A stretch of DNA of 64,000 bases from positions 310,001-374,000 of the forward strand of contig NZ_SSCL01000002.1 of assembly GCF_005876955.1 (NCBI RefSeq), written 5' to 3'. The notes beneath the pieces are model-generated. The model did no database searches. It was not told the origin of the DNA and saw nothing but the letters and a program-made list of their open reading frames with translations. The translations under genes were made by a program, and so were the position numbers. Of the stretch, positions 1 to 64,000 are shown piece by piece; position 1 is the first letter of the stretch, and each line of letters begins with the position of its first letter. This DNA is from Sinomonas gamaensis (lineage in GTDB: Bacteria; Actinomycetota; Actinomycetes; Actinomycetales; Micrococcaceae).

Positions 1-381
1 CGGGACGCGCATGCCCAGAAGCTGGTGGGCCCCGAGGCGGAGGACATCGAGCACCGCCGGGTCGAGTCGATCGAGGGGACGGTCGACGCAGCGCGCAAGG
101 ATTGCGTCGTAGGTTCCCTGACCACGCAGCGCTCCGTAGGCGAGCTCGGTGGCAAAGCCTGCGTCCCGCCGGTCGAGGCGGTGGTGGCGGATACTCGCGG
201 GCAGCACCAGATTCGCGTAGGCGTCGTCACGCGAGACAGCGCGTAGCACTTCGAACGCCACGAGCCGGGCCGGGTCTGCGAAACGAGACCGCTGACTGGG
301 CGCCTGTTGGCTGAATTGGCGACGAGCCGCTGTGCCGCGATTCCGTTCGCGTCCGCGCTCATTGCGGCGTGAGCCGTTCAC
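1..381 (-). CDS. rsmB: 16S rRNA (cytosine-967-C5)-methyltransferase RsmB, N-terminal part (runs off the window)
   Basis: This frame starts at a GTG at 381, overlapping the fmt stop by 4 nt (GTGA), and stays open to the window edge, giving about 127 residues. After a basic, disordered lead of roughly 35 residues it reads as the helical NusB-like RNA-binding domain that precedes the methyltransferase domain in RsmB/Sun proteins. Recognisable parts are ARLVAFEVLRAVSRDDAYAN, LDRRDAGFATELAYGALR and LDPAVLDVLRLGAHQLL. RsmB methylates C967 of 16S rRNA with S-adenosylmethionine. The catalytic domain lies outside the window and cannot be checked. The order def-fmt-rsmB is common in bacteria and supports the call. 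Confidence 0.9.
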   Translation of the reverse strand, partial: MNGSRRNERGRERNRGTAARRQFSQQAPSQRSRFADPARLVAFEVLRAVSRDDAYANLVLPASIRHHRLDRRDAGFATELAYGALRGQGTYDAILARCVDRPLDRLDPAVLDVLRLGAHQLLGMRVP

Positions 382-1301
382 GAGAACCTCATTCCCTCGC
401 TGGTCCAGGAGCCCCTGGCCCAATCGGCGGCTGCCATCATCTTCTTCCCTGCCGGCTGGACGCGCATCAGTTCCACCGGATGCGTCGCCGTGCCCACAAG
501 CAGGACCTTCCCATCCCAGGCCAGCTCGCCCATCGGGAGGTCGCCGACGTCGGGGCGGAGCCTTGGTGGCTCAAGCTTGAACCGCTGCCCGTCGAGCACC
601 GTCCAGGCCCCCGGCTCGGGCGTGACCCCCCTCGCGCGCCGGTGGATGGCGACGGCGGGCTGGCTCCAATCGATCCGTCCGTCCTCGATCGTGAGCTTAG
701 GAGCGTACGTAGGTTCCCCCTCTTGCGGGCGCGGCACGAGGCTGCCGTCGGCAATGCCCTCGAGCGTGCGCGCGAGAAGCTCGGCGCCGCTGGCCGCGAG
801 CTCCTCCAGGAGCTCCCCGGAGGTGGCCTCCTGTTCCGGCGTCACCGCCATCGTGCCGTACACGGGCCCTGTATCCAGACCTTCTTCAAGCTTGAAGGTG
901 GACGCTCCTACGACGTCGTCGCCGTGGATCACGGCGTGCTGGACGGGAGCCGCCCCACGCCACGCGGGCAGCAGCGAGAAGTGGAGGTTCACCCATCCGT
1001 GCGGGGGGACGGCGAGCGCGGCAGGCGGCACGAGCCCGCCGAACGCGACGATCGCGGCCACATCCGGCTCGAGGTCAGCGATCTCTTGCGTGGTCTCGGC
1101 CGTGATGCGGCTTGCCTTGATCACCGGCAGTCCCAGCGCGGCGGCACGAGCGGCGACGGGCGACGGCGTGAGGACGCGTTTGCGTCCAATCGGCGCGTCG
1201 GGCCGGGTCAGCACCCCGACGACGTCCATCCCGGGGTCCGTGACGAGCCTTTCCAGGGAGGGGACTGCGACGCGCGGGGTGCCCGCGAACAGGACCCTCA
1301 C
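378..1301 (-). CDS. fmt: Methionyl-tRNA formyltransferase
   Basis: The 307-residue protein formylates Met-tRNAfMet using 10-formyltetrahydrofolate, so it makes the initiator tRNA in the cytoplasm. The N-terminal formyltransferase domain begins MRVLFAGTP and holds the signature region around residues 105-145: N105, H107, SLLPAWRGAAPVQ and GLDTGPV with D143, the catalytic Asn/His/Asp set of the family. The C-terminal third is the OB-like tRNA-binding domain. Length is normal. The start is GTG at 1301, overlapping the def stop by 4 nt, and the stop overlaps rsmB by 4 nt. Formylation (fmt) and deformylation (def) are therefore translationally coupled. Confidence 0.98.
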   Translation of the reverse strand: MRVLFAGTPRVAVPSLERLVTDPGMDVVGVLTRPDAPIGRKRVLTPSPVAARAAALGLPVIKASRITAETTQEIADLEPDVAAIVAFGGLVPPAALAVPPHGWVNLHFSLLPAWRGAAPVQHAVIHGDDVVGASTFKLEEGLDTGPVYGTMAVTPEQEATSGELLEELAASGAELLARTLEGIADGSLVPRPQEGEPTYAPKLTIEDGRIDWSQPAVAIHRRARGVTPEPGAWTVLDGQRFKLEPPRLRPDVGDLPMGELAWDGKVLLVGTATHPVELMRVQPAGKKMMAAADWARGSWTSEGMRFS

Positions 1302-1894
1302 GCGGTCGAGTCCCGGCTGAAGGAAGCCCCGGAAGAGGATCCTCCCGTCCCAAACGCAGAGCCGACGTGCGCGGACCGCTTGGTCACGGTCTGGTCGGCG
1401 ATCGAGGAGTAGTTCAAACCACGAATGGCGCGGTACGCCGCGCGACGATCATCGCCCTCGAGCCGATCGACAAAAAGGACTCCGTCCAGGTGGTCCGTCT
1501 CGTGCTGGAATGCACGGGCAAGCATGCCCTGCGCTTCGATTTCAACCGGATTCCCCTGCAGGTCGAATCCCCTGACGACGACCGAACGCCGCCGACGGAC
1601 GGGGAACGCAACGCCCGGAATGCTGAGACACCCCTCGACCACGTCATCCTGGAAGTCATCAGACAGCGTCAGCTCCGGGTTGACCACGTGCCCCCGCTGC
1701 CCGTCGATCTGGTACGTGAAGACCCGCTGTCCAACGCCAACCTGGGGAGCAGCAAGGCCCGCGCCGTCGACGTCCTCCATGGTCTCCATCATGTCCGCCA
1801 CGAGCCGTTCGAGCTCCGGCCCGAACTCGGTCACGGGATCCGCGGGCGTCCGCAGCACGGGGTCACCGATGATCCGGATGGGCAGGACTGCCAT
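1298..1894 (-). CDS. def: Peptide deformylase
   Basis: The 198-residue metalloenzyme removes the N-formyl group from nascent proteins. All three signatures are present: GAGLAAPQ (residues 44-51), EGCLS (87-91, metal ligand C89) and QHETDHL (130-136, ligands H131 and H135 with catalytic E132). The frame is open further upstream, but the ATG at 1894 is chosen because the conserved N-terminus MAVLPIRIIGDPVLR starts there and a GAAAGG-like ribosome site precedes it. A TAGACT box lies about 60 bases upstream, near 1950, and could be the -10 of a leadered promoter. The stop overlaps the fmt start by 4 nt. Confidence 0.97.
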   Translation of the reverse strand: MAVLPIRIIGDPVLRTPADPVTEFGPELERLVADMMETMEDVDGAGLAAPQVGVGQRVFTYQIDGQRGHVVNPELTLSDDFQDDVVEGCLSIPGVAFPVRRRRSVVVRGFDLQGNPVEIEAQGMLARAFQHETDHLDGVLFVDRLEGDDRRAAYRAIRGLNYSSIADQTVTKRSAHVGSAFGTGGSSSGASFSRDSTA

Positions 1895-1970
1895 GGCGAG
1901 ATGAGCCTTTCGACGAAAGAGGGAAGCAAGAGGGAAGGACGGGGACGAGTCTAGTCGGGAGGGGTTGCTG

Positions 1971-2822
1971 CTAGGCGATCGGCGGGGGCGGCAGGGGAAG
2001 AAGGGTTCGGCCGGCCGCCGCCGTCTCCACCCGGGCGTCCCAGACACGGCGAAGCCTGCAGAAGGTGAGCCAGTGATGACGGCGGACATCCGGGTTCACG
2101 CGCACTGCCGCGAATTCGGTCTCTCCCACGGCCACCGCAATGAGCAGGGGGTCCTCGCCGTAGCGCCATGGCTCCCACTCCCCTGCCTCGGCATCGAGAA
2201 GGCCTTCTTCGGCTTTCATCCCGGCCACGAGCTGCATGGCGACCTTCTCGTCCGGCGGCTTGACGCGCCCGTCCCGCGTGGTCCCCTTGGTCTTGTAGTC
2301 CACGAGGCAGACACGGCCGTTGATGCGCGCCACGAGGTCGAGGGTGCCTGCGTAGCCGAGCGTCGTGTTCCAGACCGTCTGCTCTGCGGCGACCGGCTCG
2401 ACGGAGAACGCCTCCCACCAGCGCTCGACGTTGAGCGCGAAGGCCTCCTCGCCGTGGGAGCGCAGGAGTTCACGCGCTTCCGCGAGCTGATGTGGACGGC
2501 CCAACGCCCGCAGAGCGAGCTGTTCGGCGAACGCGTGAACCCGGTCGCCACGCTGGGCGGCCGCGCGGGCGTACTCCTCCGACGCGTCGACGGCGGTGCG
2601 CACGAGCTGGCGAATCCTCGCTGGACTGTCGAGGGCGGTTCGAAGCTCGGGATGATCCGCGAGATGGCGTGCAGCCATATAGCTGCGCCACCCGTCGAGG
2701 TCGAGCGGCTGTTGGGCGATGACGGTGGTGATCGACGGAACCGTCGGCTCATCCGAGAGTGAGCGCCTGTACATCCGCCCGAAGCCGTCAGGGGAATCTG
2801 CGGCGAGGCCGGGGACTGTCAT
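1971..2822 (-). CDS. PD-(D/E)XK nuclease family protein (RecB/Cas4-like)
   Basis: The 283-residue protein carries the core of the PD-(D/E)XK nuclease fold: H96 in RGDRVHAF, E147, the GTLDLVARI strand with D162, then VCLVDYKTK with D175 and K177. This matches the H-E-D-D/E-K pattern of RecB C-terminal and Cas4-type nucleases that bind one or two metal ions. No helicase domain and no clear four-cysteine cluster are visible, so it is a stand-alone nuclease-like protein. The ATG at 2822 has a good ribosome site (GAGAGGG, 7-nt spacing). It precedes def on the same strand with a 76-bp gap. Its substrate is unknown; DNA processing or repair is an inference from fold only. Confidence 0.78.
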   Translation of the reverse strand: MTVPGLAADSPDGFGRMYRRSLSDEPTVPSITTVIAQQPLDLDGWRSYMAARHLADHPELRTALDSPARIRQLVRTAVDASEEYARAAAQRGDRVHAFAEQLALRALGRPHQLAEARELLRSHGEEAFALNVERWWEAFSVEPVAAEQTVWNTTLGYAGTLDLVARINGRVCLVDYKTKGTTRDGRVKPPDEKVAMQLVAGMKAEEGLLDAEAGEWEPWRYGEDPLLIAVAVGETEFAAVRVNPDVRRHHWLTFCRLRRVWDARVETAAAGRTLLPLPPPPIA

Positions 2823-2888
2823 GCGTGCACCCTCTCACAGGGGTCTGACATCATTAGCGCTCCTCATCGGGGCCCGGGCAACGAGAAA

Positions 2889-2915
2889 GGACCCCCGGAC
2901 ATAGTCCGGGGGTCC
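2889..2915 (-). terminator. Rho-independent terminator after tRNA-Val(CAC)
   Basis: An 11-bp perfect GC-rich stem (GGACCCCCGGA / TCCGGGGGTCC) with a 5-nt loop lies 6 bases beyond the 3' end of the tRNA on the minus strand. It is followed there by TTTCTC. It isolates the tRNA from the nuclease gene downstream. Confidence 0.8.
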
Positions 2916-2921
2916 CGCGGG

Positions 2922-2993
2922 TGGGCGATACTGGGTTCGAACCAGTGACCTCTTCGGTGTGAACGAAGCGCGCTACCACTGCGCCAATCGCCC
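2922..2993 (-). tRNA. tRNA-Val (anticodon CAC)
   Basis: A complete 72-nt cloverleaf: acceptor stem GGGCGAT/ATCGCCC with discriminator A, anticodon stem CTTCG/CGAAG with loop TTCACAC (anticodon CAC, reads GTG), and T-arm loop GTTCGAA. CCA is not encoded. It differs from the two plus-strand Val(GAC) genes 420-680 bp away at only about six positions, four of them in the anticodon arm, so it shares a recent ancestor with them. Confidence 0.95.
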
Positions 2994-3093
2994 TCATCTT
3001 TCATACGAACACCCGTCGCCGAGCGCTCTCCGACTTTAGCCCACAGCACGGCCGGATCTCAAATCAGGAGGGGGTTGGCTGGGCGCGATGCGA

Positions 3094-3121
3094 TTTGTGC
3101 ATTGCCCTCCGGTCCTATAGA
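3094..3121 (+). promoter_or_regulatory. Probable promoter of the Gly-Cys-Val-Gly-Val tRNA cluster
   Basis: TTTGTG (3094-3099), a 16-bp spacer and TATAGA (3116-3121) lie about 70 bases before the first tRNA-Gly. The -10 is close to the actinobacterial housekeeping consensus TANNNT with an off-consensus last base; the -35 is weak. Position and lack of any other candidate make it the best guess. Confidence 0.45.
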
Positions 3122-3190
3122 GTCTTTACTCGTTGAAGCGCGGCCCGAAGCCATCTTCCAGAGGCAAAGTCGGAACGTGCAGAAACCCCC

Positions 3191-3263
<73 letters not shown>

Positions 3264-3303
3264 CGCAGGACACTGTCGGAAGCATCCTCACGGGTGCCAA
3301 CAC

Positions 3304-3374
3304 GGTGGGGTGGCCGAGAGGCGAGGCAGCGGCCTGCAAAGCCGTATACGCGGGTTCGAATCCCGTCCCCACCT
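3304..3374 (+). tRNA. tRNA-Cys (anticodon GCA)
   Basis: A 71-nt cloverleaf with acceptor GGTGGGG/CCCCACC, discriminator T and anticodon loop CTGCAAA (anticodon GCA). It is the only member of the cluster present once. The short arms are typical of tRNA-Cys. Confidence 0.95.
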
Positions 3375-3410
3375 CGGTGAAACCTGACTCCCAGCACTGT
3401 CTGGGAATCC

Positions 3411-3482
3411 GGGCGATTGGCGCAGCGGTAGCGCGCTTCCCTGACACGGAAGAGGTCACTGGTTCGATCCCAGTATCGCCCA
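3411..3482 (+). tRNA. tRNA-Val (anticodon GAC), copy 1
   Basis: A 72-nt cloverleaf with acceptor GGGCGAT/ATCGCCC, discriminator A, anticodon stem CTTCC/GGAAG and loop CTGACAC (anticodon GAC). Its sequence is identical to the copy at 3604-3675. Confidence 0.96.
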
Positions 3483-3504
3483 CGGAGAGGCCAGCGCCTC
3501 CCCT

Positions 3505-3577
<73 letters not shown>

Positions 3578-3603
3578 CTCTTCTCGTTAACCGGGACAGA
3601 CCC

Positions 3604-3675
3604 GGGCGATTGGCGCAGCGGTAGCGCGCTTCCCTGACACGGAAGAGGTCACTGGTTCGATCCCAGTATCGCCCA
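3604..3675 (+). tRNA. tRNA-Val (anticodon GAC), copy 2
   Basis: Identical over 72 nt to the tRNA-Val at 3411-3482. It is the last gene of the plus-strand cluster and is followed within 10 bases by a hairpin that probably ends the transcript. Confidence 0.96.
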
Positions 3676-3683
3676 CCCTTGAG

Positions 3684-3707
3684 ATGGCGCCCCTTCGCGG
3701 GCGCCAT
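3684..3707 (+). terminator. Hairpin ending the tRNA cluster
   Basis: A 9-bp perfect stem ATGGCGCCC/GGGCGCCAT with a CTTCGC loop sits just after the last tRNA. There is only a short, weak pyrimidine tail, so it may act as a terminator or as a processing barrier. Confidence 0.5.
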
Positions 3708-3750
3708 TCGCGTATCCGGGACTCCTCCGTTCGCTCGCGGAAAAAGGGTG

Positions 3751-3779
3751 TTGGCTTGCGCTCCGTGCGTGGCTACCAT
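3751..3779 (+). promoter_or_regulatory. Promoter of the 32-codon small gene
   Basis: TTGGCT (3751-3756), an exact 17-bp spacer and TACCAT (3774-3779) make a good sigma-A-type promoter. Predicted initiation near 3786 leaves a leader of about 40 nt carrying a near-perfect ribosome site before the GTG at 3826. Confidence 0.6.
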
Positions 3780-3825
3780 CGTTCGTGGTGGAGCGCACTG
3801 GCTCCCTGAGGGAAAGGAGGTGGCC

Positions 3826-3924
3826 GTGTCCTTAGTCGACGCCATCGCGGCCAGTCACGGTAGGAGCGCCCGGGAACTCGATCGCATCGAGCTGCCCGCC
3901 CGAGTTGTCGGGGACCAACCCTAG
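3826..3924 (+). CDS. Possible small protein of 32 residues, unknown function
   Basis: I do not recognise this protein. The frame GTG...TAG encodes 32 residues beginning MSLVDAIAASHGRS and ending PARVVGDQP. It has no membrane segment and no cysteines, and the middle is charged. The case for a real gene is its surroundings: a promoter with exact 17-bp spacing at 3751-3779, a near-ideal ribosome site (AAAGGAGGTGG) just before the start, and a hairpin with a T-rich tail at 3971-4002. It lies between the tRNA cluster and the convergent zapE. It could instead be the leader of a regulatory RNA or the remnant of a longer gene. Confidence 0.45.
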   Translation: MSLVDAIAASHGRSARELDRIELPARVVGDQP

Positions 3925-3970
3925 AAACTCAGCCGGCGCCAGGCCGGACTGACCAAGATACGTCACAGGG

Positions 3971-4002
3971 ATGCCGGTACCGCTGAGAGGCGGGACCGGC
4001 AT
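3971..4002 (+). terminator. Terminator after the small gene
   Basis: ATGCCGGT at 3971-3978 pairs with ACCGGCAT at 3995-4002, with a further GC-rich inner stem and TTTCTG following on the plus strand. The minus-strand continuation is not T-rich, so it faces the small gene more than zapE. Confidence 0.55.
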
Positions 4003-4029
4003 TTCTGCGTCCGGAGTGGGCCCGCGTGC

Positions 4030-5073
4030 CTACGACGCCTCGTGCGTCTGGGCTTCCCGCGCAAGTGCCGTCAGGCGGGAGACGGCACGGAAGTACTTCT
4101 TGAGATAGCCCCCCGACATCATCTCTTCGGTGAAGAGCTTGTCGAAGGGCACGCCGGAGGCGAGAATCGGCACGTCCTTGTCGTAGAGGCGGTCGGCCAG
4201 CACCACGAACCGGAGGGCCACTGCCTGCTCCTCGATCGTGTGGACGTCCTTCCACACGATTCCGTCCACTCCGTCGATGAGCTGCCGGTAGCGACTCGGG
4301 TGGACACCGGCGAGGTGCTTCATGAGCGCACCGAAGTCATCCACGGCGACCACACCGCCGTCGAACTCCGCATTCATGCGCGCATCGAGCTCGTGGTTGT
4401 CGAGTGGAGCCGGCGCCTCGGGCAGCCCGCGATGGCGGTAGTCCTCGCCGTCGATCCGGATGACGTCGAATTGGTCGGCGAGCACTTGGATCTCGCGCTG
4501 GAAGTCCACTGCCGCGAATCGCCCCTTGCCGAGGGAGCCGGGAAGGGTGTTGGACGTTGCGGCGAGCTTGACGCCGGCGTCAGCGAGCTCGCGCATGAGC
4601 CGCGACATGAGCACGGTGTCCCCCGGATCGTCGAGCTCGAACTCATCGATGCACACCAGCCGGTAGGAGCTGAGTGCCTCCACGGTCTTGCGGAACGAGA
4701 GGGCCCCCACGAGGTTGGTGTATTCGACGAACGTGCCGAACGCCTTGGGACCGGGGACGGAGTGCCACAGCGAGGCGAGGAGGTGCGTCTTTCCGACGCC
4801 GAAGCCGCCGTCGAGATAGACGCCCGCGCGCGAGGCCGGCTTCTTCCCCCCGAACAGCCGCGAGAACACACTGCCTCGGCCCCGCTGCCCATCCATCGAG
4901 GCCCCGAACGCCTGGAGGGCGCGCACTGCCGCAGCCTGGGAGGGCTGTGCTGGGTCGGGCCGATAGCTCTCGAACGAGACCTCCCCGAAGCGCGCGGAGG
5001 GGTGAAAGCCTGCCAGGAGTTCCTCCACGGAGACTTTCGGCGTGCGGGTGGTCAGGTGTGCGACAGTCGCCAA
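4030..5073 (-). CDS. zapE: Cell division protein ZapE (AFG1-family ATPase)
   Basis: The 347-residue P-loop ATPase of the AFG1/LACE1 family has Walker A GGFGVGKTH (residues 89-97), Walker B LVCIDEFEL (about 139-147) and the family lead GFHPSARFGEVSFESY. In Escherichia coli ZapE interacts with the FtsZ ring; the role in actinobacteria is inferred from homology. It is cytoplasmic and full length. The likely start is a TTG at 5073 with only a weak GGACGGA-type ribosome site, chosen because conserved residues begin right after it. The gene is monocistronic and diverges from the sulfurtransferase gene across a 214-bp gap. Confidence 0.9.
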   Translation of the reverse strand: MATVAHLTTRTPKVSVEELLAGFHPSARFGEVSFESYRPDPAQPSQAAAVRALQAFGASMDGQRGRGSVFSRLFGGKKPASRAGVYLDGGFGVGKTHLLASLWHSVPGPKAFGTFVEYTNLVGALSFRKTVEALSSYRLVCIDEFELDDPGDTVLMSRLMRELADAGVKLAATSNTLPGSLGKGRFAAVDFQREIQVLADQFDVIRIDGEDYRHRGLPEAPAPLDNHELDARMNAEFDGGVVAVDDFGALMKHLAGVHPSRYRQLIDGVDGIVWKDVHTIEEQAVALRFVVLADRLYDKDVPILASGVPFDKLFTEEMMSGGYLKKYFRAVSRLTALAREAQTHEAS

Positions 5074-5287
5074 GGATTCCGTCCGTCATAGGGCCCGAAG
5101 GCATTTACATCGGTGTGCGGGGCAGTGGCAAGGATATCGCGGAGCGGGCCCGTCATGTTTCGCCTCATGACAAGGCACGACGGCGGCACTCACCCCCGGG
5201 GCGTCCCGTGGCTACGCTGGAAGGGACATCTCAGGAGCGCGTCGTCATCGGCGCACGCCCTGGCTCAGCCGAGCGAAAGGCCTCACC

Positions 5288-6202
5288 ATGAGCTATCCCC
5301 TCGATCAGAACGAAAAGTTCGCCGCCTACGCACACCCGGAGCGCCTCGTCTCCACTGAATGGCTTGCCGCGCAGCTCGCCGACGGCGCCCTCGAGGGCGG
5401 CAAGCTCGCCGTGGTGGAGTCCGACGAGGACGTCCTGCTCTACGAGACCGGCCACATTCCCGGCGCGGTCAAGATCGACTGGCACACCGACCTGAACGAT
5501 GAGGTCTCCCGCGACTACGTCGATGGCCCGGCCTTCGCCAAGCTCCTCTCCTCGAAGGGCATCTCGCGGGACACGACCGTGGTCATCTATGGCGACAAGT
5601 CGAACTGGTGGGCCGCGTACGCCCTCTGGGTCTTCACCCTGTTCGGCCACGAGGACGTCCGCCTCCTCGATGGCGGACGCGACAAGTGGATCGCCGAGGG
5701 CCGCGAGCTCACCACCGACGTGCCCACGCCCATCGAAGGCGACTACCCCGTCGTCGAGCGCAACGACGCCCCGATCCGCGCCTTCAAGGACGACGTCCTC
5801 GCGCACCTCGGAAAGCCGCTCATCGACGTCCGCTCCCCTGACGAGTACACCGGCAAGCGCACCCACATGCCCGCCTACCCGGAGGAAGGCGCCCTCCGCG
5901 GCGGCCACATCCCCACGGCGGCGTCCATCCCGTGGGCCCGCGCTGCAGCAGAGGACGGCACGTACAAGTCGCGCCAGGAACTCGAGGACCTTTACCTCGG
6001 CGAAGCCGGCCTCACTGCCGGCGACGAGGTCGTGGCTTACTGCCGCATCGGGGAGCGCTCGAGCCACACGTGGTTCGCGCTCAAGTACCTCCTCGGCTTC
6101 GAGAACGTCCGCAACTACGACGGCTCGTGGACCGAGTGGGGAAATGCGGTGCGGGTTCCGATCGTTAAGGGTGAAGAAAGAGGCACTTGGCCGCTCAGCT
6201 AA
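5288..6202 (+). CDS. Sulfurtransferase (rhodanese, CysA2/SseA-like)
   Basis: The 304-residue protein has two rhodanese domains. The N-terminal one is inactive in type, and the C-terminal one carries the active-site loop CRIGERSS with persulfide-forming C252. It moves sulfane sulfur from thiosulfate or 3-mercaptopyruvate to acceptors. The CRIGERS loop matches the actinobacterial CysA2-type thiosulfate sulfurtransferases; substrate choice cannot be settled from sequence. The ATG at 5288 has a GCGAAAGG-like ribosome site. A 14-bp hairpin separates it from sufE, which is next on the same strand, and the pairing suggests both serve sulfur mobilisation. Confidence 0.93.
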
Positions 6203-6215
6203 GTCACCTGCTGCA

Positions 6216-6246
6216 GCGCGGCAGTCTCAATCTGAGACTGCCGCGC
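6216..6246 (+). terminator. Strong hairpin between sulfurtransferase and sufE
   Basis: A perfect 14-bp stem GCGCGGCAGTCTCA/TGAGACTGCCGCGC with a 3-nt loop starts 13 bases after the sulfurtransferase stop. There is no T-run, so it may end transcription only partly or protect the 3' end. sufE has its own TAGTCT box at 6264-6269. Confidence 0.6.
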
Positions 6247-6278
6247 CGTTGCACGGTCCGGCGTAGTCTGGAAGGGAT

Positions 6279-6749
6279 ATGACGACGAATACCACCACCC
6301 CTGCCGCGCTTGCGGGGATCATCGACGAATTCCAGGGGCTCGAGGAGCGCGAGCGGCTCCAGCTGCTGCTCGAGTTCGCACAGTCCCTTCCCGAGCTCCC
6401 GGACCGGTATCAGGACCACCCTGAGCGGCTCGAGCAGGTCGTCGAGTGCCAGTCGCCGGTGTTCATCACCATCGAGACCGAGCCCGGCGCGGATGCGGCG
6501 TCTCCGGTGGTGCGCCTGTTCCTCACGGCTCCCCGGGAAGCGCCGACCACGCGCGGCTTCGCGAGCATACTGTTCGAGGGACTCGACGGGCTGCCGGCGA
6601 ACGAGATCCTGGCTGTTCCGGACGACATCGCGCATGAGCTGGGGCTCGACCGCGCCGTCTCGCCGCTGCGCCTTCGCGGGATGAGCGCGATGCTCGCTCG
6701 GATCAAGCGCAAGGTGGCCGGCGAGTGCCACCTCGGACAAACTGCCTGA
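6279..6749 (+). CDS. sufE: Fe-S cluster assembly sulfur acceptor SufE
   Basis: The 156-residue protein belongs to the SufE family: it takes persulfide sulfur from a cysteine desulfurase and passes it on for Fe-S cluster building. The acceptor cysteine is C57 in VVECQSP, and the fold region QSLPELPDRYQDHPERLEQ is typical. Length is normal. The ATG at 6279 lies 9 nt after a TAGTCT -10-like box, and GGAAGGG in that gap is the ribosome site, so the leader is very short or absent. No sufS is adjacent; the neighbour upstream is a sulfurtransferase. ybaK follows 5 bases after the stop and is probably co-transcribed. Confidence 0.95.
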   Translation: MTTNTTTPAALAGIIDEFQGLEERERLQLLLEFAQSLPELPDRYQDHPERLEQVVECQSPVFITIETEPGADAASPVVRLFLTAPREAPTTRGFASILFEGLDGLPANEILAVPDDIAHELGLDRAVSPLRLRGMSAMLARIKRKVAGECHLGQTA

Positions 6750-6754
6750 GGGCC

Positions 6755-7270
6755 GTGGCAAAGGGAAAATCAACCGCTCTCCACGGGCCGGCAACGCCGG
6801 CGACTGCGGCGCTCGATGCAGCCGGGGTGACCTACGTGGCGCGTCCCTATTCGCACGATCCGTCGTCGTCGAGCTACGGGCTCGAGGCCGCGGAGGCGCT
6901 CGGCGTCGAGCCGGCGCGCGTCTTCAAGACGCTGGTGATCGACGTCGGGGGCGAAGGGTCCGCGAAACTGTGTGTCGCCGTCGTTCCTGTGAGCGGGTCG
7001 TTGGATCTCAAGGCGGCAGCCGCGGCCTTCGGCGCGAAGAAGGCCGCGATGGCGGATCGCGCCGCGGCCGAACGGCGGACCGGGTACGTGCTGGGAGGGA
7101 TTTCCCCACTGGGGCAGCGCCAGCCGTCGCCCACGGCGATCGACGAATCGGCGCTCGAGCACGAGAGCATCCTGGTGTCAGGCGGACGCCGGGGCTTCGA
7201 CATCGAACTGTCCCCCGCCGATCTCGTCCGCCTCACCCACGCCTCAGTGGCCCGGCTTCGCAGCACCTGA
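6755..7270 (+). CDS. ybaK: Cys-tRNA(Pro)/aminoacyl-tRNA deacylase, YbaK/EbsC family
   Basis: The 171-residue YbaK-type protein hydrolyses mischarged Cys-tRNA(Pro), acting after prolyl-tRNA synthetase. Recognisable parts are the N-terminal ARPYSHDP, the VFKTLVID strand, the KKAAMADRAAAERRTGYVLGGISPLGQ region with its conserved lysines and GGISP loop, and the C-terminal ELSPADLVRLT. The GTG at 6755 is preferred over an ATG 30 bases upstream that would overlap sufE. Its last 27 bases overlap the 3' end of the convergent hydrolase gene. The exact tRNA substrate is inferred from family. Confidence 0.9.
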   Translation: MAKGKSTALHGPATPATAALDAAGVTYVARPYSHDPSSSSYGLEAAEALGVEPARVFKTLVIDVGGEGSAKLCVAVVPVSGSLDLKAAAAAFGAKKAAMADRAAAERRTGYVLGGISPLGQRQPSPTAIDESALEHESILVSGGRRGFDIELSPADLVRLTHASVARLRST

Positions 7271-8584
7271 CGACGGAGCAGCACCTGAAGACGTAACAGA
7301 CGACGACGTCGATCCCCCGGGTGCCGGACGCGGAGCGAGGACATCTCGCAGCCAGGCGACGATGGTTGCTTCCCACCGGTCGGGGTCGACGTTCCACTCC
7401 TTCGTGTGCCTGGCCTTCCGGAACGTCTCGAGCGTGACCATCTCAGGATTGCGGCCCGCCAGCAGCGCAGAAGGACCGAAGGGAACGAACTCGTCATCCG
7501 CGCTGTGCAGGATCAGCGTGGGGGTCCGGAGCTCCACCGCCCGCGTGACCCAATCCATGGCCCGGAAGTCGAGAGGCGCGGCGAGGCCCGTCAGCCGCCG
7601 CCCCAGGGGATGGGCGAGCAGAAACTGCCCGAAGCGCCCGATTCCCCGCGGAATGCGATTCTTCTGCGCCTGGTGCGCGAGCACATCCACCCAGTCCACA
7701 ACGGGAGCATCCAGCACGAGGGCGCGAATGTACTGACGCAGGCTTGAGCGGTCTGCCGCCGCAAGGCTGATTGCGCCGCCCATGGACCAGCCGAACAGGA
7801 CGACGTCGGAAGCGCCGTGCTCGAGCGCGTAGGAGATTGCGTCCTCGACGTCCCGCCACTCGGTCATCCCGAGGCCGTAGCGGCCGTCTGCGGTCGCGGG
7901 GGCCTCGCCGTCGTTCCGGTACGAGACGACCAGGCTGGTGAGGCCAAGACGCTGGGCAGGCAAGAGCCCTCGCAGGCCCTCCAGACGGGTCGCCCCGCGA
8001 CCGTGCACCATGATGGCCCAGGTCCGCGAACTGCCGCCCTCCCCCGCCGGGACGAGCCAGGCAGGTGCGGGGCCGAGCGAGGTCTGGATGGCAACGTCCT
8101 GCGACTCGTAGCCCACGTCCGCCGGTGAGTTGAAGACGACGCCGCTCCATCTGCCCTTCACCGCGCTGTCCAGGTCGCCGCTGTACTCTGCGACGACCCT
8201 CCGCGTGACCGTCTCGTCTCCCGGCTGATAGTCCTCGAGGGGCCCGAGCCGCACGTGGCCGGTGCCGCCGGCGAAGACGAAGCTGTACTCGCCGTCGACC
8301 ACCGTCTCCGGCGTGGCTTTCAGGATGACCCGCCGTTCGTCGCCGCGGCCCTGAACCGCAAGGAGTTCCTGGTCTTCGACGCGGACTCGCTCGGGAGTGA
8401 CGATCCGCCGGGCGAAATAGGCGGCGAGGGCCGAACTGGATGCGGCGACCGCTGAGGCCGCCCCGAGGCCGAGGCCAGTGCCAAGGAGAGCCCAGAAGCT
8501 CCGAGGCAGGGGTTCGTCCGCGTGCCGGCGGTCGACATGGGCAACCGGGAAGTCCGTGTCCTCGATTATTCGTCTGCGGGGCAT
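7244..8584 (-). CDS. Membrane-anchored alpha/beta hydrolase
   Basis: The 446-residue protein has a short basic cytoplasmic lead, one membrane segment at about residues 30-56 and then an extracytoplasmic part. The catalytic alpha/beta hydrolase domain shows the oxyanion loop IMVHGRG (191-197), nucleophile elbow GWSMGG with S267, acid in SADDEF (D363 or D364) and H393 in KARHTKEW. The tail is rich in Ser, Gly and Pro. Roughly 130 residues between the anchor and the hydrolase fold look beta-rich. The fold resembles serine peptidase/esterase enzymes, but the substrate is unknown. The ATG at 8584 starts 33 bp from the divergent gene at 8618, and the end overlaps ybaK by 27 bp. Confidence 0.85.
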   Translation of the reverse strand: MPRRRIIEDTDFPVAHVDRRHADEPLPRSFWALLGTGLGLGAASAVAASSSALAAYFARRIVTPERVRVEDQELLAVQGRGDERRVILKATPETVVDGEYSFVFAGGTGHVRLGPLEDYQPGDETVTRRVVAEYSGDLDSAVKGRWSGVVFNSPADVGYESQDVAIQTSLGPAPAWLVPAGEGGSSRTWAIMVHGRGATRLEGLRGLLPAQRLGLTSLVVSYRNDGEAPATADGRYGLGMTEWRDVEDAISYALEHGASDVVLFGWSMGGAISLAAADRSSLRQYIRALVLDAPVVDWVDVLAHQAQKNRIPRGIGRFGQFLLAHPLGRRLTGLAAPLDFRAMDWVTRAVELRTPTLILHSADDEFVPFGPSALLAGRNPEMVTLETFRKARHTKEWNVDPDRWEATIVAWLRDVLAPRPAPGGSTSSSVTSSGAAPSSGAAKPGH

Positions 8585-8601
8585 GAAACCATTCTTGCAA
8601 G

Positions 8602-8611
8602 CGTCTAGTCT
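8602..8611. promoter_or_regulatory. Overlapping divergent -10 boxes
   Basis: On the plus strand TAGTCT (8606-8611) lies 6 nt before the ATG at 8618, which would give a leaderless mRNA. On the minus strand TAGACG (8607-8602) overlaps it and faces the hydrolase gene. No convincing -35 is seen on either strand. Confidence 0.4.
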
Positions 8612-8617
8612 GAACCC

Positions 8618-9106
8618 ATGACGGCGCCGATCCTCATCCTGACCGAAGTCGCCCTCGGCCCTGCCGAACGGAAGGCACTCTCCGAACTCATCGAGGGGAC
8701 GGACACGCCACTCAACGTCTTGGTTCCGGTGGGCCGCAAGCGCCGGCTCGTGGTGGACTTCCTGGACCATCTCTCCATGCTCGAGTTCCGCAAGGCCGTG
8801 GGGGACCTGTCGTCGAAGACGAGCCCAGAGAACGAGCAGGCCGTGGCCCAGACTGCGCTCACCGGCTCCCTCGCAGCCCTCGAGGGCATTGGGGGGCCGC
8901 GCTCGGGTGAACTCATCCAAGGGGATCCCGTCGCGGTGCTCGCGGACCGCGCCGCCGAGTCCGGGGCGTCCCAAGCCATCGTCGTCACGCTGCCACACGC
9001 CGTCGAGGACACACTTCACACGGACTGGGCCAACCAAGCCCAGCGGAAGCTCGGGATTCCCGTGCTCCACCTCTACGCGGGGACGGGATTCATCGGAGAC
9101 TCCTGA
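8618..9106 (+). CDS. Conserved hypothetical protein, Rossmann/UspA-like
   Basis: I cannot name this 162-residue protein. It begins with a hydrophobic strand TAPILILTEV, ends with GIPVLHLY, and has SGASQAIVVTLPHA between, an alternating beta-alpha pattern like the universal stress protein or Rossmann fold. There is no signal peptide or membrane helix. The usual USP ATP-binding G-2x-G-9x-G(S/T) motif is not evident. A TAGTCT box ends 6 nt before the ATG, and no ribosome site is present, which fits leaderless translation. msrB follows closely on the same strand, so the two may be co-transcribed. Confidence 0.75.
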   Translation: MTAPILILTEVALGPAERKALSELIEGTDTPLNVLVPVGRKRRLVVDFLDHLSMLEFRKAVGDLSSKTSPENEQAVAQTALTGSLAALEGIGGPRSGELIQGDPVAVLADRAAESGASQAIVVTLPHAVEDTLHTDWANQAQRKLGIPVLHLYAGTGFIGDS

Positions 9107-9120
9107 GCGTTGTGGTGGGT

Positions 9121-9579
9121 ATGGAAGCTTCATTCGAGCCCACAACTCCCCGGCAGCAGAACCCAGACCTCGAGCGGCCCGCAGCGTCCCTCACCGAGGA
9201 GGAATGGCGTGAACGCTTGACGCCTGAGGAGTACCACGTCCTCCGGCAGGCGGGCACGGAGCGCGCCTTCACTGGCGAATACTGGGACACCCACACCAAG
9301 GGGAGCTACCGGTGCCGCGCGTGCGGGGCTGAGCTCTTCACCAGCCGGGAGAAATTCGACTCGCACTGCGGCTGGCCGTCCTTCTGGGCGCCTCTCGCCG
9401 CGGACTCGGTCGTCTACCTGCACGACCGCACTTTCGGCATGGACCGGGTGGAAGTGCGCTGCGCCACCTGCAACTCGCATCTCGGCCACGTGTTCGAGGG
9501 CGAGGGCTACGACACCCCAACGGATCAGCGCTATTGCATCAACTCCATTTCGCTGACCCTCGTCCCCGACGAGACCTGA
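9121..9579 (+). CDS. msrB: Peptide-methionine (R)-S-oxide reductase
   Basis: MsrB repairs methionine-R-sulfoxide in oxidised proteins. The domain covers nearly the whole 152 residues: zinc ligands CRAC (C65, C68) and CATC (C114, C117), the resolving-cysteine segment HCGWPSF (C83), and the catalytic cysteine in QRYCINS (C139). Both zinc pairs are intact. The ATG at 9121 is used; GTG codons at 9112 and 9115 are in-frame alternatives that add three residues at most. A strong hairpin at 9593-9639 ends the unit. It is cytoplasmic, with no signal peptide. Confidence 0.95.
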   Translation: MEASFEPTTPRQQNPDLERPAASLTEEEWRERLTPEEYHVLRQAGTERAFTGEYWDTHTKGSYRCRACGAELFTSREKFDSHCGWPSFWAPLAADSVVYLHDRTFGMDRVEVRCATCNSHLGHVFEGEGYDTPTDQRYCINSISLTLVPDET

Positions 9580-9592
9580 TCCACCGTGCCCT

Positions 9593-9639
9593 CTGAAAAG
9601 CCCGGAGCAATCGAGTTCCTATTGCTCAGGGCTTTTCAG
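9593..9639 (+). terminator. Terminator after msrB
   Basis: A long stem CTGAAAAGCCC/GGGCTTTTCAG (9593-9603 with 9629-9639) with a further AGCAAT/ATTGCT inner stem. The A- and T-rich arms place TTTT within the 3' arm. It is the clearest terminator in this part of the window. Confidence 0.75.
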
Positions 9640-9703
9640 CTCCAGCTCAACTTTTGCATGGCTACGCTCATCTCAGTCTTCCGATCGAGAGAAAGCGAGT
9701 GCC

Positions 9704-11128
9704 ATGACCACCGTCGCTCCCGCGCCCGAATCCTCCGCGCGTTCCCTTGCCCATGATCCCGCTTGGCTTGCCCTCAAAGACGGCGTGGTGGCGCTGCGGC
9801 CCCTCCAGGCCCACGATGGATCGCTTGCCGAAGCCATCGACATTCCGCTGGCAGCCGAGCTGGTGGAGCAGATCATCGGCAGCATTACGGCTCTCGCGCC
9901 GGCCTTCCCGCACGATGCGGAGTACCTGAGCCTGCTCGTCGAAGATTTCCGGAAGTGGGCTCAGGCCGGCTTCGGGGTGCCCGACTTCCTCGACTCGCTC
10001 GTGGCGTTCCAGCCCCAGCTTCATCGGGTGAACGGCCTCCTCCATCTCGTCGTGTTCCCGATGTACACGCAGAACGGAAGTCGCGATCGGCTGGTGGAGG
10101 CGGTTCTCGTCGAGGTCGTGTGGCCAGACTTCATCGCCGAACTCGAGTCCGGGGCGTACAGCAACAAGCTCTTCGTCCCGATCCGCTTCCTCGACTTCAC
10201 GCCGGGCTACGCGACGAACTCGGCCGTCCTGTTCCCCGAGACCGTCGCTATGCGCGAGGTCCCCACCTTCACGTGGGGCGCCATCTTCGCCGACCGGGAG
10301 GCAGCACGCTTCCGGCGGGTCCTCGACGCAGCGGCGAAGGTCACCAACCTCGCGCTCCCGGCGGAGGCCGCCGAACTGGTGGCAGATCAGAAGCTCGCCC
10401 AGGAGACGTTCGTCATGTGGGACCTGATCCACGACCGGACCCACATGCGCGGGGACCTGCCGTTCGACCCGTTCATGATCAAGCAGCGGATGCCGTTCTT
10501 CCTGTATTCGCTCGAAGAGCTCCGCTGCGATCTCACCGCCTTCCGGGAGTCGGTCAAGATCGAGCGCGATGAATCAGCCGACGCGGAGGCTCGTCGCCAC
10601 GCCAAGCTCGTCCAGTACGCCGTCATCTTCGACCGGATCTTCCGCTTCGCCATCACCGGCAGCCGAGTCCGGAACTATGACGGGCTGGGAGGGCAGCTGC
10701 TGTTCGCGTGGATGCACCAGCACCGGGTTCTCCATTGGACCGACACGAAGCTGACGATCGACTGGGCGGAGGTGCCTGACGTCGTCAGTGCACTCGGCGA
10801 CGCGATCGACGAGCTGTACTGGCGTTCCATCGACCGGCCCAAGGTGGCACACTGGCTCGCAGCGTACGAGCTCGTCTCCGGGACCGTGACCCCGCATCCC
10901 GCCTCCGTGTGGGCCAAGGGGCCCGATGCGCTTCCCCTCGCCGGCACGCCGCGCGAGATCACGGACCAAGTCCTCGATGACGAGTTCCCGCTGTCCATGT
11001 TCTACGAGGCACTGGAGAAGAAGATGCGGCACGTCATCGAGTCGACGGCGGGAATCACAGGCGAGACGCCCTTAGTCGAAGCAGCAGGGCCGGTCGGAGC
11101 AGCAGGGCTGAACGGGGCATCTGAGTGA
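9704..11128 (+). CDS. DUF6421 family protein with zincin-like motifs
   Basis: The 474-residue cytoplasmic protein matches what I remember as DUF6421, an uncharacterised actinobacterial family. There is no signal peptide or membrane segment. The striking part is DLIHDRTHMRG (H243, H247) followed 24 residues later by EELRCDL (E271-D276). This resembles the HExxH plus EExRxD pair of gluzincin metallopeptidases such as dipeptidyl peptidase III, but with Asp at the catalytic Glu position. Whether it is catalytic is unknown. The gene has an AAAGCGAG-like ribosome site, and its stop overlaps the downstream SDR gene by 4 nt, so the two are coupled. Confidence 0.8.
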   Translation: MTTVAPAPESSARSLAHDPAWLALKDGVVALRPLQAHDGSLAEAIDIPLAAELVEQIIGSITALAPAFPHDAEYLSLLVEDFRKWAQAGFGVPDFLDSLVAFQPQLHRVNGLLHLVVFPMYTQNGSRDRLVEAVLVEVVWPDFIAELESGAYSNKLFVPIRFLDFTPGYATNSAVLFPETVAMREVPTFTWGAIFADREAARFRRVLDAAAKVTNLALPAEAAELVADQKLAQETFVMWDLIHDRTHMRGDLPFDPFMIKQRMPFFLYSLEELRCDLTAFRESVKIERDESADAEARRHAKLVQYAVIFDRIFRFAITGSRVRNYDGLGGQLLFAWMHQHRVLHWTDTKLTIDWAEVPDVVSALGDAIDELYWRSIDRPKVAHWLAAYELVSGTVTPHPASVWAKGPDALPLAGTPREITDQVLDDEFPLSMFYEALEKKMRHVIESTAGITGETPLVEAAGPVGAAGLNGASE

Positions 11129-11886
11129 GCCCCAGCCCAGGGGACGGCGCCCAGGGTGCGGTTGTCGTCGTCGCCGGCGCCAGCTCGGCCGCCGGCACGG
11201 CGATGGTCCGCGCCTTGCGCGCAGCGGGGGCGACAGCGATCGCCGTGGGCAGCAACGCGGAGCGCCTTGCCGCAGCCTTCGGCCGCCCAGCAGGAGCGGA
11301 CGACGGCGGCGTCCCCCAGCGCGAGTGCGACCTCACCGACTATGCGGGCGTCCAGGCGCTCGCCGAGGACCTGCGGGAGAGCTTCGGAGCGGTCGACGGC
11401 GTGATCCACCTCGTCGGCGGATGGCGGGGCGGGCACTCGCTCACCGACCAGTCCGACGAGGACTGGGACTTCCTCGCCAAGACGGGCATCACGACCGTCC
11501 GCAACACGAGTCGGGCCTTCTACGATGACCTGCTCGCCTCGCGGCGCGGACGCTTCGTCATCGTGTCCTCGACCCTCATCGAGCATCCTCGGGCGGGGTA
11601 CGCCAATTACGCGGCGGCGAAGGCCGCCGCCGAAGCATGGACGCGCGCGATGGCCCGCGGCTTCGCCTCCGACCAGGCCGAACGCTCCGGTGACCCCTCG
11701 CCTCTGACGAGCGCTGCCGTCGTCCTCGCCGTCAAGGCCCTCCTCGACAATGAGATGCTCGCGGCGCAGCCGGGGCGCCGCTTCCCCGGGTACACCCATG
11801 TGGACGCCCTCGCGGCGCGTACCGTCGCCCTGTTCTCGGAGAACGCCGCAAGCGTGAACGGCGCACGCTTCGACCTGACCACCTGA
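11125..11886 (+). CDS. Short-chain dehydrogenase/reductase
   Basis: The 253-residue SDR has a nucleotide-binding AGASSAAG turn (about 17-24) replacing the usual TGxxxGxG, the active-site serine in VSSTLIE (S149), and the YxxxK pair Y162/K166. VIHLVGGWRGG matches the NNAG position. Cofactor preference cannot be read with confidence. The start is GTG at 11125, overlapping the DUF6421 stop by 4 nt; threonine aldolase follows 18 bp later. Reduction or oxidation of a hydroxy or keto metabolite in the same pathway is an inference from the operon. Confidence 0.88.
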   Translation: MSPSPGDGAQGAVVVVAGASSAAGTAMVRALRAAGATAIAVGSNAERLAAAFGRPAGADDGGVPQRECDLTDYAGVQALAEDLRESFGAVDGVIHLVGGWRGGHSLTDQSDEDWDFLAKTGITTVRNTSRAFYDDLLASRRGRFVIVSSTLIEHPRAGYANYAAAKAAAEAWTRAMARGFASDQAERSGDPSPLTSAAVVLAVKALLDNEMLAAQPGRRFPGYTHVDALAARTVALFSENAASVNGARFDLTT

Positions 11887-11904
11887 GAAGCCCTGAGGAA
11901 TACT

Positions 11905-13008
11905 GTGACAGTGACTTCGATCCACCCTGCCCCGACAACTCCAGCACACGCTCCGGCCGACTGGCCGCTGCACGATCCGAACCGCCGAGGCTTCGCCTCC
12001 GACAACTACTCGGGCGCGCATCCGGAAGTCCTTGCTGCCCTCGCTGCCGCCAACGAGGGCCACGTGACCTCATACGGCGGCGACCCATACACGGCCAGGC
12101 TGCAGTCCGAGATGGAGCGGCTGTTCGGCAGCGGGGTGCAGGCCTACCCCGTCTTCAACGGGACGGGCGCGAACGTCCTCTCGCTCCAGGCGCTGCTGCC
12201 CCGATGGGGAGCGGTCGTCTGCGCCCGGACCGCCCACATCAACGTCGACGAGAACGGCGCGCCCGAGCGTGTGGGTGGCATGAAGCTCCTCTCAGTAACG
12301 GCGGACGACGGCAAGCTCACCCCCGAGCTCATCGACCGCGAGGCGTGGGGCTGGGGCGACGAACACCGAGCCCAGCCACTCGCGGTCTCCATCACGCAGA
12401 CCACCGAGCTCGGAACCCGCTACTCGGTGGACGAGATCCGGACGATCACCGAGCACGCCCACACCCTCGGGATGGCGGTGCACATGGACGGTGCCCGGCT
12501 CGCCAATGCGGCAGCCGGACTCGGCCTCCCGGTGCGCGCGTTCACGCGCGATGCGGGGATCGACATCCTCTCCTTCGGTGGGACCAAGAACGGGATGCTG
12601 TTCGGCGAATGCGTGGTGGCCCTCAACCCGGAGGCCGCCCCCGGGCTCGAGTTCCTGCGCAAGATGAATATGCAGCTCGCGTCCAAGATGCGCTTCGTCT
12701 CGGCTCAGTTCCTGGCGCTCCTCGAGGACGACTTGTGGCTCCGCTCGGCGGCCCACTCGAATGCCATGGCAGCGCGCCTGCGTGCCGCGGTCGAGGGGCT
12801 CGACGGCGTGGAGCTCACGCAGGAGACGGAGTCCAACGGGGTCTTCGCGATCCTGCCCGAGGGGGTGGCCGACCGTCTGCGCGAGCGCTTCGCGTTCTAC
12901 GACTGGGACGCCGCCCGCCGCGAGGTGCGATGGATGTGCTCGTTCGATACGAGCGAGGCCGATGTTGACTCGTTCGCAGCCGCGCTGCGCGAGGAACTCG
13001 CCCGCTGA
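11905..13008 (+). CDS. ltaE: Low-specificity L-threonine aldolase (beta-eliminating lyase family)
   Basis: The 367-residue PLP enzyme has fold type I features: FASDNYSGAHPEV near the N-terminus, HVTSYGGDPYT, the PLP-contact HMDGARLANA (D195, R198) and the Schiff-base lysine K228 in SFGGTKNGM. These enzymes cleave threonine or allo-threonine to glycine and acetaldehyde. The start is GTG at 11905 after a GAGGA ribosome site. It ends the DUF6421-SDR-aldolase unit, and a 15-bp hairpin follows. Enzymes with this sequence pattern can also act on phenylserine or other beta-hydroxy amino acids. Confidence 0.92.
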   Translation: MTVTSIHPAPTTPAHAPADWPLHDPNRRGFASDNYSGAHPEVLAALAAANEGHVTSYGGDPYTARLQSEMERLFGSGVQAYPVFNGTGANVLSLQALLPRWGAVVCARTAHINVDENGAPERVGGMKLLSVTADDGKLTPELIDREAWGWGDEHRAQPLAVSITQTTELGTRYSVDEIRTITEHAHTLGMAVHMDGARLANAAAGLGLPVRAFTRDAGIDILSFGGTKNGMLFGECVVALNPEAAPGLEFLRKMNMQLASKMRFVSAQFLALLEDDLWLRSAAHSNAMAARLRAAVEGLDGVELTQETESNGVFAILPEGVADRLRERFAFYDWDAARREVRWMCSFDTSEADVDSFAAALREELAR

Positions 13009-13020
13009 CCTGCGGCGACA

Positions 13021-13064
13021 CCGAGGGTCCCGGCGCGCCACGAGGGGCACGCCGGGACCCTCGG
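13021..13064 (+). terminator. Terminator after the threonine aldolase operon
   Basis: A perfect 15-bp stem CCGAGGGTCCCGGCG/CGCCGGGACCCTCGG with a 14-nt loop, placed 13 bases after the stop. There is no T-run; it lies just before the promoter box of the DUF3000 gene. Confidence 0.6.
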
Positions 13065-13079
13065 ACGTACCCTGTGATG

Positions 13080-13694
13080 GTGACCGCATTAGCTCAGCTG
13101 CCTGCGGAGTTCCTGAGTGCCCTGCGCTCGCTGCGCGCCGCCGTCGGCCGCCCCGAGCTGAGGCTCCAGGAGATCCCTGCCCCCGCCAGGCTTGCGCCGT
13201 ACGCCGTTGCCCTCGAGGCCGAGGTCCTCGACAGCGCTGCACCCTCGGCGAATGATGCGGGACGAAGCGACGACCCCGGCGCGGGGCCCGAGCTCGCCAC
13301 CGGCCGGTTCATTCTGCTGCACGATCCGGAACCACCCGCAGTGTGGCAGGGGACGTTCCGGATCGTGACGTATATCCGCGCGCGCCTCGAACCCGAGATG
13401 GCGGAGGACGCCCTTCTCGGATCAGTGGCCTGGACGTGGCTCGTCGAAGCGCTCGAGAAGCACGGAGCGGACTACACGGCCGCGGGCGGCACTGCCACGC
13501 GCGTCCTCTCGGAGAGCTTCGGGACCCTGGAGGGTCGGCGGGAGTCGATCGATATCGAGCTGCGAGCCTCGTGGACGCCCATGAGCTCAGGGGTGAAGAC
13601 GCATCTCGAGGCGTGGGCGGACATGGTCTGCGCCTTCGCCGGCCTCCCGCCCCTTCCCGACGGGGTCTCGCCGCTGCCGCGCCGCAGAGACTGA
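13080..13694 (+). CDS. DUF3000 domain-containing protein
   Basis: This protein of about 204 residues belongs to the actinobacterial DUF3000 family, function unknown. Typical features are LPAEFLSALRSLRAA, LAPYAVALEAEV, the WTWLVEALEKHGADYTAAGG segment and SFGTLEGRRESIDIELRASW. It has no membrane segment. GTG, ATG and GTG lie in frame at 13074, 13077 and 13080. A TACCCT box at 13068-13073 would start transcription almost exactly at 13080, so that GTG is chosen on the leaderless model; the alternatives add one or two residues. The gene sits just upstream of RNase D on the same strand, 27 bp apart. Confidence 0.88.
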   Translation: MTALAQLPAEFLSALRSLRAAVGRPELRLQEIPAPARLAPYAVALEAEVLDSAAPSANDAGRSDDPGAGPELATGRFILLHDPEPPAVWQGTFRIVTYIRARLEPEMAEDALLGSVAWTWLVEALEKHGADYTAAGGTATRVLSESFGTLEGRRESIDIELRASWTPMSSGVKTHLEAWADMVCAFAGLPPLPDGVSPLPRRRD

Positions 13695-13721
13695 CCCCTT
13701 CGGGCGTAGACTCAGGAAATC

Positions 13722-15092
13722 ATGACCGCACAGTCTCAGGACTCTCCCAGGGCCGGTTCGGAAGCCGACCCTTCCGCAGGTTCCGCATCTCAGACCACGC
13801 CAGAGCAGAACGGCGAGCAGACCCACGTCCACGTCCCGGGTTTCGAGGACCCGATTCCCGCCGTCGTGGAGCTTGATGCCCCGCGCGACGGCGTCCCCCT
13901 CGTGATCGAGACGCAGGAGGGTCTTGAGCGTGCTGCGCGGGCCATCGCCCGGGGCACCGGCCCCGCCGGAGTCGACGCCGAAAGGGCCTCAGGATTCCGG
14001 TACGGGCAGCGGGCGTTCCTCGTGCAGATCCGCCGCGATGGGGCGGGGACCTGGCTGATCGACCCCGAGCCGTTCGCCGATCTGTCGATCCTGGGTGAGG
14101 CGCTTCGCGGCGTCGAATGGGTTGTGCACGCCTCAACGCAGGATCTTCCGTGCCTTGCAGAGCTCGGAATGTGGCCGGACCGGCTCTTCGATACCGAGCT
14201 GGCCGCCCGGCTCGCCGGCCTTCCCCGCGTGGGGCTCGCCGCCGTCGTCGAGCAGCTCCTCGGGTTCGGCCTCGCGAAAGAGCATTCGGCCGCGGACTGG
14301 TCCACCCGCCCGCTCCCCGAGCCGTGGCTGCGGTACGCGGCCCTCGACGTCGAAGTCCTCGTCGAGCTCCGCGACGAGCTCGCCGACCTCCTCGAGGCCC
14401 AAGGCAAGCTGGGCTTCGCGGAAGAGGAGTTCGCGGCGATCCTCGCCGCCGGACTCCCCGAACCAAAGCCGGACCCCTGGCGACGAACGTCGGGCGTACA
14501 CCACATTCGGGACCGCCGCCAACTGGCAGCCGTCCGCGAACTGTGGACCGAGCGGGACGCCTTGGCGCGCAAGCGCGACATCGCGCCGGGCAAGCTCATC
14601 CCCGATTCGGCGATCGTCGCCGTCGCCCGCGCCATGCCCTCCACGGTGCCCCAGCTGCTGGCCACAAAAGGCTTCCATGGGCGTGCGGCCCAGCGGGAGG
14701 CGCCGCGCTGGCTACGAGCCATCTCCGCCGCGCGCTCGCTCCCAGTCGGCGAGCTGCCGCCCCTGCATCTTCCGACGAATGCACCACCGCCGCCTCGGGT
14801 CTGGGAGGACCGCGATCCTGAGGCGGCCGCACGGCTCCAGACGGTGCGACCCCGCATCGCGGCGCTGGCGGAGGAACTCGGAATGCCATCCGAGAACCTT
14901 CTGACGCCCGATCACCTCCGGCGTGCGGCGTGGCGTCCGCCTGATCCGCTCAACGCCGAATCGCTTGCCGCCGCGCTCCGCACGCTCGGCGCACGGCAGT
15001 GGCAGATCGATCGTGTGCTCCCCACCGTTCTCGACTCGTTCGAGCATCCAAATGAGTTGAGTCCCCGGAAGAAGGCGGCGGCGGAATCCTGA
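13722..15092 (+). CDS. rnd: Ribonuclease D (3'-5' exonuclease with HRDC domain)
   Basis: The 456-residue protein has an N-terminal disordered lead (about 1-55), a DEDDy exonuclease domain and a C-terminal HRDC region. Catalytic residues are D85 and E87 (VDAERASGF), D141 (STQDLPCL), and Y205/D209 (YAALD). The HRDC-type helical region follows at about 255-335, with a second helical tail. RNase D trims tRNA and other RNA 3' ends. A TAGACT box ends 9 nt before the ATG, with AGGAAA as the ribosome site in between, so the leader is very short. Confidence 0.93.
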   Translation: MTAQSQDSPRAGSEADPSAGSASQTTPEQNGEQTHVHVPGFEDPIPAVVELDAPRDGVPLVIETQEGLERAARAIARGTGPAGVDAERASGFRYGQRAFLVQIRRDGAGTWLIDPEPFADLSILGEALRGVEWVVHASTQDLPCLAELGMWPDRLFDTELAARLAGLPRVGLAAVVEQLLGFGLAKEHSAADWSTRPLPEPWLRYAALDVEVLVELRDELADLLEAQGKLGFAEEEFAAILAAGLPEPKPDPWRRTSGVHHIRDRRQLAAVRELWTERDALARKRDIAPGKLIPDSAIVAVARAMPSTVPQLLATKGFHGRAAQREAPRWLRAISAARSLPVGELPPLHLPTNAPPPPRVWEDRDPEAAARLQTVRPRIAALAEELGMPSENLLTPDHLRRAAWRPPDPLNAESLAAALRTLGARQWQIDRVLPTVLDSFEHPNELSPRKKAAAES

Positions 15093-15095
15093 ACA

Positions 15096-15124
15096 TTGCC
15101 CGCCAAGTTACCGGCCAGTAACAT
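15096..15124 (+). promoter_or_regulatory. Promoter with overlapping operator-like inverted repeat, upstream of the beta-oxidation gene
   Basis: TTGCCC (15096-15101), an exact 17-bp spacer and TAACAT (15119-15124) form a good promoter. Across the spacer and -10 lies GTTAC-CGGCCA-GTAAC (15107-15122), an inverted repeat with 5-bp arms. A repressor bound there would block RNA polymerase. TetR- or GntR-type regulators of fatty-acid genes often bind such sites; the regulator is not in the window. Confidence 0.6.
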
Positions 15125-15153
15125 AGGGCGCGGAACTACAGGAAGGGCCAAAG

Positions 15154-17283
15154 ATGACGCCGTCTGCTTTCGATCAGTTCGACCTCCTCGCCTCGCGGGT
15201 GCCCGACGAGGCGGTCACCCACTCCCTCGCCGAGGACATCGCGGTACAGGGCGCGAGGATCGCGCTGATCACTCTCGACAACCAGCTCGGGGCATCGAAG
15301 CCCACCACTCTGGGGCCGAACACGCTCATCGAGCTCGGCAGGACGCTCGAGACTCTCAGGGATCGTGCGGCGGCCGGTGAGATCGACGCGGTCGCAGTGA
15401 CGGGCAAGCCCTCGTACTTGGTTGCGGGCGCCGACCTGACGACGGTGAAGCAGCTGGGCGAACCGGCGCTGGGCACCCAGATGGCCCGGCTCGGTCACAC
15501 CGCCTACGACCTCCTGGCCGACCTCGGCGTGCCGACCTTCGCGTTCATCAACGGAGTCGCCCTCGGCGGCGGCCTCGAGATCGCTCTGGCCTGCACGTAT
15601 CGAACCGTCTCAGCCGCGGCGCAGGGCATTGGCCTGCCCGAAGCCTTCATCGGGCTCATCCCCGGCTGGGGCGGGGTCTACCGCCTGCCGCGCCTCATCG
15701 GCCCCGAAGCCGCGCTCAGGATCATGATCGAGAATCCCCTGAGCAACAACCGGACGATTGGCGGTCGCGAGGCCTTCGACCTCGGAATCGCGGATGCCCT
15801 GTTCGGCGCCGAAGACTTCCTCGCCGAGTCGCTCGCCTGGGCCCGCGACGTCCTCGCGGGGAGGACCTCGGTCCAGCGCCCGCACGCCGTTGACCCCGCG
15901 TCGGGCGACCCGGATGTGCTCAGCCGGTGGGACATGGCGGCGAAGGCCGCCCGTGCCCTCGTGGCCGTGAAGACGGGCGATGCAGCCCCAGCCCCCGCGA
16001 AGGTGCTCGACGTCTTCGAAGCCGGGAAGCTCGCGACGCAGAAGGAGTCGGCCGAGCTCGAGGTCAGAACCCTGACAGAGCTCATGCAGACCCCGCAGTT
16101 CCGCGACACCGTCTACGCGTTCCTCGACGTGGTCCAGCGCCGGGGCCGGCGTCCTGCGGGGGCGCCGGACGCAAGGCTCGCCCGGCCGGTGACGAAGGTC
16201 GGGGTCGTGGGTGCGGGGCTCATGGCCAGCCAGCTCGCGCTGCTGTTCGCGCGCCAGCTCGGGGTGCCCGTGGTCATGACCGACATCGACCAGGCGCGCG
16301 TGGACAAGGGCGTGGCCCACGTCCACAGCGAGGTGGACAAGCTCGTCGCGCGGCGGAGCCTGTCAGCCGATTCGGCGGATCGAGTGAAGGCTCTCGTCAC
16401 CGGATCCGTGTCGAAGGAGTCCTTTGCAGATGCCGACTTCGTGATCGAGGCCGTGTTCGAGGAACTCTCCGTCAAGAAGCAGGTCTTCGGCGAACTCGAG
16501 GCAGTGGTCTCGCCCGAATGCATCCTGGCCACCAACACGTCTTCCCTCTCGGTCACCGCGATGGCCGAGGACCTCGCGCACTCGGAACGGGTCGTCGGCT
16601 TCCACTTCTTCAATCCCGTGGCCGTCATGCCGCTCGTGGAGATCGTGCGCGCTCCGAGGACCGACGACGCGGTGCTGGCAACCGCCTTCGTCCTCGCGAC
16701 CTCGCTCAAGAAGACCGGCGTGCTCGTGCGTGACGCGGCCGCCTTCGTGGTCAACCGGGTCCTCCTCCGCCTGATGGGCGAGGTCACCGCGGCCTTCGAC
16801 GAGGGAACGCCAGCCGAGGTCGCCGATTCCGCCCTGGCTCCCATGGGCCTCCCCATGACGCCCTTCACACTCGCCTCGATGGTGGGACTCCCGGTCGCGC
16901 AGCACGTCTCGGAGTCGCTCCAGGCGGCCTTCGGGGCTCGCTTCCACGTCTCTGCGAATCAGCAGGCCCTCATCGACGCAGGAATCAAGGGGCTCTGGGC
17001 CCCCACAGCAGATGGCGGGAAGGAGATCCCGCCATCGACGATGGACCTCCTGAGTTTCGGGGATTCGCCCTCGAGCGCCGAACAGGTGCTGCGGCGCTGC
17101 CAGGACGCCTTGGCGGAGGAGATCGGGCTCATCCTCGAGGAAAGCGTGGTTGCCGCACCCGAAGACGTAGACCTGTGCATGATCCTGGGTGCTGGGTGGC
17201 CCATGCACCTCGGCGGGATCACGCCGTACCTCGACGGGGTTGGTGCCTCCGAGCGCGTGAACGGGCGCAAGTTCCATCCCTGA
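15154..17283 (+). CDS. Fused enoyl-CoA hydratase / 3-hydroxyacyl-CoA dehydrogenase (FadB/FadJ-like)
   Basis: The 709-residue bifunctional enzyme does two beta-oxidation steps. The N-terminal crotonase domain (about 1-300) has the oxyanion segments SYLVAGADL and NGVALGGGLEIALAC, and the catalytic glutamates in GGLEIA and GLPEAFIGLIPGWGG. The NAD-binding domain starts near residue 345 with VGVVGAGLMAS, and the hydroxyacyl-CoA dehydrogenase signature is GFHFFNPVAVMPLVEI near 480. The C-terminal domain is complete. The ribosome site AGGAAGGG precedes the ATG at 15154. No thiolase (fadA) is adjacent: the next gene is on the opposite strand, 18 bp away. An operator-like repeat covers the promoter. 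Confidence 0.93.
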   Translation: MTPSAFDQFDLLASRVPDEAVTHSLAEDIAVQGARIALITLDNQLGASKPTTLGPNTLIELGRTLETLRDRAAAGEIDAVAVTGKPSYLVAGADLTTVKQLGEPALGTQMARLGHTAYDLLADLGVPTFAFINGVALGGGLEIALACTYRTVSAAAQGIGLPEAFIGLIPGWGGVYRLPRLIGPEAALRIMIENPLSNNRTIGGREAFDLGIADALFGAEDFLAESLAWARDVLAGRTSVQRPHAVDPASGDPDVLSRWDMAAKAARALVAVKTGDAAPAPAKVLDVFEAGKLATQKESAELEVRTLTELMQTPQFRDTVYAFLDVVQRRGRRPAGAPDARLARPVTKVGVVGAGLMASQLALLFARQLGVPVVMTDIDQARVDKGVAHVHSEVDKLVARRSLSADSADRVKALVTGSVSKESFADADFVIEAVFEELSVKKQVFGELEAVVSPECILATNTSSLSVTAMAEDLAHSERVVGFHFFNPVAVMPLVEIVRAPRTDDAVLATAFVLATSLKKTGVLVRDAAAFVVNRVLLRLMGEVTAAFDEGTPAEVADSALAPMGLPMTPFTLASMVGLPVAQHVSESLQAAFGARFHVSANQQALIDAGIKGLWAPTADGGKEIPPSTMDLLSFGDSPSSAEQVLRRCQDALAEEIGLILEESVVAAPEDVDLCMILGAGWPMHLGGITPYLDGVGASERVNGRKFHP

Positions 17284-17301
17284 AGCCAGCGCGTTCCCCC
17301 G

Positions 17302-17913
17302 TCATTCGGGCCCGAAGCCTCCAATCAGGAAGTCCGTCAGCTGACTGCCGAGGCCAGCCAGGGCTCGGGGGTGCTCGCACGCAAAGGTGAGCACCCCTCC
17401 CCACGCGCTGCGCACCGTCACGCCGTCGCGGACCCAATGGATCCCGGCGCGCACGCCGCCCGCCACGACGTCGTAGCGCTCAGCCCGGACTGACCGGCCG
17501 TCAGGCGCCTCGACCGATTCAAGCCCCGCACGGCGGATCTCCGCCGGGGCCGGCGGCGCATCGGGCTGAGCTTCATCCACACGGCTGAAGCTCGCCCGGC
17601 GCCGCTCCGAGCGCGAGAGCCGCTCGAGCAGAAGGTGCTCGCCCGTAGCCGGGAGGGTGTCCACACCGAGACCAGCCGACTCCCGCCAGACACCAGCAGA
17701 AAGCGCCCCGGGTTCCATCCGGTAGCGGAACCCGGCCCACGTGGCCCCCGACGATTCCAAGCGCAGGAGGGTCTCGGACGCAAACGCGGAGCCGCCGCCG
17801 TCGTCGAAGGCCACGCGCGTGATGAGAAGTTCGCCGTCGAACCCCCGGAAGACAGCTCCGCGGCGCACCCCTCCGACCCAGAGGCTCTCCCACCGCTCCC
17901 ACGTCGAACGCAC
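17302..17913 (-). CDS. Unknown protein coupled to the ECF transporter
   Basis: I do not recognise this 203-residue protein. It is soluble, with no signal peptide or membrane helix, and appears beta-rich with several Trp and Arg residues (ERWESLWVGGVRRGAVFRGF, LITRVAFDDGGG) and an acidic end. The GTG start at 17913 shares one base with the TAG stop of the ECF ATPase gene, so translation is tightly coupled. Being the last gene of the S-T-A-X unit suggests a link to transport or use of the imported compound; this is inference. The 3' end faces the beta-oxidation gene 18 bp away. A frame open further upstream overlaps the ATPase gene and is not used. Confidence 0.7.
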   Translation of the reverse strand: MRSTWERWESLWVGGVRRGAVFRGFDGELLITRVAFDDGGGSAFASETLLRLESSGATWAGFRYRMEPGALSAGVWRESAGLGVDTLPATGEHLLLERLSRSERRRASFSRVDEAQPDAPPAPAEIRRAGLESVEAPDGRSVRAERYDVVAGGVRAGIHWVRDGVTVRSAWGGVLTFACEHPRALAGLGSQLTDFLIGGFGPE

Positions 17914-19457
17914 TACCCGACCCGCAGTTCCCTGAGACGTCCGCCGGACAGGCCCACCATCCGATCGGCATGCCTGCGCGCCCAAACGAGGGCGTGCGTC
18001 GAGAGGACGACGGCGGCGCCCCCCTCGGCTGCGGACCGCACCACAGCTTCGAGCTGGGTGAGACCGTGCCGGTCCAGGCCCACGGTCGGCTCGTCGAGCA
18101 GCAGCACCTTCGGTGCTCGTGCCAAGGCTGTCGCAAGGGCGAGGAGCCTCTGCTCCGAAGCTGAGAACTCGTACGGATGCCGACTGGCCTGAGAGGCGAG
18201 GCCGACCGCGTCGAGTGCAGCGAGCGCCCGATCGCGGGAGGACTGCTTCGTCAGCCCGAGTCTGCGCAGTCCGAAGCCGACCTCCCGGAGAGCACTGCGC
18301 TCGAAGAGCTGGTCCCGGGGATCCTGGAACAGGGTCCCTACGGTCTCGGCTACCAGCCCGGCAGGAGTGAGGCTGATATCCCGCCCATCGATCCGGACGG
18401 TTCCGCTGATCGGGCGGAGCAGACCGGCAAGATGGCGAAGCAGCGTCGACTTCCCCGCTCCATTCGGACCCGTGAGGGCCAGTACTTCACCCGGCCAGAC
18501 GGAGAAGGAAGCGTCAGCGAGGACAAGCCCATCCCTCCGGTCCACCCCATGGCCCATCGGGTATGAGAAGGTCACGCCGTCCATCTCCGCCGCCGGAGAA
18601 CCGCTGCTCACGGGATCCCCGCCGGCAAAAGCCGGTGACGAGGGCGGGCAGTTCCCGTCGTCGGGGCGCTGCACGCCCGACCGTGTGAAGGCCGGCGAGG
18701 CCAGGACGTCCGCCGGAGCTCCTTCCGCCACGCCGGTTCCCGCCTCGAGGAGAAGGCAATGCGTAGCCCGGAGAGCGAGGCTGTGGGCTGCGGCGGCAAA
18801 CAGGACGACGGCGGTGCCCGAGGCGCGCAGCTCGTCGATCAGCTGAGCGAGGGCTTCCTCGCCCTCGGCATCGAGTGAGGCCGTCGGCTCGTCGAGCAGC
18901 ACCACGTCCGGGCGACCAATGATCGCGGCGCCCAGCGCCAACCGCCTCTGCTCACCCCCCGAGAGGCCCTCCGGGCGCCGCCCCAGAAAGGCCTCGAGGC
19001 CAACCGACCGGGCCGTCGACCGCACGCGGGCCGTCATCTCCTCCCGCGGCACGCCCTGCTGCTCGAGGGAGAAGGCGAGCTCCTCCCCCACCTCCGAGGC
19101 GGCTCCCGTGAGCAGATCCGACGGCCGCTGCGGAACATACGCGACTCGCGCTCCCCATGCCCCGAGGTGAAGGCGAGGATCGGCGTCCGAGCCGGCGAAC
19201 TCGAGCCGCGCTCCGGGCCCATCGCCAGCAGCAAGGTGGAGCGTTCCCGCGAACCGCGCGTGGCCGGGTGCCACCGCCCAGCCAGCGAGCACTTTGGCGA
19301 GTGTCGACTTGCCGCTCCCCGAGGCGCCCAGCACAGCCGTGAGCGAGCCGGGCCGTAGCCCAAGCCGCACGCCGTGGAGCACAGGGGGCGCGCCGTCGTC
19401 GTACGAGAAGCTCTTGATGTCCGCGGAGAGGACAGGTCCGGCAGCAGCACCAGTCAC
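17913..19457 (-). CDS. ECF transporter energy-coupling ATPase, two ATPase domains fused
   Basis: The 514-residue protein holds two ABC ATPase domains in one chain, doing the work of the EcfA/EcfA' pair. Domain 1 has Walker A GASGSGKST (44-52), signature LSGGEQRRLAL and Walker B VVLLDEPTASLD. Domain 2, after a linker of about 30 residues, has Walker A GPNGAGKST (around 325-335), Q-loop FQDPRDQLF, a modified signature FSASEQRLLAL and Walker B VLLLDEPTVGLD. The changed second signature is worth noting. The GTG start at 19457 overlaps the EcfT stop by 4 nt. It works at the membrane with EcfT and the S component. Confidence 0.92.
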   Translation of the reverse strand: MTGAAAGPVLSADIKSFSYDDGAPPVLHGVRLGLRPGSLTAVLGASGSGKSTLAKVLAGWAVAPGHARFAGTLHLAAGDGPGARLEFAGSDADPRLHLGAWGARVAYVPQRPSDLLTGAASEVGEELAFSLEQQGVPREEMTARVRSTARSVGLEAFLGRRPEGLSGGEQRRLALGAAIIGRPDVVLLDEPTASLDAEGEEALAQLIDELRASGTAVVLFAAAAHSLALRATHCLLLEAGTGVAEGAPADVLASPAFTRSGVQRPDDGNCPPSSPAFAGGDPVSSGSPAAEMDGVTFSYPMGHGVDRRDGLVLADASFSVWPGEVLALTGPNGAGKSTLLRHLAGLLRPISGTVRIDGRDISLTPAGLVAETVGTLFQDPRDQLFERSALREVGFGLRRLGLTKQSSRDRALAALDAVGLASQASRHPYEFSASEQRLLALATALARAPKVLLLDEPTVGLDRHGLTQLEAVVRSAAEGGAAVVLSTHALVWARRHADRMVGLSGGRLRELRVG

Positions 19458-20269
19458 CCGGCGCTCCCGAAGATCCCGAGGATCGCCGGGACAACCACCG
19501 AGGCGACCACTGCGAGGCTTGCCACGGCGAGGAACCAGCGGGCCGAGCGTTGGAGCCGCGAGTCCGGCTCCTCGACATAGAACGTTCGGCGACCGCGGAG
19601 GGAGGAGCCGCGGGCTTCGAGTGCGGTGGCCCGTTCGCCCGCCTCGTCCACCAGCTGAAGGACAAGCGGCACCACCTGGAGCCTCGCGGCGACCACGCGC
19701 CCCACGATCCCTCGGCGCACCACGAGACCCCTCGCCTCCTGCGCCTCGCGGATCCTGACGAGGCGCGCGCTCACGTGAGCCGCGAGTCCCAAGGCCGAGG
19801 CGAGGACGTACCCAAGCTGTGCGGGTACGCCGCGCCGCACCAGGGCGACACGCAGCGTCGCGACGTCCACCCACAGCGAGAAGGCGAGCATGACGACGAC
19901 GAGAGTCGCCGTCCGCAGAACGAACAGCGCCGCGTAGACGAGGCCCTCGGTGGTGACCCGGGCGGGGCCGAGCTCGGCAAGTACCGTTCGGCCCTCGGGG
20001 AAGAACAGGCCGTGGATCGCGAGCGCCCACAGCGCGAAGGGGACCACCACAACGGAGGCTGCCGCCGCCACCCGCGACAGGATGCGCCCCCGCGACGCAG
20101 CCGCGAGGGCGGCGCCCAGGACGGCAAGCCAGACTGCCCAAGACGCCCACGCGAGGCAGACCACTACGGCAGCCCCCGCAAGGACCAGCCCGGTCAGCGG
20201 GTTGAGACGACCGTGGGCGGCGGGTCCGTCGTCGGGGCGGTCCGGGCCCGGGGGCTGCGGAAGGGTCAC
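19454..20269 (-). CDS. ECF transporter transmembrane subunit EcfT
   Basis: The 271-residue membrane protein has hydrophobic segments at about 25-55, 65-90, 108-135, 150-165 and 243-265. It carries the two Ala-Arg-Gly coupling motifs of EcfT: EAQEARG (ARG 179-181) and TALEARG (ARG 219-221). These helices contact the ATPases and transmit their movement to the S component. The start is GTG at 20269, one base from the S-component stop; the end overlaps the ATPase start by 4 nt. The S-T-A order on one transcript suggests a dedicated transporter rather than a shared module. Confidence 0.93.
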   Translation of the reverse strand: MTLPQPPGPDRPDDGPAAHGRLNPLTGLVLAGAAVVVCLAWASWAVWLAVLGAALAAASRGRILSRVAAAASVVVVPFALWALAIHGLFFPEGRTVLAELGPARVTTEGLVYAALFVLRTATLVVVMLAFSLWVDVATLRVALVRRGVPAQLGYVLASALGLAAHVSARLVRIREAQEARGLVVRRGIVGRVVAARLQVVPLVLQLVDEAGERATALEARGSSLRGRRTFYVEEPDSRLQRSARWFLAVASLAVVASVVVPAILGIFGSAG

Positions 20270-20270
20270 G

Positions 20271-21122
20271 TCAGGCGGCCGGTGCGGCCTCGCCGTCGGT
20301 GCCCCTCGCGGTGCTCTTGGCTCCCGCGAGCACGCGGTGCTTGCGCACGAAGGGGAAACGCTGGGTACTGCGGCGGGGCAGCGCGTAGGCCAGCGCGGCG
20401 GCCACGACGAACGTCACAAGCTTGTCGGAGAGGTCCGAGATGATGGCACCCTTCGTGACCGAATCGGCGAGGCTGTCGCCGGCGGCCCGGAAGACCGCGA
20501 TGACGGCGCCCGTAGCGCCGGTTGCGGTTCCGCCGAACACTGCGACCGCCACCGGCGCGGCGATGAGCGCTGCAATGAGACCCGTCACGATGCCAGCCAG
20601 CGGCAGCACGTAGAACCGCCGGACTAGGCCCAGACGCGCTGTGAGTCCCGCCAGAGCACCGATCGCAGCGGCGCCTGCGGCAAACGGGAGGACCGTGGGG
20701 TTGAAGAACGACCACACGAGCGTGCTCAGGAGCCCTGTGGCCGCGCCCGCGGCCGGACCTGCGAGGAACCCGACGAGGACGGTCCCGATCGAGTCGAGGT
20801 AGATGGGCACAAGCGTGGTGCCGACGAACTGGCCGAGCACGATGTTGAGGACGAGCGCCACGGGGATGAGGGCGAGAGTCGTCGTGGGAAGCGTGGGCAG
20901 GATGCCGACGAACAGGAACACCATGGCCAGGCCATAGCCGGTGAGGGCAACGAGCGCCGATGCGGCGGTCGGGCCGTTCACGACGTCGGCCGGCTGGGAC
21001 ACGATGAGGAAGGCGTAGGTCGCGACGACGGCCAGGGCCCCGAGGACGGTGAGCGTGATCCTGAGGGGTGAACGGCCGGGCGCGTCAACCGTCAGCGGAT
21101 GCGACGTCAGGGGATGCGACAT
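20271..21122 (-). CDS. ECF transporter substrate-binding S component, substrate unknown
   Basis: The 283-residue integral membrane protein has six or more hydrophobic helices and a hydrophilic C-terminal tail of about 40 residues. Conserved-looking features are YLDSIGTVLVGFLAGPAAGAATGLLSTLVWSFFNP and DKLVTFVVAAALAYALP, which match the S-component pattern. It is longer than the usual 180-220 residues. The ATG at 21122 is used. The upstream region shows no TPP, FMN or cobalamin riboswitch elements that I can recognise. The gene follows a nucleoside hydrolase on the same strand, which points to a nucleoside, nucleobase or nucleoside-derived vitamin as the substrate, by inference only. Confidence 0.85.
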   Translation of the reverse strand: MSHPLTSHPLTVDAPGRSPLRITLTVLGALAVVATYAFLIVSQPADVVNGPTAASALVALTGYGLAMVFLFVGILPTLPTTTLALIPVALVLNIVLGQFVGTTLVPIYLDSIGTVLVGFLAGPAAGAATGLLSTLVWSFFNPTVLPFAAGAAAIGALAGLTARLGLVRRFYVLPLAGIVTGLIAALIAAPVAVAVFGGTATGATGAVIAVFRAAGDSLADSVTKGAIISDLSDKLVTFVVAAALAYALPRRSTQRFPFVRKHRVLAGAKSTARGTDGEAAPAA

Positions 21123-21208
21123 GGGAAGGCGCTGTCCTTCGATGGTGGGAACGTTCTGATGTTGCCCGCCTATGTCACCTCGACGGGGGCCCTGCAAGGC
21201 CGTACTTG

Positions 21209-21248
21209 ATTCTAGTCGAGCCGCCGGGATTCTAGTCGAGCCGCCGGG
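21209..21248. repeat. Exact 20-bp tandem duplication at the nucleoside hydrolase stop
   Basis: ATTCTAGTCGAGCCGCCGGG occurs twice back to back (21209-21228 and 21229-21248). The second unit contains the stop codon and last codons of the nucleoside hydrolase; the first lies beyond the stop and is untranslated. It is a recent-looking slippage or duplication event that left the reading frame intact. Confidence 0.95.
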
Positions 21249-22302
21249 CGAGCGCTCCGAGCGCGGACACCAGTTCCGCAAACGCCTCGGCCGGCCGGTT
21301 GTCGCTGACGATCCGCGCATTCGGCGGCTCGCCCCAGAGCCCCCGGTAGTCCGCGACCGTGGTTCCCAGCAGCCGCGGCGCCTCAGCCTCCACGTGCACC
21401 GTGGCGGTCCTCGCGGCGTACCAGGCCGTCCCGGCCGCGACGCTCGCGGCGAAGTAGTCGTGGACGTGGGCCACGTAGCCTTGGTCGTAGTCGCGGTGGA
21501 ACTCGAAGTAGAAGCGCAGCATGTCGCTCACCTGCCGCACCAAGGCGCTGTTCGCGGCGCTTCGCTGGCCTCGCGGCTGCTCGGGGAGCACGAGCTCGGG
21601 CGCGCTGCACCCCGCAGCCTCGGCCAGGGCGGCGACGTGCTCGGGACGCATCTCGATGCGCTCCGTCGTCTCGAGCGAGCACACGATCGGCAAGCGCTCC
21701 TCCGGCTGCCCTGCGAAGGCCGCGAACACCTCGGCCGCGGCGTGCGGGTCGACGTGGCTGTTCCATTCCGCCGTCGGCGTGGTGTTGCCCTGGTAGTAGT
21801 AGGCCCCTCCCATAATGACCACGGACTTGAGCAGCTGGGGAAGCCTGGGCTCCGCGCGCAGAGCAAGAGCGAAGTTCGTCAGCGGCGCCGTCACCAGCGC
21901 CGTGAGCTCGCCGGGCCGAGCGCGCGCCGCCTCGACCCACAGCTCGACGGCGTCCGTCGGCTCACACTCTCGCCCGGCTTTCGGGAGTTCCGCGTATCCC
22001 ATCCCCTGAGGACCGTGGGTCTCAGGAGTGGTGACCAGCGGGATCTGGAGGGGCTTCCGGGCGCCGATGGCGACGGGCACGTCCGTGCGCCCGCACAATT
22101 CGAGCAGGGCGAGATTGTTCTGCGCCACCTGGTCGGCATCGACGTTTCCGGGCGTGCTGGTCACCGCGACGAGCTCAACCTGCGGCTGGCTGCAGAGATA
22201 GACGAGTGCGAGCGCATCGTCGATGCCCGTGTCGCAGTCCATGAGGATTGAGACCGGCTCGCGGCGCTGCTCGTGGACAACGGGTCGGGAGGCCTCGTGC
22301 AC
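21232..22302 (-). CDS. Nucleoside hydrolase
   Basis: The 356-residue protein belongs to the inosine-uridine nucleoside hydrolase family, which splits ribonucleosides into base and ribose. The calcium-binding N-terminal motif MDCDTGIDDAL (D22, D24, D28, D29) is intact, followed by AVTSTPGNVDADQVAQNN, VVIMGGAYYYQGN and AEWNSHVDPHAAAEVF near the active site. Substrate choice (purine or pyrimidine) cannot be read. The start is GTG at 22302, two bases after the aldo/keto reductase stop. It is followed by the ECF S-T-A genes after 109 bp, so salvage and uptake may be linked. Its 3' end is duplicated in tandem. Confidence 0.93.
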   Translation of the reverse strand: MHEASRPVVHEQRREPVSILMDCDTGIDDALALVYLCSQPQVELVAVTSTPGNVDADQVAQNNLALLELCGRTDVPVAIGARKPLQIPLVTTPETHGPQGMGYAELPKAGRECEPTDAVELWVEAARARPGELTALVTAPLTNFALALRAEPRLPQLLKSVVIMGGAYYYQGNTTPTAEWNSHVDPHAAAEVFAAFAGQPEERLPIVCSLETTERIEMRPEHVAALAEAAGCSAPELVLPEQPRGQRSAANSALVRQVSDMLRFYFEFHRDYDQGYVAHVHDYFAASVAAGTAWYAARTATVHVEAEAPRLLGTTVADYRGLWGEPPNARIVSDNRPAEAFAELVSALGALARRLD

Positions 22303-22304
22303 GC

Positions 22305-23282
22305 CTAGAACAGCGCCACTTTGGGCGTGCGCGGGAAGATGTCGTCGAGCTCGTCGAGATCCTCACGGCTCGGCCGCCAGGAGGCCGCCTGGGCGTTCTC
22401 GCGGATCTGCTCCGGTTTCGTTGCTCCAGCGATGACGCTCGACACGGACGGCTGCGCAGCGAGCCAAGAGAAGGCCACCTGCAGTTCCGTGAGGCCTCGC
22501 GCCTCGGCAAACTCAGAGAAGCGGTCGAGCTGGTCCCAGTCCGCGTCCTGCACGAGGTTGGTGCGGGTATGCGAGAGCCGTGATCCCTCCGGCGCCGTGC
22601 CGCGCGAGTACTTGCCCGTGAGCAGTCCATTCGCGAGCGGGAAATACGGCAGGACGCCCAGACCGAACGCCTCCGCGGCCTGCGTCACCTCGAGTTCCGC
22701 GCGCCGGTCCAGGAGGTTGTAGTGGTTCTGGCTCGAGACGAACGGAGTGTAGCCGCCCATCCGTGCCACGTATTCAGCTTCGGCGATCTGCCAGCCCGCC
22801 CGGTTCGAGTGCCCGATGTAGCGCACCTTGCCCTCGTGGACGAGGTCGTCCAAGGCCGAGAGGGTCTCCTCAACCGGGGTCTGCGGGTCCGGCGTGTGGA
22901 ACTGGTAGAGATCGATCCACTCCGTGTCGAGCCGTCGCAGCGAGGCTTCCACTGCCTGGGTGATGTACCGCCGCGATCCTCTCGCGCCGAAGTCTTGGCC
23001 ATTCGCGCCATGCATGTCCATGCCGAACTTCGTGGCGATCACCACGTCATCCCTGCGGCCTTTGAGTGCTCGGCCCAGCATCTCCTCGCTCAGGCCGGGC
23101 GTCTTGCCATAAACGTCAGCCACGTCGAAGAGGGTGATGCCCGCGTCGATCGCCGCCTGCACCACGGCATCGGTGCCTTCCTGGGTCTCGGTTGGGGTGT
23201 TGGCCCTGCCGAGGTTGTTGCAGCCGAGGCCGACGGTGGACACAGTGAGGCCAGACCGGCCCAAACGGCGGTAGTCAGTCAT
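22305..23282 (-). CDS. Aldo/keto reductase
   Basis: The 325-residue TIM-barrel reductase has the catalytic tetrad D53, Y58 (FDVADVYG), K85 (ATKFG) and H129 (YQFHTPD). The NADPH-binding C-terminal region is VIAGATKPEQIRENAQA. It reduces aldehydes or ketones with NADPH; the substrate is unknown. Sequence style is that of the actinobacterial YajO/YccK-like group. The ATG at 23282 is the first good start. It is followed after 2 bp by the nucleoside hydrolase and likely shares its transcript. Confidence 0.93.
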   Translation of the reverse strand: MTDYRRLGRSGLTVSTVGLGCNNLGRANTPTETQEGTDAVVQAAIDAGITLFDVADVYGKTPGLSEEMLGRALKGRRDDVVIATKFGMDMHGANGQDFGARGSRRYITQAVEASLRRLDTEWIDLYQFHTPDPQTPVEETLSALDDLVHEGKVRYIGHSNRAGWQIAEAEYVARMGGYTPFVSSQNHYNLLDRRAELEVTQAAEAFGLGVLPYFPLANGLLTGKYSRGTAPEGSRLSHTRTNLVQDADWDQLDRFSEFAEARGLTELQVAFSWLAAQPSVSSVIAGATKPEQIRENAQAASWRPSREDLDELDDIFPRTPKVALF

Positions 23283-23312
23283 AGCGCCAGCCTACGCCCG
23301 CGAGGAGCGTGG

Positions 23313-23870
23313 TCAGAGTGAGAAGCTGTGGACTCCGGCCGGGGCGTGCTTGAGCTTGAAGGTCTCCGGCGAATCGGGCGCTGCGGCGGCGATGGAGAGC
23401 TTGGTGAAGTCGCTCGTCGCCTCCCGCAGGCACGATTTGATGGCGGTCACGGCCTTGTTCACGTCGACACAGCGCGTGAAGATCGTGAGCTTGCCCTCGT
23501 CGATCTGGCTGCCCTCGACCGTGCCGAGGCCACGCCAGGCGAGGTGGGCGGTGAGAGCACGGACGGCTTGTCGCTCGAGGAAGCGATCCCGGTCCGTCCC
23601 GGCCTGGGACTTGAGGGCGAACTGGGCGACCACCCGGTGCTGCGCATCCTCGGGGATCTCCACGAAGCCGTCGGCTTCGCACTGGGCCGCGAAGGCGGCG
23701 ATCAGCTCTTCGCCGGCAGCAGCATCGACGTCGTCCGTCGCGTTCGACGCCGAGAGGTGCCCCACCGTCCCGTGGTTGACCACGAACTGCCTGGCGTCGT
23801 CGTCGTGCCAAGCCTCGCGGAACTCCAAGGTGCCGTCCTCTCGACGGCGATAGACGCGCACGTAGCTCAC
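23313..23870 (-). CDS. Hypothetical protein coupled to DUF402 gene
   Basis: I do not recognise this 185-residue protein. It starts at GTG 23870, overlapping the DUF402 stop by 4 nt. It has an N-terminal [36 protein letters not shown] domain, an acidic middle, and a C-terminal part with conserved-looking CVDVNKAVTAIKSCLRE containing two cysteines. There is no membrane segment or signal. The N-terminal part looks like a small alpha/beta fold that binds protein or nucleic acid, but this is a guess. It is the third gene of the dxs-DUF402-X unit, whose members all overlap by 4 nt. Confidence 0.75.
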   Translation of the reverse strand: MSYVRVYRRREDGTLEFREAWHDDDARQFVVNHGTVGHLSASNATDDVDAAAGEELIAAFAAQCEADGFVEIPEDAQHRVVAQFALKSQAGTDRDRFLERQAVRALTAHLAWRGLGTVEGSQIDEGKLTIFTRCVDVNKAVTAIKSCLREATSDFTKLSIAAAAPDSPETFKLKHAPAGVHSFSL

Positions 23871-24472
23871 CGGATCTCCTTCCGTCCCCTGGCCATCCAT
23901 TGGTCGGCTGTGCCGTCGAAGGGCCCTGTAGCGTCCCGGACCGCCGCGAGGATGCGCGCGCACTCCTGTCGGACCGCATCCACCAGGGCCTGCGGATAGT
24001 GCATGCTGACGCGATGCTCCTCGAACTCGTCCTCATCGTCGACGAACACTCCCCGCGAGGATGACTGGATGACGTCGAGGTCCATGTCGACCATATGGAA
24101 TTCCACCGCGCCGGAGGCGTTGGCAGAAGGGTCCCGGATGCGGTGCCAGGACAGATCCCACGCGAGGTCCACATAGACCCGGAATTCCCCCGGGTTCTCA
24201 TCGTCGTAGAAGGTCGCCGCGTACGCGCCCTGACGCGGGACCAGGAGGACCGCGTCGGTGAGAGTGTGCAGTGCCATCCCCGGTCGGGAAATGAACTCCC
24301 CGCGTCCCTGATAGATCCACCAACCGTGCCGGTCCTCGCCGAGGTGCACACCCGGCACAACCCAGTGGGCTCCGCCGTCCCACTTCCGGTTCCGCGCCAC
24401 GACGAGGTCCCCCGGGCGCGGGAGATCGCTGGGCAGCGGCGCCACGGCTGGTGCGAGGGTCTCGGGAATCAC
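23867..24472 (-). CDS. DUF402 family protein (probable nucleoside di-/triphosphatase)
   Basis: The 201-residue protein has the DUF402 core: a beta-barrel with [32 protein letters not shown] and [11 protein letters not shown], whose aspartates and glutamate make the metal site. Characterised relatives are nucleoside tri-/diphosphatases (Ntdp) and FomD, which cleaves a CMP-linked compound. The GTG start at 24472 overlaps dxs by 4 nt. Being coupled to dxs is suggestive because the MEP pathway uses CTP and CDP-linked intermediates, but no direct evidence links the activities. The N-terminal 30 residues ([20 protein letters not shown]) are well conserved in this style of protein. Confidence 0.82.
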
Positions 24473-26451
24473 AGCTGCGGGAGGCTCCCGGTGCTTGGCG
24501 CAGGCTGCCCGGGGAGCGGGCGCGCGAAGGGGACCTTGGTGCCGAGGACCTGCGCGACGATGTCGTGCGTGACCTGCCGGGCGGTGAGGCCCACTCGTGC
24601 GAGCACCTCGGATCGCGTGCCGTGATCGAGGAACTCGGCCGGCAGCCCCACTTCGTTCAGCGCGGTGTCCACCCCCGCGGCCCGCATCTCCTGGCGGATG
24701 CGCGAACCCACTCCCCCGGCCCGCACTCCGTCCTCGAGGCACACCACGATCCGGTGCTGGGCCGCCAACCGGACGACGCTTGCCGGGACCGGCAGGACCC
24801 AGCGCGGGTCGACGACGGTCGAGCTGATGCCCTGGTGGTCCAGGCGCTCGGCCACCTCGAGTGCGAGGTCGCTCATCGCGCCGACCGCAACGAGGAGGAC
24901 GTCTGGGCCGCTCCCATCGCTCTCGGAACCAGCCGCCCTGCGCAGGACGTCCACGCCGTCGTCGAGGCGTTCCAGCGCCTCGGTCTCGGGGCCGACCGTG
25001 CCCTTCGAGAACCGGACGACCGTCGGGGCGTCAGACACCGCGACCGCCTCCCGGAGCTCTTCCCTCAGACGCGTCGCGTCCCGCGGTGCGGCAAGATGCA
25101 GGCCGGGGACGCTCTGGACGAGCGCCATGTCCCACTGGCCGTGGTGGCTGGCTCCATCAGGTCCCGTGACGCCGGCCCGGTCGAGCACCACGGTCACGCC
25201 GGCCTTGTGCAGCGCGACATCCATGAGCAGCTGGTCGTACGCGCGGTTGAGGAACGTCGAGTAGACGGCCACCACGGGATGGAGGCCGCCGAAGGCCATG
25301 CCCGCGGCGCTGGTCATCGCATGCTGCTCAGCGATGCCGACGTCGAACACCCGGTCTGGGTGCCGCTCTGCGAACTTGTGGAGGCCCACGGGAATGAGCA
25401 TCGCACCCGTGATACCGACGACGTCCGGCCGCTCGTCCGCGATCGCGGCAATCTCATCTGCGAAGACACTGGTCCACGACGCCGCCCCGCCCGAGCTCAC
25501 GGGCTCGCCGGTGAGCGGATCGATGACCCCTACGGCGTGGAACTGGTCGGCCTCGTTCGCCCGCGCCGGAGCGTAGCCGCGGCCCTTCTCGGTGATCGCA
25601 TGCACGATCACCGGCCCGGCGAAGTGCTTCGCGGCTGTGAGCGCGTTCTCGACCGCCCTCTCGTCATGTCCGTCGACGGGACCGAGGTACTTGAGGCCGA
25701 GGTCCTCGAACATGCCTTGGGGAGCCCACCAGTCCTTGACGCCCTTCTTGGCCGCATGGAGGCTCTTGTACGCGAAACGGCCCACAGCGCCGCCCTGCTG
25801 GAGGCGCTGCTTCCAGAACTCGAGAGTGCCCTCGTAGGCGGGGGCTGCGCGCACGGCGTCGATGGCCGGCCTCAGCGAGGCGAGGTAGTCCGCGAGTCCC
25901 CCGACCGTCGGGGCGTACGACCGCCCGTTGTCGTTGACGACGATCACCACGCGGCGGTCCTTGTCCGCGGCGATGTTGTTGAGGGCCTCCCAGGCCATAC
26001 CGCCGGTGAGGGCACCGTCGCCGACCACCACCACCGTGTACCGGTCGCCCTGGCCCGTGAGCTTGCGGGCCTTCGAGATGCCGTCCGCCCAGGACAGAGA
26101 CGAGGACGCGTGCGAGGACTCCACGACGTCGTGCTCGCTCTCGGTCCGCGAGGGGTAGCCCGAGAGCCCGCCCTGCTGGCGGAGCGTCGAGAAGTCCTGC
26201 CGTCCAGTCAGGAGCTTGTGCACATACGACTGATGGCCGGTGTCGAAGATCACGCTGTCGCGCGGCGAGTCGAAGACCCGATGGATCGCGAGCGTGAGCT
26301 CGACGACTCCCAGATTGGGGCCGAGGTGGCCCCCCGTCTGCGCGACGTTGCGAATGAGGAACCGGCGGATCTCTTCGGCCAGATCCGCCAGCTCTTGGGA
26401 GGTGAGGCGATCGAGGTCTTTCGGTCCGCGAATGCTCTCCAGAATGCCCAA
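24469..26451 (-). CDS. dxs: 1-deoxy-D-xylulose-5-phosphate synthase
   Basis: This 660-residue TPP enzyme makes DXP from pyruvate and glyceraldehyde-3-phosphate, the first step of the MEP isoprenoid pathway. Signatures: [29 protein letters not shown], the TPP motif [26 protein letters not shown] and [16 protein letters not shown] choose a TTG start at 26451: AAGGAG lies 7 nt upstream and the protein then begins [10 protein letters not shown], as in its relatives. An ATG at 26481 is open but has no ribosome site. The C-terminal domain is complete. It heads a unit with the DUF402 gene and an unknown gene (4-nt overlaps). Confidence 0.97.
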
Positions 26452-26528
26452 ACGGCGGCTCCTTGCTCGATACATGCTCAACCCACTGTAGCGCCTCGCG
26501 CGCCGGGGCCCGGATCCGCCATGGATGC

Positions 26529-26564
26529 GGGAAGGGCCCCCACCCTTGGGTGGAGGCCCTTCCC
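26529..26564 (-). terminator. Terminator between acnA and dxs
   Basis: A 10-bp stem GGGAAGGGCC/GGCCCTTCCC extended by an inner CCACCC/GGGTGG stem lies 21 bases beyond the acnA stop. There is no T-run, yet the hairpin is strong and separates the two transcripts. Confidence 0.6.
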
Positions 26565-26584
26565 GTCAGCCTGTCAGCTGGAGA

Positions 26585-29434
<2,850 letters not shown>

Positions 29435-29490
29435 TGCACCACTCCTCTCGCAACATTGCCATCTTTGCCGCGCTCCAAGACCGTTGCTAG

Positions 29491-29504
29491 TTAGGGAAGC
29501 CTAA
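29491..29504. promoter_or_regulatory. TTAGG-N4-CCTAA inverted repeat upstream of acnA
   Basis: TTAGGGAAGCCTAA has 5-bp arms and lies 56-70 bp upstream of the acnA start. The arms match the half-sites of the DtxR/IdeR iron box, but the full 19-bp box is poorly matched (about 11 of 19), so iron control of aconitase is only a possibility. Confidence 0.3.
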
Positions 29505-29605
29505 GCTGGCTTGCGTTGAGCGCGCACAGGCTCACGGCGCCAGCACCATCCTAGTGCGGACGGAGCGAGGAGGAACCGGCCGCTTAGGAAAGGGCCGCAG
29601 CTGGC

Positions 29606-30937
29606 TCAGCTGCCGGGCCGCAGCAGCGCGACAGTCTCTACGTGGTGCGTCTGCGGGTACAGATCGAACGCTCGCAGCCACTCCAGCGTCCACCCGCCAT
29701 CGCGGAACCAGCCGAGATCGCGGGCGAAGGAGGCAGGATCGCAGGCCACGTAGGCGATGGCGCGCGGGGCGAGGTCGACAAGACCGCGCACGACCTCGCG
29801 CCCCGCCCCGGCGCGGGGAGGGTCGAGGACGACGGCGTCGAAGCGAGTCCCAGCATGACGCCGCAGCACCCGCTCGACTCGCCCTTGGACGACGTCGACC
29901 TGCGGCTGCCGCTTGAAGGTCCGCCGCGCGTCGCGGCTGGTGCCGGGGGCTCCCTCGACCGAGAGCACGGCGCCCGAGGGACCGACGGCCGCGGCCAGGG
30001 GAGCCGTGAACAGGCCGGCCCCAGCGTAGAGGTCGGCTGCCACCGAGCCCTTCAAGAGCACGGGCTCGACCGCCTCAAGCGCCGCGCGCATGAGGGTTTC
30101 AGCGGCACGGCGGTGGATCTGCCAGAACCCCTCGCCCGTCACGGTGTAGTGGAAGCCCTCGACCTCCTCTGTGACCGAGCCGCGCCCTCGGAGTGTCAGG
30201 GGCGCTCCGCCCTCGGGTCCCACCGCACTCACCGAAGCGCGCGGATCCACGGCCTCGACGAGCCTGGCCAAACGCGAAGAGTCCACGCCGTCCTGCAGCG
30301 TGAAGATGACAAGGGGCGCACCGCCGGCGGCCGGAGCGGCCACCTCCACCCGCTCGACGCCGGAGAGGTCCGCGTCCCACAGGCCGAGGTCCTCGATCTC
30401 CTCGACGGCGAGTGGCATGTCCCAGATCGGCACCACGGTGTCGGAGCGGTGGGCATGCATCGCGAGCCGCCCCTCGCCGTCGACCGCAAAGCTGCAGCGC
30501 GTCCGCCAGTGCAGCCCGTCGCCGGGAGAACTCCCGCCGTAGACGGGCACCGGCTCGACGACGACGTCGAGCTCCACATGCGCAAGCCGCGAGAGCTGCT
30601 CACGCACCACGGCGGCCTTGAGCCGGCGCTGCTCGGAGAGCTCGATGTGCCCGAACTCCGCCCCGCCCACCGGAAGAGTCCCGGCGGCATAGGCAGAGGG
30701 CGAGTCCGCCGGGGCCCAGACATGCGGACGCCGAGAGGGCGCCGGTTCGAGGACCTCGACGACGTCCGCCCGCCAGAACTTCTTGCCCTCCTCCGCATCC
30801 GTGAGCTGCACACGGACGAGCTCTCCGGGAATGCCATGGCGGACGAAGACGACGCGCCCTTCGTGCCTCGCCACGGTGTGTCCCCCGTGGGCGATGGGCC
30901 CGAGCCGGAGCTCGAGCAAGGTCGGGGAGTCGCTCAC
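29606..30937 (-). CDS. Class I SAM-dependent RNA methyltransferase, TrmA/RumA family
   Basis: The 443-residue uracil-C5 methyltransferase has a TRAM-like N-terminal domain (ELRLGPIAHGGHTVARHEGRVVFVRHGIPGE), a SAM-binding region DLYAGAGLFTAPLA, the DPPRAGAG loop, nucleophile C399 in YVACDPASFARDL and the base E434 in HHVETVALL. It methylates a uridine in tRNA or 23S rRNA; the target cannot be assigned. Cysteines for the RumA-type Fe-S cluster are not evident. The start is GTG at 30937, overlapping the upstream permease stop by 4 nt. The coupling to a potassium permease is unusual and may be a chance feature of the lineage. Confidence 0.88.
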   Translation of the reverse strand: MSDSPTLLELRLGPIAHGGHTVARHEGRVVFVRHGIPGELVRVQLTDAEEGKKFWRADVVEVLEPAPSRRPHVWAPADSPSAYAAGTLPVGGAEFGHIELSEQRRLKAAVVREQLSRLAHVELDVVVEPVPVYGGSSPGDGLHWRTRCSFAVDGEGRLAMHAHRSDTVVPIWDMPLAVEEIEDLGLWDADLSGVERVEVAAPAAGGAPLVIFTLQDGVDSSRLARLVEAVDPRASVSAVGPEGGAPLTLRGRGSVTEEVEGFHYTVTGEGFWQIHRRAAETLMRAALEAVEPVLLKGSVAADLYAGAGLFTAPLAAAVGPSGAVLSVEGAPGTSRDARRTFKRQPQVDVVQGRVERVLRRHAGTRFDAVVLDPPRAGAGREVVRGLVDLAPRAIAYVACDPASFARDLGWFRDGGWTLEWLRAFDLYPQTHHVETVALLRPGS

Positions 30938-32907
30938 AGTTCCTGCAGCCTCCTCGACGCCTCTGAAGACTTGAGCTGCCACGGCACGCTCGCCACCATC
31001 ACGCCCGGTTCGAAGTGCAGCCGCGCCTTGATGCGCAATGCCGTCTGGTTGTGGACCAGCTGCTCCCACCATTTGCCCACCACGTACTCGGGGATGTAGA
31101 CGACGATGAGATCGCGCGGCGACTCGCGCCGCATGCTGTCGATGTACTCCAGCAGCGGCGTGACCGTCTCACGGTAGGGGCTGGCCAGGACGGTCAGGGG
31201 AACTGGAATATTGAGCTTCTCCCAGTCCGCAATCGTCTGGGCGGTCTCCTCCGGGCTGATGTCGACCGTCACCGCGTCGAGCCGGGAAGGCCGTGACGCT
31301 CGGGCGTACGCGAGGGCGCGGAGCACGGGCTTGCGCACGTGTGAGACGAGGAGGACGGCGTGCACGCGGCTCGGCAGCGCGCGGGCCGAGGCGTCGTCGC
31401 CGACCGCGAGCTCGCGGGCCACGCTGACGTAATGCGCCCGGATGCTCCACATGATGAGGAACAGGACGAACATCGCCAGCAGCGCGATCCACGCGCCATG
31501 CTCGAACTTCGTGATGAGGACGATCACCAGGACCGTGGCCGTCATGCCGAAGCCAATCGAGTTGACCACCCGGGACCGCTGCATCCTCTGGCGCACACTG
31601 CGGTCCTTGACGCGCTTGAGCTCCCTGGTCCAGTGGCGGATCATCCCGAACTGGCTCGCAGTGAACGAGACGAACACTCCGACGATGTAGAGCTGGATGA
31701 GTCGGGTCACGTCGGCGTTGAAGGCGACGATGAGCACGAGCGCGCCGGCCGCGAGGAGGATCACACCGTTGCTGAAGGCGAGGCGGTCGCCGCGGGTACG
31801 CAGCTGACGCGGAAGGAACCCGTCTTGGGCCAAGATGGACGCGAGAATGGGGAAGCCGTTGAACGCGGTATTCGACGCGAACACCAGGATGACGCCGGTT
31901 GCGGCCACCACGATGTAGAACGCAACGCTTCCGTTGCCGAACACGGCATCGGCGATCTGCCCGATGGCCGGCGTCTGGACGTAGTCGGACGGCAGCGGCG
32001 CGCCGCCCACCCGGAGCTCGCCCGCGGGGTCCTGGACGATGTGGACGTGGGTCGCGTTGGCGAGGAAGAGGATCCCGGCGAGCATGCTCGCCGCAACGAC
32101 GCCGAGCAGCAGCAGCGTCCTGGCCGCATTGGCGCTCTTCGGCGGCCGGAAATTGGGGACGCCGTTGCTGATTGCCTCGACGCCCGTGAGCGCGGCAGCG
32201 CCGGATGAGAAGGCGCGGAGCAGGAGGAAGGCCCCGGCGAGCCCCACGAGCCCCTGATCGAATTCACTCGACGGGACGATCTCGAAGCCAGCGCTCACGG
32301 CAGGCCGGAGGCTCCCCGTGAGGAACTGGAACAGGCCGATGAGCGTCATGCCGATGATCGAGGCCATGAAGATGTAGGTCGGCGCGGCGAACACTGTTCC
32401 CGCTTCCTTCACGCCTCGCAGATTGACGAGGGCCAGGATGAGGACGCCGACCACGGCGATCGACGCCTGGTCGCCCTCGAGGGACGGAACAGCCGTCGTG
32501 AGGTAGTTCGCTGCGGAGGACATCGACACGGCGACGGTGAGCACGTAGTCGACAAGGAGCGCCGATGCTACGGTGAGGCCGGCGAACCGGCCGAGGTTCG
32601 TCGTCGCGATCTCGTAGTCGCCGCCGCCCGAAGGGTAGGCGTGGACGTTCTGGCGGTAGGAGGCTACGACGGTGAGCAGGACGAGCATCACGGCAATGCC
32701 CACCCACGGCGAGAGGGCGACGGCGCTCACCCCGGCGAGGGCGAGGGTCAGCAGGATCTCGTCAGGCGCATAGGCCACCGAAGAGAGCGCGTCGGAGGCG
32801 AAAATGGGAAGTGCGATCCGCTTCGGGAGGAGCGTGTGGCTCATCCTGTCGTTGCGGAAGGGCCGCCCCACGAGCACCCGTTTCACCGCGTTGAATATCT
32901 GCAGCAC
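30934..32907 (-). CDS. KimA-like potassium/amino-acid-polyamine (APC) permease
   Basis: The 657-residue protein has about 12 membrane helices (roughly 30-480) and a soluble C-terminal domain of about 170 residues. It has the APC/KUP-like start FASDALSSVAYAPDEILL and the YPSGGGDYEIATTNLG loop, which fit the KimA (YdaO) potassium importers. The C-terminal domain (RVHAVLLVSHVRKPVLRALAYA...) is a universal-stress-like fold. Divergent genes encode TrkA/RCK regulators, supporting a potassium role. Without alignment I cannot exclude another APC substrate. The ATG at 32907 is used, and the stop overlaps the RNA methyltransferase start by 4 nt. Confidence 0.85.
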   Translation of the reverse strand: MLQIFNAVKRVLVGRPFRNDRMSHTLLPKRIALPIFASDALSSVAYAPDEILLTLALAGVSAVALSPWVGIAVMLVLLTVVASYRQNVHAYPSGGGDYEIATTNLGRFAGLTVASALLVDYVLTVAVSMSSAANYLTTAVPSLEGDQASIAVVGVLILALVNLRGVKEAGTVFAAPTYIFMASIIGMTLIGLFQFLTGSLRPAVSAGFEIVPSSEFDQGLVGLAGAFLLLRAFSSGAAALTGVEAISNGVPNFRPPKSANAARTLLLLGVVAASMLAGILFLANATHVHIVQDPAGELRVGGAPLPSDYVQTPAIGQIADAVFGNGSVAFYIVVAATGVILVFASNTAFNGFPILASILAQDGFLPRQLRTRGDRLAFSNGVILLAAGALVLIVAFNADVTRLIQLYIVGVFVSFTASQFGMIRHWTRELKRVKDRSVRQRMQRSRVVNSIGFGMTATVLVIVLITKFEHGAWIALLAMFVLFLIMWSIRAHYVSVARELAVGDDASARALPSRVHAVLLVSHVRKPVLRALAYARASRPSRLDAVTVDISPEETAQTIADWEKLNIPVPLTVLASPYRETVTPLLEYIDSMRRESPRDLIVVYIPEYVVGKWWEQLVHNQTALRIKARLHFEPGVMVASVPWQLKSSEASRRLQEL

Positions 32908-32973
32908 GAAGACACGGTATGCGCTGGGCGCGGCAAGTCATAGTCGCGCGCAGCTGAGAGGCTGTGGATTCGG

Positions 32974-32979
32974 TAGATT
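32974..32979 (+). promoter_or_regulatory. -10 box 6 nt before the trkA GTG (leaderless candidate)
   Basis: TAGATT ends 6 nt before the GTG at 32986, so transcription would begin at the start codon itself. No ribosome site lies in between. The 78-bp region also serves the divergent permease gene. Confidence 0.45.
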
Positions 32980-32985
32980 GAACCT

Positions 32986-33660
32986 GTGGCTCATTACGTC
33001 ATCATGGGATGCGGGCGCGTCGGCGTGACCCTCGCCCACACACTCGAGGACTCGGGCCATTCGGTGGCCATCATCGACCAGGACGACCGCGCCTTCCGTC
33101 GTCTCCGGCGCACTTTCGGCGGCCGGAAGGTCACGGGCATCGGCTTCGACCGTGACACCATGCGCCAGGCCGGGATCGAAGAGGCCTATGCCTTCGCCGC
33201 AGTGTCCAGCGGCGACAACTCCAATATCCTCGCCACGCGCGTAGCACGCGAGACGTTCCACGTGCCGCACGTCGTGGCCCGCATCTATGACCCCGGCCGT
33301 GCGGAGATCTACCAGCGGCTCGGCATCCCCACGGTGGCTGCGGTGCGCTGGAGCGCCGACCAGGTCCTGCGGCGGATCCTGCCCGAGGCCGGAATCGCGG
33401 GAGACTTCCGCGACGCTTCCGGCAGGCTCGTGCTGACGGAAGTCGACCTCGATGCCGGGTGGCTCGGCGAGCCGATCACGTCGATCGAGAAGGCAGCTCC
33501 GGTCAGAGTGGCATATCTCACGCGTTTCGGAGAGGGAATTGTCCCTGCCCCGAGCACGAGCTATCAGGAAGGCGACACCGTCCACGTCATGATGCGGCTC
33601 GAAGACTCCTCGGAAGTCAGCCGCATCCTGACGGCGCCGCCGGTGAAGGAGGGGCTGTGA
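32986..33660 (+). CDS. TrkA-family potassium uptake regulator (RCK), CeoB-like
   Basis: The 224-residue protein has an RCK-N domain with the NAD(H)-binding MGCGRVGVTLAHTLEDSGHSV (residues 7-27) and an RCK-C domain from about 135. It binds nucleotides and gates a potassium channel or transporter at the membrane. The partner may be the KimA-like permease diverging from it or an unseen Trk/Ktr subunit. The start is GTG at 32986 with a TAGATT box 6 nt upstream and no ribosome site, fitting leaderless translation. Its stop overlaps the next TrkA gene by 4 nt. Confidence 0.92.
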   Translation: MAHYVIMGCGRVGVTLAHTLEDSGHSVAIIDQDDRAFRRLRRTFGGRKVTGIGFDRDTMRQAGIEEAYAFAAVSSGDNSNILATRVARETFHVPHVVARIYDPGRAEIYQRLGIPTVAAVRWSADQVLRRILPEAGIAGDFRDASGRLVLTEVDLDAGWLGEPITSIEKAAPVRVAYLTRFGEGIVPAPSTSYQEGDTVHVMMRLEDSSEVSRILTAPPVKEGL

Positions 33661-34376
33661 AGGTCATCATCGCGGGCGCGGGCAGCGTCGGCTCATCGAT
33701 CGCGCGGGAACTCCTCGCCCACCGCCACGATGTGCTGCTCATCGACCCCAAGCCCGAGGTCATCGGCCGCAGCGGACTCCGAGGCGCGAAGTGGCTCGTT
33801 GGAGACGCGTGTGAGATTTCGACGCTCAAGGAAGCCCGTGTCGACGAGGCCGACGTCGTGGTATCCGCAACGGGAGACGACAAGGTGAACCTGGTCGTCT
33901 CCCTCCTGGCCAAGACCGAATTCGGGGTGGGCCGCACGGTCGGCCGCGTGAACAATCCCAAGAACGACTGGATGTTCGACGGCTCGTGGGGTGTCGACGT
34001 GGCCGTCAACACGCCGCGCCTCATGACCGCGCTCGTCGAGGAGGCCGTCGAGATCGGCGACGTCGTGCGCCTTCTGACCCTGCAGACCGGCGTCGCGTCC
34101 CTCGTCGAGTTCACCGTCCCGCAGCACTCGGAGCTGATCGGCCGGACGGTCGGGCAGGTCGAGTGGCCTGCCGACGCCGCACTCGTGGCAATTTTGCGGG
34201 ACCAGTCGCCGATCGCGCCGAGCATCGACGACGTCATCGAGCACCGCGACGAGCTGTTCTTCGTCACAACCCTTCCCGCCGAGGACGAGCTGCGAGACCT
34301 GCTGGCCCCGGGCAATGGACAGGAGTCCGAGGAGCTGCCCACAGATGAGAACGAGGACGACCTGTTCGACGGGTGA
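33657..34376 (+). CDS. TrkA-family potassium uptake regulator (RCK), CeoC-like
   Basis: The 239-residue second RCK protein begins VKVIIAGAGSVGSSIARELL with the GxGxxG dinucleotide site at 7-12. It has an RCK-C domain around 135-215 and an acidic C-terminal tail (about 215-239, SEELPTDENEDDLFDG). Paired TrkA proteins (CeoB/CeoC) are typical of actinobacteria and probably form a hetero-assembly on one transporter. The GTG start at 33657 overlaps the first gene by 4 nt, so the two are coupled. The stop lies 27 bp from the convergent DUF3159 gene. Confidence 0.92.
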   Translation: MKVIIAGAGSVGSSIARELLAHRHDVLLIDPKPEVIGRSGLRGAKWLVGDACEISTLKEARVDEADVVVSATGDDKVNLVVSLLAKTEFGVGRTVGRVNNPKNDWMFDGSWGVDVAVNTPRLMTALVEEAVEIGDVVRLLTLQTGVASLVEFTVPQHSELIGRTVGQVEWPADAALVAILRDQSPIAPSIDDVIEHRDELFFVTTLPAEDELRDLLAPGNGQESEELPTDENEDDLFDG

Positions 34377-34403
34377 TCCGAAGGCTCGAGCGCTCCGCGC
34401 GGC

Positions 34404-35099
34404 CTAGCGTTCCGCGGCTGAGACGGCTGGCCGCGTGACAAGCCACGCGAGCCAGAGGCCGAGCGCATAGAGCGGCACCCCCAGGATGAGCCGCATGGTT
34501 CCGAGGGCCACGAGCCCCGGATCGCCCATGAGGTAGAGGGGAACCTCGACGACGAGCCGCAGGGCGAGGACGGCGACCATGATCCATGTGCCGATCCGAT
34601 ACTGCCGAGACCGCTGGGCGTCCTGGCGCCAGTGGACACCCTCGCTGCGGAGGAATCCGAACACGACGCCCATGAGCGGCCATCGGACTGCGATCGAGAT
34701 GACGAGAGCCAGGATGTACACGGCGTTCGTGAGGAACCCCGAGACGTAGAAGTTCTCTGCCTTCCCTGTGAAGAGCGCGAGGGCGGCCGAGACCGCGATT
34801 CCGACAACGCCTGCGAACGCTTGAGTCAACGGAGTCCGCGTCACAAGGCGCGCGACAACGAAGACCGCCGCGACCACGAGGGAGAAGACGGTCGAGAGCA
34901 CGAGGTCCCGCAGGACCGTGAAGGCGACGAGGAAGACAACGCCCGGAACCACGCTCTCGAGGACTCCCCTGACGCCGCCGGCGCTCTTGAGGACGTCGAT
35001 TCGGCCGTCGTCGTGCCGGTGGACCCCTGCCTTCGCAGCGTAGGCCGCCGCCAGCTCGGCGGCGGTCGGCTCTTCGCGGGGCTGTCCCTCGGTGCCCAT
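34404..35099 (-). CDS. DUF3159 membrane protein
   Basis: The 231-residue protein has a hydrophilic N-terminus (about 1-45) followed by five or six membrane helices. The pattern LESVVPGVVFLVAFTVLRDL, FYVSGFLTNAVYILALVISI and WIMVAVLALRLVVEVPLYLMG matches the actinobacterial DUF3159 family, whose function is not known. The ATG at 35099 directly abuts the OB-fold gene stop. It is the last gene of the DUF3710-OB-DUF3159 unit, a conserved arrangement in Micrococcaceae as I remember it. Confidence 0.88.
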   Translation of the reverse strand: MGTEGQPREEPTAAELAAAYAAKAGVHRHDDGRIDVLKSAGGVRGVLESVVPGVVFLVAFTVLRDLVLSTVFSLVVAAVFVVARLVTRTPLTQAFAGVVGIAVSAALALFTGKAENFYVSGFLTNAVYILALVISIAVRWPLMGVVFGFLRSEGVHWRQDAQRSRQYRIGTWIMVAVLALRLVVEVPLYLMGDPGLVALGTMRLILGVPLYALGLWLAWLVTRPAVSAAER

Positions 35100-35411
35100 T
35101 CAGTCCTCCTTGGCCAGGATCTCGTACCGTGGGTTGTAGATGGTCGGCTCACCGTGGGGTGTCGAGAGCATTCCCGAGAAGCGGAGGGGAGTCCCCGCTT
35201 CGATGCCGCGGATCCGCCTGCGACCGAGCCAGAACAGGCGGATAGCCGGCCCCCGGCCGGGGCGTTCAGCGTCCGGGGACTCGATCATCGCGCTGAAGCT
35301 CGGTGGCTGGCTTGGCGGCACAAACGTCACCGACCGGATGACTCCTTCGCCCTGGACCACGCCGCGGTCGGGGATCCGGGAGAAGTCGAGCGATGTGCCC
35401 CGATCAGCCAA
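35100..35411 (-). CDS. Small OB-fold nucleic-acid-binding protein
   Basis: This protein of about 103 residues shows a five-strand OB-fold pattern: GVVQGEGVIRSVTFVPPSQPPSFSAMI, AIRLFWLGRRRIRGIEAGTPLRFSGMLSTP and PTIYNPRYEIL. The strand RLFWLGRRRIRGIEAG is typical of RecG-wedge-like OB domains. The start is uncertain; a TTG at 35411, 8 nt inside the DUF3710 gene, gives the most compact protein. It is cytoplasmic and probably binds single-stranded DNA or RNA. It abuts the DUF3159 start. Confidence 0.78.
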   Translation of the reverse strand: MADRGTSLDFSRIPDRGVVQGEGVIRSVTFVPPSQPPSFSAMIESPDAERPGRGPAIRLFWLGRRRIRGIEAGTPLRFSGMLSTPHGEPTIYNPRYEILAKED

Positions 35412-36114
35412 GATGTGTGATCTCCGGCCCTCGCTCGGGGGCCGCGAGTCCGGGGTCGGCCCCCTGCTCGGGCTGGGCCTGATCGACCGGCAGACGCAGC
35501 GGCAGCAGCTCGCTCGGAGGCAGCGGAGCCTCTCCGCGGTCAACGACGACGGAGCGGAAGAGCTCCTTGAGCTCCTCGGCTGCGGCTGGATCGGTCACGG
35601 CGTTGCCCGACATGACACCGCGGAGGAACCACCGAGGTCCGTCCACGCCCATGAAGTGCGCCACCCTGTAGCCGCGGCGCCCATCCGCCGTGGAAGTCGG
35701 GAGCTTGGCGATCAGCTCGGGACCGAAGCTGCCCTCCACCTCTTCTACCGTGCCGCCCTGGCTCGCCACAGACTGGGCGATCTGGGCGCGGATCTCCCCC
35801 CAGAGCCCTTCGGTCCGGGGAGCGGCGAAGGCTTGAACTTGGAGGCTTGAGCCGTTGAGGTCCATGGTGACCGCCACCACGCGGCGCGTTGCCTCTTCGA
35901 CTTCGAGCCGGATCTGCAGGCCCTCCACGGGCCGGATGAGCAGTGCCCCCAGGTCGACGTAGCCGACCGTCGTGTCCTTCTCGCTCGCGTCGAAGGGCCC
36001 GGTGGACGACCTCCCGTAGCCGCTCTTGTCCGGCTCCTGGACTCGCTCGGGCGTGCCGAGCACCGAGGGATCCTCAGCCGTCAGCTTGGCGTTCTTGCCA
36101 CGTCCGAACAGCAC
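35404..36114 (-). CDS. DUF3710 domain-containing protein
   Basis: The 236-residue actinobacterial DUF3710 protein has an acidic, disordered N-terminus, the family core GPFDASEKDTTVGYVDLGALLIRP, LQVQAFAAPRTEGLWGEIRAQIA and the FMGVDGPRWFLRGVMSG segment. Function is unknown. It is soluble. The start is GTG at 36114 with AAGGAG 8 nt upstream. dut lies 63 bp upstream on the same strand, and the OB-fold gene overlaps its 3' end, so dut-DUF3710-OB-DUF3159 is likely one transcript. Confidence 0.9.
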   Translation of the reverse strand: MLFGRGKNAKLTAEDPSVLGTPERVQEPDKSGYGRSSTGPFDASEKDTTVGYVDLGALLIRPVEGLQIRLEVEEATRRVVAVTMDLNGSSLQVQAFAAPRTEGLWGEIRAQIAQSVASQGGTVEEVEGSFGPELIAKLPTSTADGRRGYRVAHFMGVDGPRWFLRGVMSGNAVTDPAAAEELKELFRSVVVDRGEAPLPPSELLPLRLPVDQAQPEQGADPGLAAPERGPEITHLG

Positions 36115-36177
36115 GTCAACAACTCCTTCAGTCAGCCGTCCGGGGCGTGCGCTCAGCGGTCCCCGGCCGTGCAGGCG

Positions 36178-36714
36178 CTAGTGCGCCCCGAATCCCCCGG
36201 TGGAGCCGAAGCCGCCGGTCCCCCGCGCCGACTCGGAAAGCGAGGCGACGGGGACGAAGCGCGCGTACTCGACGCGCTGGATCACCATCTGGGCAATTCT
36301 ATCGCCGCGGCGAAGCGTAAGTGCCTCGTGCCGGTCCGTGTTCAGCAGGGTCACCGCAATCTCGCCGCGGTAGCCCGCGTCCACGGTGCCGGGCGCATTG
36401 ACCACCGTGAGTCCGTGTCGCGTGGCGAGGCCGGACCGGGGGTGGATGAGGGCCACGAATCCGAACGGGAGGGCGATGCTCACTCCGGTTGGTACGAGCC
36501 GCCGCTCGCCGGGCTCCAGCGTGACATCGATCCGCGAGCAGAGATCGGCGCCCGCGTCGCCGGGGTGGGCGTACGACGGCGGCGGGAGGCCGTCATCGAG
36601 CATCACCACTTCGACGTCGAGGCTGGGCTGCCAGGCGAGGGCGAGCCCTGGAGCTTCCGCTGCGGCTTCTAGCGCTGCGGCGTCTGATGAGGAGGTTGTG
36701 GCGTCTGAGGTCAC
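36178..36714 (-). CDS. dut: Deoxyuridine 5'-triphosphate nucleotidohydrolase (dUTPase)
   Basis: The 178-residue trimeric dUTPase removes dUTP and makes dUMP. All five motifs are present: AGADL (54-58), PRSGLA (92-97), GTVDAGYRGEI (109-119, catalytic D112), RGDRIAQ (136-142) and RGTGGFGSTG (164-173). An N-terminal extension of about 30 Ala/Glu-rich residues is added to the usual 150. The start is GTG at 36714. Its -10-like TATAGA overlaps that of the divergent DUF3093 gene, only 24 bp away. Thymidine kinase 2.5 kb away is another enzyme of thymidylate supply. Confidence 0.97.
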   Translation of the reverse strand: MTSDATTSSSDAAALEAAAEAPGLALAWQPSLDVEVVMLDDGLPPPSYAHPGDAGADLCSRIDVTLEPGERRLVPTGVSIALPFGFVALIHPRSGLATRHGLTVVNAPGTVDAGYRGEIAVTLLNTDRHEALTLRRGDRIAQMVIQRVEYARFVPVASLSESARGTGGFGSTGGFGAH

Positions 36715-36722
36715 CCCACCAC

Positions 36723-36730
36723 TCTATAAG
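36723..36730. promoter_or_regulatory. Shared symmetric -10 region for divergent dut and DUF3093
   Basis: The 24-bp gap contains TATAAG on plus (36725-36730, 8 nt before the DUF3093 ATG) and TATAGA on minus (36728-36723, 8 nt before the dut GTG). The two boxes overlap by 4 bp, so both genes appear to be fired from one near-palindromic TATA, with -35 regions inside the other gene's 5' end. Confidence 0.55.
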
Positions 36731-36738
36731 CTGGAGCC

Positions 36739-37221
36739 ATGCCTGAATCGCCCTCCACCGGTCCGCTGCCCCGTGACACCACGGCCGCCGTCTACAACGA
36801 GAAGCTGTGGCCGGCCGTGTGGGTCTGGATCGTCGTGGTCGGCATCTCCGGTGCGTGCATCCTTGTGCTCGCCCCCATCAGCATCGCGGCCGGCATCATC
36901 GGTGCGATCATCGTCTTCCTCGTCCTGGTCGGAGCCTTGATCGCCACCACGCCCGCCGTCGTCGTCACCCCGCGGGAACTGCGCGCCGGCCGCGCGGTGC
37001 TGCCGCGCGAATTCATCGCCTCCGCCGAGCCGTTCACCGGTGACGAGGCCACCGCCGAACGCGGGACACGCTTGGACGGGCGCGCCTATCTCTGCCTGCG
37101 CGGCTGGATCTCCCCCGTGGTTCGGATCGAGCTCGACGACCCGGACGATCCGACGCCGTACTGGCTCGTTTCAACACGACGGCCAGCGCAGCTGGTTGCC
37201 GCGCTGGCCGAAGGGCGCTGA
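36739..37221 (+). CDS. DUF3093 membrane protein
   Basis: The 160-residue actinobacterial DUF3093 protein has two adjacent membrane helices (about 25-72) and a soluble C-terminal half. Typical parts are YNEKLWPAVWVWIVV, VVVTPRELRAGRAVLPREFI and the SPVVRIELDDPDDPTPYWLVSTRRPAQL tail, characteristic of the family. Function is unknown; it may sit at the cell membrane. The ATG at 36739 has GGAG 4 nt upstream and a TATAAG box 8 nt upstream, so the leader is tiny. It is convergent with the DUF4193 gene. Confidence 0.9.
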   Translation: MPESPSTGPLPRDTTAAVYNEKLWPAVWVWIVVVGISGACILVLAPISIAAGIIGAIIVFLVLVGALIATTPAVVVTPRELRAGRAVLPREFIASAEPFTGDEATAERGTRLDGRAYLCLRGWISPVVRIELDDPDDPTPYWLVSTRRPAQLVAALAEGR

Positions 37222-37246
37222 ACGGGACTGCATCAGCAGTCCCCGA

Positions 37247-37546
37247 TCAGCCCTCGCACTCCTTGCAGTAGTAGAGCCCGTTCTTCTCACGGGCAATCTG
37301 CGACCGGTGGCGCACGAGGAAGCAGGACGCACACGTGAATTCGTCTGCCTGAGCAGGCAGGACGCGTACGAGCAGCTCCTCGCCGGAGAGGTCAGCGCCG
37401 GGCAGCTCATAGCTGTCCGCGGCCTCAGCCTCATCCTCGTCCACCGAGGCGGACTGCTTGTCCGTGCGCCGCGTCTTCAGCTCCTCGATGGAATCCTCGT
37501 TGAGCTCTTCTTCATTCTTGCGCGGCGCATCGTAATCGGTCGCCAT
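37247..37546 (-). CDS. DUF4193 small zinc-binding protein
   Basis: The 99-residue protein has an acidic, disordered N-terminal half (MATDYDAPRKNEEELNEDS...) and a C-terminal zinc ribbon with CASC (C72, C75) and CKEC (C94, C97). This is the actinobacterial DUF4193 family; I recall its members as small, abundant, of unclear function, possibly RNA polymerase-associated, but nothing in the sequence proves that. It is cytoplasmic. The upstream 233-bp gap to sepH contains a 19-bp palindrome at 37582-37600. Confidence 0.93.
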   Translation of the reverse strand: MATDYDAPRKNEEELNEDSIEELKTRRTDKQSASVDEDEAEAADSYELPGADLSGEELLVRVLPAQADEFTCASCFLVRHRSQIAREKNGLYYCKECEG

Positions 37547-37581
37547 AGTTATTCGTTCACGCTCCGGTTAGTCACATCAGT

Positions 37582-37600
37582 CACGTGGACACTCCACGTG
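37582..37600. promoter_or_regulatory. Palindrome CACGTGGA-CAC-TCCACGTG between DUF4193 and sepH genes
   Basis: Exact 8-bp arms with a 3-bp spacer, 36 bp upstream of the DUF4193 start and 180 bp upstream of sepH. An offset second repeat (GTGGAC/GTCCAC, 37586-37606) overlaps it. It looks like a regulator site rather than a terminator because no gene ends nearby. The rest of the 233-bp gap (37547-37779) shows nothing else I can name. Confidence 0.45.
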
Positions 37601-37779
37601 GTCCACTCTCTAACGCACTCGGCCCCCATTTTGTGCCCAGTGACGGGGAGATTGTTCCCGATCGGGCGCGGAATTGCCACTCGGGACGCCAGAAGTCGCG
37701 GCACACCGAGGGATTGCCCGGAAATCCGGGCTCGAGGATGGCACAGTTCTCGGAGGACTAGGCAAAGCTGGAGGCTTCA

Positions 37780-39105
37780 ATGCGGGAGCAACCGCAGGAC
37801 AATCTGCAGGACCTTCGCCTCGTCGGCGTGCACGACGACGGGCAGCATCTTCTGCTGAGCGCCAACTCGGGCGAGCTCTTCCGCCTTCGCCTCGACGAAG
37901 CCCTGCGCCGCGCAGTCGCCCGTCCGGCTCCCCAACGCCCCATGCTCAGCGACGGCGCCACGATGTCGCCACGCCAGATCCAGGCAGAGATCCGGGCCGG
38001 CGCGACTGCCGAGAGCATCGCCGAATCCTCCGGCATCCCCTTGGACCGCGTCCGCCGCTACGAATCACCCGTCCTCGCGGAACGAGAGCACATCGCCCGG
38101 CTGGCCCAGGCCGCCGAGATCGGGCCGCCGCCGCCCACCCATTCCGCCTTCGCCGCCGAATTCGGGACAGGCCCTGCCCGCCTCGGAGACATGGTCTCCC
38201 ACCGTCTCGCCGTCCACGGGATCGATCCGTCGACCGTCGAATGGGACTCGTGGCGGCGCCGAGACGGCATGTGGACCGTGGTCGCGCGGTTCACGCTCCC
38301 GGAGGGCGCTCCGGCGTCGATCGGCGAGGAGCCGCCGGCCATGTGGACCTTCAACCCGGTGAGGCGCGGCGTGACGAACGCCAACCGCTGGGCCCAGCAG
38401 CTCAGCGAGCTCGAACCGCTCGACGGCCCCATCTCCCCACGCCGGCTCTCCGTGGTGGACAGGCCGTTCGACGTCGAGGCGGCCCCTGAGCCCCTTCCCG
38501 AGCCTCGCGACGCGGAGTCCGAACTCCTCGACATGCTCCGGGCGCGCCGAGGCCAGCGCCTGGGTGTGGACGAGAACGGGGACGACGCGCTTGCGCTGCT
38601 CCTGACCCAAGGGATTCCTGCTGCCCATCCGCGCCCGGCCGAGACGCCGGCCGAACGCCAACGGCAGGGCGAGGAGCGGGACTCGGAGCCGCAGCGGCAG
38701 AGGCGGCTCGAGCCGGTGCGCGACGCGGCGTCTTCGAGGTTTCCGGACCCCACACTGAATGACGACGGCCCGGGCCGCGAGGACAGTCACCTGCGGCTTG
38801 CGCCGGGGCTGGGGTCTGCGACGCGGGAGATTACTATCGTCCCGCGGCCGACGCCGCAGCCGGCTGCCCCGACTGAGGATCGGTCCGGGGTCACGCCACG
38901 CGAGGATGCCGAGAAGCCGACCCCGCCTACCGCCCCCGACGAGGCGCCTTCGGAGGCAGTGCAGCCAGATGTGGCGGACGGATCCAAGGCTGAGCAAGAG
39001 CGACCCTCACTCGGTGCCCCCGAGCCCACGCGGCGTTCGTCGCGGCCCAAGCGATCGTCGATTCCGAGCTGGGACGAGATCGTCTTCGGCACGAAGAGCG
39101 AGTAG
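37780..39105 (+). CDS. sepH: Septation protein SepH (DUF3071)
   Basis: The 441-residue actinobacterial cell-division protein SepH stimulates FtsZ assembly. The conserved N-terminal region (about 1-90) starts LQDLRLVGVHDDGQHLLL and includes a DUF3071 segment MSPRQIQAEIRAGATAESIAESSGIPLDRVRRYE with a helix-turn-helix. The central part (90-210) has the WTFNPVRRGVTNANRWAQQLSE motif. The C-terminal half is disordered, rich in Pro/Glu/Arg, ending in RSSIPSWDEIVFGTK. The ATG at 37780 has CTGGAG upstream. It is convergent with thymidine kinase, 2 bp away. Confidence 0.94.
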   Translation: MREQPQDNLQDLRLVGVHDDGQHLLLSANSGELFRLRLDEALRRAVARPAPQRPMLSDGATMSPRQIQAEIRAGATAESIAESSGIPLDRVRRYESPVLAEREHIARLAQAAEIGPPPPTHSAFAAEFGTGPARLGDMVSHRLAVHGIDPSTVEWDSWRRRDGMWTVVARFTLPEGAPASIGEEPPAMWTFNPVRRGVTNANRWAQQLSELEPLDGPISPRRLSVVDRPFDVEAAPEPLPEPRDAESELLDMLRARRGQRLGVDENGDDALALLLTQGIPAAHPRPAETPAERQRQGEERDSEPQRQRRLEPVRDAASSRFPDPTLNDDGPGREDSHLRLAPGLGSATREITIVPRPTPQPAAPTEDRSGVTPREDAEKPTPPTAPDEAPSEAVQPDVADGSKAEQERPSLGAPEPTRRSSRPKRSSIPSWDEIVFGTKSE

Positions 39106-39107
39106 CC

Positions 39108-39764
39108 TCACTCCTCGAACGGCAGCAGCTGGTCCTCCTCGTGGAGGATGTTCGCAAGGGCTGCGGTGCGCCTCTCCCGATAGTGGCGACGGCAGAGCGT
39201 CTCATACCCGATCTCGGGCGCCGGGAGGCGTTCGGTGCGGACATCGGCGACGAGGACCTGGGCGCCTTCGACGACCATCCGGCCATCCAGCGTGCGGGCA
39301 TTGTGCGTGGCCCGTCGCCCGCACCAGCAGAGGGTCTCAACCTGCAGGAGCTGGATCCTGTCGGCAAGCTCGACGAGCCGCTGAGACCCCGGGAACAGCT
39401 CCGTGCGGAAGTCGGTGAGGATCCCGAAGGCGTAGACGTCAGCGCCGAGTTCGTCCACAACGCGGGCGAGTTCGTCGATCTGCGCCGGGAGGTAGAACTG
39501 CGCCTCGTCGCACACGAGATAGTCGACCTCGTGCCCTGTCGTCCTGAGCCGGACGACCTCGTCCCAGAAGCTGGTCTCCGTCGTGACCTCGGTTGCTTCG
39601 ACCCTGAGGCCGAGGCGACTGGTGATCAGGGCTTCCCCGGCACGGTCGTCCTTGGTGAAGAGGACTCCGTGCCTCCCACCTGCCCGATGGTTGTAGTCCA
39701 TCTGGAGCGCGAGCGTGGACTTCCCACTGTCCATCGTCCCCGTGAAGAAGACCAGCTCAGCCAC
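39108..39764 (-). CDS. tdk: Thymidine kinase
   Basis: The 218-residue type II thymidine kinase phosphorylates thymidine to dTMP. Walker A is GTMDSGKST (9-17), the catalytic loop is CDEAQFY (E87), and the zinc-site/lasso cysteines include C146 and C148 plus one near 191 (ETLCRRHY). FKDD-like TKDDRAGE and FGILTDFRTELFPGS match the family. The start is GTG at 39764, overlapping the upstream phosphatase stop by 8 nt. With dut nearby, two routes controlling thymidylate are close together. Confidence 0.96.
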   Translation of the reverse strand: MAELVFFTGTMDSGKSTLALQMDYNHRAGGRHGVLFTKDDRAGEALITSRLGLRVEATEVTTETSFWDEVVRLRTTGHEVDYLVCDEAQFYLPAQIDELARVVDELGADVYAFGILTDFRTELFPGSQRLVELADRIQLLQVETLCWCGRRATHNARTLDGRMVVEGAQVLVADVRTERLPAPEIGYETLCRRHYRERRTAALANILHEEDQLLPFEE

Positions 39765-40974
39765 GCCGCCGCCGTTTGGACTGTGTACGGCCGGTGGCGC
39801 GGAAGACCAAGAGGGGCACCTGCCGTTCGGCCTTGGTGAGCGATCCGTGCTGGCCCACCATCGAGAAGGCCGTGGGTCGGACGCGCCGACCGTCGTAGAG
39901 GGCGAGGTCGCCGTGAACGGCGATGAGCACGTCCCCGATCCGTTCGAGGACTTCCGGACGCACCTCTCCGAAGAGTCCGCGTCCGACGGCTTGGGCTTTG
40001 GTCATGACCCAGGCCTGGGTCCCGAAATGGTCCCGCCACGTCTCCATGAGGCGCTGAACGCCCGCCTCGTCCGCCGGGTCTTCGACATGGAGGTGGACCA
40101 TGCGCGGCTCCCCCGCCGTGTGCCGAACGCCGTCGACCAGCTCTGCGTCGGCGCCGAAGTCCACGCGACGGTGCTCGGGGACATCGACCATGCCGTGGTC
40201 GCCGGTCACCACGATCAGCGTGTTCGCCGGGAGCTGGCTGTCGAGGCGACGAATGCACGCGTCCACTTCCTCGAGGGCTTCTTCCCATGCGGCGGAGTCA
40301 CACCCGGAGAGGTGCCCCGCCTTGTCGAGCTCGTTGAGGTAGAAGTAGAGGAGCATGCGGGGCGTCGCGGCGAGCGCCTCGGCAGCCGCCGTCGTCCGCG
40401 CGTGAAGAGTCTCCGCGCCGACGAAGCTCCCGCCGCCCAAGGCGGCCCGGGTCATGGCAGAGCCCTCGAACTGCGGCAGGCTGACGGTTGCGACCGGGAT
40501 GGCCTCGGCGATCCGCTCGAAGACGGTGGGGAACGGCTGCCAGCGCCGGGGGTCGACGTCCGGATCCCAACCGCCCAGCTGATTGACCACCCTCCCCAGA
40601 TGCGGGGCCAGGACGTCATATCCGACCATCCCGTGCTGCCCGGGGGGCAGGCCTGTGCCGAAGCTCGCGAGCGAGGCCGCGGTCGTGGTGGGGAAAGCGG
40701 CATCGAGGGTGGTCGGGATGTTCCCTTGGCCGGTCTGGAGCTTCTCCCGCAGGAACGGGGTGTGGGCGGTGCGCTGGCTCAGAAGCGTCCGGCCCAGCCC
40801 GTCGACCATGACTACGCAGACGCGGGGCGACGGCGGAAGGCCCAGGACGTTCTCGAAACCCGACCCACCCAAGGCGGCCGCGCAGCTGGGCAGGACCTCG
40901 GCGATGCTGCGACGCCCGTAGGCGGGAGCAGCCGGAAGGGACTCGGTTTCGGCCGAGACGGGCGATCCCGTCAC
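39757..40974 (-). CDS. Alkaline phosphatase/nucleotide pyrophosphatase superfamily protein
   Basis: The 405-residue metallophosphodiesterase-type enzyme has the alkaline-phosphatase-superfamily layout: VVMVDGLG with the first metal Asp, the nucleophile threonine in AAFPTTTAASLASFGTG, LNELDKAGHLSG (Asp and His ligands), TGDHGMVDVP (Asp and His), and the last histidine in VGQHGSLT. It is predicted soluble; no signal peptide is seen. Substrate is unknown, perhaps a nucleotide or phosphate ester. The GTG start at 40974 overlaps the DUF5998 stop by 4 nt and the stop overlaps tdk by 8 nt, so DUF5998-phosphatase-tdk are coupled. Confidence 0.85.
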   Translation of the reverse strand: MTGSPVSAETESLPAAPAYGRRSIAEVLPSCAAALGGSGFENVLGLPPSPRVCVVMVDGLGRTLLSQRTAHTPFLREKLQTGQGNIPTTLDAAFPTTTAASLASFGTGLPPGQHGMVGYDVLAPHLGRVVNQLGGWDPDVDPRRWQPFPTVFERIAEAIPVATVSLPQFEGSAMTRAALGGGSFVGAETLHARTTAAAEALAATPRMLLYFYLNELDKAGHLSGCDSAAWEEALEEVDACIRRLDSQLPANTLIVVTGDHGMVDVPEHRRVDFGADAELVDGVRHTAGEPRMVHLHVEDPADEAGVQRLMETWRDHFGTQAWVMTKAQAVGRGLFGEVRPEVLERIGDVLIAVHGDLALYDGRRVRPTAFSMVGQHGSLTKAERQVPLLVFRATGRTQSKRRRRG

Positions 40975-41639
40975 TCGCGGCTCCCGTGACCACGCGAGGG
41001 GCGACCGCCGAAGCCGGCGAGGCGAGGCCGCGTCGGAGAGGCGGTGCGCTCGGACACGCTCTGAGTGCGGAGCGGGCTTGCGGCGTTCGCCGCGCGGAGG
41101 CGGCGCGCGAAATGCTTGGCCCGAGTCACGGCCTCGGGGCCGTCGGCGTCCGAGCTGATCCGCAGCACAATGTCCTCCTGCGCGATGGTCCCCGTGTAGC
41201 CGTGGTCCGCTTCGCAGTTCGGGTCGCCGCACGAGGCGGGCAGGACGTCGATTCGCTGGCCTCCGGACCAGGCGATCGAGAGCGTGACCTCGCGGACCGG
41301 ATCGCCAGGGGTGTAGCCGGCCGGTTCGGTGAAGACGTAGCTGAGGACGACTGTTGCGATCTGGGCGAGCGGCACGGACTCCGTCGAGACCTGGGCGGTC
41401 GTGCGCTGAGGATCGCCGTCGAGCGGGGCTTCGTCGACGTGCGTGATGACGAGCAGCTCGTCGGTGAGTGCCAGGACCGTGATGTGGCGGCGCACCTCGG
41501 CGCGTTCGAAATGGGTCTCCAGATGGACGAGGTGCGCCAGTGGAGCGGACCCGTCGAGGGCGTCGTCGACGACATCGGCGACAAGCCGTGGGTAGAAGCC
41601 GGTGCGCTCGAGGTCGGCGCTCAGGGGCGTGTGGCTCAT
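40971..41639 (-). CDS. DUF5998 family protein
   Basis: The 222-residue actinobacterial protein begins MSHTPLSADLERTGFYP, then LVADVVDDALDGSAPLAHLVHLETHFERAEVRRHITVLALT, which matches the DUF5998 family. It has a beta-rich middle and a conserved cysteine-containing segment SCGDPNCEADHGYTG, possibly a metal site. The C-terminal tail (about 190-222) is basic and disordered. Function is unknown. The ATG at 41639 is used, with an ACAGAC-like leader; the stop is coupled (4 nt) to the phosphatase gene. Confidence 0.87.
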   Translation of the reverse strand: MSHTPLSADLERTGFYPRLVADVVDDALDGSAPLAHLVHLETHFERAEVRRHITVLALTDELLVITHVDEAPLDGDPQRTTAQVSTESVPLAQIATVVLSYVFTEPAGYTPGDPVREVTLSIAWSGGQRIDVLPASCGDPNCEADHGYTGTIAQEDIVLRISSDADGPEAVTRAKHFARRLRAANAASPLRTQSVSERTASPTRPRLAGFGGRPSRGHGSRE

Positions 41640-41668
41640 AGATCCATTCTCCCAGACGTGTCGGGCGC

Positions 41669-44389
41669 CTATTGCTCGGACATCGCCCTGCGGGCGCTGT
41701 CGGTGCGATGCGCCGCGTTGCCGAGCCAGACGTCGGCCTGCAGGACCGTGAGGCCCTTCTCGCTCACGACGACGGGCTTGAGCTCGAGCACGGACACTTC
41801 GGGGTGGCGGTCCTTGAGAAGCGAGACCCGGCCCACGAGGTTCTCGAGGGCATCGACGTCGAGGGGTGGGAGCCCTTCGTAGCCGAAGAGCTTTTCGGCC
41901 GCGCGCGGGGTCCGCACCAAGTCGGCCACGTCCTGGAGGGTAAGCGGTGGAGCGCGGTGGGCCCAGTCGTCGAGCAAGGCCACCGCGTCGCCCGCGAGCC
42001 CGAACGAGATGACGGGACCGAGAAGGGGATCCTCGATCGCCCGCACCACGCACGCCTGGCCCAAGGGGGCCATGCGCTGAACCTCGAGCCTCGGCAGGCC
42101 GCCGGGACCCACGGCGAGCTCGCCGTACCCCTTGAGCGACTGCTCCATGACCTCGACAGCCGTTCGGAGGGACGCCTCGTCCCTGATGTCCAGCCGGACC
42201 GTGCCGAGGTCGAGCCGGTGGCGCAGGCTCGCCGACGTCGATTTGAGGGCCACGGGCCATCCGAGGTCGCGCGCCGCTGCGACGGCCTCATCCGCGGTGG
42301 CGACCGGTCGGGCAGGGAGCACCGGGATCCCGTAGTGCCCAAGCAGTTCGGCGGACTGCGCTGCGCCGAGCCGCTTGAGCTCGGCTCCGGCGAGCCCGGC
42401 GAGCGCCGCATCGATGAGCGCGTCCGCGGCGTCGTCGTCGTACTCCGCCTCGAACGGCTCGCTCGCCTCCCGCGCAAGCCAGTCGCCATAGCGCGCGACG
42501 GCGGCCAGCGCGGCCACCGCCGCGCCCGCACTCGTGAAGGCGGCCACCGGAGGGAGGGCGAAGCCCTCGCTTCCGCGATCGGGGATCATGCCCTCCGCAC
42601 GCTCCGGGTGCACGAGAATCCCGGTGAATGCCGCCACAACGGGTGCCGAGCGCTGCGCCGAGCAGTCCGCAAGCACCTCGGCGATGGCCTCTGGTCGCAC
42701 GCCCGCCGTGGGCACGAGCGCCACGACGACGGCGTCCGCGACACCCGAATCGATGAGGTCGAGCAGGCGTGAGCGCAACGCCGGCAGCGCGATGGAGGGG
42801 CCGGACAGATCGAGGTCGGGCATCGTCTCGGTGACGGTTAGCCCCTGGCCCTCCGCTCCGTCGGCCACAACGCGGGCGAGCGAGAGGGCGTTCGACATGA
42901 CGGCGACCCGTGAGCCCTGAGGGAGGGGGCCGGAGACAATCTGGGCGACGTCGACGAGCTCCTCGAGCGTCGAGACACGGATGACCCCGGCCTGCCGGAG
43001 CATGGCGTCGAGGGCCTCGGGGGGGGCTTGCGACGTCCGGACGGCGTGCCCGGGAGGGAGCCGAACCCCGAGGATGTCGCTTTTGGCGACGATCACGGGT
43101 TTGCTGCGGGCGAGGCGGCGGGCGATCCTGGAGAACTTGCGGGGGTTGCCGAACGATTCGAGGTAGAGGGCAACTGCGCTGGTGGCCACGTCGTCCTCCC
43201 AGTACTGCATGAGGTCGTTGCCCGAGACGTCCGCTCGGTTGCCTGCGGAGACGAGGGACGAGAAGCCGAGGTGCCGACGGTGGGCGGCGGCGTAGAGTGC
43301 GATGCCGATCGCTGACGACTGGCTGAAGAGCCCGAGGCTCCCCTGCCGCGGCATCGACGGCGCCATCGAGGCATTGAGCCGGACGTCGGGGTCAGTGTTG
43401 GCGATGCCGAGCGAGCCCGGGCCCACCAGGCGCATGCCATGCGCCCGTGCGTGCCGCACGAGCTCGCGCTGGCGGGCGAGGCCCCGTTCGCCGTCCTCCG
43501 CGAAGCCCGATGAGGCCACCACCACGCCCTTGACCCCCGCGGCAGCGCACTCCGCCACGACACCCGCGACGTCGTCATACGGGACGGCGACGATGGCGAG
43601 GTCGATCGGGTCCGGAATCTCGCCCACGCTCGAGTATGTGAGCATGCCTCCCAGCTCGAGGGCCTCCTGATTCACGGCGCAGACTCGGCCCTCGAAGCCG
43701 CCTTCAACCACGTGGGCGAGCAGCTGGTGGCCGATCGAACCCCATCGGCGGCTCGCCCCGATAACCGCCACCGAGCGGGGCGCGAGGAGCCCTTGCACCG
43801 ATCGGGCCTCGGCGCGGTGCTCCCGCGACTCCATGACGGCGCGCGACTTCTCCGTCGGATCGATTTCGAACTCCACGCTCACGACCCCGTCGTCGAAGCG
43901 CCGGTCGAGGGCGTAGCCGGCCTCCGCGAAGACTGCGAGCATCTTGCGGTTCTCTGGAAGGACCTCGGCGGTGAAGCGCCGGATCCCGCGCTCCCGTGCT
44001 GCCGCCGCGAGGTGTTCGAGCAGGATCGAGCCGATCCCGCGGCCCTGATGGCGGTCGGAGATGTTGAAGGCCACCTCGGCCTCGGCAGGGTCCGTCAGGC
44101 GGTCATAGCGGCCGACGCCGATGATCTCGTCCCCGATCGTGATGACGAAGGCGACTCTGCTGGAGTAGTCGACCTCCGTGAAGCGCTTGAGCTCGGCGTC
44201 GGTGAGCTTCGCCTTGTAGCTGAAGAAGCGCAGATAGATCGAGTTCTCGGACTGGCCCACGTGAAACGCCTGCAGCGCGGCCGCATCCGACGGCCGGATG
44301 GGCCTGAGGTGGGCGGTTCCGCCGTCACGGAGGACGACATCGGCCTCCCAGTGCTGGGGATATGCGCTGGCCGTGCCGGGATCCACCAT
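41669..44389 (-). CDS. Protein acetyltransferase: GNAT domain fused to ADP-forming acyl-CoA synthetase-like region
   Basis: The 906-residue protein has the actinobacterial Pat arrangement, with GNAT first. The GNAT domain (about 20-190) carries the acetyl-CoA loop [14 protein letters not shown]. The long C-terminal part resembles an ADP-forming acetate/acyl-CoA ligase: [18 protein letters not shown] for CoA binding and an ATP-grasp domain near the end. The segment where catalytic ligases have an SHTGALAG-like His loop here reads [15 protein letters not shown], so it may only sense metabolites. It probably acetylates lysines of metabolic enzymes. The ATG at 44389 lies 6 nt after TACCCT; an ATG at 44413 is an alternative. 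Confidence 0.87.
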
Positions 44390-44395
44390 AGGCTT

Positions 44396-44401
44396 AGGGT
44401 A
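44396..44401 (-). promoter_or_regulatory. -10 box 6 nt before the Pat ATG
   Basis: On the minus strand TACCCT ends 6 nt before the ATG at 44389, with no ribosome site in the gap. This fits a leaderless start. The 51-bp gap to parC also holds the parC start region. Confidence 0.4.
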
Positions 44402-44440
44402 GTTCAGGCCCATTCCCCCCACGTAAGGACTCAGCAAGCG

Positions 44441-46957
<2,517 letters not shown>

Positions 46958-46986
46958 CGGGCGACGCTCGGACCGACCTCCGGGAT

Positions 46987-48663
46987 TCACACCTTGGCGA
47001 TCGGGCCCGACGCCACCGGTTCTTCTCCCAACACCTCGGCCTCGAGCGCGGTCGCCTCGAGGTCCACGCCCTCATCCTCGGCGGCTGCGATTGCGGCGGG
47101 ATGGTCGAGCGGGAGCTGGACGGCCAAGCCGTCCTCGGCCACGGCGACAGGCACCTCGGCGAGGGGCATGTGGTCCAGGTCGATGAGAGGGTCCTCATCC
47201 TGATGCTCGACGACGGCGCGCGCCTCCGCGTCCGATTCGACGCTGGGCATGGAGCCGGGGAGCGGACGGCGCGCTGACTCCTGCAGGAAGAACACGGCGG
47301 TCCCCCCGATGACTGAGGTTCCCATGAGGTAATAGGCGGGCATCATGTCATCGCCGGTCGCGTGAATGAGCGCGTCCACGATGAACGGGGTCGTCCCACC
47401 GAAGATCGCCACGGCGAAGTTGTAGGCGATGCCCATGGCCCCGTAGCGGTTCGCCGTCGGGAACTGGGCCGGAAGGGCGGAGGCGAGGTTGGCCACGTAG
47501 AACGTGACCGGGAACGCGATCATCGCGAGACCGCCAAGCGTGGCCGGGATGCTGCCGACGCCGATCAGCATGAAGGCCGGGATCGAGAGGACGATCGTGC
47601 TGGCCGCGCCGATCCACAGTACTGGTCGCCGGCCGATCCGGTCGGAGAGTCGGCCGGTGAGCGGGATGCAGAGGCTCATGACCACGAGCACCGGGATCGT
47701 CAGGAGCGTGCCGTGGACTTCGTCGTAGCCCTTCGACGCGGTGAGGTAGGTCGGCATGTAGGAGGTCAGGGCGTATCCGACGGTGTTCGCTGCGGCGACG
47801 AGCACCATCGCCACGAGGATGGGCCGCCAGTACAGCTTGAGGATCCCCAGAGGCCCCTTGGGTGCCGCCTCGTCGTTCGCGGCAAGCTCGTCAGTGGAGT
47901 TCTGCTGCGCGTCGAGCGCCGCCTGAAAGGTAGGGCTCTCCTCGATCCGGAGCCGGAAGTAGATGGCGATGGCGCCGAGCGGACCGGCCGCGAGGAAGGG
48001 GATGCGCCAGCCGTAGTCGCCCATAGCCGCCTGTCCGAGCGCCATCTGGAGGACAGAGACCAGCGCGGCGCCGATGGCGAAGCCGAGGTAGCTGCCCATG
48101 TCGAGGAAGCTCGCGAAGAACCCCCGTCGGCGATCGGCGGCGTACTCACTCACGAAGGTGGTGGCCCCCGCATACTCGCCACCGGTGGAGAACCCCTGCG
48201 CCAGCTTGACCGCCACGAGGAGGACGGCGGCCCAGATCCCGATTTGGGCGTACCCCGGCAGGAGTCCCAAGGCGAAGGTGGAGGCGGCCATCGTGATGAG
48301 AGTGGCAGCGAGAACACGCTGGCGCCCGATCTTGTCACCAAGCCAGCCGAAGAACACGCCGCCTGCCGGACGCGCAACGAATGTCGCTGCGAAGGTGCCC
48401 AGGAGGAACAGAGTCTGCACCGACGGATCGGCGTCGGGCAGGAACACCGGGCCCATTGTGGTGATGAGGTAGCCGAAGACGCCCACGTCGAACCACTCCA
48501 TGGTGTTGCCGACGATCGTGCCGCCGATGGCTCGCCGGAGCATCGAGCGGTCCACGACATTCACGTCGTCCACCCGCAGGCGCCGCTTTCGGAAAGCGAT
48601 ACGGCGGCGGGGCGCGGTCTGCTCTGCTTGCTCTCCGGCGAAATGGCTGAGGTCTCTCGGCAT
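46987..48663 (-). CDS. MHS-family major facilitator transporter (ProP/KgtP-like)
   Basis: The 558-residue metabolite:H+ symporter has 12 membrane helices. It has the start of the family signature NTMEWFDVGVFGYLITTMG, the GWLGDKIGRQRVL loop 2-3 motif, GFSTGGEYAGATTFVSEYA and LSDRIGRRPVLW at the loop 8-9 position. Relatives move osmolytes such as proline or betaine, or di/tricarboxylates; the substrate is not readable. A long acidic C-terminal tail (about 490-558) is unusual and might bind a partner. The ATG at 48663 follows GAGAAGTGAG. It diverges from the DinB gene. Confidence 0.88.
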   Translation of the reverse strand: MPRDLSHFAGEQAEQTAPRRRIAFRKRRLRVDDVNVVDRSMLRRAIGGTIVGNTMEWFDVGVFGYLITTMGPVFLPDADPSVQTLFLLGTFAATFVARPAGGVFFGWLGDKIGRQRVLAATLITMAASTFALGLLPGYAQIGIWAAVLLVAVKLAQGFSTGGEYAGATTFVSEYAADRRRGFFASFLDMGSYLGFAIGAALVSVLQMALGQAAMGDYGWRIPFLAAGPLGAIAIYFRLRIEESPTFQAALDAQQNSTDELAANDEAAPKGPLGILKLYWRPILVAMVLVAAANTVGYALTSYMPTYLTASKGYDEVHGTLLTIPVLVVMSLCIPLTGRLSDRIGRRPVLWIGAASTIVLSIPAFMLIGVGSIPATLGGLAMIAFPVTFYVANLASALPAQFPTANRYGAMGIAYNFAVAIFGGTTPFIVDALIHATGDDMMPAYYLMGTSVIGGTAVFFLQESARRPLPGSMPSVESDAEARAVVEHQDEDPLIDLDHMPLAEVPVAVAEDGLAVQLPLDHPAAIAAAEDEGVDLEATALEAEVLGEEPVASGPIAKV

Positions 48664-48932
48664 TCTCACTTCTCTCGGTGTCTCGGCGAGTCGTTGTGCT
48701 GTGACTTCCCCGCTCTCGCGGGCAGCCACTAACTCTAGTTTCGGAAAGCGAGAGATTGCTCTTGGATGATGCGCGGCCCAGATGGCCTGAATCACACTCG
48801 GCGAGGACGCAATCAGCTCTTCACAAGGAAAGACGCGGAAAGTCCACTCCAGGTCAACGTTATTTATTTGTTACATCTGGGGCTTTGAAGCAGGCATGGG
48901 GCCAGTCGTTCTCCCGGACTAGACTCCCGGAC
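48664..48932. promoter_or_regulatory. Divergent intergenic region with AT-rich core and a leaderless-type box
   Basis: This 269-bp gap has an unusually AT-rich stretch at 48858-48876 (AACGTTATTTATTTGTTAC) that would open easily and may hold the promoter of the MHS gene. TAGACT at 48920-48925 lies 7 nt before the ATG at 48933, so the DinB gene may be leaderless. I see no small gene, riboswitch or strong palindrome here. Confidence 0.35.
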
Positions 48933-49451
48933 ATGGCGATCACCCCGGACACCAAGGACTGGACATGGGTTCTCGGGCGACGATGCCCGGAATGCGGCTT
49001 CGAAGCGGACAGCCTCACCCCTCAGGACGTCGCCCGGCGGCTGGATACCGCGCTGCCCCGATGGGACGCCGCCCTGCAGCGGGACAATGTGCTCGAGCGC
49101 CCGGATTCCTCGACGTGGTCGCCCCTTGAATACGGCTACCACGTCCGGGACGTCTTCGAGGTATTCCGGCATCGCCTCGAACTCATGCTGACGGAAGATG
49201 ACGCGCGATTCGAGGACTGGGACCAGGATGCCGCCGCCCTCGAAAAGAGCTATGCAGACGCTGATCCCGTCATCGTGCGCTCCGAACTCGCCACTCAGGG
49301 AGCTCTCATCCGCGACGCCTTCGCAGCCGTTCCCGAACGCGCCTACGGACGCAAGGGCCTTCGCAGCAACGGCTCGGAGTTCACGGTGGTCACCCTGGCC
49401 CAGTACTTCCTGCACGACGTGGAGCACCACCTCCACGACGTGAACGGCTAG
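48933..49451 (+). CDS. DinB-like four-helix protein
   Basis: The 172-residue protein has an N-terminal WVLGRRCPECGFEADSL (a CxxC) and then helices typical of the DinB/mycothiol-dependent isomerase fold: STWSPLEYGYHVRDVFEVFRHRLELML and YFLHDVEHHLHDVNG. His residues in GYHVRD and the C-terminal EHHLHD are in place to bind a metal ion as in this fold. The catalytic role is unknown; relatives are thiol-dependent transferases or isomerases using mycothiol. A TAGACT box lies 7 nt before the ATG, so it may be leaderless. It is convergent with cydDC, with a 3-bp gap. Confidence 0.8.
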   Translation: MAITPDTKDWTWVLGRRCPECGFEADSLTPQDVARRLDTALPRWDAALQRDNVLERPDSSTWSPLEYGYHVRDVFEVFRHRLELMLTEDDARFEDWDQDAAALEKSYADADPVIVRSELATQGALIRDAFAAVPERAYGRKGLRSNGSEFTVVTLAQYFLHDVEHHLHDVNG

Positions 49452-49454
49452 CTC

Positions 49455-52400
49455 CTAGCCCACGAGTTCAGGTTGCAGCGCATCCAGGCGCAGCAGCACA
49501 TCACCCTCCCGGAGCTCGGATGCCCGGTGGGTCACCATGACGACCGTGCGATCGGCGAGCGCGGAGTGCAGCCCAGTGATGAGTTGTTGCGCGGCCTCGG
49601 GGTCGAGGTGCGCCGTCGGTTCGTCGAGGAGGACGACGGCGGCATCCGCCACGAGCGCGCGGGCGACGGCAAGGCGTTGGCGCTGCCCGCCTGAAAGCTG
49701 GGCACCGCGGCTGCCGATCCGGGCGTCCAACCCGCCGGGGAGCGCCTTGACGTGGTCCCCCAGGCCAACGCGATCGAGGACCTCCCAGAGCTCCTCGTCG
49801 TCCGGTGCGTCGTCGCGCTCCCTCGCCACGGCCAGATTCCCTCTCACCGTCGAGTCGAAGAGATGGGATTCCTGGGGGCACCAGGCCAAGCTGCCGCGGG
49901 CGGAGATGCGGCCTCCCCGTGGTGGGATGAATCCGAGCAGGGCCGCCAGGAGCGTTGACTTCCCGCTTCCGGATGGGCCGGCGACCACGAGCCACTCCCC
50001 GGGAGCTGCCGAGGCGGAGAGGTCGCGGAAAACGGAGGGGTGCCCCGGCCAGCCCGCCGCGAGCGACTCCACGGTCAGGCCCGGGGTGGCTTGAGGCGCC
50101 GGCGCAGACGGCTCACGGTGGGCCCCCTGTGCTTCGTGTCGGGCGAGGTCCGCACGGGAGAGGGCAGCGCGGGAGAGGGCAGCGCGGGAGAGGGCCGCAC
50201 GGAGCGCAGGGATGCGCTGGACGGCGACGCTCGCGGCGGCGAAGGGCTCGGCGAGGGCGAGCTGCAGGAGCAGGACGGCGGCCGCGATGCTCGCCGGCGT
50301 GCCCTCGGCGGCGGCGGCGAGTGTCGCTACGGCGGCGAGTCCGGTGGCGGCGATGACGATGGCGCGTCCGAGCCCTTCCGCCGCCACGCCGCGCCGTTCG
50401 AGCGCAGTGAGCCGCCGGTCGTCCGCCGTGACCGAGCCGAGGACCCGTCCTGCGAGCCGGTTGGCGGCCAGGTCGGGGGCCGCGGCGAGGATCTGCCCGA
50501 TGCGCTGAATGAGGAAACCGCGAGCCTTCTGGGCGTCCCGGGCCGATCGGCGGTCCGCCCACGCGGCGGCCAGCGGGGCGACCGCAACCGAGGCGATCAC
50601 GGCAAGTCCGAAGACGGGCAGCTGTGCGGGCAGGAGGACTGCGACGGCCGCGAATGATGCAGTTCCGAGAAGGAGCGCGGTCGCCAGGGGCTGGACGATC
50701 CGCGGGAGCTCGTCGCGGACCGCCTCCGCGTCCCCGACGAGACTCTCGAGGGCCGCGCCCGGGACGAGCAGGCGCCGGGCGCTCAGGCCGCGGGAGGCGA
50801 GGTCCTGCCAGAGCCAATCCCGCAGGCGGGTGAGCGTCGCGAAGACCGCCGCGTGCGTGGACAGTCGCTCGGCGTACCGCAGCGCCGCGCGGGCGATGCC
50901 GAAGAAGCGCACTCCGACGATTGCGGCCAGCAGGTAGAGGATGGGCGGCTGCTCGGCTGCGCGCACGATGAGCCAACCCGACAGGCCCGCAAGGGCCGCC
51001 GCGGCGGCGGCGGAACCGAGTCCAGCGAGCGCCGCGAGGAGGTAGCGCGGCAGGTCGGGACGGACGAGGGCCCATAGGGCCCGCACCCACGGTCCCCCGT
51101 CGTGCCCGGTGCCGTCCGCAGAAGCGCTCTCGCGCGGCGGAACCGCGCCTGCGATAGCGTCCACAGGCGCGCCGAACCGCTGGGCGGGGGCGCAGAGGTC
51201 GTGAGCGGGAGCGAGCTGGACCCGAGTGTGGGCGAGGGCTGCGGTTTCGGGGTCGTGCGCCACCAGCAGGACTGTCGCCCGTCCGCGCAGGCCGGCGATC
51301 GCGGTCTCGACAGCGGCTGCCGACTGGGCGTCGAGATGCGCGGTCGGCTCGTCGAGCAGGAGCAGGGTCGCGCCGGCGGCCACGCGGAGGAGCCCGCGGG
51401 CGACGGCGATGCGCCGCTGCTGCCCGGGGCTCAGTTCGGCTGGGTTCGCCTCGGCGAGGTCGCCGCAGAGAACCGCGTCCAGGGCGTCACTAACGGAAGC
51501 GGATACCAGTCCGGCAGGCATCCCGTCGGCAGACAGCGTGAGTTCTGCGCGGACGGTCGGCTCGGTGAACTGAGGGTGCTGCGGGACGTAGGCGACGCGT
51601 TGGGGCGCCGCACCGGCGGCCACCCCGGCCACGCTGGCGCCGGCTCCGTCGCGCAGCAGGCCAGCGACTACGTGGAGCACGGTGGTCTTGCCAGCTCCGC
51701 TCGGCCCCTCGAGAAGAGTGATCTCCCCGTTCGGTGCCGTGAACGCCAAGCCGTCCAGCACGGGGCTCGGGCGCCCCGCGTACCGCACGGTGAGTCCCGC
51801 AATCCGGAGGTCCACGGGCCGGGCGAGGTCACCGACGTCGTCGGAGGAAAGCCGGCGGCCGCGCGGACGGGCGATCTCCTCCTCAGCGCGCCGGAGGGCC
51901 TCTGCCCCATCCTGGCTCGCGTGGTGTGCGGTTCCGAGGTCGCGCAAGGGCTGGAAGCACTCGGGCGCGAGGACGAGGGCCAGGATGCCGGCCTCGAGCG
52001 GCATCTCTCCGTGGACGAGTCGAACGCCGATGAACACGGCCACGACCGCGACCGAGATCGTCGAGAGGAACTCGAGCGCGAGCGAGGACATGAAGGCGAC
52101 GCGCAGCGTGCCCATCGTCCGCTTGGAGAATTCCTCGGACAGCGCCCGGAGGGCGCGGCGCTGCTCGGCGGCCCGGCCCAGGCCCACAAGGACAGGCAGG
52201 CCCTGGGCGAGTTCCACCAAGTGCGCACCGAGGCGGGCGAGCGCCCGCTGCGCCGCAGAGACGCGATCCTCGGTGTGCTTGCCGATGAGGATCATGAAGA
52301 CGGGCACGAGGGGCAGCGTGAGCGCGATGATGACGGCGCTCACCCAGTCCGCACCGAGAATGCGGGCACCGACGATGAGCGGAACGGCGCAGCATTGGAC

Positions 52401-52859
52401 CAGTGCAGGAAGGTAGGCGGTGTAGAACGAGTCGAGTGCATCCAGCCCGCGCACGGCGAGCACCGCGGTCCCGGCGGCCGACGACGCGATCCGGTTGTCG
52501 CCGTCGTCCTTGTTGTCGCCGTCGTCCTTGTTGTCGCCGCCGTCCCCTTCCGTCGGCGCGGCGTTGCCGCCGCGCTCGAGAGCGGCCTGGACGAGGCGGG
52601 CCCGCAGCTCCTCCCGCACGCCGAGGGCGGCCCAGCGCCCGGTTTGAAGGGCGGCCCACTCCCCCAGGGCGCGGAGCAGGACGCCGAAGGCGGCCATGGC
52701 CGCCGGCCAGTCGCCGCCATGCCCGGCAAAGGCACCCGCCAGCCCGGAGGCGACGCCCTGCGCCACGAGGACGAGGGCAACGGCCTTGATGACTGCGAGG
52801 ATCGTCAGGAACACGAGGGCGGTGCGGGTCGTCCGGCCCGAGGGGATGCTGGGGCGCAT
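49455..52859 (-). CDS. cydDC: Fused CydD-CydC ABC exporter for cytochrome bd assembly
   Basis: The 1134-residue single-chain ABC exporter combines CydD and CydC, which export glutathione/cysteine (here probably a thiol such as mycothiol or cysteine) and are needed for cytochrome bd assembly. Each half has a membrane domain and an ATPase. The CydD half has Walker A GPSGAGKTT and signature LSPGQQRR; the CydC half has GPSGSGKST and LSGGQRQRLAVARAL. The CydD N-terminal part contains a repeated GDNKDD segment. The ATG at 52859 is preferred over a start 54 bases upstream inside cydB, since GAGG lies 9 nt upstream. It follows cydB by 4 bp. Confidence 0.93.
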   Translation of the reverse strand: MRPSIPSGRTTRTALVFLTILAVIKAVALVLVAQGVASGLAGAFAGHGGDWPAAMAAFGVLLRALGEWAALQTGRWAALGVREELRARLVQAALERGGNAAPTEGDGGDNKDDGDNKDDGDNRIASSAAGTAVLAVRGLDALDSFYTAYLPALVQCCAVPLIVGARILGADWVSAVIIALTLPLVPVFMILIGKHTEDRVSAAQRALARLGAHLVELAQGLPVLVGLGRAAEQRRALRALSEEFSKRTMGTLRVAFMSSLALEFLSTISVAVVAVFIGVRLVHGEMPLEAGILALVLAPECFQPLRDLGTAHHASQDGAEALRRAEEEIARPRGRRLSSDDVGDLARPVDLRIAGLTVRYAGRPSPVLDGLAFTAPNGEITLLEGPSGAGKTTVLHVVAGLLRDGAGASVAGVAAGAAPQRVAYVPQHPQFTEPTVRAELTLSADGMPAGLVSASVSDALDAVLCGDLAEANPAELSPGQQRRIAVARGLLRVAAGATLLLLDEPTAHLDAQSAAAVETAIAGLRGRATVLLVAHDPETAALAHTRVQLAPAHDLCAPAQRFGAPVDAIAGAVPPRESASADGTGHDGGPWVRALWALVRPDLPRYLLAALAGLGSAAAAAALAGLSGWLIVRAAEQPPILYLLAAIVGVRFFGIARAALRYAERLSTHAAVFATLTRLRDWLWQDLASRGLSARRLLVPGAALESLVGDAEAVRDELPRIVQPLATALLLGTASFAAVAVLLPAQLPVFGLAVIASVAVAPLAAAWADRRSARDAQKARGFLIQRIGQILAAAPDLAANRLAGRVLGSVTADDRRLTALERRGVAAEGLGRAIVIAATGLAAVATLAAAAEGTPASIAAAVLLLQLALAEPFAAASVAVQRIPALRAALSRAALSRAALSRADLARHEAQGAHREPSAPAPQATPGLTVESLAAGWPGHPSVFRDLSASAAPGEWLVVAGPSGSGKSTLLAALLGFIPPRGGRISARGSLAWCPQESHLFDSTVRGNLAVARERDDAPDDEELWEVLDRVGLGDHVKALPGGLDARIGSRGAQLSGGQRQRLAVARALVADAAVVLLDEPTAHLDPEAAQQLITGLHSALADRTVVMVTHRASELREGDVLLRLDALQPELVG
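52494..52547. repeat. 18-bp tandem repeat within cydD encoding GDNKDD units
   Basis: Two exact copies of an 18-bp unit (52494-52511, 52512-52529) and a third diverged copy (52530-52547). Read on the minus strand they encode GDN-KDD-GDN-KDD-GDN in frame, in a loop of the first membrane domain. The frame is kept because the unit is a multiple of three; it is a likely length-variable, hydrophilic insertion. Confidence 0.9.
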
Positions 52860-52863
52860 GGAG

Positions 52864-53967
52864 CTAGGCCTCTTTCGCGGGCGCCCGCTCGGCCCCGTGG
52901 GATCCAGTGACAAGCCGCGTCAGGAAGGCAGGGACCACGTTGTGGGCTGTGGGGATGCTGCCGACGGTGATGCGCCTCCGGAAGACCCAGTAGGTCCAGC
53001 TCTGGTACGCGAGGACGAGCGGGAGGCCGATGAGGGCGACGACCGTCATGAGGCCCAGGGTGTAGGACGAGGATGAGGCCGTCCCGACCGTCAGGCTGTT
53101 GGCTGGGTCGAGGGTGGACGGCAGCACCACGGGGTAGACAGCGCTGAAGATCCCCGCCGCCCCCGAGGAGAGGAAGGCGGCCATGAGGAGGAAGGCCCTC
53201 CCCTCGGAACCGCGGCGGGCGAGCTGCCACAAGACGAGCGCGGCCAGGGCTGCGAGAGCAGTGAGGGTCCAGCTCCACCACTTGCCGTTCCGCAGCTGGA
53301 TGTCAACGGCCCAGACGACGAGCGGCAGGATTCCCAGCGGCATCCAGCGGCGGAAGGCGCGGTGGGCCCTGACCCGCACGTCGCCGTCGGTCTTCAGGGC
53401 GAGGAAGGCGAGGGCGTGGACGAGCGCGAACCCGACGACGGCGAGGCCGCCGAGCACGGCGTACCAGGTGAACCAGGCGAACGGGCCGCCCACGCGGTCG
53501 CCGTTCGCGTCCAGCGGCAGTCCAGTGGTAGTGAGCGCGAGCATCGCGCCGACGCAGAATGCCGCGAGGAAGGAGCCTAGGCCGATCGCCCAGTCCCATG
53601 CCGCCGTCCAGCGGGCGGAGGCGATCTTGCCGCGGTACTCGAAGGCGACGGCGCGGAAGATGAGCGCGACGAGCGCGAGCGTGAGCGGAAGGTACAGGCC
53701 GGAGAACAGGGAGGCGTACCACCGCGGGAACGCGGCGAAGGTCGCCCCGCCGGCAGTGAGGAGCCAGACCTCGTTGCCGTCCCAGACCGGCCCGACGGTG
53801 TTCAGCAGCACGCGCCGCTCGGCCTCGTCGCGGGCGAACAGCTTCATGAGCATGCCGACCCCGAGGTCGAAGCCCTCGAGGAAGAGGTAGCCGATCCAGA
53901 GGACGGCAACGGCGCAGAACCACACAGTCGGCAGTGGCGTGGACAGAGCAGTGGGCAGGGTCTCCAT
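52864..53967 (-). CDS. cydB: Cytochrome bd oxidase subunit II
   Basis: The 367-residue membrane protein (about eight or nine helices) is subunit II of the quinol oxidase that reduces O2 to water at low oxygen. The N-terminal FCAVAVLWIGYLFLEGFDLGVGML, LNTVGPVWDGNEVWLLTAGGATFAAFP and FRAVAFEYRGKI are conserved in CydB. It is full length. The ATG at 53967 lies 10 bp after the cydA stop, with GTAGGAGC-like bases nearby; cydDC follows 4 bp after. The cydABDC order is standard in actinobacteria. Confidence 0.97.
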   Translation of the reverse strand: METLPTALSTPLPTVWFCAVAVLWIGYLFLEGFDLGVGMLMKLFARDEAERRVLLNTVGPVWDGNEVWLLTAGGATFAAFPRWYASLFSGLYLPLTLALVALIFRAVAFEYRGKIASARWTAAWDWAIGLGSFLAAFCVGAMLALTTTGLPLDANGDRVGGPFAWFTWYAVLGGLAVVGFALVHALAFLALKTDGDVRVRAHRAFRRWMPLGILPLVVWAVDIQLRNGKWWSWTLTALAALAALVLWQLARRGSEGRAFLLMAAFLSSGAAGIFSAVYPVVLPSTLDPANSLTVGTASSSSYTLGLMTVVALIGLPLVLAYQSWTYWVFRRRITVGSIPTAHNVVPAFLTRLVTGSHGAERAPAKEA

Positions 53968-53977
53968 CAGTGCGCTC

Positions 53978-55549
53978 CTAGTAGGCGAAGGCCAGGACGT
54001 CGTCGGACTGCTTGTGCTCCCCGTCGTCGTGCTTTTCGGCGAGCTCCGGCATGGCAGAGGCGACGCCGCCGCGCGTGTAGCGCCACAGCAGCCGGACCTC
54101 CACGACCATGAGGGCGGCGTACACGAGAGTGAGGATGACGAGCGACGTCAGGATCTCCCCCGCGCTCACCCCCGGCGATACGGCGGCTGCGGTGAACATG
54201 AACACCTGGTCCACGCTGCCTGCCATCGACGGGTTCGGGGCCACGACGAACGGTTGGCGTCCCATCTCCGTGAAGATCCAGCCGGCCGCGTTGGCGCCGA
54301 ACGGCGCAAGGATGCCGACCACGGCGAGGCGCATGAGCCAGCGGGCTTGAGGCACCGTGCCCTTGCGCGTGAGGTAGAGGGCGACGGCGGCAGCGAGGGC
54401 GGCGATGCCTCCGAACCCGATCATCATGCGGAAACCCCAATAGGTCACTTCCATGACGGGCACGTACTGGATGGACTGGCCAGCTCGATCGCCGTAGATC
54501 GGGTTGTTGGGGAGTGCGGCCCCGTAGGCCTGCTTGTACTCGGTCTGCAGGCTGTTCACGCCCTTGACGTCAGTCGAGAAGTCGCCTTTGGCGAGGAACG
54601 AGAGCAGCCCGGGGATCTCAATGACAGCGGCCACGTTCGAGCAGTCCTTCGAGCCGAGGTCGCCGACCGAGAGCACCGAGAAGCTCGTGCCGTCATGGCA
54701 AGCGGCCTCGGCAGCCGCCATCTTCATGGGCTGCTGCTCGAACATGAGCTTGCCTTGGAGGTCGCCCGTGATGGCCGTGCCGGCGAAGGAGATCATGGCG
54801 ACGACGGCCCCGATGCGGAGGCTGCGCAGCCACACGGCGTGGTCCGCACGGTCGCGGCCGGGAAGCTCGGGGTTCGCGCCGGGCACCACCCGTCCGTTGG
54901 CGTCGACCGCGTCGATGCCGTCGTGCCGGCGCTGCCAGAGGTGGTACCACGAGATGCCGAGGAGGAAGGCGCCGGCCACGCCCAGTGCGCCGAGCAGCGT
55001 GTGCGGGACCGCAACCAGCGCCGTGTTGTTGGTGAAGACGGCCCACGCGTCGGTCATGACGGGCCGCCCGTTCACGAGGGTGACCCCGACGGGGTGCTGC
55101 ATCCAGCTGTTCGCCACGATGATGAAGTAGGCAGAGACTGCCGAGCCGATGACGGCGCACCACAGCGCGACGAGGTGCAGGCCTGGCCGCAGGAGCTTCC
55201 AGCCGAAGATCCACAGGCCCAGGAAGGTCGACTCCACGAAGAACGCAAGGAGCGCCTCCATCGCGAGCGGCGCGCCGAAGACGTCGCCCACGAACCGGCT
55301 GTATTCGCTCCAGGCCATCCCGAACTGGAACTCCTGCACGATCCCGGTGGCGACGCCCATGATGAAGTTGATGAGGAAGAGCTTGCCCCAGAACTTGGTC
55401 ATCCTGAGATACTCGGGCTTCCTGGTGCGGAACCAGACAGTCTGCATCACCGCGACGACGAGCCCGAGCCCGATCGTGAGCGGGACCATCATGAAGTGGT
55501 AGACAGTGGTGATCCCGAACTGCCAGCGGGCGATTTCCAAGGCGTCCAT
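53978..55549 (-). CDS. cydA: Cytochrome bd oxidase subunit I
   Basis: The 523-residue subunit I binds hemes b558, b595 and d and the quinol. It begins MDALEIARWQFGITTVYHFMMVPLTIGLG, with the heme-b595 histidine in VYHFMMVPL (H18). The quinol loop carries AGWIFTEMGRQPFVV, and the b558 ligands lie in the VPHTLLGALG and MMIGFG regions. The short Q-loop fits the actinobacterial short form. The ATG at 55549 has AGGAG 5 nt upstream. Three TTCTAC-N5-GTAGAA palindromes lie 31-105 bp upstream. The operon likely responds to a regulator encoded by the divergent blaI gene. Confidence 0.98.
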   Translation of the reverse strand: MDALEIARWQFGITTVYHFMMVPLTIGLGLVVAVMQTVWFRTRKPEYLRMTKFWGKLFLINFIMGVATGIVQEFQFGMAWSEYSRFVGDVFGAPLAMEALLAFFVESTFLGLWIFGWKLLRPGLHLVALWCAVIGSAVSAYFIIVANSWMQHPVGVTLVNGRPVMTDAWAVFTNNTALVAVPHTLLGALGVAGAFLLGISWYHLWQRRHDGIDAVDANGRVVPGANPELPGRDRADHAVWLRSLRIGAVVAMISFAGTAITGDLQGKLMFEQQPMKMAAAEAACHDGTSFSVLSVGDLGSKDCSNVAAVIEIPGLLSFLAKGDFSTDVKGVNSLQTEYKQAYGAALPNNPIYGDRAGQSIQYVPVMEVTYWGFRMMIGFGGIAALAAAVALYLTRKGTVPQARWLMRLAVVGILAPFGANAAGWIFTEMGRQPFVVAPNPSMAGSVDQVFMFTAAAVSPGVSAGEILTSLVILTLVYAALMVVEVRLLWRYTRGGVASAMPELAEKHDDGEHKQSDDVLAFAY

Positions 55550-55580
55550 CTGCGCTCCTGTCGAGGGCTGAACCCCAATC

Positions 55581-55597
55581 TTCTACATCCCGTAGAA
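55581..55597. promoter_or_regulatory. BlaI-type operator 1 (TTCTAC-N5-GTAGAA)
   Basis: TTCTACATCCCGTAGAA is a 17-bp palindrome with exact 6-bp arms, 31 bp upstream of cydA. It is one of three in the cydA-blaI gap. The TAC/GTA core suits BlaI/MecI/CopY winged-helix repressors. Confidence 0.8.
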
Positions 55598-55605
55598 GAC
55601 TCGGC

Positions 55606-55622
55606 TTCTACAGAGTGTAGAA
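55606..55622. promoter_or_regulatory. BlaI-type operator 2 (TTCTAC-N5-GTAGAA)
   Basis: TTCTACAGAGTGTAGAA has exact 6-bp arms that extend to 7 bp (TTCTACA/TGTAGAA), making it the most symmetric of the three. Its TACA-N3-TGTA core is the form seen in BlaI/MecI operators. Its centre is 25 bp from operator 1. Confidence 0.82.
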
Positions 55623-55637
55623 CATCTCCCTTTTGTC

Positions 55638-55654
55638 TTCTACCTCGCGTAGAA
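55638..55654. promoter_or_regulatory. BlaI-type operator 3 (TTCTAC-N5-GTAGAA)
   Basis: TTCTACCTCGCGTAGAA has exact 6-bp arms and lies 65 bp before the blaI ATG. A -10-like TAGAAT at 55650-55655 overlaps its right arm, so a bound repressor would also block blaI transcription. Its centre is 32 bp from operator 2. Confidence 0.8.
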
Positions 55655-55718
55655 TGGATACACGGACCCGCAGCGACCGCCTGCAGGAACCCGTTGGATT
55701 TCAGGGAAGGACAAGAAG

Positions 55719-56081
55719 ATGGCAAGCCTGGGGGAGCTCGAGCGCTCGGTGATGGACCAGCTGTGGTCGACGTCGGAAGCGTCAACGGCGAACGAGCTGC
55801 GTGACCGCCTCGCGCAGAGCGAAGTGCAAAGCAAGGACCTTGCCGTGACGACCGTCCTCACCGTTCTGTCCCGACTCGAGAAGAAGGGCCTCGTCGAGCG
55901 TGAGCGCGGCACCCGCCCTCACCGCTACCGGGCGGTTTCGACGCGCGAGGACCACACCGCACGCCTCATGCATGAAGCCTTGGGCACCGCCCCGGACAGG
56001 GAGGCCGTCCTCGCCCGCTTCATCGGAAGCGTGACTGAAGCGGAGGCAGCCACGCTGCGCAGACTCCTCGCTCGGGGCTGA
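55719..56081 (+). CDS. BlaI/MecI/CopY-family transcriptional repressor
   Basis: The 120-residue winged-helix repressor has the family layout: ELERSVMDQLWSTSEASTANELRDRLAQ, the recognition region DLAVTTVLTVLSRLEKKGLVERERGTRPHRYRAV and a C-terminal dimer domain. Members repress beta-lactamase, copper or other stress genes and are released by cleavage or ligand. The ATG at 55719 has GAAGGA 7 nt upstream. It is followed after 25 bp by an M56 peptidase gene, the usual sensor partner. Three palindromic operators in its promoter suggest autoregulation and control of the divergent cydABDC operon. Confidence 0.93.
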   Translation: MASLGELERSVMDQLWSTSEASTANELRDRLAQSEVQSKDLAVTTVLTVLSRLEKKGLVERERGTRPHRYRAVSTREDHTARLMHEALGTAPDREAVLARFIGSVTEAEAATLRRLLARG

Positions 56082-56106
56082 CCGACCGGCCCACTGGGGA
56101 ACGGCC

Positions 56107-57084
56107 GTGCTGCTCACCGCCTATCTCCTTGCGCTGCTGGCAATCCTGCTCGCGTGGCCGGTGCCAGTGGCGCTTTCGCGTGCCCGGTGGACCTCCCGCT
56201 CGCCGTTCGCGGCGATGGTGCTGTGGCAGTCGATCGCCCTCGCTGGCGGCCTCTCGATGATCGGCGCCATGCTCGTCTACGGCCTCGAGCCCCTTGGCGA
56301 CAACCTCCTACAGGCGCTCCGGCGCGCCATCGGCATCGTGCTCGGGAATCGCGCGACGGACGAACTCCACTTCTGGCATCTCTTCGCCCTGTGCGCAGCA
56401 GCCCTCCTCGGCACCCACCTCATCTTCACGCTCGGTCTCACTTACGCGCGGATCACGACCCAGCGGCGTCGGCACCGTGCACTCCTCGAAGTGCTGAGCT
56501 CGCCCTCCGGAGCGATCGAGCGCACCCTCGTCATCAACCACCCCGCCCCCGTCGCCTACTGCCTCCCGGGTGGGTCCCGGTCAGTGACCGTCCTCTCCGA
56601 CGGCCTCCTGGAGGCGCTCTCGCCCGCAGAGCTCGCTGCCGTCGTCGACCATGAGCGCGCCCACCTGACCCAGCGGCACCATCTGCTGCTGTGGGCCTTC
56701 GAGGCGTGGCGGCAGGCCCTCCCCTGGCTGCCGACCACACGCCTCTCCCGCGCCGCCGTGTCGTCGCTCGTCGAGATGCTCGCGGACGACATTGCGCGGC
56801 GGACCACACCCGACGAGACACTCGTCCGAGCCATCGCCCTGGTTGCCCTCGGCGGGGGGGCAGCCGAGGCGCCCCAAGGCCTGCCCGCCGTCGTCCGCCC
56901 CGAGCCCGCCATCGAACCTGGAATGCCCGACGAAGGCGAGGCTTCCCTCGCCGCCCGGGTCAGCCGGCTGCTCACCCCGCGCCCGCCGCTCGGCAGAGCG
57001 AGGACGACGGCGGTGCTCGCCGGCTCCGGGCTCCTCCTCGCCGTGCCCACCGTCCTCCTGCTGGCGCCGGGGCTCGTGGGGTAA
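56107..57084 (+). CDS. M56-family membrane metallopeptidase (BlaR1-like)
   Basis: The 325-residue integral membrane zinc metallopeptidase is a likely partner of the BlaI-type repressor. The zinc motif HERAH (H182, E183, H186) with a likely third ligand E223 (EMLADD) is intact. Hydrophobic segments are at about 3-22, 33-58, 90-112 and near the C-terminus (305-323). The extracellular penicillin-binding sensor domain of BlaR1 is missing, so any signal must be different, perhaps redox, heme or quinone. The start is GTG at 56107. It is convergent with parE, 12 bp away. Confidence 0.9.
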   Translation: MLLTAYLLALLAILLAWPVPVALSRARWTSRSPFAAMVLWQSIALAGGLSMIGAMLVYGLEPLGDNLLQALRRAIGIVLGNRATDELHFWHLFALCAAALLGTHLIFTLGLTYARITTQRRRHRALLEVLSSPSGAIERTLVINHPAPVAYCLPGGSRSVTVLSDGLLEALSPAELAAVVDHERAHLTQRHHLLLWAFEAWRQALPWLPTTRLSRAAVSSLVEMLADDIARRTTPDETLVRAIALVALGGGAAEAPQGLPAVVRPEPAIEPGMPDEGEASLAARVSRLLTPRPPLGRARTTAVLAGSGLLLAVPTVLLLAPGLVG

Positions 57085-57096
57085 AGCCCCCTCAGG

Positions 57097-59205
57097 TCAG
57101 GCGTCGATGCGCTCGCGATCGAGGTTCGCGCTGCCAGAGACGATGAAATCCTTCCGTGGCGCCACGTCAGAGCCCATGAGCAGCTCGAACACTTCCTCAG
57201 CGCGCTGCGCGCTTTCGATGGTCACCCTGCGGAGGCTGCGGTGGCGAGGGTCCATGGTGGTCTCAGCCAGCTGGTCGGCGTCCATCTCGCCGAGCCCCTT
57301 GTAGCGCTGGATCGGCTCCTTGTAGCGACGGCCCTCCGACTCGAGGCGCTTGAGCAGGGCGTGGAGCTCGCCCTCCGAGTAGGTGTAGACCATCTCGTTG
57401 GCCTTGCTTCCCGGGTTGACGACCTCGACGCGATGCAGCGGCGGGACCGCGGCATACACACGTCCCTCCTCGACCATGGGCCGCATGTAGCGGAAGAACA
57501 GAGTCAGGAGGAGCGTGCGGATGTGGGCGCCGTCCACGTCGGCGTCGGTCATGAGGATCACTCGCCCGTACCGGGCCGCCTCGATGTCGAAGCTGCGCCC
57601 GGAACCCGCGCCGACAACCTGGATGAGCGCCGCGCACTCGGCGTTCGAGAGCATGTCTCCCACCGAGGCCTTCTGCACGTTCAGGATCTTGCCGCGGATG
57701 GGAAGAAGCGCCTGGAACTCCGAGGACCGCGCGTGTCGGGCCGTGCCGAGTGCAGAATCGCCCTCCACGATAAACAGCTCGGAGCGCGTGACGTCGTCCG
57801 TCCGGCAGTCGATCAGCTTCGCGGGGAGGGTCGAGGACTCGAGCGCCGTCTTCCGTCGCTGCGTCTCCTTGTGGAGCCGTGCCGTCACCCGAGACTTCAT
57901 CTCGTTGACGATCTTCTCGAGCAGCACCGAGCTCTGGTTCTTGTCCGCGCGTGAGGTGGAATTCAGCTTGGCGCCGAGCTCCTTCTCAAGGACTCTCGAG
58001 ACGATCTGGCGCACGGGGGCCGTGCCGAGGATCTCCTTCGTCTGGCCCTCGAACTGCGGTTCGGCGAGCCGAACGGTCAGCACCGCCGTGAGGCCGGCAA
58101 GGACGTCATCCTTCTCGATCTTGTCGTTGCCCGCCTTGAGCTTGCGGGCGTTGGCCTCGACGGCCTTCCGGAACACCTTCAGCAGGGCCGTCTCGAAGCC
58201 CGCCTGATGCGTTCCGCCCTTCGGGGTCGCAATGATGTTGACGAACGTCCGCACGGTCGTGTCGTAGCCGACCCCCCAGCGCAGGGCGACGTCGACCTCG
58301 CAGTTCCGCTCAACCTCGGCGATCTTGCTGTGCCCGCGCTCGTCAAGGACGGGAACGGTCTCCTTGAACGTCCCCGAGCCGTGGAGGCGCCACGTATCCG
58401 TGACCGGGGCGTCGATGGCGAGGAAGTCCACGAATTCCGAGATTCCGCCGTCGTGGTGGAACACCTCTTCGTGCGGTCCGCCCTCTCCGGGGGTTCCGGG
58501 GAGGCGACGTTCGTCGCGCACCGTGATGCGGAGGCCGGGGACGAGGAACGAGGTCTGCCGCGCGCGGCCCGCGAGCTCGTCATAGGAGAATTTCGCGTCC
58601 GGGGTGAAGATCTGCCGGTCCGCCCAGTACCGGATCCTGGTTCCCGTCACGCCCCGCTTCGCCTTGCCGACCACGTCGAGGACAGAGTCGTCCACGAACG
58701 GTTCGAACGGCGCGTCTGGGCTCAGCCGCGAGCCCGTGTCCGCGAAGCGCCCGGGCTCTCCGCGGCGGAACGACATCTGATAGGTCTTGCCGCCGCGATC
58801 GACCTGGACGTCCAGGCGCGCCGACAGCGCGTTGACAACCGACGCGCCAACACCATGGAGGCCGCCCGAGGCCGTGTACGAGCCCCCGCCGAACTTTCCG
58901 CCCGCATGGAGCTTCGTGAAGACGACCTCAACACCGGTGAGGCCCGTCTTCGGCTCGACGTCCACGGGGATGCCGCGGCCGTCGTCGTGCACCTCAACCG
59001 ACCCGTCCGGATGGAGGATCACCTTGATGTCGTGGCCGAATCCCGCGAGGGCCTCGTCGACGGAGTTGTCGATGATCTCCCAGAGGCAGTGCATGAGCCC
59101 GCGCGAATCCGTGGAACCGATGTACATGCCGGGGCGTTTGCGGACCGCTTCGAGCCCTTCGAGGACAGACAGATGTCTGGCGGTGTATTCAGAGCTCGGG
59201 GTCAC
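57097..59205 (-). CDS. parE: DNA topoisomerase IV subunit B
   Basis: The 702-residue ATPase subunit works with ParC to decatenate chromosomes. The GHKL ATPase domain has EIIDNSVDEALAG, DDGRGIPVD and GGLHGVGASVVNALS. The transducer domain follows, and the TOPRIM domain carries EGDSALGTARHARS and LMTDADVDGAHIRTLLLTLFFR (DxD). PIRGKILNVQKA fits ParE/GyrB. The start is GTG at 59205 with AAGGAG 10 nt upstream; a TAGGCT -10 box lies near 59267-59272. parC is 10 kb away, so the subunits are not operonic. Confidence 0.96.
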   Translation of the reverse strand: MTPSSEYTARHLSVLEGLEAVRKRPGMYIGSTDSRGLMHCLWEIIDNSVDEALAGFGHDIKVILHPDGSVEVHDDGRGIPVDVEPKTGLTGVEVVFTKLHAGGKFGGGSYTASGGLHGVGASVVNALSARLDVQVDRGGKTYQMSFRRGEPGRFADTGSRLSPDAPFEPFVDDSVLDVVGKAKRGVTGTRIRYWADRQIFTPDAKFSYDELAGRARQTSFLVPGLRITVRDERRLPGTPGEGGPHEEVFHHDGGISEFVDFLAIDAPVTDTWRLHGSGTFKETVPVLDERGHSKIAEVERNCEVDVALRWGVGYDTTVRTFVNIIATPKGGTHQAGFETALLKVFRKAVEANARKLKAGNDKIEKDDVLAGLTAVLTVRLAEPQFEGQTKEILGTAPVRQIVSRVLEKELGAKLNSTSRADKNQSSVLLEKIVNEMKSRVTARLHKETQRRKTALESSTLPAKLIDCRTDDVTRSELFIVEGDSALGTARHARSSEFQALLPIRGKILNVQKASVGDMLSNAECAALIQVVGAGSGRSFDIEAARYGRVILMTDADVDGAHIRTLLLTLFFRYMRPMVEEGRVYAAVPPLHRVEVVNPGSKANEMVYTYSEGELHALLKRLESEGRRYKEPIQRYKGLGEMDADQLAETTMDPRHRSLRRVTIESAQRAEEVFELLMGSDVAPRKDFIVSGSANLDRERIDA

Positions 59206-59473
59206 GCTCGAGAAGCTCCTTCATGGCGCACGGGAGGAACGCGGCGAAGCGCGCAGTACACGAACAAGCCTAGTCGCACCTCCGCGACCCCGCGTTGACG
59301 CCACTCGCAACGTCTTCAAATCGAGGCCGCGGCCCACCTGAGGCTCGCACTCGTTATGGAACATTGATACGCCGCCAGCGAAAGTGGCCGTTTTGTGGGA
59401 TTTCCGGCGAATGGCGGGGTGTTAGATGGGTAAGACCGAGGAAACCGCCCGGTACGAGTGAAGGAGGCCCGAG
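59206..59473. promoter_or_regulatory. Divergent promoter region parE / DUF7455
   Basis: The 268-bp gap holds TAGGCT on minus (59272-59267), a likely -10 for parE, and TAGATG (59423-59428) on plus, a weak candidate for the DUF7455 gene. A clear ribosome site (AAGGAGG) lies before the latter's ATG. No other gene or RNA is visible. Confidence 0.35.
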
Positions 59474-59695
59474 ATGACTTCAGCCCTTGCGGACCGCACC
59501 CTGACCGCCGTCGACCGCTGCGACAGCTGCGGAGCCCAGGCCTACGTCCGAGTGGTACTCGAGGCGTCTGGTGGAGAGCTCATGTTCTGCGCCCATCACG
59601 CGCGCGCTGTCGAAGGGAAGCTTCGCCCGATCGCGTCGCACTGGCACGACGAGACGCGCCGGCTCACCGAGAAGGCAGCCCTCCCCGAAGCCTGA
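59474..59695 (+). CDS. DUF7455 small zinc-ribbon-like protein
   Basis: The 73-residue protein has CDSCG (C16, C19) and FCAHHAR (C39, H41, H42), a likely zinc site, followed by a helical tail (SHWHDETRRLTEKAAL). I recognise it as the actinobacterial DUF7455 family, function unknown, often encoded near the principal sigma factor. It is soluble. The ATG at 59474 has AAGGAGG 6 nt upstream, an excellent site, suggesting strong expression. Terminator-like hairpins follow. Confidence 0.9.
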   Translation: MTSALADRTLTAVDRCDSCGAQAYVRVVLEASGGELMFCAHHARAVEGKLRPIASHWHDETRRLTEKAALPEA

Positions 59696-59740
59696 GGTCC
59701 AAAGAGGACCAACGTCGCGGGGATAGCCCGCCGACAAGGA

Positions 59741-59790
59741 GCACGAAGGCCCGGACACCATGAGTGTCCGGGCCTTTCCGTTGCCGGGCT
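59741..59790 (+). terminator. Terminator after DUF7455 gene (copy 1 of a duplicated hairpin)
   Basis: Within this 50-bp unit, AAGGCCCGGACAC pairs with GTGTCCGGGCCTT, followed by TCCGTTGCC. It lies 46 bp after the stop and faces the DUF7455 gene. A near-identical unit is at 59827-59876 (47 of 50 identical). Confidence 0.75.
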
Positions 59791-59826
59791 CAACCCATTC
59801 GGTGCGGGTGCTCCCCCCGCGTCTAG

Positions 59827-59876
59827 GCACGAAGGCCCGGACACCATCGGTGTCCGGGCCCTTCCGTTGCCGGGCT
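59827..59876 (-). terminator. Terminator after sigA (copy 2 of the duplicated hairpin)
   Basis: The second copy of the 50-bp unit, 86 bp downstream of the first, has the same hairpin with three base differences, mostly in the loop. On the minus strand it lies 20 bp after the sigma factor stop. It is likely the terminator of the sigma gene. Confidence 0.7.
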
Positions 59877-59896
59877 GATCGGCGTCGTGCGGCTAA

Positions 59897-61204
59897 TCAG
59901 TCCAGATAGTCCCGAAGAACCTGCGAGCGCGACGGGTGCCGCAGCTTCGACATGGTCTTCGACTCTATCTGCCGAATGCGCTCGCGCGTCACCCCGTAGA
60001 CCTTGCCGATCTCGTCGAGGGTCTTGGGCTGGCCGTCAGTCAGGCCGAAGCGCATCGCCACCACACCGGCCTCCCGCTCCGAGAGCGTATCGAGCACCGA
60101 ATGGAGCTGCTCTTGGAGGAGCGTGAAGCTCACTGCATCCGCGGGCACAACGGCTTCGGAGTCCTCGATGAGATCGCCGAACTCCGAGTCGCCGTCCTCG
60201 CCCAGCGGCGTGTGCAGCGAGATCGGCTCGCGGCCGTACTTCTGCACCTCGACGACCTTCTCCGGGGTCATGTCGAGCTCTTTGGCGAGCTCTTCCGGAG
60301 TGGGTTCACGACCGAGATCCTGAAGCATCTGCCGCTGGACGCGTGCGAGCTTGTTGATGACCTCGACCATATGGACCGGAATTCGAATGGTCCGAGCCTG
60401 GTCGGCCATGGCGCGCGTGATGGCCTGGCGGATCCACCACGTGGCATAGGTCGAGAACTTGAAGCCCTTCGTGTAGTCGAATTTCTCGACCGCACGGATG
60501 AGCCCAAGGTTCCCCTCCTGGATGAGGTCCAGGAAGAGCATTCCGCGACCGGTGTAGCGCTTGGCGAGCGAGACGACAAGGCGCAGGTTTGCCTCGAGCA
60601 GGTGGTTCTTGGCCCGCTCGCCGTCGTGCACGATCCGCTCGAGGTCGTGGCGGTACTGGACGTCGTAAGTATCGCCCTCTTCGTCGAGCTTGTGCTTGGC
60701 GAACAGGCCGGCCTCGATGCGCAGCGCGAGGTCGACCTCCTGCTCGGCGTTGAGGAGCGCGACCTTGCCGATCTGCTTGAGGTAGTCCTTGACCGGATCC
60801 GCGGTTGCACCGGCCGACGTCACCTGCTGGACAGGTGCATCGTCCTCATCTGCGTCCGAGATCACCATGGCGGCGGAGGTCGCCGGGGCTTCCTCCTTCT
60901 CGTCTTCCTCGACGTCCGTTTCGGCTGCGAGCTCCTCGTCGGGGGGCGTCACCGCGTCGAGATCGACCGCGTCGCCCTCGACCTCCTCCGCATCGGCGGC
61001 ACCCTGAACCGCCGAATCCTTCACCGCCGTCTTGGCGCCGTTGGCTTGGCTGCCTGCGGACTTCCGCGCTGTCGGCTTGGCCTTGGTTGCGGTCGTGGTC
61101 TTGGAGCGGGAGCCCGCCGAAGCGCGCTTGCTGGATGCAGCCTTGGGCACCTCGGTTTCTACCGCGGCCTTCTCAGCTGTTTCCTTCTCCGTGGGGGGCG
61201 TCAC
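59897..61204 (-). CDS. sigA: Principal RNA polymerase sigma factor (SigA/HrdB)
   Basis: The 435-residue group 1 sigma-70 factor directs housekeeping transcription. It has a Lys/Ala/Thr-rich and acidic N-terminus (about 1-125), region 1.2 [21 protein letters not shown], region 2 [42 protein letters not shown] and [14 protein letters not shown], region 3, and region 4 with [21 protein letters not shown]. The GTG at 61204 is preferred because AGGAAGG lies 5 nt upstream; open frame extends 48 bases further. TTGACA at 61266-61261 is present but no matching -10 was found. Confidence 0.97.
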
Positions 61205-61495
61205 GATCACCTTCCTGCCGCTGTCCTGGTGCCACCATGGGGGCAACACCACTATGACCCTGTCAAGTCCGTGCTCTGCGCCATGCGCAACCCGGACCGA
61301 AGGGTCTTATGTATCAACCCCTCGGCCGCCCGATTCGTTCCCGCTGATCGAACTGGGGAGAAAATCATGGCTTCCGGTGCTCGGACCCGACCGGGTCTGG
61401 CGTCTATTGTCGCACGGTTGCAGCACAGGTAAGCACTCACCGATGCAACATGCGGAACAACTGCAGCGGGATCCCCATCCACACACCCCTGCGCC
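61205..61495. other. Intergenic region upstream of sigA
   Basis: This 291-bp gap carries the sigA promoter region, but I cannot define it. TTGACA (61266-61261, minus) lacks a -10 at proper spacing; CAATAG with TTACCT 17 bp upstream (near 61400-61435) is only a weak guess. I see no RNA gene or long repeat in it. Confidence 0.3.
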
Positions 61496-62782
61496 CTAGG
61501 CCGCCTCCCCCACGGGACGCCACGCAGTCTCAGGCCGTCGAGCCCAACCCGCTACCTCGCCCGAGTCCACAATGCGCGCAAAGAGCTCAGCGAAGCGGTA
61601 CCCGGGCACAGCGGACAGTGCACGGCGCAGATAGGCTGCCGCCCGCGATCCACGGCCGCGAACCCACGAGATCCAGCCGAGAAGAGCGAGGGCGGGGGCT
61701 CGCATCTCCGGCTCCTCCAGCTCTGACATCTGCCTGAGCAGTCGCTCGAAACGGCCAATCCGTCCCCAGTCTGGGCGCTCCCTCGTGCCGCCGAGCAGTA
61801 CGGCGCCGTAGGTAAGGGCGGCTGCGGTGCCCGCTCCCCCACCTCCGGATCGCTCTCCTGCGAGCCAGCCTCTTACTGCTTCCCGCACTCGATGGCTGGC
61901 AGCGCCGGGAAGGTCGGACGGTTCGGGCTGGGACGCGAGCTCAGCCGGATCGACCGCGCCGACTTCGACACTCGCGGTCCAGGCTGTCGTGGCACCGACG
62001 GCCGCTGCAACGAGGGCGGCGTCCCTCAACGCCGGACGGGTCAAGGACGAGGCAAGGAAGAAGAGCCGCTCGGGTGGGACAGGAGCGCCGGAGAGGGCCT
62101 CCTCCCAGTAGGCCAGGGCGCTGGCAAACGCTGCGGCGCTCCACCAGAGTTCAGAGTCTGTCAGGCCCTGCTCACCGGCACAGCCGATCGCCTGATCCCG
62201 GGGATCCAGCCTTCGGGGATCGGGCTTCCGGGAATCGCGCCGGACTGGCTCTCCGAAGCTGCTGCCCCGGTACACCATCTCGGCGCCGAGCCTGCTCGAT
62301 TCGATGGCTTCAATCAGCCGGCCGGGCCAGGGGCAGCACGAAGTGTCACTGCAGAGCATGCTGCGCCAGTGGGTGCTGCCGACGAGCCAGGCGTCGAGAA
62401 CGGGGATTCCGGCGGCGGCCAGATCATCACCGATCGAAGTCACGAGGTCGATCCACGGAGGTGTACAGGGGTCGGTCCATGGCTGTGAGGTGAAGATGGC
62501 GAGCACACAGCTGTCGGCCAGCACATCGCTCGCGAGGTGATCGCGCAACGCGCCTCCAAGCTCTTGGGCGTTCGGGACGCGAGAGCCGTCAGCTGGCAGG
62601 TCCACCCGCACGGTTACCCCCACGCTCCCTCCGCCGACAGCGACAGCGATGAGGCTCTCTGTGGGCCACTCGCCGATCGTGTGGGGAATGAAGGCGAGGA
62701 TGTCTTCGGGTTCGCGGATGCACAACCCGTCCGTGCCGGTTCCTTCTGATGGGCTGTCCTCGCACCCGGTGATCTTCTCCAT
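61496..62782 (-). CDS. DUF4192 domain-containing protein
   Basis: The 428-residue protein matches the actinobacterial DUF4192 family: N-terminal REPEDILAFIPHTIGEWPTESLIAVAVGGG, VGVTVRVDLP and the later WSAAAFASALAYWEEALSG and LLGWISWVRGRGSRAAAYLRRALSAVPGYRFAELF segments. The last part looks like a tetratricopeptide-type helical repeat. Function is unknown; it is soluble. The ATG at 62782 is used. It lies downstream of an MFS gene on the same strand, with a 116-bp gap that shows no clear hairpin. Confidence 0.9.
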   Translation of the reverse strand: MEKITGCEDSPSEGTGTDGLCIREPEDILAFIPHTIGEWPTESLIAVAVGGGSVGVTVRVDLPADGSRVPNAQELGGALRDHLASDVLADSCVLAIFTSQPWTDPCTPPWIDLVTSIGDDLAAAGIPVLDAWLVGSTHWRSMLCSDTSCCPWPGRLIEAIESSRLGAEMVYRGSSFGEPVRRDSRKPDPRRLDPRDQAIGCAGEQGLTDSELWWSAAAFASALAYWEEALSGAPVPPERLFFLASSLTRPALRDAALVAAAVGATTAWTASVEVGAVDPAELASQPEPSDLPGAASHRVREAVRGWLAGERSGGGGAGTAAALTYGAVLLGGTRERPDWGRIGRFERLLRQMSELEEPEMRAPALALLGWISWVRGRGSRAAAYLRRALSAVPGYRFAELFARIVDSGEVAGWARRPETAWRPVGEAA

Positions 62783-62898
62783 GCCGAACAGCTTCGCCGC
62801 TCGGCAGCCTTGCCCTCGTGACAGGCGGAGCTTATGTGGACAACTCGTTCAATAAATCCCGTGGGGAGGACGAATCGCGAGGGAGAGGCGGTGACAGC

Positions 62899-64000
62899 TC
62901 AGCGCCGCACGAGCCGACGCGAGCGGAAATCCGTCCACGTCAGGAGCAGTGCATCGCGCAGCGGCGGAACCTTCACGCCGCCTGCGGCGAGCTGGCGGCG
63001 CACCTTTCGCCTCACTCTGAGGACCATCGCGGAGCCGAAGGCCATGACCACGAGCTGCACTGCCAGCGCGACCCTGAACGCGTCGAGGGAATAGAGGCCT
63101 GCGGGTGAGAGGCCGAGGGCATGCTGGAGATCGAGCAGGTAGCCGACGAGGAACATGGTCAGGAGCGCCGCGACGAAACCGCCCGAATTAACGATGCCGG
63201 TGGCCGTGCCGAGGCGATGCGAGGGATTGAACGTCCGCGCGAAGTCAAAGCCGATCATGGAGCACGGGCCGCCCAGGGCGAGCACCGCCACGAGGAGAAC
63301 CATGAGCCACAGCGGCGTCTGGCCAGGATAGAGGAGCACCACCGCCCAGACCACGGCCGTGAGCGCCGTGATGAGGAGGACGAGGGTGGATCGCCGTAAT
63401 GGATGCCGTGAGACGAAACGTCCCATCGGCGGTCCTGCGAGGAGGGAGACCACGACGAAGAAGGACATGAGCCCCGCCGCGGTGGCCGAGTCATAGCCCT
63501 GGCCGGCAACCATGAACGGGAAGCCCCAGGCGAGGGCAAACACGTTTCCGCTGAATTGAACTGTGAAATGGCTCCACATCCCCAACCGGGTTCCCGCCTG
63601 CCGCCAGGCGGAAGCGAGTACTGCGCGTGTGCCCTCGGCGGTCTCGCCCCCTCTGGGCGCAGCACCCGCGGGGGCGTTGCGCAGCAGGGAAAGCACGAGG
63701 ACCACCACGAGCACCGACAGCGAGGCGAGGGAGAAGAACCCTGCGCTCCAGCCCCGGGCATGCAGGAGGGCCAGGAAGGGGATCACGCTCACGAGCTGAC
63801 CCAGCATCCCGAGCATGCCGGTGAGCTGGGTGAGGAGTGGCGAGCGCTTCGGTTTGAACCACAGCGGGACCAGGCGCAGCACCGAGACGAAGGTCATGGC
63901 GTCCCCCATGCCCACGAGCATGCGCCCGATGATCCCCGTGACCACCGATTCGGCCACGGCGATCTGGAGCTGACCCAGCGCCATGAAGATCGCGCCGGTT
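62899..64000 (-). CDS. MFS transporter, C-terminal part (runs off the window)
   Basis: The frame stays open to the window edge, giving about 367 residues of an MFS transporter that lacks its N-terminal helices. Around ten hydrophobic segments remain. Landmarks are the IIGRMLVGMGDAMTFVSVLRLVPLWF segment, the central loop (about residues 110-130 of the visible part) and GFDFARTFNPSHRLGTATGIVNSGG in the second half. The last is a pattern found in some nitrate/hexose-type MFS members, but the substrate is not assignable. The C-terminus is basic. An ATG at 63984 is internal and not the start. Confidence 0.8.
   Translation of the reverse strand, partial: TGAIFMALGQLQIAVAESVVTGIIGRMLVGMGDAMTFVSVLRLVPLWFKPKRSPLLTQLTGMLGMLGQLVSVIPFLALLHARGWSAGFFSLASLSVLVVVLVLSLLRNAPAGAAPRGGETAEGTRAVLASAWRQAGTRLGMWSHFTVQFSGNVFALAWGFPFMVAGQGYDSATAAGLMSFFVVVSLLAGPPMGRFVSRHPLRRSTLVLLITALTAVVWAVVLLYPGQTPLWLMVLLVAVLALGGPCSMIGFDFARTFNPSHRLGTATGIVNSGGFVAALLTMFLVGYLLDLQHALGLSPAGLYSLDAFRVALAVQLVVMAFGSAMVLRVRRKVRRQLAAGGVKVPPLRDALLLTWTDFRSRRLVRR

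Follow-up and report, generated by a model that had tools for sequence, protein, structure and literature searches.

The cytochrome bd operon of Sinomonas gamaensis, a member of the Micrococcaceae, is separated from a divergent BlaI-like gene by a short gap that carries three copies of one inverted repeat. Are these repeats the sites through which the BlaI-like protein controls the respiratory operon, and if so, which other genes are controlled in this way, and in answer to what signal? The locus lies in a 64,000 nucleotide stretch of contig NZ_SSCL01000002.1, the whole of which is called the window here.

The bd operon occupies the minus strand and consists of cydA, encoding cytochrome bd subunit I (53978–55549; PF01654, 501 bits), cydB, encoding subunit II (52864–53967; PF02322 and TIGR00203), and cydDC (49455–52913). 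A preliminary description of this DNA had placed a CydDC exporter in the operon; it is present, but CydD and CydC form a single fused protein of 1152 amino acids (TIGR02857 CydD at residues 30–566, TIGR02868 CydC at residues 613–1130). The divergent gene (55719–56081, plus strand) encodes a 120 amino acid protein that, as that description had it, belongs to the BlaI/MecI/CopY (Penicillinase_R) family, with a PF03965 score of 78.6 bits over residues 4–118 against a cut-off of 22.6. Its closest solved chain is 2g9w (72.7 bits), and it falls below the thresholds of the named NCBIfam models TIGR02698 CopY (27.9 vs 121.95), MecI (21.3 vs 250) and BlaI_of_BCL (20.7 vs 180). Next to it, also on the plus strand, is the gene of a BlaR1-like membrane zinc protease of 325 amino acids (56107–57084).

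The gap between cydA and blaI

The 169 bp gap (55550–55718) contains three exact 17-mers of the form TTCTAC-N5-GTAGAA, all putative BlaI-type operators: operator 1 is proximal to cydA (TTCTAC-ATCCC-GTAGAA, 55581–55597), operator 2 is in the middle (TTCTAC-AGAGT-GTAGAA, 55606–55622) and operator 3 is proximal to blaI (TTCTAC-CTCGC-GTAGAA, 55638–55654). Their centre spacings are 25 and 32 bp, and palindromes, spacings and gap length are all as first described. With up to two mismatches allowed, the pattern has four matches in the window against 0.18 expected, and none of 100 shuffles reaches four. The search of the genome and of its relatives that had been proposed gives six exact sites in the 4.32 Mb genome, where the reversed control pattern has none, and three sites at cydA in the relatives compared: in the best 80 of 515, all of them Sinomonas and Arthrobacter-type genera, each of the 80 named loci has a divergent cydA, the protease gene and exactly three sites. 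In each of the 15 genomes of the genus there are 5–9 exact sites, and the control pattern is absent. A chance origin of the palindromes is ruled out by the shuffles, by the reversed control and by the genus-wide and (see below) family-wide site counts.

Among the 80 relatives, in which the arms of the repeats are fixed by the search pattern itself, the spacers drift in most sites, and the middle site is the exception. Read towards cydA, the first three bases of the operator 2 spacer are A, C and T in 79, 78 and all 80 relatives, respectively; operator 1 has T at position 3 in just 13. Actinobacterial -10 boxes take the form TACnnT, and the conservation of this motif in operator 2, as the sequence TACACT (55614–55619, minus strand) in the window, indicates that the middle operator most likely covers the -10 box of the cydA promoter and the cydA-proximal operator the early leader. 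A weaker candidate -10 box for the blaI promoter, TAGAAT (55650–55655, plus strand), overlaps operator 3; the base that follows this operator is T in 42 and A in 36 of the 80 relatives. We note that the distance between sites 2 and 3 in the window (55622–55638), 32 bp, is the minimum among the 80 relatives (range 32–142, with 88 and 99 the commonest values), which suggests a deletion in the lineage of the window.

Distribution of the sites and of BlaI

At E ≤ 1e-8, a BlaI was detected in 108 of the 120 family genomes; by score, 104 genomes have a clear BlaI (at least 90 bits), 4 a weak one and 12 none. At least two sites are present in 100 of the 104 clear-BlaI genomes and in none of the 16 whose BlaI is weak or missing (Fisher p 1.6e-16, uncorrected for relatedness), and the clear-BlaI genomes have a mean of 5.4 sites against 0.4 for the control. 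The four weak-BlaI genomes have one site each, 103–104 bp upstream of cydA, so that this is the last one kept. The 12 BlaI-less genomes have one site in total, and all seven of their cydA loci are without a site; two site-free genomes of family f4 likewise have no BlaI at E ≤ 1e-12. Four genomes have a clear BlaI and fewer than two exact sites. In genome G090 blaI, the protease gene and cydA adjoin, yet no site was found there, even when only the core CTAC-N5-GTAG was sought.

The protease gene is present at all of the 30 best BlaI loci of the family and cydA adjoins in 27, of which 21 have three sites and six have two. Where cydA lies elsewhere the site in front of blaI is kept. Genomes G004 and G035 have blaI on one contig and cydA on another, and the 1.5 kb around blaI contains no cydA; the unlinked cydA retains two tandem sites (58 and 82 bp upstream in one genome, 64 and 89 bp in the other) and blaI retains one. 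Genome G057 has BlaI and five sites and no cydA at E ≤ 1e-20.

Across the class 20 sites were analysed, 13 in f4 and seven in f24. The f4 loci comprise nine at cydA/blaI, two before a separate cydDC, one at hmp and one at a small membrane protein gene. Those of f24 stand before a cydA-like gene near BlaI, another cydA-like gene (27–30% identity), hemE and a CopC gene, one each, and the other three of the seven (L139, L140 and L141) have no evident respiratory target. The blaI promoters of f33, f24 and f20 have either TACTAC-N5-GTAGTA or TTCTAC-N5-GTAGAA, and most of those in f33 and f24 stand beside cydA; BlaI relatives in f25, f19 and f3 have neither such palindrome nor cydA alongside.

Three genomes, G177, G194 and G342, are called mycobacteria-like here on the basis of gene order and of the match of the G177 BlaI to chain 2g9w (227 bits over nearly the whole length), which carries the PDB label conserved hypothetical protein and which we take to be BlaI of Mycobacterium tuberculosis. 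Their sites were sought as TACTAC-N5-GTAGTA with at most one mismatch, a pattern that is rarer in them than its reversed control and shows no genome-wide enrichment, so only the positions of the matches count. Of 25 such matches 13 regions were taken, and L302 was left out. A site lies 28–32 bp upstream of cydA in all three genomes (L292–L294), and before blaI in all three (and in five of six f10 genomes). The three genomes also have a site before a ctaA-like gene, for heme A synthase, and two of them have one before the ATP synthase operon; the genes were identified by Pfam on representatives. L296 has only a small membrane protein gene as target, and L295 and L303 have no sensible target, L303 being inside a called gene.

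The three palindromes are thus very probably binding sites of the BlaI-family repressor. The main claim of the preliminary description, that BlaI-type operators tie a BlaI/protease pair to cydA, is supported at the sequence level by conservation, by the unlinked loci, by the joint loss of sites and BlaI, and by the sites in the mycobacteria-like genomes.

Genes adjoining sites away from cydA

The exact sites of the window's own genome are the three at cydA/blaI and one each at hmp, the yceI/ResA operon and a small membrane protein gene. A wider sample of 82 further sites was assembled, three from this genome (away from blaI), 39 from 10 other genomes of the genus and 40 from 13 genomes of other genera. 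The 10 are among the genus genomes listed, with G126–G129 and one G125 site outside the sample, as are the sites of G039, G080, G100 and G058 and the genomes of genus g12; L081, a blaI locus, is excluded from the counts. Genes were called with our own codon-usage script, and CcdA, atp, ctaA/ctaB (own genome) and the globin-like protein were named from translations, not searches. All but one of the 82 sites are intergenic, against 15.2% of random positions in the same loci, and for 78 the start of a gene follows within 200 bp, which holds for 8.4% of random positions.

The targets assigned to these sites are hemQ (17 sites), a small membrane protein without Pfam match (17), the divergent pair of yceI and a histidine phosphatase-ResA-CcdA-ResB operon (15), hmp, encoding flavohemoglobin (15), a DsbA-like gene (4), a 115 amino acid membrane protein (3), a DUF6326-type protein (2), a globin-like protein (2; from its translation, with no Pfam match) and seven single cases, including a CopC protein and, in a cydA-less genome, a cytochrome c. 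Pfam searches on representatives gave HemQ (chlorite dismutase family), ferrochelatase, HemE, ResB, YceI, the flavohemoglobin domains and a DsbA domain; several other targets are proteins of unknown kind. This wider set, with heme synthesis, cytochrome c maturation and hmp, had escaped the preliminary description.

With one mismatch the window's genome has six extra sites against five in all for the control, and their acceptance by number alone was dropped. Four of the six stand before hemQ, the ATP synthase operon, an ABC-ABC-ctaA operon and sucC, and the remaining two, L159 and L163, overlap called genes. The hemQ site is well supported by the exact sites of relatives. One-mismatch sites being hardly above control, those at atp, ctaA and sucC rest on position and are candidates; the atp one, TTCTATCTCATGTAGAA, has the atp genes on one side and a glycosyltransferase gene on the other. 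The regulon of this genome perhaps also takes in the ATP synthase and ABC-ctaA operons.

Several features of these loci deserve mention in their own right. The small membrane protein of L006 (6062–6403) and its counterparts in 16 relatives are conserved, are 105–133 amino acids long and are encoded 34–147 bp downstream of a site; the L006 protein has no Pfam match. Other small membrane proteins encoded right after sites, in L104, L117, L136 (115–116 amino acids), L155 and L296, come from genomes of three different families and resemble one another by eye, and those of L104, L155 and L296 are again without Pfam match. In two lineages a site is followed downstream by a gene with a CopC (copper) domain (L121, L142). 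The genomes of g12 (G012, G042, G066, G089 and G107) have 9–15 exact sites each, which is near the top of the range for the family and points to an expanded regulon. In Sinomonas hmp loci (L008 and others) a second inverted repeat, taattcagcat...atgc.gaatta, is seen by eye between the site and hmp; it resembles an NsrR-type operator, in which case hmp would have two repressors, and 12 of the 15 hmp loci have an Rrf2-family gene next to the site. At hemQ (L043, L047, L052 and others, in many genomes) a GTGA-N6-TCAC-like repeat, similar to CRP/GlxR sites, is seen by eye to abut the site on its upstream side, and between the site and yceI (L007 and others) there is, also by eye, a ATGCAnnTGCAT-type repeat.

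The protease, the proposed switch and known systems

The protease has the gluzincin motif HExxH + ExxxD of BlaR1 and MecR1 (family M56), as H182-E-R-A-H186 and E223-xxx-D227, and all 22 aligned homologues share H182, E183, H186, E223 and D227. The spacing of 41 residues from HExxH to the E/D motif is the same as in Staphylococcus aureus BlaR1, whose motif residues are given as H201 and E242 (PMC9834060). The preliminary description had called the protein an M56 zinc peptidase with an intact HERAH motif. The motif stands, but the M56 label does not at the Pfam cut-off: PF05569 gives 16.2 bits (19.9 for the L081 homologue) against a cut-off of 31, so strict Pfam M56 membership was rejected, and PF01435 (M48) is above its cut-off (40 vs 20.3 bits). 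Searching the PDB with a sequence profile built from the protease yields mainly M48 chains, and BlaR1 is absent from the matches. An AlphaFold2 model (mean pLDDT 86) has BlaR1 at Foldseek ranks 1–3 (E 2.3e-3 to 4.2e-3, TM-score 0.34–0.37, with TMq 0.35 at E 2.3e-3), a modest match, with zero matches at E ≤ 0.001. VIA places BlaR1 chain 8exq_A first (Z 11.2, rmsd 6.2, 217 aligned, model residues 4–282), with the M48 chains 4aw6_A (Z 10.2 over 103–291) and 6bh8_A (Z 9.8 over 1–289) close behind. The M48 proteases are near in Z, though mostly aligned over 103–291, and the match to the BlaR1 fold, narrowly ahead of M48, is thus no more than suggestive.

A penicillin-binding sensor domain had been reported as lacking, and indeed none is among the Pfam matches of the 325 residue protein, whose model ends after the last long helix (297–319). 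In the model the second long helix is joined to the third by a short stretch, and the membrane-crossing helices are predicted ones. The cysteine of an AYC(L/V)P motif (A150-Y151-C152-L153-P154, window 56554–56568) is invariant in all 22 homologues and could have a structural role or be a redox switch.

We propose the following switch. A BlaI dimer on the two cydA-side sites would cover the cydABDC -10 box and early leader and keep the operon off, and a dimer on the third site would repress blaI and the protease gene (autoregulation). In trans BlaI would act on hemQ-hemH (the last steps of heme b synthesis), the ResA/CcdA/ResB operon and divergent yceI, hmp and the small membrane protein gene. 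When respiration is impaired the BlaR1-like protease would cut or inactivate BlaI, by analogy with the BlaR1 precedent. The signal, a guess, would be a disturbance of electron flow or of the supply of heme at the membrane (a blocked heme-copper oxidase, NO or low oxygen) and not beta-lactams. Genome comparison shows that the sites are present and conserved, that they stand before genes and that across genomes they depend on BlaI, and we have little doubt about the operators and the regulon so defined. Repression by BlaI is very likely and its relief by the protease reasonably probable. The wording of the signal as an impairment of electron flow or heme, as opposed to beta-lactams, is tentative, since no sensor has been identified. 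The scheme as a whole, with BlaI operators, repression of cydABDC and blaI, a regulon in trans and protease relief, we regard as likely.

The palindrome might instead bind a different respiratory regulator, one that is unlinked and only co-occurs with BlaI, with BlaI controlling something else. The second, unrelated repeats seen by eye at hmp, hemQ and yceI do point to extra regulators, and G090 has a BlaI locus without a site. This reading is nonetheless improbable: one site stays with blaI where cydA has moved, sites vanish with BlaI, the same 17 bp architecture recurs at the blaI promoters of f24, f33 and f20 and, within one mismatch, at those of five of six f10 genomes, and the site positions in the mycobacteria-like genomes match BlaI targets described for M. 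tuberculosis (PMC5473688, PMC12565901). RNA hairpins or terminators in the leader, for which each 17-mer could judging from its sequence supply a 6 bp stem, are scarcely credible as an account of repeats of which one lies over a -10-like box, which serve two divergent genes and which follow the presence of BlaI rather than gene context.

With BlaI taken as the protein that binds the sites, the nature of the signal is still to be weighed. An ordinary beta-lactam-responsive BlaI/BlaR system could be beside cydA by accident; the repressor is after all a member of the BlaI family, and M. tuberculosis BlaI is reported to control blaC as well (PMC5473688), which makes a beta-lactam role possible. 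We consider such an accident quite unlikely here, given that the protease has no penicillin-binding domain, that no beta-lactamase or cell-wall gene was recognised at the 82 site loci (by Pfam on representatives only) and that the sites track cydA and the heme and cytochrome genes. A closer competitor keeps the BlaI part and makes the signal specific, as a shortage of heme or copper or the presence of nitric oxide rather than general respiratory impairment. HemQ-hemH, ResA/ResB and ctaA would point to heme, hmp and the globin-like protein (a translation reading without Pfam match) to NO, and the CopC genes that adjoin sites in two lineages to copper; against this, no single signal accounts for cydABDC, hmp and the heme genes together, and no sensor domain or ligand site was identified. 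A specific signal is a real possibility, if a somewhat doubtful one, next to the general impairment preferred here.

The distribution of targets suggests that BlaI-type repressors may be respiratory regulators first. The sensor-less BlaI/protease pair might be an old actinobacterial switch for heme supply and respiratory-chain remodelling that senses the state of electron transport in the membrane through the helices of the protease itself, with control of beta-lactamase in mycobacteria a later use, an idea that we put forward with reserve. How M. tuberculosis responds to beta-lactams when its BlaR has no sensor domain is described as unexplained in PMC5473688; a heme, cytochrome and NO-defence regulon with a conserved operator in soil bacteria turns the question of what signal such a pair answers into one of simple inducer tests. 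The operator pattern is also usable for mapping the regulon across many genomes.

Of the known systems, BlaR1-BlaI and MecR1-MecI of S. aureus share with this one the repressor family, the HExxH + ExxxD protease and the nearest solved fold, but have a penicillin-binding sensor and different targets. The half-site spacing of the staphylococcal BlaI/MecI operators also differs from that of TTCTAC-N5-GTAGAA. HrrSA of Corynebacterium glutamicum is described as co-regulating heme synthesis (hemE, hemH, hemQ), terminal oxidases and oxidative-stress genes, a task comparable to the one proposed here, but in that account it is a heme-responsive two-component system, a different type of protein from BlaI and its protease (PMC7337898). 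The closest parallel is BlaI (Rv1846c) and BlaR (Rv1845c) of M. tuberculosis, where the BlaR1-like partner is likewise described as having no extracellular sensor domain and the bd oxidase is a target (PMC5473688, PMC5874750); similar 17 bp sites are present in the mycobacteria-like genomes. Binding of BlaI to the bd oxidase and ATP synthase promoters is reported in a 2017 eLife paper (PMC5473688, citing Sala et al. 2009), a precedent for BlaI control of respiratory genes to which the preliminary description had correctly pointed, and binding at the Rv1303/atp promoter was seen by EMSA (PMC12565901). In arrangement the two differ, as six f10 genomes have no cydA within 1.5 kb of blaI and here the genes are divergent with three sites between them; in regulon they differ in that blaC is a target in M. 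tuberculosis (PMC5473688) and hemQ-hemH, ResA/CcdA/ResB, yceI and hmp are included here.

That the arrangement is little described, as first suggested, agrees with the open-licence full-text literature searched, in which neither the divergent three-operator cydA layout and its operator nor a paper joining BlaI with hemQ, cytochrome c maturation or hmp was encountered, although six of the papers listed contain both names, BlaI and HemQ, as text matches. The BlaI-bd link itself is not new, having been published for M. tuberculosis. What is known is thus the respiratory link of mycobacterial BlaI/BlaR, and what appears new against that literature is the divergent three-operator arrangement at cydA, the operator, and the regulon of heme synthesis, cytochrome c maturation and hmp.
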